Below are positions 1 to 42,945 of a stretch of DNA of 42,945 nucleotides, in pieces (the stretch's first letter is position 1; each line of letters opens with the position of its first letter). The DNA lies in contig JAPUDO010000114.1 of the NCBI GenBank assembly GCA_027493055.1, forward strand, positions 1 through 42,945, in the 5' to 3' direction. The position numbers were made by a program, and so were the translations under genes. Below the pieces are notes generated by a model, which was given only the letters and a program-made list of their open reading frames with translations, had not been told where the DNA came from and ran no database searches. The stretch is from Niabella sp. GTDB taxonomy: Bacteria; Bacteroidota; Bacteroidia; Chitinophagales; Chitinophagaceae.

Positions 1-2160
1 AAGGTTGATGTAGAAAAAGGGGATAGTAATGTTATTGAACTTGGTAATGCCATATTGATACAACCTGTTGCCCGGGAATTGGAGGTAGTTACTGTTAGTG
101 CTACTAAAAAGATAATAGAATTAAAGCCCGGCATGATTGTGTATAATGCAGAAAATGATGTAACAAACAAAGGGGGAACAGCGGCTGATGTGCTGCGAAA
201 AGCGCCGGTTTTAAATGTGGACGGGCAGGGTAATGTTTCCATGAGGGGAAGCAGCAATCTTAAAATACTTATAGACGGAAAATATTCAGGACAGATAGCA
301 CGTAGCCCGGCTGATGCGTTAAACATGATGCCGGCTGACCTGGTCAAATCGGTTGAAGTGATTACAACGCCATCTGCTAAATATGATGCGGAAGGTGCTG
401 CGGGCATTATAAATATTATTACGAGGAAGAACAGGAAAAATTTTAGCGGAACGATGGAGCTTGTTGGTGGCAACCGGGAGCAGGCTTTCAATCCCCGTAT
501 TTCGGCAAACCGGGGCAAATGGAGCTTTTCACTGCATGGCCATTTGCATCAGTTACAGTTTAGGAATGCCCAGCAAATAGAGCGGGTGCAGGTGAATAAC
601 AAAGGTTTGGGTAACAGGTTAACCCAGGATATTTTTAAAAATAACCGGGCTCCGCATGGCTCAGGGGACATAACAATAGTTTTTTCTCCTGATGAAAAGA
701 CCGAGTGGAGCTTTGGTGCAAATTTATGGTTTGGCAGATGGCCTGATAACAGTACCATTACAGCAAGCGAGTATAATGCAGGCGGTAGCTTAAATAATTC
801 ATACCAGCAGCAGATCAACCGGAGAGAGGGATATTTGGGAACTGACATGAATGTGGGGTTTACCAGGAAGCTGCGAAGGCCGGGTCAGGAAATTACGCTC
901 TTAACCCAGTTTACGCCTTCCCGCTCCCGTTCTCCTTACCAGTTCTATCTTTTTGAACCAGGTAAACCAACTTCCTTTTACCAGGAAGAAAATTTTAATA
1001 ATATCAGGAATGAGGAATGGACTTTTCAGGCCGATTATATACATCCGTTTGACAGGCTTGGTAAATATGCTCTTGAAACCGGGGCAAAAGCTATTTTACG
1101 GAACGTGAAGAATGATTATGAAGTGATCACAAAGAATGATGGGGAAGATCCTGTTACGGATTTAAGCAGGACAGATGTTTTTCAGTATAGCCAGAATATA
1201 TGGGCAGGGTATGGTATCATGAAAGCAAAATGGGAGCACAACTGGTATGCTGAAGGAGGTGTAAGGTATGAGGAGACTGATGTATATGGAGATTTTGTAA
1301 GGCAGTCTGCAAAAATTAAAAATACATTTAACAACTTTATTCCCAGTTTTAATATTACCAAAAAAGTAAACGAAAACCACATGCTGGGCCTGAGCTATAC
1401 ACAGCGGATAACCCGGCCATATATCTGGGATTTAAACCCCAATGCAAACGCCAGCGATCCTAAGAATATTGAAGTGGGCAACCCGGAGCTGGAGCCTGAA
1501 CTAATGCATCAGGCCGAGATGACTTATGGGTTTCAGACAAAATCAGGTTTTTTTTTGAACACCGCAGTTTTCTGGAAGCAAACAGATAATGCCATAGTTA
1601 ATTTTACAGAAATGAATGATCAGGGAATTTCTGTAACCAGAAATGAAAATATGGCTTCCAATATTATGTACGGCCTTAATCTCTCTGCCTCTTTACGTCC
1701 CAATAATAGCTGGAGTATAAATAGTAACCTTAATGTAAATTATCTTAATTACACTAATCATGCCTGGCAGGTTTTTAATAAGGGATGGGCGGCAGATATG
1801 AATGTAAATACCACTTACAAGATCCCGCGGAATTATGCACTGCAGGCTTTTGGTGCATATAATACCCGGGCGGTTACTATTCAGGGTTATAAAACTCAAA
1901 GGTTCTACTATGTGTTTGCAGTTAAGAAAGAAGTCTCAAAGCCAAAGATTACTGTAACGGTAGCTACAGCCAACCCTTTTTCTGCTTATATTCCGCAGAC
2001 AAGGCATATTTCTGCCCCGGGATTTATCTCAAATGTTAGAAATCGGGACTATATGCGGGCTTTTAGAATTACGGTAGGGTGGGAGTTTGGTGGTAACGGG
2101 AAAACAAAAGATGTAAAAAAAGTGGTTAATGATGATGTAAAAAGTGCCGGGAAGGAATAA
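1..2160 (+). CDS. TonB-dependent receptor / outer membrane beta-barrel protein, 5' end outside window
   Basis: The reading frame is open from base 1, so the gene is cut by the window edge and the TTG at 55 is not its start. About 719 residues are visible. A plug-type domain comes first, with the run of features seen in this family: a segment reading LRKAPVLNVDGQGNVSMRGS, then LIDGKYSG, then SVEVITTPSAKYDAEGAAGI. A long barrel rich in aromatic residues and alternating strands follows, ending near a final strand FRITVGWEFG and a short charged tail. This matches the Bacteroidota OMP_b-brl_3 type of TonB-linked receptor, which takes up an unknown ligand across the outer membrane. The missing N-terminus should carry a signal peptide and a carboxypeptidase-regulatory-like domain. 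No SusD gene lies next to it, so a SusC role is not supported. It resembles the two receptors at 9.1-14.1 kb. Confidence 0.9.
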   Translation, partial: KVDVEKGDSNVIELGNAILIQPVARELEVVTVSATKKIIELKPGMIVYNAENDVTNKGGTAADVLRKAPVLNVDGQGNVSMRGSSNLKILIDGKYSGQIARSPADALNMMPADLVKSVEVITTPSAKYDAEGAAGIINIITRKNRKNFSGTMELVGGNREQAFNPRISANRGKWSFSLHGHLHQLQFRNAQQIERVQVNNKGLGNRLTQDIFKNNRAPHGSGDITIVFSPDEKTEWSFGANLWFGRWPDNSTITASEYNAGGSLNNSYQQQINRREGYLGTDMNVGFTRKLRRPGQEITLLTQFTPSRSRSPYQFYLFEPGKPTSFYQEENFNNIRNEEWTFQADYIHPFDRLGKYALETGAKAILRNVKNDYEVITKNDGEDPVTDLSRTDVFQYSQNIWAGYGIMKAKWEHNWYAEGGVRYEETDVYGDFVRQSAKIKNTFNNFIPSFNITKKVNENHMLGLSYTQRITRPYIWDLNPNANASDPKNIEVGNPELEPELMHQAEMTYGFQTKSGFFLNTAVFWKQTDNAIVNFTEMNDQGISVTRNENMASNIMYGLNLSASLRPNNSWSINSNLNVNYLNYTNHAWQVFNKGWAADMNVNTTYKIPRNYALQAFGAYNTRAVTIQGYKTQRFYYVFAVKKEVSKPKITVTVATANPFSAYIPQTRHISAPGFISNVRNRDYMRAFRITVGWEFGGNGKTKDVKKVVNDDVKSAGKE

Positions 2161-2239
2161 GATAATAGGTTTCTTAAAATTCATGTACAAATGATGCCCT
2201 TTTAATATACTTTGTATATTTTCACTTAAAATAATATTT

Positions 2240-2932
2240 ATGAACGATAACATGATCCTTGTTTCCGAAGCCAACGATGTAGAGCGTGCCGTATTTTACA
2301 AAAAAACCTACCTGCACGTGGCTATTGCCATTTTATCTTTTATGGTAGTTGAAGGCTTTTTATTAAGAGCAGTTCCGCGGGAGCTGGTATTACAGATGGT
2401 TTCCGGTAAATATATCTGGCTTTTCATTATAGGTATGTTTTGGCTGGCAAGTATCCTGGCCGACAGGCTTGCTTTTTCTCCAAGTAAAAATATGCAATAC
2501 GCGGGGCTGGGCCTATATGTATTGATTGAGGCTATTATATTTCTTCCTATTCTTTATATAGCCCTTGTGATGAGCAATGGCGCTGCTGTGGTACAACAGG
2601 CGGCATTAATTACGCTGTTCATGTTTGGCGGATTGACCGCAGTAGTGTTCATGACCAATAAGGACTTTTCTTTTTTAAGATCAGCCATTGTGATTGGTGG
2701 CTTTGTTGCGCTGGGGTTAATTGTTGCCGGGGCCATTTTTGGTTTTAACCTGGGCCTGTGGTTTTCGGTAGCAATGGTAGCCCTGGCTGCTGGCAGCATT
2801 TTATACCAAACCAGCCAGATAAAGTATAAATACGCTACAGGTCAGTATGTAGGTGCTGCCCTGCAGTTGTTTGCTTCAGTGATGCTGTTGTTCTGGTATA
2901 TTTTAAGAATACTGATGAGTAGAAGGAACTAA
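2240..2932 (+). CDS. Bax inhibitor-1/YccA family membrane protein
   Basis: 230 residues with about seven hydrophobic segments spread evenly along the chain, a short charged N-terminus and a basic C-terminal end (RILMSRRN). Length, segment spacing and the ending match the Bax inhibitor-1/YccA/YbhL family of integral membrane proteins, some of which conduct calcium. The exact role in this organism is unknown. The ATG at 2240 lies 80 bp after the preceding receptor stop, so the gene probably has its own promoter. A good Rho-independent terminator follows at 2951-2987, so it is likely transcribed alone. Family assignment rests on overall topology and recognised sequence style, without a search. 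Confidence 0.75.
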   Translation: MNDNMILVSEANDVERAVFYKKTYLHVAIAILSFMVVEGFLLRAVPRELVLQMVSGKYIWLFIIGMFWLASILADRLAFSPSKNMQYAGLGLYVLIEAIIFLPILYIALVMSNGAAVVQQAALITLFMFGGLTAVVFMTNKDFSFLRSAIVIGGFVALGLIVAGAIFGFNLGLWFSVAMVALAAGSILYQTSQIKYKYATGQYVGAALQLFASVMLLFWYILRILMSRRN

Positions 2933-2950
2933 AATATTTTTTTGCAGTTC

Positions 2951-2987
2951 AAAAGTCCCCTGGCGTAAGAACGTGCAGGGGATTTTT
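2951..2987 (+). terminator. Rho-independent terminator after the Bax-inhibitor gene
   Basis: AAAAGTCCCCTG pairs with CAGGGGATTTTT, giving a stem of up to 12 bp with one G-U pair, a 13-nt loop and a T-run on the plus strand. It ends the transcript from 2240-2932. Confidence 0.85.
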
Positions 2988-3038
2988 GGTTTAATTTAAT
3001 TAATTTTTGAAAGGAAAAATGATTAATTTCACAAATGT

Positions 3039-3248
3039 ATGCAAAGCGTAGTCATAGATATAATTAATAAAAAGGCCATAAAACTCTTACAGGACTTAGA
3101 GCTTTTACAGCTCATTCGTATGCGAAAGGAAAAGAAGCAGTCTGTGCAAAATGTTGATTGGAGCGCAAGGTATAAGGGAGCTATTTCCCGGCAATCAATT
3201 TCAGATATTGACCAACAGCTAAACGAATTGCGTAACGGATGGGAATAA
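3039..3248 (+). CDS. Small antitoxin-like protein upstream of a PIN toxin
   Basis: 69 residues, beginning MQSVVIDIINKKAIKLLQDL and ending in a basic and polar tail. Its last 10 bp overlap the start of the PIN-domain gene, which is the classic order and coupling of a type II toxin-antitoxin pair. Many small Bacteroidota VapB-like proteins share the N-terminal pattern of a hydrophobic strand followed by an amphipathic helix. No firm DNA-binding fold can be read by eye, so the antitoxin role is inferred from position and size. An in-frame ATG at 3039 is the only reasonable start. Confidence 0.65.
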   Translation: MQSVVIDIINKKAIKLLQDLELLQLIRMRKEKKQSVQNVDWSARYKGAISRQSISDIDQQLNELRNGWE

Positions 3249-3631
3249 AACATTTGTGGGATACTAACACTGCTATTTATTATTTGCAGCAGCAGTTTCC
3301 TCCGGGTGCCGAGGCATTTATAGATAATATACTCAAAACGGAACTACCTGTTTTTTCTGCGATTACTGAAATAGAGTTGCTTTGTTGGAAAACAGCTACT
3401 GAAAAGGAGTTACAGGTATTACAAAATTTTATCTATGATTCTTTGGTAATTGAATTAGAGCAGCCTATCAAACTAAAAGCGTCTGACATTCGCAGGAATC
3501 ATAAAATCAAGCTGCCGGATGCCATTATTGCAGCTACCGCACTTGTGTACAACCTTACTTTATTGACCCGAAACATATCTGATTTTGAAGGTATTAATGA
3601 AATAAAACTTATTGATCCATGGGGGCAGTAG
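3239..3631 (+). CDS. VapC-like PIN-domain toxin (type II toxin-antitoxin)
   Basis: 130 residues with a PIN ribonuclease layout. Acidic residues sit where the metal site is expected: Asp8 in LWDTN, Glu46 in the ITEIELL stretch, Asp94 in KLPDAIIAATAL, and Asp115 in LLTRNISDF. VapC toxins cleave RNA, often initiator tRNA or the sarcin-ricin loop of 23S rRNA. The actual target here is unknown. The ATG at 3239 overlaps the antitoxin stop region by 10 bp, so the two genes are translationally coupled. All expected acidic residues are present, so the toxin is probably functional. Confidence 0.85.
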   Translation: MGIKHLWDTNTAIYYLQQQFPPGAEAFIDNILKTELPVFSAITEIELLCWKTATEKELQVLQNFIYDSLVIELEQPIKLKASDIRRNHKIKLPDAIIAATALVYNLTLLTRNISDFEGINEIKLIDPWGQ

Positions 3632-3681
3632 AAAATTTTTTCTATGATATTTTCGGCAAATTTCATTTACTTATGTAACTC

Positions 3682-3713
3682 TTTGGCTACACCCCATAAT
3701 TATCGTACCTTTG
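3682..3713 (+). promoter_or_regulatory. Bacteroidota-type promoter of typA
   Basis: TTTG at 3682-3685, a 20-bp spacer, then TACCTTTG at 3706-3713. This is an exact match to the Bacteroidota pattern of a TTTG -33 box and a TAnnTTTG -7 box. The predicted transcription start is near 3718-3721. Confidence 0.8.
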
Positions 3714-3785
3714 CGCTCTTTTTAAGGAAAGATGGCTGATAATTCCTTATCAACCATTAACTTTTCAATTTTATCAACAAAGTAC

Positions 3786-5594
3786 ATGAACTTAAGAAAC
3801 ATAGCTATTATAGCGCACGTTGACCATGGTAAAACCACCCTGGTAGACAAAATCCTGCACGCTACCAAGGTATTCCGCGAAAACCAGGAAACGGGCGACC
3901 TGATCATGGACAGCAACGACCTGGAACGCGAGCGCGGCATCACTATTTTCAGCAAGAATGCAGCGGTTACTTACAAGGACTTTAAGATCAATGTTATTGA
4001 TACTCCGGGCCACGCCGATTTTGGCGGTGAGGTTGAGCGGGTATTAAAAATGGCGGATGGTGTGATCCTTTTGGTGGACGCCTTTGAAGGACCTATGCCG
4101 CAAACCCGTTTTGTATTGCAGAAGGCACTGGCATTAGGATTGAAACCTATTGTGGTGATCAATAAAGTAGATAAGCCTAACTGCCGCCCGGATGAAGTGC
4201 ATGATGCTGTTTTTGACCTTTTCTTTCACCTGGATGCAACCGAAGAGCAGCTGGATTTCCCCACTTATTATGGTTCCGGTAAAAATGGCTGGTTCAATGA
4301 TTCTTTAACAGAGATTGATAATATCAATCCCCTGCTGGATGGTATCATTCAACATGTGCCACCTCCACATATCCACCACGGTACGCTGCAGATGCAGATC
4401 ACATCGCTGGATTATTCTTCTTTCCTTGGCCGTATAGCCATTGGTAAAGTAAGCAGGGGAATTATAAAGGAAAATCAGCAGGTAGCCCTGGTACAGGCCG
4501 ATGGAACTATTAAGAAAACCCGCGTAAAAGAGTTGTATGTATTTGAAGGCATGGGTAAGAAAAAAGTAAGTGAAGTTACTGCCGGTGACCTTTGCGCAGT
4601 AGTAGGTATAGAGGATTTTAATATTGGTGATACTATTACCGATATTGAAAATCCGGAACCATTGCCGGTAATCAGCGTGGATGAGCCTACTATGAACATG
4701 TTGTTTGGCATCAACAATTCTCCTTTTTATGGCAAGGACGGAAAATTTGTTACCAGCCGCCACCTCCGCGACAGGCTTTGGAAGGAAATGGAGAAGAACC
4801 TGGCCTTGCGTGTAGAAGAAAGCGAAGGCGGCGAAAGCTTTTTAGTATATGGACGCGGTATTTTACACCTGGGCGTATTAATAGAAACCATGCGCCGCGA
4901 AGGATATGAGCTGACTGTAGGTCAGCCCCAGGTATTGGTGAAAGAGATAGATGGCAAAAAATACGAGCCTTACGAAACGCTGGTGGTAGATGTACCTGAG
5001 GAATTTGCCAGCAAGGTAATTGATTTGGTTACCCGCCGCAAAGGTGAAATGCTGGTAATGGAAACCAAAGGGGAGATGCAGCATCTTGAATTTGATATTC
5101 CTTCACGTGGTTTAATTGGATTGCGTACACAAATGCTTACTGCCACTACCGGTGAAGCAGTAATGGCGCACCGTTTTAACGATTATCAGCCCTGGAAAGG
5201 TGCTATTCCCGGAAGGAATAACGGTGTTTTGATCTCTAAAAACCAGGGCAAAACAACAGGATATTCCATTGATAAACTCCAGGATAGAGGTACGTTCTTT
5301 GTAGACCCGGGCGAAGAGGTATATACAGGTCAAATACTTGCCGAAAATATTAAACCCGGCGACCTGGTGGTGAATGCTACGGAAGAAAAGAAGCTTACCA
5401 ACCACCGTGCCAGCGGCAGTGATGATGCTACCCGCATTGCCCCTAAAACCCTGATGACTCTGGAAGAATGCATGGAATATATTCAGCAAGATGAATGCAT
5501 TGAGGTTACCCCTAATTTCATCCGTATGCGTAAGGTGATCCTGGATGAAATAGAACGTAACAGGCAAGCCAAGAAAATGGCTGCTGAAGCTTAA
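3786..5594 (+). CDS. typA: Ribosome-associated GTPase TypA/BipA
   Basis: 602 residues from the ATG at 3786. The first residues, [18 protein letters not shown], match the usual TypA beginning. An in-frame ATG at 3732 would add 18 residues not typical of the family, so 3786 is preferred. An A/G-rich run directly before 3732 leaves some doubt. The GTPase motifs are all present: AHVDHGKTT (G1), RERGITI (G2 region), [11 protein letters not shown] (G3) and NKVD (G4). EF-Tu domain II, EF-G-like domain V and the TypA-specific C-terminal domain with NHRASGSDD follow. TypA binds the ribosome at the translation-factor site and supports 50S assembly and stress growth, notably in the cold. A strong promoter sits upstream and a terminator at 5618, so it is probably monocistronic. 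Confidence 0.97.
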
Positions 5595-5617
5595 TTATCA
5601 ATATATAGCATTAGTTG

Positions 5618-5646
5618 ATCCCGGTTTTTATACCGGGATTTTTTTG
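5618..5646 (+). terminator. Rho-independent terminator of typA
   Basis: ATCCCGGT (5618-5625) pairs perfectly with ACCGGGAT (5632-5639) around a 6-nt loop and runs into a T-tract. It lies 24 bp after the typA stop. Confidence 0.9.
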
Positions 5647-5657
5647 GCAAAAAAATG

Positions 5658-5716
5658 TAAATTACGTCAGTATATTGACTGAATTAATATAAATTACGTC
5701 AATTTTGTTATATTTG
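5658..5716 (+). promoter_or_regulatory. Promoter with two direct repeats ahead of the AAA/DUF4143 gene
   Basis: TAAATTACGTCA occurs twice, at 5658-5669 and 5690-5701, 32 bp apart (about three helical turns). Between them lies a dyad, TCAGT (5667-5671) and ACTGA (5678-5682). A -7-like box TATATTTG at 5709-5716 follows, only 4 bp before the ATG at 5721. The repeats look like operator half-sites. The short distance suggests a nearly leaderless mRNA. No good -33 box was seen. Confidence 0.5.
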
Positions 5717-5720
5717 TATA

Positions 5721-6848
5721 ATGGTAGAAAGGGCTTTATACCAGGAAATAATTGCAGACTGTTCCCGGCAAAAAGTGTCTTTGCTGGTAGGAGCCCGGCG
5801 TGTGGGAAAAACAGAATTGTTGCTGAAAGTACAGGAGCATTTCGGCGCTCAATGTCTTTGGCTGAACGGGGAAGATGAGGATACCGGAAGTATTTTAAAA
5901 GAGAGGACTGTTGCTAATTACAAACGGTTATTGCAAGACAAAAAGCTATTGATCATCGACGAAGCCCAGTATATACAGGATATTGGTCGTAAGGTGAAGC
6001 TAATGATCGATGAGATAAAGCCCCTGCATATCATTATTACCGGCTCCAGTAGTTTCGACCTGCAGCAAACAGCTGGGGAGCCATTGGTAGGTCGTACCAT
6101 TACCAATATCATGTACCCGATAGCGCAAATGGAGCTGGCTGCCACAGAAAATATACTGGAAACAAAGCAAAATCTTCCCGAACGGTTGATTTTTGGAAGC
6201 TATCCGGAAGTGCTTACTATTGCCTCGCTGGCAGAAAAGCAAAAGTACCTGCAGGAGCTTATTAATACTTATTTGCTGAAAGATATTCTGGCTTTTGAAG
6301 ATATCCGAAACCCTCAAAAAATTAAGGATCTGCTGGTTTTGCTGGCTTACCAGGTAGGTAAAGAAGTGTCATTGGATAAGCTGGGCAGGAGCCTGGGCAT
6401 CAGTAAAAATACGGTGGAACGCTATCTGGACCTGCTCAGTAAAGTATTTGTTATTTACAGGCGTGGCGGTTACAGTAAGAACCTGAGAAAAGAAATAGTA
6501 AAAAGCAGCCGTTGGTATTTTGCGGATAATGGCGTGCGCAATGCGCTCATCAACGATTTCAGGCTGTTGCCCCTGCGGCAGGATATAGGGTTGCTGTGGA
6601 GAAATTATATTTTAAGTGAGCGGGTAAAGTATAACGAGTATCATTTTAAATTGATTAACAGCTATTTCTGGCGCACTTATGATCAGCAGGAAATAGATCT
6701 GATCGAAGAGGCGGAAGGGAGGATAGAGGCATGGGAAACAAAATGGAAAGAGCAAAAAGTAAAAGCGCCTGTGGCTTTTTCCAAAGCCTATCCTGGTGCG
6801 CCTTTTAACATTATTCATCAAAATAATTATCTGCCTTTCATCACGTAA
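5721..6848 (+). CDS. AAA-type ATPase with C-terminal DUF4143
   Basis: 375 residues. Walker A is GARRVGKT at residues 24-31 and Walker B is LLIIDEAQYI starting near residue 76. A sensor-like stretch HIIITGSSSFDL follows, then a winged-helix-like segment (SLDKLGRSLGISKNTVERYL) that introduces the DUF4143 half. Such proteins are common, variable ATPases in bacteria and archaea, often horizontally spread and sometimes linked with mobile or defence loci. Their biochemical role is not established. The C-terminal half retains the FADNGVRNAL-like and YFWRTYDQQEIDLI motifs of DUF4143, the latter resembling a PD-(D/E)XK-like strand. The gene sits alone between a typA terminator and a separate promoter, so it is probably an accessory gene. 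Confidence 0.85.
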   Translation: MVERALYQEIIADCSRQKVSLLVGARRVGKTELLLKVQEHFGAQCLWLNGEDEDTGSILKERTVANYKRLLQDKKLLIIDEAQYIQDIGRKVKLMIDEIKPLHIIITGSSSFDLQQTAGEPLVGRTITNIMYPIAQMELAATENILETKQNLPERLIFGSYPEVLTIASLAEKQKYLQELINTYLLKDILAFEDIRNPQKIKDLLVLLAYQVGKEVSLDKLGRSLGISKNTVERYLDLLSKVFVIYRRGGYSKNLRKEIVKSSRWYFADNGVRNALINDFRLLPLRQDIGLLWRNYILSERVKYNEYHFKLINSYFWRTYDQQEIDLIEEAEGRIEAWETKWKEQKVKAPVAFSKAYPGAPFNIIHQNNYLPFIT

Positions 6849-6852
6849 ATCC

Positions 6853-6860
6853 TAACTTTG
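6853..6860 (+). promoter_or_regulatory. -7 box TAACTTTG before the CxxC protein
   Basis: An exact TAnnTTTG match lies 4 bp before the ATG at 6865, just after the stop of the preceding gene. It would give a leaderless or almost leaderless transcript. No convincing -33 TTTG was found, so the site is tentative. Confidence 0.4.
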
Positions 6861-6864
6861 TAGC

Positions 6865-7101
6865 ATGGTAAAAAGAGTTGCTATATTGTTTGCGGTTCTG
6901 CTTTTGAATATTACCCTTTTTGCGCAATGTTCCATCTGTACTAAAACAGCCCAGCAACTGGGCGATGGTCCTGCCCGTGGAATGAACAGCGGCATTATTT
7001 ACCTGGCATTTATTCCTTTGCTGGTAATAGGCTATGTTGGGTTCAGGTGGTGGAAAAATGAAAAAATTGTAACCGGTAAAAAAGATCAGTCTTCATCCTG
7101 A
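6865..7101 (+). CDS. Small exported CxxC membrane protein of unknown function
   Basis: 78 residues. A hydrophobic signal segment ends in LFAQ, followed at once by CSIC (Cys22 and Cys25) and KTAQQLGDGPARGMNSG. A second hydrophobic stretch (IIYLAFIPLLVIGYVGF) and a basic tail (RWWKNEK) complete it. If the first segment is cleaved, the mature protein begins with a CxxC pair outside the membrane and is anchored by one helix. This could bind metal or heme or act as a redox pair, but nothing in the sequence decides between these. Similar short proteins occur in many Bacteroidota. The gene follows the ATPase by only 16 bp, so cotranscription is possible despite the -7-like box. Confidence 0.7.
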   Translation: MVKRVAILFAVLLLNITLFAQCSICTKTAQQLGDGPARGMNSGIIYLAFIPLLVIGYVGFRWWKNEKIVTGKKDQSSS

Positions 7102-7189
7102 AAACACGATTGGTTTATGTTGGGTAAATAATGGAATGACCGTTATTTATAACTGCTTTTTAATTTTTCAACAACTATAAATAAATTTT

Positions 7190-7810
7190 ATGCTCGATCA
7201 GATTTTAGACCTTGTAAAACAGCAGGGACAACAAATTGTAGTACAAAATCCTGAAGTACCTGATAGTGAGAATAACGCTGTAATGATGGAAGCTGCAAAT
7301 ACCATAACCGGGGGCTTCCAGAACATGCTTAGCGGCGGTGGATTGCAGAACATTATTTCAATGTTTACCGGCGGTGGTCAGGGGCAAAATAATAACAGCC
7401 TGTTATCCAATCCTGTTGTAAGCATGATGGTAGGGCATTTGGCCGGCAACCTGGTAAAAAAAATGAACTTAAATCCTGCTGTAGCAAATGGTATTGCCAA
7501 TAATATTATTCCGGGCGTTTTAAACAATCTGGTAAGTAAAACACGCAGCAATGATCCTGCGGATGACGGATTTGATCTGAATGATCTGATTGCTTCTTTA
7601 ACAGGAGGCAATGCTGCCCAGGACAACAGACAAACCAACGGGTTTGATTTTCAGGGGTTAATTGGCCAGTTGGGCGCTGATACAAATGGAGATGGAAAAG
7701 TAGATTTGAGTGATATTGTGAATGTAGTAACACGCCAGGCTCAAAGTCAGCAACAGGGCCAGGGGCAAGGTGGTGGGCTCACGGATCTGATTAAAGGGTT
7801 TTTTAGATAA
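7190..7810 (+). CDS. Gly/Asn/Gln-rich protein with one EF-hand-like loop
   Basis: 206 residues of unrecognised family and no signal peptide. The N-terminal half has amphipathic segments broken by Gly-rich stretches (LSGGG, FTGGGQGQNNN). A middle part has NPVVSMMVGHLAGNLVKKM, and the C-terminal part has three similar units of the type GFDxxxLIxxL. A single canonical EF-hand loop, D164-T-N-G-D-G-K-V-D-L-S-D175, places acidic residues at positions 1, 3, 5, 9 and 12, so calcium binding is likely. The tail is Gln/Gly-rich and ends DLIKGFFR. Low-complexity composition and the calcium loop suggest a scaffolding or self-associating protein, but this is inference. It is followed by a 200-bp stretch and a terminator at 8008. 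Confidence 0.7.
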   Translation: MLDQILDLVKQQGQQIVVQNPEVPDSENNAVMMEAANTITGGFQNMLSGGGLQNIISMFTGGGQGQNNNSLLSNPVVSMMVGHLAGNLVKKMNLNPAVANGIANNIIPGVLNNLVSKTRSNDPADDGFDLNDLIASLTGGNAAQDNRQTNGFDFQGLIGQLGADTNGDGKVDLSDIVNVVTRQAQSQQQGQGQGGGLTDLIKGFFR

Positions 7811-8007
7811 AGCTGTCTTTTTTTAAAAGTCTTTTGGCATGATTTCTGTTATTTATTCATTGAAGTTCTTTAACAGCAAAAAAATTATTCAAAAGGCTTT
7901 TAAATTACTTTAACAAGTTCTACAAAATAAAAAATCAGCTGGTACGTTTTAATAAATGTACAAGTTTAAGATAGTCAATTTTCTCATAAGCAGTTAGTTT
8001 TGGTTGC

Positions 8008-8037
8008 GACCCCTGTTTCTACAGGGGTCTATTTTTT
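8008..8037 (+). terminator. Strong Rho-independent terminator
   Basis: GACCCCTGT (8008-8016) pairs perfectly with ACAGGGGTC (8021-8029) around the loop TTCT, followed by TATTTTTTT. Polarity is plus strand, so it ends the transcript of the 7190 gene. It also overlaps the stop codon of the minus-strand VanZ-like gene. The stretch 7811-8007 before it holds no gene that I can support. Confidence 0.9.
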
Positions 8038-8412
8038 TATAAATACTTTAAGGCTGATGAGAAGGCCTGATATAGCGCCAATACTATCTGCCAGTACATC
8101 CCACAGATCATAATCCCTGTTAGGCACAAAATATTTCTGCACCAGTTCCAGAAGATACCCCAATGCTATACCAGCTATTGTAATGAGTAAAAATTTTTTT
8201 AAAATCTTAGTCTGGGGTTTCTTTAGGCTGACAGCCCAGCACCACAGTACAACAAAAAGCATAAAAATGCCGAAATGTACCCATTTATCAAAATGAGGTA
8301 TATTGAGGAAGGAGGCTTCATTGGGAAGATCAGACCCCGGAATAGATAATAATATAATGATAATGGCCGACCAAAATATGGCCGGCCAATAACTATTAAT
8401 CAGTTTTTTCAA
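8029..8412 (-). CDS. VanZ-like membrane protein
   Basis: 127 residues with four predicted membrane helices. The VanZ-type pattern is visible: a first helix, then IPHFDKWVHFGIFMLF, then LGYLLELVQKYF and the DYDLWDVLADSIGAISG stretch near the C-terminus. VanZ of the vancomycin cluster gives low teicoplanin resistance, but most chromosomal VanZ-like proteins have no known role, so resistance should not be inferred. It starts 23 bp downstream of gcvH on the same strand and is probably cotranscribed with it. Confidence 0.8.
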   Translation of the reverse strand: MKKLINSYWPAIFWSAIIIILLSIPGSDLPNEASFLNIPHFDKWVHFGIFMLFVVLWCWAVSLKKPQTKILKKFLLITIAGIALGYLLELVQKYFVPNRDYDLWDVLADSIGAISGLLISLKVFIKK

Positions 8413-8435
8413 AATGTTTGTTTTATGTACAATGA

Positions 8436-8813
8436 TTATCCTGTAACAGCTTCGTAACCTGCTGCATCCAGTAAAGCATCCACATCGGCAGGATTATCTA
8501 CAGTCATTTTTATCATCCAGCCTTCGCCATAAGGATCGGTATTTACCAGTTCAGGCGCATTGGCAAGGGCGGGGTTCAGCTCATCAATAGTGCCGCTTAC
8601 AGGCAGGTAAAGGTCAGACACTGTTTTCACAGCTTCCACAGTACCAAACACTTCATTTGCATCCAGTTTTTTGCCAATCGTTTCTACTTCCACAAAAACA
8701 ATATCTCCCAGCTCCCTTTGGGCAAAATCTGTAATACCTACTGTGGCAATGTTACCATCCAACTTAATCCATTCGTGGTCTTTAGTATAACGCAGTGTAT
8801 CCGGATAACTCAT
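8436..8813 (-). CDS. gcvH: Glycine cleavage system H protein
   Basis: 125 residues, the usual length. The lipoyl-carrying motif GTVEAVKTVSDLYLPVSG is present with the modified lysine at position 63. The beginning (YTKDHEWIKL) and the GITDFAQRELGDIVFVE stretch are standard. GcvH shuttles the aminomethyl group between the P, T and L proteins during glycine breakdown in the cytoplasm. It can also be a lipoyl donor to other complexes. The other gcv genes are not in the window, which is common in Bacteroidota. ATG start, with a VanZ-like gene downstream. Confidence 0.97.
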   Translation of the reverse strand: MSYPDTLRYTKDHEWIKLDGNIATVGITDFAQRELGDIVFVEVETIGKKLDANEVFGTVEAVKTVSDLYLPVSGTIDELNPALANAPELVNTDPYGEGWMIKMTVDNPADVDALLDAAGYEAVTG

Positions 8814-9053
8814 AGCTATGATTGTTTAATTTGAAGTACAAATATGGGTAAAACCTTTGACTTTTTTTGGAAACGGTAGCTTTTTTTATCCTGTTTTAAA
8901 ATGTATCATTTCAGTTGCCCTGTTCCCTGTATTTTTTATAGGGGTAAACTTTACTTGTTTTGAACGGCTTGACAAGGAAGCTATATTGTCAACCCATCTA
9001 AATAGTGTTTTATCACTTTCAGCGGGCATTTTATACCATTTACCGTTAAAAGC

Positions 9054-9084
9054 TTTCCAGGAGCTATGCCGCAAGATAGTTTTG
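9054..9084 (+). promoter_or_regulatory. Promoter of the first tandem outer-membrane receptor
   Basis: GCTTTCC (TTTC at 9054-9057), a 19-bp spacer, then TAGTTTTG at 9077-9084. This is an exact -7 TAnnTTTG match with a near -33 box. Transcription would begin near 9090, which supports the ATG at 9103 over the longer frame from 8857. The stretch 8814-9053 holds no supported gene. Confidence 0.6.
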
Positions 9085-9102
9085 TCAGAAACAAACCCTT
9101 TT

Positions 9103-11535
9103 ATGCGTCTAATTCTTTTACTCCTATCTCTTACTACAGCTACTATAATTACAAAGGCTCAAACTATTACAGGTAAAATAACAGATATAGGATCTAAGCC
9201 GTTGTCCGGGATATCCGTTGCGTTATTAAAAGCCGGTGATTCTGCATTAGTTAAAATGAATATAAGCAGCAATGAGGGCCTCTACCGGTTTGATGATATT
9301 GTTCCCGGAAGCTATATGCTGCAGGTTACCAGCGTGGGATATGTAAAAACTTTTTCCCCGGTATTCAATCACAGTACTGACAGCAAACAGAATGTAGCAC
9401 TGGAGAAAACAGGCACACAAATGGCGGGCGTTGTGATAACTGCCAAAAAGCCTCCTGTTGAAGTAAAAGCCGGTAAAACCGTTGTGAATGTAGATGCTTC
9501 GCCAACAAATGCAGGGCTGAATGTATTAGAGATACTGCAGAAATCACCAGGAGTATCTGTGGATAACGATGATAATATCAGCCTGCAGGGGAAAGGTGGT
9601 GTTTTGATATTAATAGATGGCAAGCCCACTTATTTAAGCGGGCAAAACCTGGCCACTTTTTTAAAAAGTCTGCAGGCCGGCAGTCTTGATCAGATTGAGA
9701 TAATGACCAATCCACCGGCAAAATACGATGCAGCAGGAGCTGCCGGTGTAATTAATATCAAAACCAAAAAGGGAACAATAAGAGGGATAAACGGGAACAT
9801 GAATCTTAATTATGCGCAGGGGTTATATCCCAAGTATAATGGTGGTGCTAATTTTAATGTTCGCAATAAAAAAATAAACCTGTTTGGCGGCTATAATGGT
9901 GGTGCATGGGAAGGCTGGGGCATTATGAGTATTAACAGGAATTTTTACAAAGAAGACGTTTTTAACAGCTCGTCCAAACAAGCTACACAACGTCACAATA
10001 AAAATTCCTGGCATAACGGTAAAATTGGAATGGATTATTATTTTACTGATAAGGATGTGGCAGGTGTGGTGGTGAGCGGTAATATAAACCCATGGAATAA
10101 CTGGCAGAAAAGCACCTCTGAACTATATAATGCAGCTAATAACCTGGACAATATATTAAGATCAGATGCTTACAATGGAGGACGTGCAAAAAATATTACT
10201 ACTAACCTGAATTACAGGCATACATTTGATTCGGCCGGGAGAGAAATGTCTTTTGACCTGGATCAGGGTTACTATCATAATAGGAGCAGTAACACTCTTG
10301 CAACAAGAGTGTACAAACCCGACAACACACAGCATGGGAAAACAGTAACGCTGGACGGCGTACTGCCTTCTATCATCAATATATACAGTGGTAAGGCAGA
10401 CTATATCCATCCGTTCAATAAAAACACGAAGCTGGAAGCAGGTATTAAGAGCAGCTTTGTACGCACAGATAACAATGTTTTATATCAAAGGGACACCACT
10501 ACCGGCTGGTATGTTGATGAGCAGAGAACAAATCATTTTATTTACAGGGAAAACATTAATGCGGCTTATGCTATTGTAACAAAAAGTATAAAAAAGTGGG
10601 AGCTTACAGCCGGATTACGCGCGGAAAACACCCATGCAAAAGGCATACAGCAGCAGGGCGATTCTACGTTTAAAAGAAATTATACCAACCTGTTCCCCAA
10701 TGCCGGTATAGCTTATAGCATTAACGATAAAAACCAGCTAAGTGCCGCATACAGCCGCAGGATAAGGCGGCCAGGCTATAATGACCTGAACCCGTTTGTT
10801 TATTTTATAGATTCCCTTACTTATGGCCAGGGCAACCCCTATTTACAACCCGAATTTTCTAACAGGGTGGAAGTAACTCATACGTTCAACCGTTTTCTAT
10901 CTTTTACTGTCAGTCATACACGAACAAATAATATTATTACCCAGCTATTAAAACAAAATACAGAGAAAAAAACAACATTTCAAACAACAGAAAACTTTAG
11001 CTCGCGCAGGCAATGGGGCGCTTCTGTTTCCGTAAACAAACAAATTATAAAATGGTGGAACTTAAGCCTGTACACCGGCGTATTTAATAACCTGTATAAG
11101 GGACTATACGTTTCAGGCACTGAAAACACCCCGGTAGCAATTAATATAAATACATTGGATGCGAATATGAGCAACAGCTTCAGTTTTGCAAAAACATGGA
11201 CAGGCGAAATCAGTGGATGGTACGCCAGTAATCCCTCGGAAGGATTGATTATTGGCAGGCCAATGGGCGCTATGAACGCGGCCATTTCGAAACAAATATT
11301 AAAGAAAAACGGGACGGTGAAGCTCGGGATAAGAGATGTTTTCAGAACGCAGAACTTTAGAGGATATACCCATTATGCAGATGTGGATATAAATATCTTT
11401 AATGACCGCAGAAAAGACAACCGGCAGTTGAATGTTTCCTTTGTTTATAAATTTGGTAAGAACGGAACACCGGCCAGGCGGAGGACCGGTGGTGCGGGAG
11501 ATGAGCAAAGCCGGATAGGCAGTGGAGGCAATTAA
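9103..11535 (+). CDS. TonB-dependent receptor-like outer membrane beta-barrel protein (tandem copy 1)
   Basis: 810 residues from the ATG at 9103, where a clean signal peptide begins (MRLILLLLSLTTATIITKAQ). An open frame extends 82 codons upstream to 8857, but that part has no protein character and contains the promoter. After the signal peptide comes a carboxypeptidase-regulatory-like domain (TITGKITDIGSKPLSGISV, about residues 21-100). Next is a plug-like domain with VVNVDASPTNAGLNVLEILQ, LIDGKPTYLSGQNL and IEIMTNPPAKYDAAGAAGVI, then a long barrel with YSRRIRRPGYNDLNPF. The chain ends with a Gly/Arg-rich tail. Ligand unknown. It is a clear paralogue of the next gene. No SusD, FecR or sigma-factor gene lies beside it. 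Confidence 0.9.
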   Translation: MRLILLLLSLTTATIITKAQTITGKITDIGSKPLSGISVALLKAGDSALVKMNISSNEGLYRFDDIVPGSYMLQVTSVGYVKTFSPVFNHSTDSKQNVALEKTGTQMAGVVITAKKPPVEVKAGKTVVNVDASPTNAGLNVLEILQKSPGVSVDNDDNISLQGKGGVLILIDGKPTYLSGQNLATFLKSLQAGSLDQIEIMTNPPAKYDAAGAAGVINIKTKKGTIRGINGNMNLNYAQGLYPKYNGGANFNVRNKKINLFGGYNGGAWEGWGIMSINRNFYKEDVFNSSSKQATQRHNKNSWHNGKIGMDYYFTDKDVAGVVVSGNINPWNNWQKSTSELYNAANNLDNILRSDAYNGGRAKNITTNLNYRHTFDSAGREMSFDLDQGYYHNRSSNTLATRVYKPDNTQHGKTVTLDGVLPSIINIYSGKADYIHPFNKNTKLEAGIKSSFVRTDNNVLYQRDTTTGWYVDEQRTNHFIYRENINAAYAIVTKSIKKWELTAGLRAENTHAKGIQQQGDSTFKRNYTNLFPNAGIAYSINDKNQLSAAYSRRIRRPGYNDLNPFVYFIDSLTYGQGNPYLQPEFSNRVEVTHTFNRFLSFTVSHTRTNNIITQLLKQNTEKKTTFQTTENFSSRRQWGASVSVNKQIIKWWNLSLYTGVFNNLYKGLYVSGTENTPVAININTLDANMSNSFSFAKTWTGEISGWYASNPSEGLIIGRPMGAMNAAISKQILKKNGTVKLGIRDVFRTQNFRGYTHYADVDINIFNDRRKDNRQLNVSFVYKFGKNGTPARRRTGGAGDEQSRIGSGGN

Positions 11536-11603
11536 TCGGTAAACAGCTTACTTGCTTTATTATACCATTCGCCGGGTTTTTTCAGCCGTTCAGCGGCAAG
11601 CGC

Positions 11604-11634
11604 TTTCCTTCATCCGGAGTAGTGTATAGGTTTG
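11604..11634 (+). promoter_or_regulatory. Promoter of the second tandem outer-membrane receptor
   Basis: GCTTTCC (TTTC at 11604-11607), a 19-bp spacer, then TAGGTTTG at 11627-11634. The -33-like heptamer and the spacing are the same as for the upstream paralogue at 9054-9084. The predicted start near 11640 is about 15-20 bp before the ATG. Confidence 0.6.
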
Positions 11635-11659
11635 CATCAAATCCCGAAAATTAATGTTC

Positions 11660-14092
11660 ATGAAAAATTTTATGATGACCCTGCTATTTTTAGCAGGATA
11701 CGCTAACCTCAACGCTCAAAAAATAACCGGTAAGGTTAAAGATGCAGATGGCAATACCTTAAGTTCAGCTACGGTATCATTATTAAACAGCAGTGACTCT
11801 TCTATTGTTAAATTAAACGCCACCGATAAAAACGGAGCGTATGCTTTTGAAGGCATAAATACAGGGAACTACCTTGTTATGGCAACATCACTTGGCTATA
11901 CCAAATCATACAGTAAACCTTTTAGCTATAATGGGGATGATAAAAGTGTGGAAGAAATAGTGATTACCAGGGCTGCTACAGAACTTGCAGGCGTAGTGGT
12001 GACAGCAAAAAAACCATTGATTGAGGTAAAGGCCGATAAAATGATCGTGAATGTGGAAGGGACTATTAATGCCACCGGCAATGATGGGATAGATTTATTG
12101 AGGAGATCCCCGGGTGTGCTGGTAGATAAGGACGACAACATTAGTATGGCCGGAAAAAATGGTGTAGAGGTTTATATTGACGGGAAGCCCAGCCCTTTAA
12201 AAGGCGCGGACCTTGCCAATTATCTCCGTTCTTTGCAATCATCCAGTATTGAAAGCATTGAGCTGATCACTAATCCATCTGCCAGGTATGAAGCGTCTGG
12301 TAATGCAGGTATTATTAATATCAAATTAAAGAAAGATAAGGCGCTGGGTACTAACGGTACGGCTACTGCCGGCTATAATGTGGGCGTTTATGCCAGGTAC
12401 AATGGTGGCTTTTCGTTAAACCATCGCACCAAAAAGGCTAATTATTTTGGAAATTATAATTATAGCAGGGGATTGAATTATAACAGCCTTTCCCTGTACC
12501 GGGAAATAGAAGATACCATTTTCAACCAGCTTTCTGAAATGAAAGGTGAAAGAGAGGCACACGGCTTTAAAGCCGGGGTTGACTATTATATCAACAGTAA
12601 AAATACTTTAGGTGTCATTTTAAGTGGCAACATCAGCGATAATACTAACCGAACTTCTGGAGACATGACAATTACGCACAGGAGGGATGCTGCTCCATTA
12701 CGTATTCTGAAAGCAAATCCTGTAATAGCAGGAGACCGGAAAAACTATAACGCCAATGTAAATTACAGGTACGCTGATACCCTGGGGCATCAGTTAAATA
12801 TAGATCTTGATTACGGTCGTTATGAGAACTATACCAACCAGTATGTGCCTAATATTTATTATAACGGGGATTATTCGGCAGAATTATCACGGAACATATA
12901 CCGGATGATCACTCCTACAGATATCAACATTTACTCATTTAAGGCCGATTATGAGCAGAATGCATGGAAAGGCAAATTATCTTATGGTACCAAAATAGGC
13001 TTTGTTGAAACATTTAATCATTTCAACCGGTATGATGCAAATGGAAGCTCAGAAATACGTGACCGGAACAATTCCAATGTATTTGATTACACCGAAAATG
13101 TAAATGCGCTGTATATAAACTATAACCGCCAGTTGAAAGGATTCATGATACAGGTGGGGTTAAGAGGTGAGAACACAAATTCTGAAGGGATCTCTACAAG
13201 CGAGGTTACCAGGGATTCAACGGTTAAGAGAAATTATACAGATCTGTTTCCAAGCGCAGCCCTTACTTTCAATAAGAACCCAATGAGCCAATGGAGCATT
13301 ACCTATAGCCGCCGTATAGACCGGCCTAATTATAATAACCTGAACCCATTCAGGTTTGCGCTCAACGATTATACCTATCAGCAGGGCAATCCTTATTTAG
13401 CGCCGCAATACACCAATAGCTTTGGCCTTACGCATACTTTTAAGTATAAGCTGAACACCACTTTAAATTACAGCCACATAAAAGATATGTTTGCGCAAAT
13501 AATGGATACCATAGAGAAAAGCAAATCGTTCCAGATAACGCGTAACCTGGCTACACAGGATGTGGTAAGCCTGAATATAAGCTATCCGTTCAGCTATAAA
13601 GCTTTAACTGTTTTTACCAATCTTAACTCCAATTACTCTATATATAAAGCCAATTTTGGTGGGCCCGGCAGGGATGTAAAGGAGGATGTTTTTAGTTATG
13701 TTGTGTACACCCAGGGCAGCTATAAGTTTGCTAAGACCTGGACCGCAGAGCTTACCGGCCTCTATATTTCTCCCTCAATATGGCAGGGTATTTTCCAGAG
13801 CAAAGCAATGGGTTTTGTTGATGCCGGAATGCAAAAAAGTATTTTTAAAGGCAAGGGTACCGTTAAAGCAAGTGTAAGTGATATTTTTAAAACAATGCGT
13901 TTCAGGGGCGATGCTAATTATGCTGGGGCTGTAAATCGTATCGGCGCTAATTGGGAGTCGCGCCAGTTCAAGGTTAATTTTACTTACCGTTTTGGCAGCT
14001 CGCAGGTAAAAGCTGCAAGGCTGCGTAAAACCGGGTTAGAAGATGAGAACAAGCGTACAGGAGAAGGCGGAGGTACGCCCGGCGCCCAGTAA
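11660..14092 (+). CDS. TonB-dependent receptor-like outer membrane beta-barrel protein (tandem copy 2)
   Basis: 810 residues from the ATG at 11660. An ATG two codons earlier at 11654 is equally possible. Signal peptide MKNFMMTLLFLAGYANLNAQ, carboxypeptidase-regulatory-like domain (KITGKVKDADGNTLSSATV), plug-like domain (LLRRSPGVLVDKDDNISMAG, YIDGKPSPLKG, IELITNPSARYEASGNAGI) and a barrel with YSRRIDRPNYNNLNPF. It lines up with the preceding gene from end to end, including the rare YSRRI-RP-YN-LNPF motif and the RFG-to-tail ending, so the two arose by tandem duplication and have since diverged. The role is uptake or sensing of an unknown ligand at the outer membrane. The gene has its own promoter and a terminator at 14120. 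Confidence 0.9.
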   Translation: MKNFMMTLLFLAGYANLNAQKITGKVKDADGNTLSSATVSLLNSSDSSIVKLNATDKNGAYAFEGINTGNYLVMATSLGYTKSYSKPFSYNGDDKSVEEIVITRAATELAGVVVTAKKPLIEVKADKMIVNVEGTINATGNDGIDLLRRSPGVLVDKDDNISMAGKNGVEVYIDGKPSPLKGADLANYLRSLQSSSIESIELITNPSARYEASGNAGIINIKLKKDKALGTNGTATAGYNVGVYARYNGGFSLNHRTKKANYFGNYNYSRGLNYNSLSLYREIEDTIFNQLSEMKGEREAHGFKAGVDYYINSKNTLGVILSGNISDNTNRTSGDMTITHRRDAAPLRILKANPVIAGDRKNYNANVNYRYADTLGHQLNIDLDYGRYENYTNQYVPNIYYNGDYSAELSRNIYRMITPTDINIYSFKADYEQNAWKGKLSYGTKIGFVETFNHFNRYDANGSSEIRDRNNSNVFDYTENVNALYINYNRQLKGFMIQVGLRGENTNSEGISTSEVTRDSTVKRNYTDLFPSAALTFNKNPMSQWSITYSRRIDRPNYNNLNPFRFALNDYTYQQGNPYLAPQYTNSFGLTHTFKYKLNTTLNYSHIKDMFAQIMDTIEKSKSFQITRNLATQDVVSLNISYPFSYKALTVFTNLNSNYSIYKANFGGPGRDVKEDVFSYVVYTQGSYKFAKTWTAELTGLYISPSIWQGIFQSKAMGFVDAGMQKSIFKGKGTVKASVSDIFKTMRFRGDANYAGAVNRIGANWESRQFKVNFTYRFGSSQVKAARLRKTGLEDENKRTGEGGGTPGAQ

Positions 14093-14119
14093 AAGCTTAG
14101 TTTTGTTGGTTTAAAATAA

Positions 14120-14148
14120 AGTTGCCGGCTTTTGTTGGCAACTTTTTT
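14120..14148 (+). terminator. Rho-independent terminator after the tandem receptors
   Basis: AGTTGCC (14120-14126) pairs with GGCAACT (14137-14143) across a 10-nt loop and runs into TTTTTT. Confidence 0.8.
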
Positions 14149-14199
14149 GTATGATATCCTGTATGAAGCACTCATGTAACGCTCAATATAATTTAGGGA

Positions 14200-14315
14200 A
14201 GGTAAACCTACCGTCCGTGACAGGAACTGGTTCTCCTTGTCCGTGCGGAGAAGGAGCTGGTTCCAAAAGGTCCGGAGGACTCCCTGGGAGAATTCTTCGG
14301 AGGAATGAGGCGAAA
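14200..14315 (+). promoter_or_regulatory. Structured leader or repeat element before a lipoprotein gene
   Basis: A series of hairpins precedes the ATG at 14316. GGAAC (14223-14227) pairs with GTTCC (14260-14264). Inside that, CTCCTTGTCCG (14233-14243) pairs with CGGAGAAGGAG (14246-14256) with one mismatch. Then come GTCC/GGAC (14270-14280), the competing CTCC/GGAG (14280-14290), and ATTC/GAAT around 14292-14306. It could be an RNA leader or a dispersed palindromic repeat. Composition is more GC-rich than the flanks. The open frame running through it from 14151 has no protein character. Confidence 0.45.
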
Positions 14316-14864
14316 ATGAAAGGTATTTTTACGCCCGCCCAAACTAAAAAATATATACGGAGGAAATATCTATTATTATATGTTTTTGTATGCCTGCTTG
14401 TTATAAGCTGCAATAATTCATCAAAGGTCAACAGGTCTGAAGAGGGAGATAGCCTGGTTCATGCAGTAAAAACAGGAGATACTACTATTGTGCTGGATAG
14501 CATTACTGAGTTGGATTCAGTATCTGCTGTTATGCCTGCTGAGGCGGTTATTGAGGTAACTGTGCCTGCGGCAACATTGCCTGTAAAGCTTAATAAAACG
14601 ATAGTTTCTGAAACGCAGTCCATTCATGTAACCATTACAGATATGGATACCGGGCTGCTAAATGCAAGTATCAGCCCTGGTAAGCCTGATGCTAATCTCA
14701 GGATCAGCCAGGTGGTAATGCCTGATGGCAGCACTGATGGGCCTTTTGGCCAGCAGATCACTTTTGATGCAAGGCAGAAAGGCGATTATGTAATTATCAT
14801 TAATAAAAGCAATATGGCATCGGGCAGCCAGGTAGGTGATGTTCTTATAAATATTGAAAGATAA
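14316..14864 (+). CDS. Putative lipoprotein of unknown function
   Basis: 182 residues from the ATG at 14316. The first 32 residues form a basic region (KKYIRRKY), a hydrophobic core (LLLYVFVCLLVIS) and a lipid-attachment cysteine at position 32 followed by NNSS, so it is probably an exported lipoprotein. The rest is acidic and Thr/Val-rich, then ends in a compact beta-rich domain containing GPFGQQITFDARQKGDYVII. That ending resembles domains that close secreted proteins in Bacteroidota, but no function follows from it. The frame is open back to 14151, but the extra 55 residues come from a hairpin-rich region, so the internal ATG is chosen. Confidence 0.65.
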   Translation: MKGIFTPAQTKKYIRRKYLLLYVFVCLLVISCNNSSKVNRSEEGDSLVHAVKTGDTTIVLDSITELDSVSAVMPAEAVIEVTVPAATLPVKLNKTIVSETQSIHVTITDMDTGLLNASISPGKPDANLRISQVVMPDGSTDGPFGQQITFDARQKGDYVIIINKSNMASGSQVGDVLINIER

Positions 14865-14958
14865 ATGGAACAGGTATGATAATTGTTTCATTATATGATA
14901 AATAGGTGAGGTGGTTAGCGCTCATTGGGCTATTTTTTAACGATTTAATTTTTTAATT

Positions 14959-15165
14959 ATGGATAATGAAAATGTAAAAAAGAACCAGGAAAATAAGGAT
15001 CACCAGGATGCTCCTGTAAAGCCTGACCCAGAAACATTAGGCAAGACAGATCCCCAGGAAGAAATGAAAGGCCCTGTATCTTCTTTAATGCAAAAAGGAG
15101 GTAAGGTAATGGAAAGTGATGAAGACAAAAATGAAGTTACTAAAAAGCACGATGAGAAAATGTAG
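14959..15165 (+). CDS. Small highly charged hydrophilic protein
   Basis: 68 residues dominated by Lys, Glu, Asp, Asn and Gln, with no hydrophobic core, no signal peptide and no known motif. It begins MDNENVKKNQENKDHQDAP and ends VTKKHDEKM. Such short disordered proteins, sometimes stress-linked, are common in Bacteroidota. The A/T-rich stretch before the ATG and lack of overlap with any other gene support it as real. Probably intrinsically disordered. Function unknown. Confidence 0.55.
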   Translation: MDNENVKKNQENKDHQDAPVKPDPETLGKTDPQEEMKGPVSSLMQKGGKVMESDEDKNEVTKKHDEKM

Positions 15166-15226
15166 CTTTTAAGAAAAAGGAATGAGAGGTCTTTATTACT
15201 TCTGATAATTATTGTGTTTTGTCGTT

Positions 15227-15330
15227 CTTCGGGACTTGTAGTCCCGAAGCTCTATTTTGTAGCCTTTGGCTATATTAAGAGTAGCCAAAGGCTACAAAAT
15301 AGTTCTGCGAAACAAAATGTTTCGCAGAAC
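15227..15330. repeat. Three consecutive perfect hairpins between convergent genes
   Basis: Hairpin 1: CTTCGGGACT (15227-15236) and AGTCCCGAAG (15240-15249), 10-bp arms, 3-nt loop. Hairpin 2: 21-bp perfect arms at 15252-15272 and 15282-15302, containing TAGCCTTTGGCTA and its complement, 9-nt loop. Hairpin 3: GTTCTGCGAAACA (15302-15314) and TGTTTCGCAGAAC (15318-15330), 13-bp arms, 3-nt loop. They are nearly back to back, sharing base 15302. None ends in a long T-run, so simple termination does not explain all three. They sit between the convergent genes ending at 15165 and 15358. Confidence 0.9.
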
Positions 15331-15357
15331 ATCGTTGCTTAATCTGTGCAGGGGTTT

Positions 15358-17172
15358 TTATGCCGTTTCATAAATCCCCTCAATGATATCTTTATATTTT
15401 TCCATGATCACTTTACGCCTGAGGCTCATTTTGGGAGTCATTTCCCCGCCATCCACGCTCCATTCATCAGGCAGCAGCACAAATTTTTTGATCTGCTCCA
15501 CATGGTTGAAATTCACATTGTAATGATCCAGAACAGAGCGGAACAGCTCATATACTTTTGGGTTTTTTACAATGTCTTCATTGCTCATATCAACAATGTT
15601 ATGTTCTTTCATCCAGTCGCGTATAGCCGGAAAAGAAGGTACAATGAGGGCGCTTACAAATTTTCTTTCGCTGCCCAGTACAATGATCTGTTCAATAAAA
15701 CGGCTTTCTTTCATTTTGTTCTCAATAGGCTGTGGCGCTACATATTTACCTCCGCTGGTTTTAAAAAGTTCTTTTTTCCGGTCGGTTATTTTGTAAAAGC
15801 GATCTTCAATAATGGTTCCTATATCTCCTGTATGCAACCACCCGTCAATAATAACTTCAGCGGTCAGCTCCGGATGTTTATAATAACCTTGCATAACGCT
15901 GGGGCCTTTTACCAGTATTTCGCCATCTGCTGCAAGCTTTACTTCCATGCCTTCTACGGGTGGTCCCACGGTTCCTAAGCAAGTTTCGTTGTTCTGCTTG
16001 CGGTTTACACATATTACGGGACTGTTTTCCGTAGGGCCATAACCTTCATAAATAGGGATGCCTGCTGCGTTAAAAATGCGAAGCAGCTTTTCAGATGCAG
16101 CAGCTCCTCCCGTAATAATAAAACTGATATTACCACCCAGGGCTTCGCGCCATTTGCTGAATACCAGCTTGCGGGCAATATTGAGTTTGAATTTATAAAA
16201 AGCCGACAATGGCCTCCGGTTATCATATTTAAGGCCTAGCCCTACACTCCAAAAGAAAAGCGCTTTTTTGATGCCGCCCAGCTCTTTGCCTTTCGCCATT
16301 ATTTTTTCATATACTTTTTCAAGCAACCTGGGAACAGTAGTGAAGCCATCGGGCTTTATCTCTTTCAGGTTATCCCCAATGGTTTCCAGGCTTTCGGCAT
16401 AATAAATAGAGATACCGCTAAACAGGTATATATAGCTAACCATCTTCTCGAATATATGGTTGAGCGGCAGGAAGCTCAATACTTTGGTCTGGGGCTGATC
16501 AGGAAACGGGAAGCTGGCTTTTGAAAGAAACACATTACTTACAATATTGCTATGGCTGAGCATTACGCCCTTCGGCTTGCCCGTGGTGCCGCTGGTATAA
16601 ATGAGTGTAGCCAGGTGTGTGTTGGGCACCTGTTGTTTTGTAGCTTCTACCTGTTGCAAAAGCTCATCGCTGGCCATGTCCAGGAGCTCGGTAAAATGGG
16701 CAGCCCCCTCTATTTTATCAAAAGTGTAAATACCTTTCAGAAAGCTGCTTTTTAACGCCTGTACTTTTTTGAGCAGTTCTTCATTACTGACAAAAATATA
16801 CCTGGCTTCCGATTCATTCAGGATATATTCCATCTCCTGCGGACTGGTGGTGGGATACATGGGCACCAGTATAGCGCCTATTTGCTGTGCGGCAAAATCA
16901 GTGATCAGCCACTCGGGCCGGTTATTGCTGATGATGGCAATTTTATCGCTTCCTTCGGGTGTAAAGCTATTGCCGCTAACGCCTTTGGCTAAAAGGCCTG
17001 CGGAAAGCCGGTTGGCCAGGCTGGCCACCTCTTGGGTAGTGTAAGACCTCCACTGGCCATTTTCTTTGGCGTTCAGCATATCGTTTTTCGGGAAACGCTC
17101 CAGCTGGCAGGCTATGGCATCAAATAATCGGTATCCTGGATAATCCATATATCGAAATAAATTGTTAGACAA
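15358..17172 (-). CDS. Long-chain acyl-CoA synthetase (AMP-forming)
   Basis: 604 residues. Adenylate-forming enzyme motifs are all present: LIYTSGTTGKPKGVMLSH (P-loop, near residue 190), GYGPTENSPV, WLHTGDIG and the ITDRKKELFKTSGGKYVAP hinge with catalytic lysines. Length and an N-terminal extension fit the long-chain fatty acid-CoA ligase group often called FadD or FACS. The enzyme activates fatty acids with ATP and CoA for lipid synthesis or beta-oxidation, at the inner face of the membrane. ATG start. The next gene upstream on this strand is the HigA-like regulator 54 bp away, probably a separate unit. Confidence 0.93.
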   Translation of the reverse strand: MSNNLFRYMDYPGYRLFDAIACQLERFPKNDMLNAKENGQWRSYTTQEVASLANRLSAGLLAKGVSGNSFTPEGSDKIAIISNNRPEWLITDFAAQQIGAILVPMYPTTSPQEMEYILNESEARYIFVSNEELLKKVQALKSSFLKGIYTFDKIEGAAHFTELLDMASDELLQQVEATKQQVPNTHLATLIYTSGTTGKPKGVMLSHSNIVSNVFLSKASFPFPDQPQTKVLSFLPLNHIFEKMVSYIYLFSGISIYYAESLETIGDNLKEIKPDGFTTVPRLLEKVYEKIMAKGKELGGIKKALFFWSVGLGLKYDNRRPLSAFYKFKLNIARKLVFSKWREALGGNISFIITGGAAASEKLLRIFNAAGIPIYEGYGPTENSPVICVNRKQNNETCLGTVGPPVEGMEVKLAADGEILVKGPSVMQGYYKHPELTAEVIIDGWLHTGDIGTIIEDRFYKITDRKKELFKTSGGKYVAPQPIENKMKESRFIEQIIVLGSERKFVSALIVPSFPAIRDWMKEHNIVDMSNEDIVKNPKVYELFRSVLDHYNVNFNHVEQIKKFVLLPDEWSVDGGEMTPKMSLRRKVIMEKYKDIIEGIYETA

Positions 17173-17226
17173 ACAAGTTAAGAAAAAATGCTAAGAAATT
17201 ATACAACCGCTTATTGTATGTAATTT

Positions 17227-17541
17227 TTATTGCCCTATGTTGAGTTGTATATCCGAAAGTTCAACCTGCAGCTTCACTTTTGCTTTTAATGCAGTAAAGA
17301 CTCTTAATAATGTGTCTATAGTTACGTTGCCTGCATTATTTTCGAGTCGTGAAATTTGTGCTTTTTGAACACCGATGAGCTCACCTAAAGCTTCTTGCGT
17401 CAAATTGCGTTCCTGCCTTGTTTGCTTAATAGCTTTGCCAATTAAGTCCATTTGAAGTTCATATTCAAAGCGGTCCCGGTTGGGAGTTCCAATTTTTCCG
17501 ATGAGTTCATCCTGTATTTCGTCTAATGTGTATGTTTTCAT
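17227..17541 (-). CDS. HigA-like antitoxin, XRE family helix-turn-helix
   Basis: 104 residues. The helix-turn-helix is clear at about residues 36-80: KQTRQERNLTQEALGELIG followed by VQKAQISRLENNAGNVTIDTLLRVFTAL, the standard Cro/C1 layout. It starts 4 bp inside the end of the HigB-like gene (ATGA overlap), giving toxin-first order as in higBA loci. It should bind and neutralise the toxin and repress their common promoter. Some proteins of this type were described as phage-derived. Confidence 0.85.
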   Translation of the reverse strand: MKTYTLDEIQDELIGKIGTPNRDRFEYELQMDLIGKAIKQTRQERNLTQEALGELIGVQKAQISRLENNAGNVTIDTLLRVFTALKAKVKLQVELSDIQLNIGQ

Positions 17542-17891
17542 TTATAATCCTTTTTTTGTTTTTCTTCAAAATATTTTGTCCGGATTTGAACCGCTTTTTG
17601 AATCTCCTGTTTTGGAACGTTACTTCGCTTTTTAATAAATCCGTGAGTGGAAATTACCAAAGTTTCTGTTCTGGAAGTTTTATCCCAAAAAGCAAGAAGC
17701 AGGTATTGCAAACCCTGATACAAGGTTCTGAATTCCCAGATATTATCGGTCAGTTTTTTGAAAAGTTCGGGGTCATTTTCTACTTGTGTCTTACGAATAT
17801 TGTAAATTATTTTTTCGTAATGCCTGGACTCTAAATTTTTCAAAAACAAAAGCACTTCTTCTAAAAATACAATTTCAAAACGTTTATTCAT
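17538..17891 (-). CDS. HigB/RelE-like toxin
   Basis: 117 residues from the ATG at 17891 (MNKRFEIVFLEEVLLFL). The frame is open to 17978, but a promoter-like TATCTTTG lies at 17917-17910 inside that extension, so the short form is chosen. Features of the RelE/HigB/Gp49 group: YEKIIYNIRK early on, then IWEFRTLYQGLQYLLLAFWD, and VISTHGFIKKRSNVPKQEIQKA, with the GF-KK pattern near the end. Such toxins cut mRNA on the ribosome. The product of 17227-17541 is its partner. The gene order is toxin then antitoxin. Confidence 0.85.
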   Translation of the reverse strand: MNKRFEIVFLEEVLLFLKNLESRHYEKIIYNIRKTQVENDPELFKKLTDNIWEFRTLYQGLQYLLLAFWDKTSRTETLVISTHGFIKKRSNVPKQEIQKAVQIRTKYFEEKQKKDYK

Positions 17892-17909
17892 TTCAGCTGT
17901 TGAACGGCA

Positions 17910-17917
17910 CAAAGATA
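17910..17917 (-). promoter_or_regulatory. -7 box TATCTTTG of the higBA-like pair
   Basis: An exact TAnnTTTG match on the minus strand, 19 bp before the chosen toxin start, with a TTTC-like -33 about 18 bp upstream (17936-17939). It decides between the two possible starts of the toxin gene. Confidence 0.55.
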
Positions 17918-17967
17918 TTGAAGTTTCATTAAAACGAAACTTTACTATCTTTTTCATGAGTGGGTAT

Positions 17968-17998
17968 AAAAAAACCACCTGCGTTTAGGCAGATGGTT
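17968..17998 (-). terminator. Rho-independent terminator of the TPR gene (minus strand)
   Basis: Read on the minus strand, AACCATCTGC (17998-17989) pairs with GCAGGTGGTT (17982-17973) in a 10-bp stem with one U-G pair and a 6-nt loop, followed by a run of T. Confidence 0.85.
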
Positions 17999-18026
17999 AC
18001 AGTGCATTTTATATTATGTGGGGCAC

Positions 18027-19046
18027 TTATTTTAGGGAATACACCTGCCCTGCAGGCATTTTGAAAATCCTGGAAGTATGAAAGGCTGTGAATTTATCAT
18101 ACTCTTCTTTATGTGCTCCTACCCATTGTTCAAATGTGGGCTGATTATCTACCGGTCCAAACATCCACTGGTTATAAGAGTCGAACAACCCGTCCTTCAT
18201 TAATTGCTGGTGGTAATCAAATAAACGAAATGGAAATTCTTTAGCGTAGGAAGTATTCCAGTCAAGTATAAAACGGGTGCGTATCATTGCCAGGCTTTCG
18301 GGTGTAATTCCCTGTGCAGATATACCGGATTGCTTGGCGAAAGTTTCCATAACCGCTTTTGCAAAAGCATTTTTCTGGCTGGCAGCATCGGCTTTTAAAT
18401 TGTTAGAGATAAACAGCTTTTGCTTATAGGCATCCAGGACCATTTTCTTGATGTTATTGGCTTTAGGATTAAGACTTTCCATATTAGCATAAATTTCTCC
18501 ATAAATGATAGCCCATATCTTGTCATCCTGCTGCTTATAATAATAAACGGCAGCATTATAATAATTGCCTCCATAAGAAGGAGCTACCTGCATGCCTTTT
18601 TGCCATTGGCCGATAGCGCCTGCAGGGTTTTTTAAGATCTCCAATAACTCACCATAGTCATTATACAAAGGCCCGCTGTTGGGGAAATCCTTTAAGCCAT
18701 CTTTATAATTTTTTTCCGCTTCTTTGTAATTTTCCTGGGCTTTATAAATATTACCCGCCAGCTGGTAAGCCATCGCATCACAATCAGGACTTGCAATAAC
18801 AACTTTAATCGTTTCTAATGCTTTGGTATAATCCTTTTTATAATAGTAGGCTAATGCAAGGTCCTTCTGCAGCTCCATATCGTTCTTGTCGGCCTCTCTG
18901 GCTTTCGTAAGTACCAATACTGCATTATCCAGGTCGCCCGATTGCATGAAGTTTCTTGCTTTCTGACGTTCCGGGGAAATAGCATTCTGTCCAAATAAAG
19001 CTATGCAAGCACATATAAATAAAACTGTTACAAATATTTTTTTCAT
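18027..19046 (-). CDS. Secreted tetratricopeptide-repeat protein
   Basis: 339 residues. Signal peptide MKKIFVTVLFICACIALFGQ, then about five TPR-like helix pairs between residues 25 and 200 (for example AVLVLTKAREADKNDMELQKDLALAYYYKKDYTKAL, shown here only by its start and end features, and a second around AYQLAGNIYKAQENYKEAEKNY). The C-terminal 140 residues are not repeats and read as a compact domain (FAKAVMETFAKQSGISAQGI through FPFRLFDYHQQLMKDG). TPR proteins mediate protein contacts. This one would act in the periplasm, on an unknown partner. Its own promoter and terminator flank it. Confidence 0.8.
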   Translation of the reverse strand: MKKIFVTVLFICACIALFGQNAISPERQKARNFMQSGDLDNAVLVLTKAREADKNDMELQKDLALAYYYKKDYTKALETIKVVIASPDCDAMAYQLAGNIYKAQENYKEAEKNYKDGLKDFPNSGPLYNDYGELLEILKNPAGAIGQWQKGMQVAPSYGGNYYNAAVYYYKQQDDKIWAIIYGEIYANMESLNPKANNIKKMVLDAYKQKLFISNNLKADAASQKNAFAKAVMETFAKQSGISAQGITPESLAMIRTRFILDWNTSYAKEFPFRLFDYHQQLMKDGLFDSYNQWMFGPVDNQPTFEQWVGAHKEEYDKFTAFHTSRIFKMPAGQVYSLK

Positions 19047-19117
19047 TCAATTAATTTTTTGACTACCTAAAAACACAAAAAGCAAGCCGAAAAACGCCAG
19101 CTGCATTATTTGAGATG

Positions 19118-19125
19118 CAAAAGTA
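19118..19125 (-). promoter_or_regulatory. -7 box TACTTTTG upstream of the TPR gene
   Basis: An exact TAnnTTTG match on the minus strand, 71 bp before the ATG at 19046. The -33 region is only T-rich, so the assignment is moderate. Confidence 0.4.
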
Positions 19126-19251
19126 GGCGAAAGGGTGGCAGCTGAGGGAAAATTTATTTCACATCCTGAATTTTTAAGCATTTGTTAAAATGTTATAAGC
19201 ATCTGGATGTTAAAACCTTGCAAAGCGCTGTATTTTTTATAGGCAGAGGGC

Positions 19252-19259
19252 TACATTTG
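19252..19259 (+). promoter_or_regulatory. -7 box TACATTTG upstream of nadE
   Basis: An exact TAnnTTTG match 22 bp before the ATG at 19282. No clear TTTG -33 box at the right distance. Confidence 0.5.
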
Positions 19260-19281
19260 TAGGGTATTCAAAAATATATCA

Positions 19282-20010
19282 ATGAAATTTGCATTAGCCC
19301 AACAAAATTATCATATAGGCAACTTTGAAGCGAATGTTCAGAAAATTATCGCAGGGATTGAACAGGCAAAGGAGCAGGGAGCCGACCTGGTGATTTTTTC
19401 TGAATTATGTATTTGTGGATACCCGCCCCGCGACTTCCTGGAGTTCAATGATTTTATTAACCAGTGCTATGCCGCTATAGATATCATCCGGGAACATGCA
19501 GATACTATAGGCGTACTGGTGGGAGCTCCTGCTCGGAACACCAACCCGCTGGGTAAAGACCTCTTTAACGCTGTTTTTTTATTGCATGAGAAGGAAATTA
19601 AAGGAGAAGTGCATAAAACCCTTTTGCCTACTTATGATGTGTTTGATGAAGGCCGCTATTTTGAACCGGCGTACAGCTGGAATGTATTAGAGTTCAGGGG
19701 TAAAAAACTGGCTGTAACTATTTGTGAAGATATTTGGAATATGGGCAGCAACCCTCTGTACCGTATTACACCTATGGAAGAGCTGATCCAATTTGGTCCC
19801 GATGTGATTATTAACCTTTCAGCATCTCCTTATAACTATGCGCAGGACATAGTGCGCAACAGCATTGTAAAAGCGCATACTTTAAAATATAACCTGCCCA
19901 TGCTATACTGCAATGCCGTGGGATCGCAGACAGAGATCGTGTTTGATGGCGGCAGCCTTGTGTACGACGATGCCGGTAATAAGATGGGCGAACTGAAATA
20001 TTTCGAGTAA
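19282..20010 (+). CDS. nadE: NAD+ synthetase, glutaminase (nitrilase-fold) half; reading frame ends at a premature TAA
   Basis: 242 residues, matching the amidohydrolase half of glutamine-dependent NAD+ synthetase. The Glu-Lys-Cys triad is intact: Glu41 in IFSELCICGYPPRD, Lys112 in HKTLLPTYDVFDEGR and Cys148 in VTICEDIWN. This half frees ammonia from glutamine for amidation of nicotinate adenine dinucleotide. Normal enzymes are single chains of about 540-570 residues. Here a TAA at 20008-20010 ends the frame right after ELKYFE, in the linker, and a second in-frame TAA is at 20056-20058. The synthetase half continues in the same frame, and reading through both stops would give 566 residues. 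No frameshift is involved. Either the gene is recently broken, or it works as two chains, or the sequence has errors. Confidence 0.85.
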   Translation: MKFALAQQNYHIGNFEANVQKIIAGIEQAKEQGADLVIFSELCICGYPPRDFLEFNDFINQCYAAIDIIREHADTIGVLVGAPARNTNPLGKDLFNAVFLLHEKEIKGEVHKTLLPTYDVFDEGRYFEPAYSWNVLEFRGKKLAVTICEDIWNMGSNPLYRITPMEELIQFGPDVIINLSASPYNYAQDIVRNSIVKAHTLKYNLPMLYCNAVGSQTEIVFDGGSLVYDDAGNKMGELKYFE

Positions 20011-20020
20011 GATTTTAAAT

Positions 20021-20052
20021 TGTTTTATTTTAATGACCTGGTCAATAAAACA
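20021..20052. repeat. Dyad between the two in-frame stops of nadE
   Basis: TGTTTTATT (20021-20029) matches AATAAAACA (20044-20052), with GACC-T-GGTC (20035-20043) at the tip and a 5-nt bulge (20030-20034). This makes 13 base pairs in total. It lies exactly between the stops at 20008 and 20056. Confidence 0.7.
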
Positions 20053-20076
20053 CCGTAAATTACAGCAGAAACGCCC

Positions 20077-20982
20077 GTGTACTTTGCTTCATCAGAAGTG
20101 GGATTTGGTAAAGATGTGCTGGAATATCTTACGGATAAAACAAGTATTGCAGAAATACATTCGGCATTATTGCTGGGTATAAAAGATTACTTTGCCAAGA
20201 TGGGTTTTACAAAAGCCATTATCGGCTCCAGCGGGGGTATTGACAGTGCTGTTACCATTGCGCTTGCGGTAGAAGCTTTAGGAAAAGAAAATGTACGGGC
20301 TGTGCTGATGCCATCGCAATATTCCACTTCGCATTCTGTAAGCGATGCAGAGCAGCTAAGCAAGAACCTGGAAAATCCGTACAACATCATCGCTATCAAA
20401 AATATTTATGATGCTTTTCTTACAGAGCTAAGCCCTCTATTTAAAGATCTGCCTTTCAGCGTAGCGGAAGAGAATATACAAAGTCGCTCACGGGGCAATT
20501 TATTAATGGCCATAGCAAATAAGTTTGGCTATATACTTTTGAATACGTCCAATAAAAGTGAGCTTGCAACGGGATATGGTACCTTGTACGGAGATATGGC
20601 CGGAGGATTGGGTGTTTTAGGCGATGTGTATAAAACGCAGGTATATGCCCTGGCCCGCTATATCAATCGGGAAAAGGAAATTATACCGGAGCATATTTTA
20701 ACAAAAGCGCCATCAGCAGAATTACGTCCCGATCAGAAAGACAGCGACAGCCTGCCTGAATATGATGAGCTGGATACCATTCTTTTTAAGTATATAGAAG
20801 AGCGGCAGGGACCTAAAGAGCTGGTGGCGCAAGGGTTTGATGAGAAGCTGGTAGCACGTATTTTGCGTATGGTAAACCTGAACGAATATAAACGTAACCA
20901 GTTTTGCCCTATTATAAGAGTGAGCTATAAAGCATTTGGTGTGGGAAGGAGAATTCCTATTGTGGCAAAATATTTGAGCTGA
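20077..20982 (+). CDS. nadE: NAD+ synthetase, ATP-pyrophosphatase half
   Basis: 301 residues from a GTG at 20077, in the same frame as the glutaminase half. The start is uncertain: no ATG occurs before the essential helix IHSALLLGIKDYFAKMGF, and no Shine-Dalgarno is obvious. The P-loop SSGGIDSAVTIALAVEALG, the TSNKSELATGYGTLYGDMAGG stretch and PSAELRPDQKDSDSLPEYDELD are all intact. This half adenylates deamido-NAD and amidates it with ammonia. On its own it should be able to use free ammonia, as the small NadE enzymes do. It is followed by moxR 38 bp downstream. Confidence 0.85.
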   Translation: MYFASSEVGFGKDVLEYLTDKTSIAEIHSALLLGIKDYFAKMGFTKAIIGSSGGIDSAVTIALAVEALGKENVRAVLMPSQYSTSHSVSDAEQLSKNLENPYNIIAIKNIYDAFLTELSPLFKDLPFSVAEENIQSRSRGNLLMAIANKFGYILLNTSNKSELATGYGTLYGDMAGGLGVLGDVYKTQVYALARYINREKEIIPEHILTKAPSAELRPDQKDSDSLPEYDELDTILFKYIEERQGPKELVAQGFDEKLVARILRMVNLNEYKRNQFCPIIRVSYKAFGVGRRIPIVAKYLS

Positions 20983-21020
20983 GAGGATGATAATGAGTAA
21001 TTAATAATTAATAATTAGTA

Positions 21021-22022
21021 ATGAATAGAACGGCAGCAGATATTAAGGTTTTAAATGAAAAAGTAGCCGCGGCAGGTGCTTTTGTTGATAAACTGAGGGA
21101 AGAGGTCAGCCATATTATTATTGGCCAGGCACACATGCTGGATCGCCTGCTGATAGGCTTATTAAGTAATGGGCACGTATTGTTAGAAGGGGTGCCCGGG
21201 CTTGCCAAAACATTAACTATAAAATCACTGGCAACCGCTATACAGGCTAAGTTCAGCCGTATCCAGTTTACGCCGGACCTGCTGCCGGCCGATGTGATAG
21301 GTACCCTGATGTACAACCAGCAACTGAATGACTTTGTGGTAAGGAAAGGCCCCATTTTTGCCAATTTTATTCTGGCCGATGAAATTAACCGGGCTCCGGC
21401 AAAAGTGCAATCAGCGCTGTTAGAGGCAATGCAGGAGCGCCAGGTAACTATTGGCGATACTACTTACAAACTGGAAGAACCTTTTTTGGTTCTGGCTACG
21501 CAAAATCCGCTGGAACAGGAAGGTACTTATCCCTTGCCCGAAGCCCAGGTAGACCGTTTTATAATGAAGGTGGTGGTGCGTTACCCTGAAATGCAGGAGG
21601 AGCAGCTCATATTAAGGTCCAACGTTCAATCTGTAAAAATGCCTGAGATCAGGCCTGTGGTAAATGTGCAGGATGTGTTGTATGCAAGAGACCTGGTGCG
21701 GGACATTTATCTGGATGAGAAAGTAGAGCAGTATATACTGGATATTGTTTTTGCAACACGCTATCCCGGGCGCTATCAATTAGAGAAATTAGAGCCTTTA
21801 ATTGCTTATGGCGCTTCACCTCGGGGCAGCATTAATCTTGCGCTTGCAGGAAAAGCCAGGGCATTCTTAAATAAAAGAGGTTTCGTTATACCGGAAGATA
21901 TAAGAAGCATTGCACATGATGTATTGCGGCATCGTATTGGCCTTACTTATGAAGCCGAAGCCGAAAATATTAACGTGGAAAATATTATCAGCGAGATATT
22001 GGGTAAAGTGAATGTTCCGTAG
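21021..22022 (+). CDS. MoxR-family AAA+ ATPase
   Basis: 333 residues. Walker A is GVPGLAKT at residues 57-64, Walker B is FILADEINRAPAK, and the sensor stretch LATQNPLEQEGTYPLPEAQ is typical. MoxR ATPases act as chaperones that help assemble or activate VWA-domain proteins. The first gene of the usual moxR-DUF58-BatD-like-batA operon, but here separated from the DUF58 gene by a 470-bp insertion carrying a four-helix-bundle gene. Short AT-only direct repeats (AATTAATAATTAATAATTAG) lie just before the ATG. Confidence 0.95.
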   Translation: MNRTAADIKVLNEKVAAAGAFVDKLREEVSHIIIGQAHMLDRLLIGLLSNGHVLLEGVPGLAKTLTIKSLATAIQAKFSRIQFTPDLLPADVIGTLMYNQQLNDFVVRKGPIFANFILADEINRAPAKVQSALLEAMQERQVTIGDTTYKLEEPFLVLATQNPLEQEGTYPLPEAQVDRFIMKVVVRYPEMQEEQLILRSNVQSVKMPEIRPVVNVQDVLYARDLVRDIYLDEKVEQYILDIVFATRYPGRYQLEKLEPLIAYGASPRGSINLALAGKARAFLNKRGFVIPEDIRSIAHDVLRHRIGLTYEAEAENINVENIISEILGKVNVP

Positions 22023-22029
22023 TTAAGAG

Positions 22030-22487
22030 GACAGTTGACAGTTGATGAATGACAGGTATAATTGTTTTTCATAATCTTAAAACACCATAATTATGACAAA
22101 TTACAAAAAACTTGAAGCCTGGAAAAAGGCTATGGAAATGGTAAAAGCAGTTTATATGCTTACAAAAACATTTCCCAAAGAAGAAATATATGCGCTGACC
22201 AGCCAGATTAAACGTGCCGCTATATCCGTACCTGCCAACATAGCCGAGGGAAGTGGAAGAAATTATAAAAAAGATACGATACAGTTTTTGCATATCTCAA
22301 GAGGATCTTTATATGAACTGGAAACATTATTAAATATTGCTGTAATGGTAGAAATTATTAGTGAACCGGAGTTTGAGCCGTTCACAGGTATGATTGATGA
22401 ATCTGTTAAGATATTAAATGGTCTTATCAACTATTATGAAAGATCAACCCTTAAATAGCTGTCATCCGTCATCTATCATCTGTCAAC
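22030..22487. mobile_element. Candidate insertion cassette: four-helix-bundle gene flanked by imperfect inverted repeats
   Basis: Left end 22030-22055 carries GTTGACAG...ATGACAG units. The right end, 22459-22487, reads the same way on the other strand (GTTGACAG at the outside, ATGACAG at the inside). The right repeat begins directly after the stop of the enclosed gene, and only that gene is inside. It sits in the middle of an otherwise standard operon. There is no transposase, and no clear target duplication was found. Related GTCATC/GTCAAC tracts occur at 41620-41633 and 42239-42270. Confidence 0.5.
22093..22458 (+). CDS. Four-helix-bundle protein (23S rRNA intervening-sequence protein family)
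   Basis: 121 residues. The hallmarks of the S23/IVP four-helix family are clear: YKKLEAWKKAMEMVKAVY near the start, LTSQIKRAAISVPANIAEGSGR in the middle and FLHISRGSLYELETLLNIA in the third helix. Relatives occur inside 23S rRNA intervening sequences, as stand-alone genes, and as the Avd protein of diversity-generating retroelements. No reverse transcriptase or template repeat is nearby, so a DGR is not supported. Function of stand-alone copies is unknown. They may bind nucleic acid through a basic surface. Its place inside flanking repeats suggests a moving cassette. Confidence 0.9.
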   Translation: MTNYKKLEAWKKAMEMVKAVYMLTKTFPKEEIYALTSQIKRAAISVPANIAEGSGRNYKKDTIQFLHISRGSLYELETLLNIAVMVEIISEPEFEPFTGMIDESVKILNGLINYYERSTLK

Positions 22488-22494
22488 TAAGTAA

Positions 22495-23391
22495 ATGCGC
22501 TCCACACCCGAAATATTAAAAAAAGTACGTGAGCTTGAAATTAAAAGCAAGAAGCTGGCAAAGGACCTGTTTTCCGGCGAGTACCATAGCGCTTTTAAGG
22601 GAAAGGGCATGTCTTTTAAAGAAGTGAGGGAATATGCGGCGGGCGATGATGTTCGTTTTATAGACTGGAATGTGTCAGCCCGGTTTGGCCATCCTTTCAG
22701 TAAGATATTTGAAGAGGAGCGGGAGCTTACCGTAATGCTGCTGGTGGATATCAGCAACAGCTCTTTATTTGGTACGCATTATGGTTTAAAAAGAGATGTG
22801 GCTACTGAAATAGCGGCTGTACTTGCGTTTTCTGCCGTTAGCAACGGGGATAAGGTGGGCGCTATCTTTTACAGCGATAAAGTCGAAATGTATATTGCAC
22901 CTAAAAAAGGAAGGCAGCATGCTTTATATATTGTTCGCGAAATATTAAGCCTTGAAGCGAAGGGCAAAGGCACGCGCTTAAGCACAGCGCTGAAATATTT
23001 TACAAACGCTATCAGGCAATCAAGTATTGCTTTTGTACTGAGCGATTTTATTGATGCCAACTATGAGGATGCGCTCCGGGTGGCCGGGAAAAAACATGAC
23101 CTGATAGGTATAAGAATATATGACCAGATGGACCAGGCTCTGCCTGATGCAGGCCTGATGCAGTTGATGGATGCGGAAACAGGGCTTACGCAATGGGTGG
23201 ATACCGGCAGCGCTTTTGTACGGAAAAAATACGAAGAGCATTTCTTTAAAGCCACAGCATACTGCCTCGGCGTTTTTAAAAAGTCTGGCAGTGATCTGTT
23301 GCATATAAAAACCGGGGATGATTATGTAAAAGTATTGCAGCGTTTTTTTAAGAGCAGGATAAGCCCCCATGGAGCGTCTCATAGTCTTTAG
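22495..23391 (+). CDS. DUF58 domain-containing protein (MoxR operon)
   Basis: 298 residues. The DUF58 signature is present: SGEYHSAFKGKGMSFKEVREYAAGDDVRFIDWNVSAR. A VWA-like core (VMLLVDISNSS) with a MIDAS-type DxSxS pattern follows. It lacks the N-terminal membrane helices of longer DUF58 proteins, as is usual for the copy between moxR and batA. It is thought to work with the MoxR ATPase in a membrane-linked assembly. The ATG at 22495 is 7 bp after the right repeat of the inserted cassette, so its original ribosome-binding context may have been changed by the insertion. Confidence 0.92.
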   Translation: MRSTPEILKKVRELEIKSKKLAKDLFSGEYHSAFKGKGMSFKEVREYAAGDDVRFIDWNVSARFGHPFSKIFEEERELTVMLLVDISNSSLFGTHYGLKRDVATEIAAVLAFSAVSNGDKVGAIFYSDKVEMYIAPKKGRQHALYIVREILSLEAKGKGTRLSTALKYFTNAIRQSSIAFVLSDFIDANYEDALRVAGKKHDLIGIRIYDQMDQALPDAGLMQLMDAETGLTQWVDTGSAFVRKKYEEHFFKATAYCLGVFKKSGSDLLHIKTGDDYVKVLQRFFKSRISPHGASHSL

Positions 23392-23554
23392 ATTAAAATC
23401 CCCCAGAAGGGAGCCTTTAATATTGCTAATAACGTAATAGGATGCAATGTAATAATATAAAAATCACAAAGCTTTAAATGCGATAATGCCCGCGTTAACG
23501 GCATTTTAAAATATCTCCTTTGGAGAATTTAGAACCCGTACCTTTCAACACTTT

Positions 23555-24493
23555 ATGGGAGCTTTTTATCAAAAAAATATCCACGTAATCATAGCAGGAG
23601 TATTTATAAGTCTTGCAATGCTGCTGTCTTCAGCTGCTTATGCACAACCTGTTGCCGTTCGGGCTTATACGAATAAAAACAAGGTGCTGTTGGGAGAGCC
23701 TTTGTGGCTTACGCTGGAAGTAAAAACGCTGAATGGGACTAAAGCTCCGGCTTTTAAGGTAGACAGTATTCCACATTTTGAGTTTATTATAAAAGATAGT
23801 TCCAAAATATTGCAAAGCGGTGATACAACTATTTATCACCAGTACTACCAGCTCACCAGTTTTGATTCGGGCAGGTGGGTGATTCCACAATTTACACTCA
23901 GGCCTTTTGTAAAGACCAGCAGTATTTTGGTAGATGTAATGTTTACAGAAGATTTTGATCCCCAACAGCCTTATCATGATGTGCAGGAAATAAAAGATGT
24001 TCCTTTTAAAATGGATGCGGGTATTGAGCGTTGGTGGTACCTGGTTGCTGCGGCACTTATCCTGCTGGTGCTGATGATTTATTGGGCTACACAACCTAAA
24101 AAGCCGCAGCCTGAAAGGAAAATTATTGCTGCCGGAACAGCGCATAGAAAAGCTATACAAAGCCTGCAGGAGCTGAAGCAGCGTATGCCAGGTAAAAAGA
24201 TCTTTTATGCCGGGCTGGTTGAAATTTTCAGAACTTATATCCTGGATCGCACAGGCATTAGCTCGCTACAGCAAACAACGGGCGATCTTGTAGAAAAAAT
24301 AAAGCCTCTGATAACAGATGAAGCAAAGTATAACAGCCTTTCGCAGGTATTGTACCTTAGCGATCTGGTAAAATTTGCAAAGTATGATCCTGAGGATAAT
24401 GAGGCCGCCTCTGCTTTTGAAGTGGTGGAAGATGCCATTCATTATATAGAAAGCGGGTTGAAAAATAAACCGGGTCTGACCGTCCCGGTCTGA
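23555..24493 (+). CDS. BatD-like / DUF4381-type membrane protein of the Bat operon
   Basis: 312 residues. An N-terminal signal segment ends in SSAAYAQ, a beta-sandwich-like periplasmic domain follows (about residues 32-155), then one membrane helix (WWYLVAAALILLVLMIYWAT, about 165-185) and a cytoplasmic helical part containing FRTYILDRTGISSLQQTTGDL. The layout and gene order match the short BatD-like proteins (DUF4381 style) found between the DUF58 and BatA genes. It is 164 bp from the DUF58 stop. That gap contains small palindromes but no gene. Confidence 0.75.
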   Translation: MGAFYQKNIHVIIAGVFISLAMLLSSAAYAQPVAVRAYTNKNKVLLGEPLWLTLEVKTLNGTKAPAFKVDSIPHFEFIIKDSSKILQSGDTTIYHQYYQLTSFDSGRWVIPQFTLRPFVKTSSILVDVMFTEDFDPQQPYHDVQEIKDVPFKMDAGIERWWYLVAAALILLVLMIYWATQPKKPQPERKIIAAGTAHRKAIQSLQELKQRMPGKKIFYAGLVEIFRTYILDRTGISSLQQTTGDLVEKIKPLITDEAKYNSLSQVLYLSDLVKFAKYDPEDNEAASAFEVVEDAIHYIESGLKNKPGLTVPV

Positions 24494-24597
24494 CCTTGTA
24501 AAATGTTTTAAGTGTAACAGGAGAAGGATTGCTTTCATGCACAAGTAACTATCGGAGCAAGATTGCTGATAGCAGCACTAAGCTGATAAAATAAAAA

Positions 24598-25611
24598 ATG
24601 ATCTACGACTGGTTAAAAAATATTGTATTTATATGGCCTGAGAATTTTATCCTGCTGGGCCTTATCCCGTTTTTGATATGGCATTATATAAAAAACGAAA
24701 GCAGGAATAAAGGTGCAGTGATGGCTTCGGCTGTAAACGCCCATACGCCTGCTACGTTCAGAACCAGGTTCAGGCATTTACCTTTTGTATTCAGGATGCT
24801 GGCTATTACCTGTTTAATAATGGCGCTTGCCCGTCCACAGCATCAAACCGGTAAAAGCCGTACCGAAGGGGAGGGGATCGATATTGTTTTATGCCTGGAC
24901 GTGAGCGGTAGTATGGGTACTTCTGATGTGAAGCCTTACCGCTTCCAGGTGGCAAAAGAAGTAGCTATTGAGTTTGTAAAAAGCCGTCCTGTAGACCGTA
25001 TTGGCCTGGTAATATTTTCCGGTGAGGCATTTACTAAATGTCCTGTAACATCTGACAGGAATACTGTTTTGAACCAACTCCAGAGCCTGAAAATAATGGA
25101 TGGCGGCTACCTGGAAACAGGTACTTTGATAGGAGAGGGGCTGGCTATGGCGGTAAACAGGATCAGCAAGGGCACCGGTAAAAGCAGGGTGGTTATTCTG
25201 CTTACAGATGGTAAAGAAGATGCCCCTCCAACAAGGATCATTGATCCCGAAATGGCTATGGAGCTTGCTAAAGCTAACCATGTAAAAGTGTATTGCATAG
25301 GATTGGGATCTGCTACCAGCACTTCCGAACAGATGGTAAAAGATGTAGCGGGAAACACCGTCAGGAATTACATTGATGAAGATCTGCTTAAACGTATAGC
25401 AGCCAGCACCGGCGGTAAATATTACAGCGCTACAGATAAAGCATCGCTCCAGGCCATATACGGGCAAATTGATCAGTTGGAAAAATCAAAAGCAGAGATC
25501 ATACGCTATAAGGAAGTACAGGAAATGTTTATGCCGCTAGTACTGGCGGCGTTAGCCTGGCTTTTGCTGGAAGTAGTGCTGCGGTTTACCATCTTCAGGA
25601 AGTTTCCATAA
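24598..25611 (+). CDS. batA: VWA-domain membrane protein BatA
   Basis: 337 residues. Two N-terminal membrane segments (FIWPENFILLGLIPFLIW and FVFRMLAITCLIMALARP), a von Willebrand A domain with the metal-ion site D101-V-S-G-S, TGTLIGEGL and LLTDGKEDAPP, and a C-terminal membrane helix (FMPLVLAALAWLLLEVVL). This is the BatA layout. Bat proteins support stress tolerance in Bacteroides and Leptospira studies, but the molecular role is unsettled. It should stay in the cytoplasmic membrane with the VWA domain outside. The usual batB, batC and other downstream genes are absent. A palindrome and an opposite-strand gene follow. Confidence 0.93.
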   Translation: MIYDWLKNIVFIWPENFILLGLIPFLIWHYIKNESRNKGAVMASAVNAHTPATFRTRFRHLPFVFRMLAITCLIMALARPQHQTGKSRTEGEGIDIVLCLDVSGSMGTSDVKPYRFQVAKEVAIEFVKSRPVDRIGLVIFSGEAFTKCPVTSDRNTVLNQLQSLKIMDGGYLETGTLIGEGLAMAVNRISKGTGKSRVVILLTDGKEDAPPTRIIDPEMAMELAKANHVKVYCIGLGSATSTSEQMVKDVAGNTVRNYIDEDLLKRIAASTGGKYYSATDKASLQAIYGQIDQLEKSKAEIIRYKEVQEMFMPLVLAALAWLLLEVVLRFTIFRKFP

Positions 25612-25674
25612 ATATGCTATGTGAGGCGTCTTCGACTTGCACTCAATATGCTATCTGCCATAAAATTTTCTGCT

Positions 25675-25698
25675 GTATGAGGCGTCCTCGCCTCATAC
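25675..25698. repeat. Perfect palindrome after batA
   Basis: GTATGAGGCG (25675-25684) and CGCCTCATAC (25689-25698) around a 4-nt loop. A degenerate partial copy (GTGAGGCGTC) lies at 25621-25630. This looks like a REP-type dispersed element. It has no T-run, so it is not a standard terminator. The rest of 25612-25757 holds nothing I can support as a gene. Confidence 0.7.
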
Positions 25699-25757
25699 GC
25701 CTATTCTATTGCCTCCGGCAATCAAATATGTGGAAGATTTTATTCTATATGCTTTCC

Positions 25758-26156
25758 TCATTCGTTAACCCTGAGCTTTTTCCTGCTTTCCTTTATTTTG
25801 CTGTTCCTTTTTTTAAGCTCTATCCTTTTTTCTACTGATGCTTTTGTAGCTTTGGTTGCAATGCGCGCTTTCTTTTTCTGGAGTGATTTTTCAATAAGCG
25901 CATTTATTTTTCTGACCGCATCATTTTTGTTTTCCAGCTGGGTGCGGTAAGCCTGTGATTTCACCTGCAAATGTCCTTTTGCATTGATGTATGATGATAA
26001 TTTATTGTATATAGTAGCCTTTTGCTCATCTGTAAGCAATGCAGATGGATCGATAGGAAAAGAGGCCAGCACAGCTGTTTCTACCTTGTTTACATTCTGG
26101 CCGCCTTTGCCGCCACTGCGCATTGTTTTAAAAATAATTTCTCCGGATACGTTCAT
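25758..26156 (-). CDS. arfB: Alternative ribosome-rescue factor ArfB (YaeJ-like release factor homologue)
   Basis: 132 residues from the ATG at 26156. A TTG three codons earlier is possible but unlikely. The GGQ peptidyl-hydrolysis motif is at residues 18-20 in MRSGGKGGQNVNKVET, and the stop-codon-recognition domains are missing. The C-terminus is strongly basic (KKKARIATKATKASVEKRIELKK, given here by character), as needed to enter the empty mRNA channel of stalled ribosomes. ArfB releases nascent chains from non-stop complexes. It is transcribed opposite to the neighbouring bat and dtd operons. Confidence 0.9.
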   Translation of the reverse strand: MNVSGEIIFKTMRSGGKGGQNVNKVETAVLASFPIDPSALLTDEQKATIYNKLSSYINAKGHLQVKSQAYRTQLENKNDAVRKINALIEKSLQKKKARIATKATKASVEKRIELKKRNSKIKESRKKLRVNE

Positions 26157-26209
26157 TATATTCAATTATCACTCTAAATTAGTTGTTCTGTTCTGTATAA
26201 TGTATAAAA

Positions 26210-26662
26210 ATGAAAGCAGTTATTCAAAGAGTATTAAAGGCCAGTGTAAGTATCGGGGGAAATATTCATTCAGCTATTCATAACGGAGTAATGGTATTGC
26301 TGGGTATTGAAGATGCAGATACTGAAGAAGATATCAGCTGGCTGAGCCAGAAGATTGTGCAATTGCGTATTTTTAACGATGAGGAAGGAGTAATGAATAT
26401 TTCTTTAAAAGATAGCAGTGGCGATATTTTGCTGGTGAGCCAGTTCACGCTGCATGCGTCTGTTAAAAAAGGCAACCGGCCTTCTTATATCAAAGCCAGC
26501 AAGCCCGGTATTGCGATACCATTATATGAAAAGATGATCCGCCGGTTAGAAGCAGATCTTGGGAAGCCTGTAAAAACAGGTGTTTTTGGCGCTGATATGA
26601 AAGTGGCGCTGATCAATGACGGCCCGGTAACTATAATAATTGATACAAAAAATAAAGAATAA
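26210..26662 (+). CDS. dtd: D-aminoacyl-tRNA deacylase
   Basis: 150 residues, the normal length. Family motifs SQFTLHASVKKGNRPSY and NDGPVTIIIDT are present, the first containing the SQxT catalytic loop and the second the cross-subunit Gly-Pro motif. The enzyme removes D-amino acids wrongly attached to tRNA and also recycles glycine mischarged on tRNA-Ala. First gene of a tight three-gene operon: the next gene starts 2 bp after its stop. Confidence 0.97.
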   Translation: MKAVIQRVLKASVSIGGNIHSAIHNGVMVLLGIEDADTEEDISWLSQKIVQLRIFNDEEGVMNISLKDSSGDILLVSQFTLHASVKKGNRPSYIKASKPGIAIPLYEKMIRRLEADLGKPVKTGVFGADMKVALINDGPVTIIIDTKNKE

Positions 26663-26664
26663 AT

Positions 26665-27009
26665 ATGACAATAGCTGAGGCACAACAGCAGGTGGACGAA
26701 TGGATAAAAACTATTGGTGTAAAGTATTTCAGCGAGCTTACCAATATGGCCATCCTTACCGAAGAAACAGGAGAGCTTGCCAGGCATATAGCACGTATGT
26801 ACGGAGAGCAGTCTTATAAAAAGGGACATGAGCCTGCGGAAGATCAAAAAAAGCTGGTGCTGGCAGATGAGATGGCCGATGTACTGTGGGTATTACTTTG
26901 CCTGGCTAACCAGACGGGTGTTGATCTTACTGCAGCGCTGGAGAGCAATTTCGAAAAGAAAACCATTCGTGATACCAGCCGTCATGCCGGTAATGAAAAG
27001 CTGAAATAA
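26665..27009 (+). CDS. MazG-like nucleotide pyrophosphohydrolase
   Basis: 114 residues. The MazG pattern is visible: LTEETGELARHIARM (an ExxE-type metal site), then LADEMADVLWVLLCLAN (the ExxxD half). Single-domain members hydrolyse nucleoside triphosphates to monophosphates and clean up non-canonical nucleotides. The substrate is not predictable here. It is linked to dtd (2-bp gap) and to the yihY gene (5-bp gap), which fits a quality-control operon, although the third gene is membrane-bound. Confidence 0.85.
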   Translation: MTIAEAQQQVDEWIKTIGVKYFSELTNMAILTEETGELARHIARMYGEQSYKKGHEPAEDQKKLVLADEMADVLWVLLCLANQTGVDLTAALESNFEKKTIRDTSRHAGNEKLK

Positions 27010-27014
27010 GAGAG

Positions 27015-28040
27015 ATGAAAAAAGCCTGGACCATACTTAAACAATCGGTGGAAGAAGTTTTTGATATGCGCATTTTTAAATTAAGCGCAGCATTGGCTTA
27101 TTATACTATTTTTTCTATCCCCGGGCTGCTTATCGTAGTGCTTTGGACAGCAGATATTTTATCGGGGCACGATTCTTCTGTAAAAGAGAGTTTGTATAAC
27201 CAGATTGCCGGGCTTGTGGGTATGGATGCTTCCCGGCAAATTGAAGCTACTATTAATAATGCATCCAGCGATCTTGCCAATAAAAGCTTTTCAACTATTG
27301 TGGGTTTGGCTACCCTGATATTTGGCGCCACAAGCATATTTGCAGAGATACAGGACTCCATTAATATGATCTGGCGGCTAAAAACCAAACCCAGGAAGGG
27401 CAAGGGCTGGCTAAAGCTGATCCTGGACAGGCTGCTTTCATTTTCTGTAGTAATATCGCTCGGTTTTTTATTACTCGTATCGTTGCTTATAAACGGACTT
27501 ATGGATGTCTTTATTGAGCAGCTTACCCAGTATATACCGGAAACGCAGGTAACGATTGCTTATTTGTCTAATCTTGGCATTACTTTTTTAATCACTTCTT
27601 TTTTGTTCGGGCTGATATTTAAGGTATTGCCCGATGCGCGCATTAAATGGAGGGCGGTGCGTGCAGGCGCTTTTGTAACGGCTGTCCTGTTCATGCTGGG
27701 TAAGTTTTTGATAAGCTATTACCTCGGCCATAACAGGATGACTTCTGCTTATGGAGCTGCCGGTTCTATAATTGTGATCCTGCTGTGGGTATATTACTCT
27801 GCTATTATCCTTTATTTTGGCGCGGCGTTTACAAGGGTGTATTGCATCCATAATGATATGAATATTTTTCCTACCCAGTATGCTGTTTGGGTAGAGCAGG
27901 TAGAGGTAGAACATGAGGACTCTATACAAACCCTGCATAACGATAAAGTGGTTGCCGCGCACGAAAAGGACATTATTCACGAAAAGGAGACCATTAAAGA
28001 AATTGATCCCAACTCAGGGCATAACGGAAAGTTTGATTGA
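27015..28040 (+). CDS. YihY/BrkB-family membrane protein
   Basis: 341 residues. The N-terminal FKLSAALAYYTIFSIPGLLIVVLW stretch and the later YGAAGSIIVILLWVYYSAIILYFGAAF stretch are characteristic. Five or six membrane helices are visible. The last 60 residues are a charged cytoplasmic tail (HEDSIQTLHNDKVVAAHEKD and on), longer than in many relatives. The family was once called ribonuclease BN by mistake. It is a transporter-like membrane family of unsettled function. It closes the dtd operon and converges on the minus-strand gene at 28056. Confidence 0.92.
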   Translation: MKKAWTILKQSVEEVFDMRIFKLSAALAYYTIFSIPGLLIVVLWTADILSGHDSSVKESLYNQIAGLVGMDASRQIEATINNASSDLANKSFSTIVGLATLIFGATSIFAEIQDSINMIWRLKTKPRKGKGWLKLILDRLLSFSVVISLGFLLLVSLLINGLMDVFIEQLTQYIPETQVTIAYLSNLGITFLITSFLFGLIFKVLPDARIKWRAVRAGAFVTAVLFMLGKFLISYYLGHNRMTSAYGAAGSIIVILLWVYYSAIILYFGAAFTRVYCIHNDMNIFPTQYAVWVEQVEVEHEDSIQTLHNDKVVAAHEKDIIHEKETIKEIDPNSGHNGKFD

Positions 28041-28055
28041 GGTAATACAAAGGAC

Positions 28056-28646
28056 TTATGATTTCCTGGGTTTGCTGATATATTTCAGCAAACGTTCAAA
28101 ATAAGCTGTTAGATCTTCTCCTTCTTCAACAGGAAAGGTTTGCAGGGATAGGGAGAAGTTTTCCAGCAGGTCATTGTATTGCTTAAAATTTTTCCGTAAC
28201 ACATTTTCATCTCCGGTTTCCCAATATAAGCTTTCATCAGTCATTTTAAAATTTGTAAAATATTTATCGCTCAAATACCTGAAGAGGTTTATGACGATGG
28301 CGTGCGTGGTGATTCCTGCAAATTGTGTTTTAACAGATGTGTGGTATATATAATTTCTTTCGGTTTTGCTTTTGGAATTACCAAAAAAAGTAACACGCGC
28401 CGGACAGACCATGACTCCATTGGAAAGAAATGTCAGTGAAATTGTTTCATATTCAGGAGGCGTAAAACAGCTTCCATAGATAGGGGAAAGGAACTCTCTA
28501 TCGTTAAAATTGTTTGCAGGAAAGGAGGGTTCTAAAATCCGGTAATTCCAGCCATAGACGGAGCATATATCTTCTACTTCTTCTATTAAAGGAAGCAAAG
28601 AAACAGCATCTTTTAGTTGGCCGCTATAATGTATGCTCAAACCCAT
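28056..28646 (-). CDS. Conserved hypothetical protein
   Basis: 196 residues of a family I recognise only by its beginning, MGLSIHYSGQLKDAVSLLPLI, which recurs in uncharacterised proteins of many bacteria. No signal peptide, no membrane segment, no obvious catalytic motif. The middle contains GITTHAIVINLFRYLSDKYF and the end is acidic then basic. Cytoplasmic, function unknown. ATG start, with its own promoter not clearly visible. The stretch to the next gene (28647-28818) holds nothing else. Confidence 0.75.
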   Translation of the reverse strand: MGLSIHYSGQLKDAVSLLPLIEEVEDICSVYGWNYRILEPSFPANNFNDREFLSPIYGSCFTPPEYETISLTFLSNGVMVCPARVTFFGNSKSKTERNYIYHTSVKTQFAGITTHAIVINLFRYLSDKYFTNFKMTDESLYWETGDENVLRKNFKQYNDLLENFSLSLQTFPVEEGEDLTAYFERLLKYISKPRKS

Positions 28647-28818
28647 AGCAATGCTTTTTATGAAAATAGTTGTTTGGAGAAAGATGGCAGCTGTTTCTGT
28701 AGCATGTTGTCACCGGATTAGCTGTATTTTGTAATAGTCTGAAAAAAAACTGTGTATATTTTGGGCGCGCTACAAATAGATAGAGCAGCAAGAATAATAT
28801 TGATGTGCGCCGGCTGCT

Positions 28819-29715
28819 TTAACCTTTATTGCCTGCTTTAACTTTTTTTACAAAGGTTTCGGTAACCCCCGCAAAATCAGCTATCTCTGCAATGGTAAAT
28901 TTTTTCGCGGCCAGCAGTTTTTTTACGAACTCATAGCTTTTTTGTTCGGCGCCTTTTTCGATCAACCTGTGTGTCTCCCTTTCTTTCATTAATTCTACAA
29001 TGCCCATACTCTTGTTTTTTTGATTAGCGGAATCAATTACTTCATCAAATTTAACACTATTCTGCGGATCAGCAAAGACCACATAATTCCGGATGAAAAG
29101 AAATATCCCTTTTATAGTAGGCTTTGAAAACTTCTGTTCCAGCAGTTTACGCATAAGTTCCAGTTTCAGATCAAATAAAGCTTTGTCTGTAAGCCTGTTT
29201 CGTTGCAAGGCGAGGAGTACAATAAGGACAACGAAGGCGAAGGGATTGCTACTCTGCAGTAACTTATCTTCCTCTTGTTCAATGATCTTGAAACTGTTGA
29301 AACGGTAACGCAGCTCCGTTCCCAGAAATTCTGAATAGTATTCCCTGGGATGGAATTTTTTGTCTTTATCAGTCAGCAATACCACTGCGGTTATCTTTTG
29401 ACGGTAACGGTCAAAGATGCGGTAGTAATAAGTAAACATCCGGTATTCAAACTGTTTGTCCTTATAGCCTTGCACTTCCACATGCACCAGTACCCATTTT
29501 TCATTACCTTCCCGTGTGAAAACTTTCACCAGTTTGTCCACAAATCTGGGTGATTCAAGATCTCCGTCCGCTGCAATCTGAGCCATTTCTTTATCCAGGT
29601 ACACAAATCCTTTTTTCATATCGAAAATCGTATCGGCATTACTGAAAAAGAAACGAAGGAAGTCTGCAAACAGATCTTCCAGGAGGGCTTTCCAAAGGCT
29701 GTCATCAAATTTCAT
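28819..29715 (-). CDS. Rpn-like PD-(D/E)XK nuclease family protein
   Basis: 298 residues. The first half reads as the Rpn/transposase_31 type: an N-terminal helix pair (LWKALLEDLFADFLRFFF), then EKWVLVHVEVQGYKDKQF carrying the ExQ-like core of the PD-(D/E)XK fold, then MFTYYYRIFDRYRQKITAVVLLTD. Such proteins are DNA endonucleases linked with recombination-promoting activity, usually without transposing themselves. The C-terminal part is a helical stretch that ends with TIAEIADFAGVTETFVKKVKAG, a helix-turn-helix-like unit often seen in this group. Nothing nearby marks it as part of a larger element. Confidence 0.75.
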   Translation of the reverse strand: MKFDDSLWKALLEDLFADFLRFFFSNADTIFDMKKGFVYLDKEMAQIAADGDLESPRFVDKLVKVFTREGNEKWVLVHVEVQGYKDKQFEYRMFTYYYRIFDRYRQKITAVVLLTDKDKKFHPREYYSEFLGTELRYRFNSFKIIEQEEDKLLQSSNPFAFVVLIVLLALQRNRLTDKALFDLKLELMRKLLEQKFSKPTIKGIFLFIRNYVVFADPQNSVKFDEVIDSANQKNKSMGIVELMKERETHRLIEKGAEQKSYEFVKKLLAAKKFTIAEIADFAGVTETFVKKVKAGNKG

Positions 29716-30036
29716 TGGTGTTTCATTTATCAGGTTAACATGGGGATTATTGTAGGATGTGGTTAAGATTTAAAATTCATCCCGGACAAATCCTCTATGC
29801 AATTTAGCACGAAATTCCGACAACCTGGTAGCTTTTATACTGTATGCAAATTTCTTTTGTAGTGTTAGTCAATTCAATAATGAATGTCGTCCTGAGGTAC
29901 AAAAAACAGGAAAATTAAGTTTATCGGAATGACAAGAAGCGCTGTCAGGCAGAGCTTGACGAAGCTTTGAGTGATAGGTTACAAATGCCCTTCGTCAGGC
30001 TTACCAAACAAGGGTTATTTGACTTAGCACTGAACA
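29716..30036. repeat. Gene-free stretch with decayed dispersed repeat
   Basis: 321 bp without a supported gene. From about 29884 to 30012 it carries a patchwork of GTCGTCCTGAGG, GGAATGACAAG, CTGTCAGGCAGAGCTTGACGAAG and CCCTTCGTCAGG. The last two are partly inverted copies of each other. Sequences of this kind are dispersed intergenic repeats in many genomes. Nothing supports a coding or RNA role. Confidence 0.45.
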
Positions 30037-31602
30037 TTACTGTATTTTCGCTGCGATCATCTTCGCTACTCTTTCTCCGTCCATTGCAGCGCTGACGATA
30101 CCACCGGCATACCCTGCGCCTTCCCCGCAGGGGTATAAATTTTTTATCTGGGGATGCTGTAAAGTATCGTTATCTCTTGGTATTCTTACCGGTGATGAAG
30201 TGCGCGATTCGGTGCCTACCAGCACTGCTTCATTTGTGTAATAACCCCTCATCTTTTTTCCAAACTCAACGAATGCTTTTTGTAAAGCACAATGTATAAA
30301 TGGTGGCAATACTGTTTTTAAATCGCTGCTGGTAATGCCCGGCAGGTAAGAGCAGGTGGGCAACGAGGAGGAAAATTTATTAGTACAGAAATCCACCATG
30401 CGCTGGGCCGGGGCTCTTAATTCCCCGCCGCCTGCAAAGAACGCCGCTTTTTCTACTTCCTGCTGAAAATGCAGCAAAGCCAGCGGATCGTTTTTAGCTT
30501 TTTGGTTTTTGATAATGTCTGCCAGTTGCACCTGTACCACGATGCCTGAGTTGGCGTAAGGATTGTTTCTTTTGGACGGTGACCAGCCGTTCACAACAAT
30601 TTCGTTATGATCAGTGGCGGCTGGTGCAATAATACCTCCCGGGCACATACAAAAGCTGAACACGCCTGTTTGATCTACCTGTTGTACAAGGCTGTAAGAT
30701 GCCGGAGGCAAATACGCCCCCCTGCTATCACATTTGTATTGGGCGTTGTCAATAAGGCTTTGCGGGTGTTCGGCCCTAACGCCTAATGCAAAAGGCTTGG
30801 CTTCTATTAAAATATTTTTATGATGCAGCAGGTGAAAAATGTCTCTTGCAGAGTGGCCTGTTGCCAGTATAACCGCATCGCCATCAATAATTACACCCGA
30901 CTGTATTTTGACACCGGTGATCGTTTCTTTATCGATGACCAAATCGACCAGTTTTTGCTCAAACCATACTTCCCCTCCACAGTCCATTATTTGCTCGCGC
31001 ATAGCCGTAATGATCTTAGGCAATTTGTTGGTACCAATATGCGGATGCGCTTCGTATAATATCTTTTCTTCAGCGCCAAACTGAACAAAAAGGCCCAGTA
31101 TCCTGTCTATATCACCGCGCTTATTGCTGCGGGTATAAAGCTTGCCATCGCTGTAAGTGCCGGCACCGCCTTCTCCAAAGCAATAATTGCTTTCGGGGTT
31201 TACAATGCCCTGTTTATTCATAGCTGCCAGATCCCTTCTTCGTGATTTTACATCTTTGCCTCTTTCTAAAACAACAGGTTTTATACCCAGCTCAATCAAT
31301 TGCAAAGCTGCAAAAAGACCGGCAGGTCCGGCACCTGCAATGATCACTTTTTTATCAGCCTTGCTTACGTTCCGGAAATGGAAACCATGTATTTCTCGTG
31401 GCTGTGCAGGTTCATTAATATAGGCCAAAATCTTTAAGTTGATCCAGGCCTGCCTGCTCCGGGCATCAATAGATCTCTTTAAAATGGTAAACCCTGAAAT
31501 GCTTTGAACGGGAACCCCTTCTGCTTCGGCAATGTAAGAGAGAATGGATATGTCTTCAGATGCCTGCTGTGGCAATAGTTTGAGCTGAATAGTTTTCTGC
31601 AT
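30037..31602 (-). CDS. FAD-dependent dehydrogenase (COG2509-like)
   Basis: 521 residues. A leading domain of about 85 residues precedes the FAD-binding site VIIAGAGPAGLFAALQLIELG (GxGxxG). It is followed by LERGKDVKSRRRDLAAMNKQG and CFGEGGAGTYSDGKLYTR. The end contains PCGEGAGYAGGIVSAAMDG. This order matches the uncharacterised dehydrogenases of COG2509. The leading domain may bind nucleic acid or a partner, but this is not established. Substrate unknown. ATG start. It is flanked by gene-poor DNA on both sides. Confidence 0.9.
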   Translation of the reverse strand: MQKTIQLKLLPQQASEDISILSYIAEAEGVPVQSISGFTILKRSIDARSRQAWINLKILAYINEPAQPREIHGFHFRNVSKADKKVIIAGAGPAGLFAALQLIELGIKPVVLERGKDVKSRRRDLAAMNKQGIVNPESNYCFGEGGAGTYSDGKLYTRSNKRGDIDRILGLFVQFGAEEKILYEAHPHIGTNKLPKIITAMREQIMDCGGEVWFEQKLVDLVIDKETITGVKIQSGVIIDGDAVILATGHSARDIFHLLHHKNILIEAKPFALGVRAEHPQSLIDNAQYKCDSRGAYLPPASYSLVQQVDQTGVFSFCMCPGGIIAPAATDHNEIVVNGWSPSKRNNPYANSGIVVQVQLADIIKNQKAKNDPLALLHFQQEVEKAAFFAGGGELRAPAQRMVDFCTNKFSSSLPTCSYLPGITSSDLKTVLPPFIHCALQKAFVEFGKKMRGYYTNEAVLVGTESRTSSPVRIPRDNDTLQHPQIKNLYPCGEGAGYAGGIVSAAMDGERVAKMIAAKIQ

Positions 31603-31769
31603 ATTGTTGTCAGGTTTTTATCCTGAAAGATGCTGCAAAGAAACAAAAAATGTTCGACAGGGGCATCAACGGTCAGGGCAAAGACATCTTAATTAAGCAA
31701 AAAGCCATTTATTAAATAAAATAATATCATCCGCCGCGGCGGATTTGAAAAATGACCAGATGAATAAGC

Positions 31770-32108
31770 CTAAAGGGCTAACAGGAAAAATCTGCCTCGT
31801 TCTGTAAAGACTATGGTTACAAAGCTATTTGAGCTGTCTTCTGTTAAAGCGTATTGAAGCATTTCTTTAGTAAAGTCAATACCGGTTTGTTCTATGGAGG
31901 ATGCACTATCAAATCCTAATTCAAAAAACAAGCGGTCTTTTATAAAGCTGTAAGAGTTGATTTTTGAAACAGGAACGTTTTTCTGTAAGCTTTGCCCCGT
32001 TATATTTAATGACCAATGTTGCATTAGCGGTTGCCATAGGTGTTGTATATTAAGCTATAGCTGTAAACACTAAGCAGCAGCTAAGGATGGTAATGGCAGT
32101 TTTTTCAT
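31770..32108 (-). pseudogene. Decayed gene for a small secreted protein
   Basis: From ATG at 32108 the frame reads MKKLPLPSLAAA and stops at TAG. In the next frame the same DNA reads KTAITILSCCLVFTAIA, a good signal peptide, which itself ends in TAA before YTTPMATANATLVIKYNGAK. A third stretch, 31770-32024, has an open frame of 84 codons with NSYSFIKDRLFFELGF and FVTIVFTERGRFFLLAL. These pieces look like one gene with at least one single-base loss in an A-run (six A where seven would restore the frame) and an internal stop. The 84-codon frame alone could be mistaken for an intact gene. Function unknown. Confidence 0.45.
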
Positions 32109-32141
32109 GTGTATATATTAAACAGATTGATAACGCTTACT

Positions 32142-32810
32142 TTATTTAGCAAGTGCAATGGCATTGGCGATGGATTTTTTATTGCTGATAATATCTAATA
32201 TATTTTCATTCAGCATTACAGCTTTTTTGTCGGACAACAATTTGCTTCCCTTGTTGCTGGCTGATAGGATAGGCTTTTCAAATCTCACAATACCGGTATA
32301 AGTAGCCCCGTTGAACACTTCTTTGTCGGCGTTGCTGAGTTTGTTATATTCAGCTTTTAAAGAAAAATTGGTCAGTTGTGAGAAAATTTTAGTACCGGGC
32401 TGGTAAGCGTAGTTGTCTTTAACATCTGCCGGTTCTATTTTCTGTATTGCGGCAATTTTCCCGGCGCCCTGGTTCAGGCTTTCAATTTTGTTGAAAGAGC
32501 ATTTTATGGTAGCGATATAGTTGTCCATATCTAAGCTACTTGCAACATTGCTGAGCCTGTGCATGATTTCAGCGATGATTCTATTTTTTTTACTTTCTGT
32601 ATTATTTCTGCTTTTGTTGGTACCGGTTTTCCATTAATGGTTTTCATTTTAAGAATGGATGCAATTTTTGTTTTGCTTTTGCTCATGCTCACGGTAAACT
32701 GGAACATCCCTGCACCATCATCTTTTAAGTCAACTTTCTCTACTATTTCAGAACACCCTGTCAGCAGCACCGCAATAACCAGTAAAGCGGCCATATATAG
32801 ACCTCATCAT
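32142..32810 (-). pseudogene. Frame-broken lipoprotein gene
   Basis: The parts line up as one lipoprotein of about 220 residues. An upstream start at 32810 gives MMRSIY in one frame. The next frame gives AALLVIAVLLTGC with a lipid-attachment cysteine, then SEIVEKVDLKDDGAGMFQFTVSMSKSKTKI up to KKIESSLKS and a stop at 32531-32533. A third frame overlaps at 32564 with HRLSNVASSLDMDNYIATIKC and continues to 32142. Joining needs two single-base shifts, one near 32793-32798 and one in 32555-32591. An A8 run at 32591-32584 is in phase as A_AAA_AAA and could in principle allow a programmed -1 shift. The family looks like secreted Bacteroidota lipoproteins of unknown role. Confidence 0.6.
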
Positions 32811-32894
32811 AAATCAACCTGTAGTTAAAGTTAAGAATGCTCATTTGTAAGCTGCAAAGGTGTTACCTGGCCTGAAATAGCTGGTAATAAAAAA

Positions 32895-33479
32895 CTATTC
32901 GGGCTTATCAACGCTCATGTCAACATACACAATTTTGTACCGGTTGCTTTTTTTGCCGCTGCCATATTTTTTGCTGAGGAGCCAACCGGCACCACCTATC
33001 CCGGTAGCTATGGCCACATTACGGGCGTTACGGTCATCCAGCAATGGTTTTGCTTTTTCAATAAACAGGCCATTGAAAAGATTAAGAAAAGTGTAGCCTA
33101 GTCCACCAATAGCGGCATACTTTCCCAAAGTGCCCAGATAATGATTCCTGTAGCTGCTTTTGGGGGTATATATGTATTTGATGTCTTTATAGTGGAGCTG
33201 TAAAATATAAGTGGTTACTGTGTCGTAGCTTACTGTTCCGAAGATATTGGTATAAGGCGCTGTTGTGAAATACCGCAGGTAGATGCTGTCGTTGGCTATT
33301 TTATCGATCAACGCATCGTAGCGTCTGCCATCGGTTGCCATAAAGGAAATATTCAAACCTGCATAGTAACTTTTTACAGAAACACCATTAGGCTTTTTAA
33401 CGGAAATAAAGTCCGGTACCTGGGCACGGACCGGCAGGGTAGCGGTGAAAAAGAAGCAAATCAACAGCAGCCTTAACAT
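32895..33479 (-). CDS. Secreted hypothetical protein
   Basis: 194 residues. Signal peptide MLRLLLICFFFTATLPVRAQ, then a beta-rich region (VKSYYAGLNISFMATDGRRYDALIDK) and a small Gly-rich hydrophobic segment (YAAIGGLGYTFLNLFNGLF) before a basic C-terminus with GSGKKSNRYKIVYVDMSV. This arrangement is common in secreted or outer-membrane-associated Bacteroidota proteins of unknown role. ATG start. It is adjacent to two broken genes but is itself intact. Confidence 0.7.
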   Translation of the reverse strand: MLRLLLICFFFTATLPVRAQVPDFISVKKPNGVSVKSYYAGLNISFMATDGRRYDALIDKIANDSIYLRYFTTAPYTNIFGTVSYDTVTTYILQLHYKDIKYIYTPKSSYRNHYLGTLGKYAAIGGLGYTFLNLFNGLFIEKAKPLLDDRNARNVAIATGIGGAGWLLSKKYGSGKKSNRYKIVYVDMSVDKPE

Positions 33480-33543
33480 TGCGCTAAAGGTAAAGTATAT
33501 ATATAATTGCGATGAATGAAATTTGTTAAAGCATTAAGAAATT

Positions 33544-34713
33544 TTACAGCTTCATCCTTTTTGCAAACTCCGGGTTCAGATAGGGTTTGAGTTCAGAAAA
33601 AGGTATCCAGATATTTATCTCACCACTGGCATACGGCGCTATTTCGTAAGGCACATACACAAAGCCAAGTCCCGCCGGGCCAAAATAAAAGTTGTTATTG
33701 GGAGCCAGATTCTTTACAAATAAGCTTTGATCAAGCGGTGTGGGCAACGGTATATTATATTGTTGCCGGTAATATTTTTCTAAAAGTTCAGCTGCTTTCA
33801 GGGAGTCGATATATACTATATCCTGCAGTGACAGATGTTTTTGGGTACCTGTATCAAAACAGTACATAGCAGTGCCATGATTACCATGAGCGCCGCCCGT
33901 ATAGGCATAGTTAAAAACACTAAGCGTTACATAGCCGTTTTCGTTGTAAATAATATTGCTCAGCGTTTGATACTCCCGGTTCAGAAAATAGTGAGGCGCT
34001 TTTTTATCAATACCCACGATGCTGCTGTCAACATCGGCATTATAGCCCTCAACCATATCTTTAACCAAAGCCGCAGCTGTTTGTGGCAGCGAAAGCCCGT
34101 CAAATTTTTTATTTCCATTTGTAATGATCTGCTTTAGCTGGCTGTTTAACCATGTAGCACCGGCATTGTCATCAGTAGCCCTAACTAACGTTACAGAGGA
34201 CTTTAAGGTTGGCGTGTCTGTTTTAAACTTTAAGTATTGGGCTGAGTCTATATAAGAGGCAGCATTAAAATGCAATGCAGGCTGGCTGGTGCTTTCCTTT
34301 AATTCAAAAGGGTAGGTGGTTTTCCCATCGCCACTTCTCCATATACCTTTTACGCCATCCTCGTGAATGGCCATTGCCAGGGTAGGCGATTGTTCAGATG
34401 TACGGTTACTTACTTCAAGAAGATAAATACTATCGCCGGGAGTTTTGCTCCAGTCTTTACTCAGGAAAATAGTTTGCCCCTGGTCTGTATAGTAATAATT
34501 GGCATCCACTCCCTCATGAGTTTTTAGAAAGTGCATTATTATGGGCTTGCCTGCAATGGACCCCTCCAGCGTTTTAAAAAAATAATCGTCAGAAAAGCTT
34601 TGTGCAGCCGGAATTTCAGGGGGATTATCACTGTCTGCAGCTTTTTTGTCATTGTTCTTGCAGGCTACAAGGCATACAAGTAATAGGGATACCAGAAAAA
34701 TCCTGTTGTTCAT
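33544..34713 (-). CDS. DUF3298-domain lipoprotein
   Basis: 389 residues from the ATG at 34713 (MNNRIFLVSLLLVCLVACKNN), a clear lipoprotein signal with Cys18. A 24-codon extension to 34785 lacks protein character. The C-terminal third carries the DUF3298 pattern: VTLSVFNYAYTGGAHGNHG followed by FDTGTQKHLSLQDIVY. The middle resembles DUF4163. Such pairs occur in secreted proteins of the RsiV anti-sigma type and in related lipoproteins that may bind or respond to lysozyme-like ligands, but no sigma factor is adjacent. Probably exposed in the periplasm or on the outer membrane. Confidence 0.85.
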   Translation of the reverse strand: MNNRIFLVSLLLVCLVACKNNDKKAADSDNPPEIPAAQSFSDDYFFKTLEGSIAGKPIIMHFLKTHEGVDANYYYTDQGQTIFLSKDWSKTPGDSIYLLEVSNRTSEQSPTLAMAIHEDGVKGIWRSGDGKTTYPFELKESTSQPALHFNAASYIDSAQYLKFKTDTPTLKSSVTLVRATDDNAGATWLNSQLKQIITNGNKKFDGLSLPQTAAALVKDMVEGYNADVDSSIVGIDKKAPHYFLNREYQTLSNIIYNENGYVTLSVFNYAYTGGAHGNHGTAMYCFDTGTQKHLSLQDIVYIDSLKAAELLEKYYRQQYNIPLPTPLDQSLFVKNLAPNNNFYFGPAGLGFVYVPYEIAPYASGEINIWIPFSELKPYLNPEFAKRMKL

Positions 34714-35002
34714 AATGATAAGGGTTGTAAGGTGCTGTATAATACGGGTAATCAGATAATTCTTAAATAAAAATTCATGCCACAAAACTAAAGGAGCGCA
34801 CTATCTAAAAACCAGTAATATTTGCCTGGTCAAAAATAATAATAAATATGCAAGAGAAGCGTACATGAAATTTTTCATTTAGAAAATATACAAAGAATGA
34901 ATGAATTCCGAATGCTTTTGGGATATGGAAGTTCCCCACGGCTAAAACAATACTAAATATTCATGGGAAAATTGCAGGGTCCCCTTAATTTTAGCAATTG
35001 AA

Positions 35003-37135
35003 ATGACTTTTTTGTTGACGAGGTTGAGCATACATATCAGTAAGATCGCATTACAGCCGGTAGCCACTGGTTTCTCACTGTTCCAACCGTTTTATCTTAC
35101 CCCGCTTCCGGCCTTATTCTTTTCAGTGCTATTTTCAATAGCCGGCTATGCGCAGCTCCCGGTTGCAGATACGGTACAGGCTCTTGATGAGGTAACGGTA
35201 AAGGCTTTTGGGCAACATACCAATATGGCTACGGCCATTGTAGCCAAAACGGGCTATTTGACATATTCTAATAAAATGTCGCTGCTTACGGATATGAATA
35301 CTATACCGGGAGTAAGAATGGAGGAGCGGTCACCGGGAAGCTACCGGATCAATATCCGGGGCAGCTCGCTTCGTTCCCCGTTTGGGGTGAGAAATGTAAA
35401 AGTGTACTGGAACGATATTCCTCTTACAGACCCGGGAGGCAGCACTTATTTTAACCAGCTGGCATTTAATAATTTTTCAACCCTGGAAGTGGTGAAAGGG
35501 CCGGTGTCGAGCATGTATGGTGCGGGCACTGGCGGACTGATATTAGCAGAGAATGCGGTGGATAACAAAACCGGCGCCTCGTTAGAATATATTACCGGGA
35601 GCTATAACCTGCAAACGTTGTTGGCTTCAGCAAACTGGCAGGGAGAAAAGCTGGGATCTAAAGTAACTTATGCTCATAATCAAAGTAATGGCTACCGGCA
35701 GCAATCTGCCATGAGACGTGATAACTTTTCCTGGACGGCTGATATGAAGCTGTCATTACGCCGGCATTTATCCATATCAGTTTTATATACCGATATGGAT
35801 TATGAGACACCAGGGGCGCTTACCCTTGCTGAGTATAAAAAAGATCCTGAAGGGGCCAGACCTTCTGCCGGCATTTATCCATCGGCTGTTGATGCCAAAG
35901 CAGCCATCTTCCAGAAAAATTTAACCGGTGGCGTCACTTATAAAGATGCTTTCAGTACTGTATTCTCCAATACTACAACGTTTTACGGCGCTTATAACAG
36001 GATTGAGAATAGTGCTGTCCGGAACTATGAAACCCGCAATGAGCCACATTTCGGAGGCCGGTCTGTTTTTACCTTTGATAAAAAGCTGCCTGGCGGTAAT
36101 TCCATTAATTGGAATACGGGCGTGGAAGCGCAATCGGGCCATTTTAATATTCGTGTGAATGGGAATAAATCAGGAGTGCCGGATACTTTACAGACCAATG
36201 ATGACGTAACAACTATTTTGTACAGCATCTTCACACAGGCAGCCTTTACTACAGGGTTTAATTGGATTTACACTGCTGGTTTGAGCTATAATAAAAGCAA
36301 AATAGATTTCAACCGGTTAAGCGATGAGCCGCCTCTTAACCAGCCGCTTGCTTTCAGTAACCAGGTGGCGCCGCGCCTCTCTGTTTCAAAGGCTTTCAAA
36401 GGAAATTTTTCTTTACTGGCAGTAGCGGCCAAAGGATATGCGCCGCCTACTATTGCTGAGCTGTTGCCCTCTACCGGTGTAATCAATACATCTTTAAAAG
36501 CGGAAGCAGGCTGGAATTATGAGCTTACACTGAAGAAACAAATATTTGGCCGGGTTTGGCTGGAAGCCACAGGCTTTCATTTCAACTTAAAGGATGCGCT
36601 TGTGCAGCGCAGAGATGAATCCGGAGCTGACTATTTTACAAATGCTGGAAATATGAAGCAAAAAGGAGCAGAACTATTTGCTTCTTATAATTTCAGAGAC
36701 CGGTCCACAGGTTTTCTTAATTACGGATATGTAAGAGCCGGATACACTTATAACCATTTCCGTTACGGGAATTTCATTAAAGAGGAAAACGATTTTTCCG
36801 GTAAATGGCTGCCGGGTATTCCATCCAATATCCTCTCCCTGCAGGCTGATTTTCGTTTTAAGAAAGGCTTTTATTTAAACGGAACGTACTATGGTGCTTC
36901 TTCCGTTTTTTTGAATGATGCTAATACCGCCGAGGCAAAGGGGTATCATTTGTTAACGGCAAAACTGGGTTATAGCTTTTCTGTTAATAAGATGAAATTG
37001 AATATATATACCGGTGCTGATAACCTGCTGAATGAAAATCACAGCCTGGGTAACGACATCAACGCGGCTGCGGGAAGGTATTACAATGCCGCCCCGGCAA
37101 GAAATTATTACATAGGAGCGGCAATGAGCCTGTAA
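35003..37135 (+). CDS. TonB-dependent receptor (siderophore/vitamin B12 type)
   Basis: 710 residues. An unusually long leader of about 50 residues ends in FSVLFSIAGYAQ. A TonB box (LDEVTVKA) comes at once after it. A classic plug domain follows (MNTIPGVRMEERSPGSYRINIRGSSLRSPFGVRNVKVYWN, given by start and end features, then LEVVKGPVSSMYGAGTGG). The barrel ends LNIYTGADNLLNENHSLGNDINAAAGRYYNAAPARNYYIG-like motifs and AAMSL. Unlike the other three receptors it has no carboxypeptidase-regulatory-like domain. It resembles receptors for iron chelates or cobalamin. The ligand cannot be told from this. Confidence 0.92.
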   Translation: MTFLLTRLSIHISKIALQPVATGFSLFQPFYLTPLPALFFSVLFSIAGYAQLPVADTVQALDEVTVKAFGQHTNMATAIVAKTGYLTYSNKMSLLTDMNTIPGVRMEERSPGSYRINIRGSSLRSPFGVRNVKVYWNDIPLTDPGGSTYFNQLAFNNFSTLEVVKGPVSSMYGAGTGGLILAENAVDNKTGASLEYITGSYNLQTLLASANWQGEKLGSKVTYAHNQSNGYRQQSAMRRDNFSWTADMKLSLRRHLSISVLYTDMDYETPGALTLAEYKKDPEGARPSAGIYPSAVDAKAAIFQKNLTGGVTYKDAFSTVFSNTTTFYGAYNRIENSAVRNYETRNEPHFGGRSVFTFDKKLPGGNSINWNTGVEAQSGHFNIRVNGNKSGVPDTLQTNDDVTTILYSIFTQAAFTTGFNWIYTAGLSYNKSKIDFNRLSDEPPLNQPLAFSNQVAPRLSVSKAFKGNFSLLAVAAKGYAPPTIAELLPSTGVINTSLKAEAGWNYELTLKKQIFGRVWLEATGFHFNLKDALVQRRDESGADYFTNAGNMKQKGAELFASYNFRDRSTGFLNYGYVRAGYTYNHFRYGNFIKEENDFSGKWLPGIPSNILSLQADFRFKKGFYLNGTYYGASSVFLNDANTAEAKGYHLLTAKLGYSFSVNKMKLNIYTGADNLLNENHSLGNDINAAAGRYYNAAPARNYYIGAAMSL

Positions 37136-37158
37136 AGAAACGTATAGGATGTTTGCTG

Positions 37159-37521
37159 TTATCTGAAAACTGCAGTAGCCATATTAGCCGATTCGTAAGC
37201 CATCTTTAAATTGTACTCAGTAGCTATTTTTTTGATATTGATCAGGTCTACAATGGTTCCTATAAAGCACAAACCTGCAGTAAAGAAGTATAATATGCCC
37301 AATCCAATATCTCCTACAATAATCCTGTGTATGCCGGCAAATCCTACAAACCCTAAGAGCGCCAGCACCAATACTAAAGTACGGTCTTTTCTTTTGCCCT
37401 GGTAAATAGACAAAAAAGTGTGTTGCTGTTGTTCGCTCATGTCTTTGGTAAGATTTATAATGGTTGCCATTTCATCATACTCCATATCAGGAAACATTCT
37501 TAAAAGTTGTTGCTGGTCCAT
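37159..37521 (-). CDS. TM2-domain membrane protein
   Basis: 120 residues. The TM2 core is clear: VLALLGFVGFAGIHRIIVGDIGLGILYFFTAGLCFIGTIVDL, two membrane helices joined by a short loop with DRTL ahead. A short acidic N-terminal helix (DQQQLLRMFPDMEYDEMA) precedes it. TM2 proteins have no settled role. Its start at 37521 lies 35 bp inside the preceding DUF2752 gene, so translation of the two is coupled. Confidence 0.85.
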   Translation of the reverse strand: MDQQQLLRMFPDMEYDEMATIINLTKDMSEQQQHTFLSIYQGKRKDRTLVLVLALLGFVGFAGIHRIIVGDIGLGILYFFTAGLCFIGTIVDLINIKKIATEYNLKMAYESANMATAVFR

Positions 37522-37801
37522 AACTGTTTGTTTTGTTGATAGTATAAATTGCTTTGCAGCTTTGATAAAACAGGATCAATGTAGCCGGTATGCCTAAAAT
37601 ATGTTCCTGCACCGATTTCCCGAATTCAAAATGAAGTGCATAATGGATAGCATGCCCTAAGCCACATCCAGGGCACCACTCAATGCCCATATTTTTTAAG
37701 ATGCAAAGAGACGTAGTGCTCTCTGCGTTCATTAATCCTAAAGCTATTAAAGCCCCGTTCCAGAGTATCACTTCACTATATTTTCTTAAAAAGCGGAGCA
37801 T
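37487..37801 (-). CDS. DUF2752 membrane protein
   Basis: 104 residues. The family signature MGIEWCPGCGLGHAIHYAL is present with its CxxC pair, and two or three hydrophobic segments flank it. DUF2752 is a small membrane family of unknown function, often found next to TM2 genes in Bacteroidota. The order here (DUF2752 first, TM2 second with a 35-bp overlap) fits that pairing. Confidence 0.85.
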   Translation of the reverse strand: MLRFLRKYSEVILWNGALIALGLMNAESTTSLCILKNMGIEWCPGCGLGHAIHYALHFEFGKSVQEHILGIPATLILFYQSCKAIYTINKTNSYGPATTFKNVS

Positions 37802-38194
37802 GGCTTTATTTTTAATTGATAGTGTAAAGTTACTCCCTGCACCGGTACCGGCGTAGCACTCATCGGTAAAGCGGGTGGAAATGGCGGTGAAATGGTGAGG
37901 AGAGAATGTAAAATGTAGAATATTAAATATTGAATGTAAAATGTTAAGTGTCCGACAGTATCAATTATCCTGCATCCGGTATAATGTACGATGTTAGTTG
38001 TACGATGTACGATATTAAAGCTAAAGGCTGAAGGCATGAAGCAGAAAGCTGAAGGTATAAGGGCTTCAAGCCTTAAGCATCCAGCATTTGGCCTTTAGCT
38101 GTAACCAGCATCCGGCAACTTGTACCCAGCCTTTAGTGTCTAACATCTATATACTATTGTCTAAGTACTAACTAACCTTCCCTGCTTCCTGCCT
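37802..38194. repeat. Gene-free low-complexity stretch with inverted repeats
   Basis: 393 bp without a supported gene. It holds short tandem-like units (TGTAAAATGT, TTGTACGATGTACGAT), AGCTAAAGGC at 38019-38028 inverted as GCCTTTAGCT at 38091-38100, and a small GGCTT-C-AAGCC dyad near 38063. Several CAGCATCC/AGCCTTTAG units recur downstream. Probably a dispersed repeat cluster between the DUF2752 gene and the ABC exporter operon. Confidence 0.5.
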
Positions 38195-39466
38195 TTACTT
38201 CCTCATTGCCCATTTGATCATTTCTTTCCAGGTAGGTTTTTTGCCATACATTAAGATGCCGGTACGGTATATTTTTCCTGCAAACCAAACCATGAATAAA
38301 AATCCTCCTACCAGCGATATCATACTCAGCGCCAGCTCCCAGTATGGAACTGTGCCGGGTACTCCATAAGCTACGCGGGCCATCATTACAATGGGAGAAG
38401 TAAAAGGTATAATGCTGGTCCATACTGCAACAGGACTGGTAGGATCTTTCATAGCAATGGTAAGCATAAAGATGGCGAATATGATAATGAGCGTAATAGG
38501 AAAAGAAAGTGACTGTGCCTCGCGAACATCTTCGTTTACCGCGCTTCCCACTGCTGCATAAATAGAAGAATAGAAAAAGAATCCGCCTAAAAAGTAAAAA
38601 GCAAATAGTGTCAGCAGCAAGCCCATATTTACACTGGTAAAAATTTTTTGGGCACCGCCTACCATCTGTGCCATAGAAGGATTGGCATCTACAGCTGCCT
38701 TACTTACATTGTATATAATAAATACAAACGCAATCCACAATAAAAACTGGGTCAATGCTACCAGGGCAATACCTACTATTTTCCCCAGCATGAGCTGAAA
38801 GGGTTTCACTGATGATACCATAACTTCGGCAATGCGGTTGGTTTTTTCTTCCATTACGCCCATCATCACCTGAGATCCGTAAATAAGCAGGATAAAGTAA
38901 ACAAGGAATCCTGCAGCATAGCCAATGATCATTGCATTGGTTCCATCAGCATTTTTATCCTGCATATTTTCTGCTGATACGCTCAGGTGGCTGTCGGCAA
39001 GGGTTTCACGCTTTTCCGTGTCAATGCCCAGCTCTTCATATTTAATATCGTTCCAGATGCCGTTCAGCTTGGCCTGTACCGCCGGTATGGCGCCTAAAGT
39101 GCGGTTAGATTTAATGGAAACAGCGCCAGGAGATTTTGAAACCATCATGCCTGACGGTATTACGGTATAACCATCATATCCTTTGTTTTCAAAATTTTTC
39201 GACAGGGCTTTAGGATCTTCTTTTACCAATGTGAGTATGCTGGATGGATCTTCTGTATTTGCTTTTTCTATTTTTTCAGCAGTGAACTTGCGGGAAGAAT
39301 CCACCACAGCTATTTTCAGTACGGTAGAGGATTTAGCACCAATGTACCCGGTACCAAAAATCAATCCCAGGTACAGTAAAGGGAAAAGCAGGGTAGAGAT
39401 GATAAAAGTTTTTTTTCTTACCCGTGTAAGAAATTCGCGTTGTATAATTAAGAATGTTTTATTCAT
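38195..39466 (-). CDS. ABC-2 type transporter permease (NatB-like)
   Basis: 423 residues. One membrane helix near the N-terminus (KKTFIISTLLFPLLYLGLIFG), a large extracellular domain (about residues 30-180), then five membrane helices with YAAVGSAVNEDVREAQSLSFP and IPFTSPIVMMARVAYG, typical of NatB-type permeases. It starts 20 bp downstream of the ATPase gene on the same strand. The pair probably exports a small molecule or ion. The substrate is unknown. Confidence 0.9.
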   Translation of the reverse strand: MNKTFLIIQREFLTRVRKKTFIISTLLFPLLYLGLIFGTGYIGAKSSTVLKIAVVDSSRKFTAEKIEKANTEDPSSILTLVKEDPKALSKNFENKGYDGYTVIPSGMMVSKSPGAVSIKSNRTLGAIPAVQAKLNGIWNDIKYEELGIDTEKRETLADSHLSVSAENMQDKNADGTNAMIIGYAAGFLVYFILLIYGSQVMMGVMEEKTNRIAEVMVSSVKPFQLMLGKIVGIALVALTQFLLWIAFVFIIYNVSKAAVDANPSMAQMVGGAQKIFTSVNMGLLLTLFAFYFLGGFFFYSSIYAAVGSAVNEDVREAQSLSFPITLIIIFAIFMLTIAMKDPTSPVAVWTSIIPFTSPIVMMARVAYGVPGTVPYWELALSMISLVGGFLFMVWFAGKIYRTGILMYGKKPTWKEMIKWAMRK

Positions 39467-39486
39467 TTTTCGTGTTTGGGTGGTGA

Positions 39487-40419
39487 TTAATGTACTTCCT
39501 GGAACCTGCGTGCCAGTGGTGTTCCTTCTACCTGGCGGATAAAAATGTCGTTAAGGCTGGGCAGTATTTCGTTGAAAGATTCTATAGATGCGCCGTTGCT
39601 CAGCAGGTATTGTAAAATTTCATTATTGCTTTTGCCTTCCTGCTTTTGAATAATAAGGCTGTTATCGCTTCTGTCTTTTATAACAAACACCTCATTGTCT
39701 GTGATATCATTACCGGTACCTGTCAGGGAAATCCGGTAAAGGTATTCTTTAAAGTCCTGCTTTACCTGGTGTACAGTGCCATCCAGTATTTTTTGGCCCC
39801 GGTTCACCAGTATAATATGGTCGCATATTTCTTCCACCTGCTCCATGCGGTGTGTGCTGAAGATAATGGTAGCACCCTGTTGGGCAAGATTGAATATTTC
39901 ATCCTTTATCAGGTTGCTGTTTACAGGATCGAGGCCGCTGAAAGGCTCATCCAGTATGATCAGTTTAGGGTTGTGCAGCACAGTGGTTACAAATTGCAGC
40001 TTTTGCTGCATCCCCTTTGAAAGGTCCTCTACTTTTTTGTTCCACCAGCTTTCCATTTCAAATTTGGCAAACCACTCTTTGATTTTCCCGGTAGCTTCTT
40101 TTTTGCTGATACCTTTTAGCTGGGCAAGGTAAAGGGTTTGTTCTCCTATTTTCATTTTTTTATAAAGGCCGCGCTCTTCCGGCATATAGCCAATTTTGGC
40201 AATGTCATTAGCGGGATTAAAAGGCTGGCCGTCAAAAATGATAGAGCCGCTGTCCGGATAAAATATCCCGGTGATCATGCGTATCAGGGTAGTTTTGCCG
40301 GCACCATTGGGGCCCAGCAAACCAAATATCTGCCCCTGCTCAATGCTCAGGCTGATATCATCCACGGCCTTTTGGGTAGCAAAATATTTTTTCAGATTTT
40401 TTACTTCAAGTATCGGCAT
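39487..40419 (-). CDS. ABC transporter ATP-binding protein (NatA-like)
   Basis: 310 residues. Walker A is GPNGAGKTT, the signature is LSKGMQQKLQ and Walker B is LIILDEPFSGLDP, with the H-loop FSTHRMEQVEEICDHI. The C-terminal extension of about 90 residues is seen in NatA-type exporters. It is the first gene of a two-gene exporter operon with the permease at 38195. Confidence 0.95.
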   Translation of the reverse strand: MPILEVKNLKKYFATQKAVDDISLSIEQGQIFGLLGPNGAGKTTLIRMITGIFYPDSGSIIFDGQPFNPANDIAKIGYMPEERGLYKKMKIGEQTLYLAQLKGISKKEATGKIKEWFAKFEMESWWNKKVEDLSKGMQQKLQFVTTVLHNPKLIILDEPFSGLDPVNSNLIKDEIFNLAQQGATIIFSTHRMEQVEEICDHIILVNRGQKILDGTVHQVKQDFKEYLYRISLTGTGNDITDNEVFVIKDRSDNSLIIQKQEGKSNNEILQYLLSNGASIESFNEILPSLNDIFIRQVEGTPLARRFQEVH

Positions 40420-40602
40420 TATAACTGTGTTTATGTATTAGAGTCAGGCAAAGATAAAATGTTACAGCTTCCTGTAGTTTTAATTTTACGTGCGGATAAA
40501 CTTGCCTTAATCCACTTTTCATTATTGTTATTATTTTAATAATAGGGCTATTGTTAAAATAGTTGTTCATTTCCTGCAACTTTGCACATTATCTTAACGT
40601 GT

Positions 40603-41589
40603 ATGAACAGGAAACTATTTACTCTTTCAGTTATTTTAATAGCCGTTGTTGTAGTATCGGGCTGGGGATTTCTGGTACACCGTACCATAGCCCAGCTGGC
40701 TATTTATGAGTTGCCCAGGCCTATGCAGCCTTTTTTTTATGCAAATAAAGATTCTTTGGTGTACAGCGCTCCCAGGCCCGATGTCAGGCGCACACAGGAT
40801 GAAAGCGAGGGTAGCAAGCATTATATGGATATGGAGCGTTTTGGAGAAAATCCTTTTAAAGAAGTACCGCATGATTTTAATGAAGCGGTTGCTAAATATT
40901 CATTGGACACCTTAAATAAATATGGTACGCTTCCTTATGTGGTAGTGGAGTATGTGGACAGGCTTACCAATGCGTTCCGTTCTCAAAATGCCGACAGCAT
41001 TGTATTTTATGCGGCTGACTTGAGCCATTATATTTCAGATGCACATGTGCCTTTGCATACCTCTATTAATTTTGACGGACAGCTTACCGGGCAGCATGGC
41101 CTTCATGATCTTTGGGAAACCACTGTTCCTGAAGTAGAGATCACCAACTACCATCTCAGCAGCCGTCATAAGGCTAAATATATTAAGTCCCCGTCTGATG
41201 AAATATGGAAGATCATCGAGCATACTTTTTCGCTGTTACCCGAAATGTTTGCCAAAGAAACCGAGGTTTCCAAAAATTTTACAGAGGCTACCAAATATCG
41301 CTGGGAAGTGCGTTGGGGGAAAAACAGGCGTTTCTATACGGAAGCCTTTGCAAAGCAATATTCAAAGGCCTTAAAGTCTTCGATCAACGACCAATTAGTG
41401 GCCTCTTCCAATGCGGTGGCAGACTTTTGGTACACCGCCTGGGTAAATGCTGGTAAGCCTAATCTCAATAAATTACTGGAAAAGCCCTGTAACAAGAAGG
41501 CATTCAAAGCAGAGCGTAAAGCCTTTTTAAAGAATGAGCTGGTTAAAAAACGTATATTGATCGCAACACAAAGAATGACGAAGGATTAA
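40603..41589 (+). CDS. Secreted zinc-dependent phospholipase C / S1-P1 nuclease-like protein
   Basis: 328 residues from the ATG at 40603 (MNRKLFTLSVILIAVVVVSG). A TTG 7 codons earlier is rejected. The mature protein begins with WGFLVHRTIAQLA (the N-terminal Trp plus His used as zinc ligands in this fold), then LSHYISDAHVPLHTSINFDG and QHGLHDLWETTV, which supply further His and Asp ligands. This is the trinuclear-zinc fold shared by bacterial phospholipase C and S1/P1 nucleases. The precise substrate cannot be told. It is probably periplasmic or secreted. A -7-like CAACTTTG lies about 20 bp before the start. Confidence 0.8.
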   Translation: MNRKLFTLSVILIAVVVVSGWGFLVHRTIAQLAIYELPRPMQPFFYANKDSLVYSAPRPDVRRTQDESEGSKHYMDMERFGENPFKEVPHDFNEAVAKYSLDTLNKYGTLPYVVVEYVDRLTNAFRSQNADSIVFYAADLSHYISDAHVPLHTSINFDGQLTGQHGLHDLWETTVPEVEITNYHLSSRHKAKYIKSPSDEIWKIIEHTFSLLPEMFAKETEVSKNFTEATKYRWEVRWGKNRRFYTEAFAKQYSKALKSSINDQLVASSNAVADFWYTAWVNAGKPNLNKLLEKPCNKKAFKAERKAFLKNELVKKRILIATQRMTKD

Positions 41590-41590
41590 A

Positions 41591-41679
41591 GAAGTCGGAA
41601 GTCTGAAGACAGAGGTCTGAAGTAACTGTCATCGGACCTCCGACCTCGGACTTTCAGTCTTTCGGACTTCCCGACCTTA
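41591..41679. repeat. Inverted AAGTC-type repeat between two genes
   Basis: Left part 41591-41622 (GAAGTCGGAAGTCTGAAGAC and related) and right part 41634-41677 (ending TTCGGACTTCCCGACC) are rough inverted copies. Between them is AACTGTCATCGG, which belongs to the same repeat type as the flanks of the 22-kb cassette. It fills the whole gap between two plus-strand genes. Confidence 0.65.
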
Positions 41680-41685
41680 AACATT

Positions 41686-42177
41686 ATGACCCGCATCGGC
41701 CTTATATCAGATACACATGGTTTTTTAGACGAAAATGTATTTAAGCATTTTGAACAATGCGATGAGATCTGGCATTGCGGGGATTTTGGAAATGCGGCCC
41801 TGGCCGATCAGTTACAGGCTTTTAAACCTTTGCGCGGAGTTTATGGCAATATAGATGGGATGGATATCCGCAACCGGTTTGGAGAAGTGCTCACATTTCA
41901 TATAGATCAGGTAAAGGTGATGATGAAACATATTGGCGGCTACCCGCCCAAATATAATCCCGAAACCAAAAAGCAGGTAATTGCTGAAAAGCCGCAGCTT
42001 TTTATCAGCGGGCATTCCCATATTCTAAAGATCATGTACGACGATGCCTTGCAGTGCCTGCACATGAATCCCGGCGCTGCCGGAAAACAGGGCTGGCAAA
42101 AAGTAAGGACCCTTATCCGTTTTGTAATAGACGGAGCTGCGTTTAAAAACTGTGAGGTGATTGAATTGGGCGGTTAA
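41686..42177 (+). CDS. YfcE/MJ0936-family metallophosphoesterase
   Basis: 163 residues. The five metal-binding motifs are present in order: D9-T-H11 (LISDTHG), HCGDFGN, GNID, then the MKHIGGYPP stretch and SGHSHI. This short family hydrolyses phosphodiesters and includes YfcE-type enzymes. The natural substrate is not known. ATG start. The upstream 96 bp are repeat DNA. Confidence 0.92.
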   Translation: MTRIGLISDTHGFLDENVFKHFEQCDEIWHCGDFGNAALADQLQAFKPLRGVYGNIDGMDIRNRFGEVLTFHIDQVKVMMKHIGGYPPKYNPETKKQVIAEKPQLFISGHSHILKIMYDDALQCLHMNPGAAGKQGWQKVRTLIRFVIDGAAFKNCEVIELGG

Positions 42178-42180
42178 GTA

Positions 42181-42270
42181 AAATGCTGAATGCAGAGTAT
42201 TACATTTAATATTCAGCATTTAATATTTTAATTTTATCCTGTCATCGATCATCAGTCAACTGTCATCTTT
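42181..42270. repeat. Palindrome and GTCATC-type repeat after the phosphoesterase gene
   Basis: AAATGCTGAAT (42181-42191) is perfectly inverted as ATTCAGCATTT (42211-42221). At 42239-42270 a tract of CTGTCATC, ATCATCAGTCAAC and TGTCATC units resembles the right end of the 22-kb cassette. Confidence 0.65.
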
Positions 42271-42271
42271 C

Positions 42272-42730
42272 CTAAAACCATCCTCTGCCTTGTCCTACTT
42301 CCCTAAAAGGCCATGGAATAGTAGCCAGCATGATAATGAGCGCAATAACATAGTATAAAACCGTTTTACGGTGCTTGGTGCTGTCAGGAATATTCTTTTT
42401 GGCAAAAGAGCGGCCAATATGTACTAAAATAATGGCAACGAGCATTCCCAAAATATGCTCCACTGCAAAAAAGCGGTAAACAGGAGCTTTCATAATATCG
42501 CCCATAGGCATTTGCTGAAACAGTTTCAGGCCAAAAGTTCCGGTAAACCATTGTACCAGGCCAATCAGCAGGTTAATATCACAGAAGATCATTAATAATA
42601 ATCCTGCGGTGGCATGGCCTTTGGTAAAAGGTTTATTGCCGGCGCCCAGACTTTTAAAAATAGCAATTAAAAACATTAGCAATATTGCCCAGCGTAAAAA
42701 GCTGTGTAAATGTAAAAGACCTGTTTGCAT
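42272..42730 (-). CDS. Membrane protein, cytochrome b-like helical layout
   Basis: 152 residues from the ATG at 42730 (MQTGLLHLHSFLRWAILLMF), chosen over the longer frame from 42844 because the added part has no membrane or protein character and holds a -7-like TATTTTCG. Four membrane helices. The first carries LHLHSFLRW and the third FAVEHILGMLVAIILVHIGRSFAKK, with several histidines inside helices. This kind of layout is common in small Bacteroidota membrane proteins. Heme binding is possible but not shown. The C-terminus is WPFREVGQGRGWF. Confidence 0.75.
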   Translation of the reverse strand: MQTGLLHLHSFLRWAILLMFLIAIFKSLGAGNKPFTKGHATAGLLLMIFCDINLLIGLVQWFTGTFGLKLFQQMPMGDIMKAPVYRFFAVEHILGMLVAIILVHIGRSFAKKNIPDSTKHRKTVLYYVIALIIMLATIPWPFREVGQGRGWF

Positions 42731-42915
42731 AGTTTCCGAAATTTTATTATCTGCGAAAATAGGCAATTGTGCGGGATTATAATTTTTACATGAAGACAAA
42801 GCTAAATATTTGGCATGCCGCATGGTTTTACTCAGGTTCTTCATCGCTGTGGTATAAAATGAATAAAAATGAAAAAAATGTTATGCAACTAATATGTTTA
42901 CTTTGCAACACTTAA

Positions 42916-42945
42916 ATGATCCTGATTATGGCTTTAATAGCTCCT
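42916..42945 (+). CDS. Start of a plus-strand gene cut by the window end
   Basis: ATG at 42916, in frame with a second ATG at 42928, gives MILIMALIAP before the sequence ends. A near -7 box TTACTTTG lies at about 42898-42905. The MALIAP beginning is compatible with ribulose-phosphate 3-epimerase, whose N-terminus often reads IAPS, but ten residues cannot prove this. Confidence 0.35.
   Translation, partial: MILIMALIAP

Follow-up and report, generated by a model that had tools for sequence, protein, structure and literature searches.

Putative division of a fused, glutamine-dependent NAD synthetase into two chains in a Niabella-like genome

In the genome of a Niabella-like bacterium (Chitinophagaceae, going by its closest relatives), the gene nadE of the glutamine-dependent NAD synthetase is interrupted by two in-frame TAA codons in the linker that joins its glutaminase (G) and synthetase (S) domains. 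On the basis of the pattern of sequence change, we put at about 60 per cent the probability that a fused gene has really been divided, and not very recently, into separate G and S chains, as seen in one genome. The linker alone is freely evolving on the branch leading to this genome; the G half, the S core and the C-terminal loop stay constrained. It is this restriction of free evolution to the linker that makes two chains the best supported reading, and the pattern of change suggests two working chains rather than a broken gene. By analogy with the two-subunit enzyme of Thermus, the chains probably act together, in which case they would form a complex and use glutamine. NAD synthetase catalyses the final step in the making of NAD, a step that is normally essential.

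The split gene and its surroundings

The DNA analysed here (the window) is the whole of contig C114, 42,945 bases in length. The source genome comprises 5.75 Mb in 131 contigs and is listed as 99.99 per cent complete and 0.42 per cent contaminated. The features of its nadE gene are reported in table 1. Counting both stops, the gene has 566 codons and ends with a TGA at 20980–20982. For nadE, the three closest relatives in the sample are Niabella ginsengisoli, N. hibiscisoli and G016; their fused proteins are 84–87 per cent identical to the G half and, in each case, 91 per cent identical to the S half. The gene is of the same length in all three, so nothing has been inserted, and an inserted element, an intron or a bypass is thereby ruled out. 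The G and S frames lie on the same strand, separated by 66 bases, and there is no additional stop or frameshift in the gene beyond the two TAA codons.

Table 1. Features of the split nadE gene. Positions are those of the window; residues and codons are numbered along the fused frame.
Feature	Positions	Strand	Basis or remark
Glutaminase (G) chain, nitrilase-fold domain, 242 aa	19282..20010	+	ATG start; PF00795, NF010588
In-frame stop 1 (TAA), residue 243	20008..20010	+	GAA (Glu) in 15/15 uncut genus relatives
15 inter-stop codons: modelled last glutaminase strand (244–249) and start of linker	20011..20055	+	alignment, G016 model
Dyad, interrupted stem	20021..20052		fold z = 0.08
In-frame stop 2 (TAA), residue 259, in variable linker	20056..20058	+	7 residue types among 15 relatives
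Codons 260–290, released linker, freely evolving on this branch only	20059..20151	+	branch tests
Synthetase (S) chain, NAD synthase domain, 301 aa if begun at GTG 20077	20077..20982	+	PF02540, TIGR00552
Residues 535–566, extended C-terminal loop (assigned via alignment)	20884..20979	+	PMC3376133

Both halves have the fused model NF010588 as their best match in the profile search, and the protein falls inside the tree of 15 fused relatives, as expected for a descendant of the fused family. The G chain matches PF00795 (E 1.2e-19, profile positions 3–234 of 256) and positions 5–236 of 546 in NF010588; the S chain matches PF02540 (E 7.6e-74) and exceeds the cut-off of TIGR00552. The glutaminase triad, E41 (19402–19404), K112 (19615–19617) and C148 (19723–19725), is present in all 16 aligned sequences. 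The P-loop SSGGIDS begins at 20227, and the aligned set contains both SSGGIDS and ASGGIDS. The preliminary description, made from this DNA alone, had claimed two intact halves in one frame, parted by two TAA codons, with the triad Glu41/Lys112/Cys148 and the synthetase P-loop preserved; the positions of the open frames and the alignment with the 15 relatives bear this out. It had also pointed to a hairpin between the stops, and this finds no support. The predicted fold of the dyad has 8 + 4 pairs and a 5-nt bulge, and 97 of 200 shuffled sequences fold at least as well. The interrupted stem is thus no stronger than chance, which rules out the hairpin as a signal.

Three other places in the window deserve mention. 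A gene for a protein of the 23S rRNA-intervening-sequence type (PF05635) lies at 22093–22458 on the plus strand, between genes for a MoxR ATPase and a DUF58 protein; a matching open frame occurs in G007, and none of at least 100 aa from G016 or G009 matches. An HTH gene comes after a Gp49 (DUF891) gene at 17227–17978 on the minus strand, in the layout of a toxin–antitoxin pair, and no open frame of at least 100 aa from the three syntenic regions matches it. At 32142–32794 on the minus strand, two frames, with a switch near 32555, match a G007 protein of 192 aa that has no counterpart in Pfam; this small gene appears to be either frameshifted or affected by a base error.

Comparison with the genus

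There is a single uncut nadE frame in 15 of the 16 other genomes of the genus. The exception is N. defluvii (G005; locus L007, G005:C1:2912746-2916648), in which the N half of nadE is frameshifted in a manner that looks like an indel error; this single-contig genome is listed as 72 per cent complete. It was omitted from the aligned set for that frameshift, leaving the split gene and 15 relatives.

The two stops occupy sites of different character. GAA and AAA had been guessed to be the normal codons, and the guess holds for stop 1 only: at the site of stop 2, AAA is found in three of the 15 relatives and there is no standard codon. Among the conserved genes of the window, compared with the syntenic regions of G007, G016 and G009, nadE is alone in having interior stops (opposite-strand shadow frames and stretches outside the open frame of this genome were excluded, and the sorting was done by eye). 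The earlier argument that a second stop lowers the odds of a sequencing error is upheld, and the behaviour of the linker adds strength to it.

Rate of change in the two domains and the linker

Branch lengths were fitted on a fixed protein tree of the 16 genus members, separately for residues 1–242, 244–290 and 291–566. The terminal branch of the split gene measures 0.063, 1.04 and 0.030 in these parts, respectively; those of its three sisters measure 0.066–0.084, 0.06–0.21 and 0.044–0.055. In a second approach, the tree of both domains was scaled to the linker and single branches were freed in turn, on a grid. Freeing the branch of the split gene in 244–290 gives a 7-fold rise (2dlnL 26.5), and lengths of about 0.5–1.8 lie within 2dlnL 3.84 on this grid. 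For the other 15 branches, 2dlnL is at most 6.1, a value that comes from a slower branch. The nominal p = 3e-7 for 244–290 is optimistic, because the span was picked after a first look and the shape parameter was fixed.

Codons 260–265 (2dlnL 18.0) and 266–290 (2dlnL 10.5) both respond to the test; the inter-stop codons 244–258 give a multiplier of 3 and 2dlnL 3.19, which is not significant by itself. Set against the S core on the same branch, the G half has a multiplier of 2 (2dlnL 3.45, p ~0.06). At first and second positions of codons 260–290, the split gene differs from its sisters by 0.23–0.35 per site, compared with 0.06–0.16 between the sisters. Where the three sisters agree, it has changed at 14 of 34 sites in 244–290; the corresponding figures are 11 of 198 for the G half and 2 of 243 for the S core. 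Raw counts of private residues agree with the branch test, less strongly: there are six in 260–290, with up to five in long-branch relatives, and three in 244–258, a number equalled by two other genomes. Synonymous sites are saturated in comparison with the relatives, so dN/dS could not be used.

The two chains and their expression

The G half is well conserved at the columns that are invariant in the other 15 sequences: it has changed at one of them, and the relatives, treated in the same way, at 0–6. A structural model of the uncut G016 protein (whole-model mean pLDDT 79.7) has a strand at 244–249, with a mean pLDDT of 96 for 241–250. Stop 1 precedes this modelled strand and would remove it from the G chain, which may be impaired as a result. 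The model leaves three cases: the G chain may tolerate the loss of the strand; it may be newly weakened, with S moving to ammonia; or stop 1 may be young or wrong, and stop 2 may be what split the gene.

The first common start codon in the S frame is GTG 20077, with alternatives at GTG 20098 and GTG 20116. Codon 266, which corresponds to the first of these, is GTG in this genome alone among the 16. The release of codons 266–290 is compatible with a start further on as well as with a tail free of constraint. In a model of the S chain (mean pLDDT 68.0, weak at 158–184 and 269–301), the first long helix begins, with modest confidence, at chain residue 21 (residue 286). None of the 32 C-terminal residues 535–566 differs from the three closest relatives; since the same stretch is equally unchanged in the uncut sisters, this shows only an absence of decay.

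A scan of 19047–20120 for the −7 promoter motif TAnnTTTG gave one site, at 19252, ahead of the G frame; this simple scan gave no occurrence of the consensus ahead of S that would indicate a separate promoter. The two chains are likely to share one mRNA, given that their frames lie 66 bases apart on one strand with a −7-like motif before G and none before S.

These observations can be joined into the following scheme. In the lineage leading to this genome, a fused nadE gene would have been split in two. Its first frame would then yield a free G chain of about 242 residues, and the second a free S chain from a new start after stop 2, most simply GTG 20077, translated by re-initiation or by initiation of its own on the shared mRNA. 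The chains would assemble through the contact surfaces of the former fused enzyme, and ammonia would still be passed from G to S, so that glutamine could be used; S might also use free ammonia. For this fuller picture of a secondary fission caught in the act, with the linker non-coding or free, the S start new on this branch and the two-subunit enzyme kept, we regard the chances as even.

Alternative explanations

Three readings had been offered at the outset: an enzyme of two chains, another NadE elsewhere in the genome, and an S half that works by itself on ammonia. The second finds no support. A PF02540 search of the genome did not reveal a second nadE; it gives two places, the split gene and a protein that is a GMP synthase (772.5 bits). 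Nor is there an alternative glutaminase partner among the three other CN_hydrolase proteins of the genome, which look like Lnt and, both below the curated cut-offs, an N-carbamoylputrescine amidase-like and an amidohydrolase-like protein. The two-chain reading is best supported, and a shift to ammonia use stays as its main rival. According to this rival, S alone makes NAD from ammonia and G has lately become defunct: the gene was split by stop 2 or by some change before it, and stop 1 trimmed the glutaminase fold afterwards. The S subunit of Thermus works with ammonia by itself and single-domain NadE enzymes commonly use ammonia (PMC3376133); in the present gene, stop 1 takes away the modelled strand and the G half evolves somewhat fast when set against S. 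However, had the G half been released when the linker was, a rate similar to that of the linker would be expected, and its branch is 0.063 as against 1.04. An old, dead G half does not fit, because it would show decay, and none is seen: the triad is intact, and the invariant columns are as well kept as in the relatives. The C-terminal loop of S is also undecayed. We consider the ammonia reading doubtful, although it is the most serious of the alternatives.

An error or read-through would leave the linker similar to that of the relatives, which argues for a real split in which the linker has drifted and both chains have been kept. A sequencing or assembly error behind one or both stops might be suspected from the division of the genome into 131 contigs, the apparent frameshift near 32555 and the frameshifted nadE of N. 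defluvii, but it would have to account for two separate substitutions in one linker, with none inside the other conserved genes of the window, and for a surrounding linker that evolves freely on this branch only. If one stop were wrong, the remaining stop would still split the gene. We judge such an error improbable. Full or partial read-through, with some fused protein made, is very improbable: frame and length are conserved across the linker and the inter-stop codons are not significantly accelerated alone, but two TAA codons stand within 17 codons, the constraint on 260–290 that read-through would preserve has been lost, and the RNA structure is ordinary. Least credible is that nadE as a whole is decaying as a pseudogene, with NAD obtained through another enzyme or by uptake. 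Two nonsense codons in a gene that normally encodes a single chain might suggest this, but both catalytic parts remain constrained, apart from a mild rise, short of significance, in the G half, and the genome contains neither another detectable NadE nor, within this gene, further stops or frameshifts.

Occurrence in related genomes

The distribution of split genes was surveyed in samples of the order, the class and the phylum, which overlap. In the order, 134 of 139 genomes, including the present one, exceed the cut-off of the fused model; 12 others were flagged for stops, and all 12 proved uncut on reading. The corresponding numbers for the class are 83 of 144, with four others flagged and all four uncut, and for the phylum 66 of 148, with one other flagged (G657, sequence left unread). 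Leaving aside the unread G657 and the unread, lower-scoring G582 and G647, the present gene is the sole stop-split case in the samples. The family search matched 376 of 394 genomes, the best part of which was listed, and no clear second stop-split was found among 32 chosen low-scoring or missing genomes that were re-searched; as judged from the search rows, these have pieces at contig ends, low-quality frameshifts (G260) or no match. Among the lower-scoring genomes, nadE changes frame in G495, where it also has an ambiguous base, and does so several times in G564; in G578 it is cut by contig ends.

One genome of the same order, G448 (contig G448:C2), has a G frame at 1575–2387 and an S frame at 2371–3234 of locus L113, which part in the same linker. 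It differs from the present case in that the two frames are different and overlap by 17 bases, with a TTG start and a single frameshift, and it is the only genome of its genus in the sample. It may be a second, weaker candidate for fission, or the result of a single base error.

Relation to known NAD synthetases

The fused enzymes of type F (De Ingeniis et al. 2012; NF010588; PDB 4f4h, 5kha) are related to the split gene by direct descent, as both halves match best there, and an uncut relative aligns with 4f4h end to end. Type F enzymes are a single chain; here the G and S domains do not share one open frame, being two frames parted by two linker stops.

Another close system is the type C enzyme of Thermus thermophilus (TTC1538/TTC1539), a natural two-subunit NAD synthetase whose free G and S are able to form a complex that works with glutamine and which prefers ammonia about 50-fold over glutamine (PMC3376133). 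De Ingeniis et al. 2012 (PMC3376133) describe an extended C-terminal loop on S as a signature of NAD synthetases with two components. The present gene resembles type C in its adjacent, separate G and S genes and in the loop on S, its position being assigned from the alignment, and may do so in forming a complex. In contrast to the Thermus system, its split would be secondary, its G chain stops short and G precedes S. Most type C and type R enzymes fall in branches IV and V and are read as pre-fusion forms (PMC3376133); by profile scores, the present S chain does not appear to belong there (415 bits to NF010588 against 222 to the single-domain NF010587). In common with the single-domain type N it has a free S chain, potentially able to use ammonia, but unlike type N it adjoins a constrained candidate G chain and has the C-terminal loop.

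In the portions of the NAD synthetase literature available to us, no report was found of a fused NadE split in Bacteroidota. A two-chain NAD synthetase is known; the arrival at such a form by fission of a fused one would be the new part.

Domain fusion is usually described as one-way, and the direction of the present split is therefore unexpected; the uncut sisters allow it to be compared. Where reads are lacking, a linker that has lost constraint between two domains that have kept theirs offers a way of telling a real split of a gene from a sequencing error. If true, a fission in a genus that also contains uncut sisters would be a natural test of the role of tethering in ammonia channelling.
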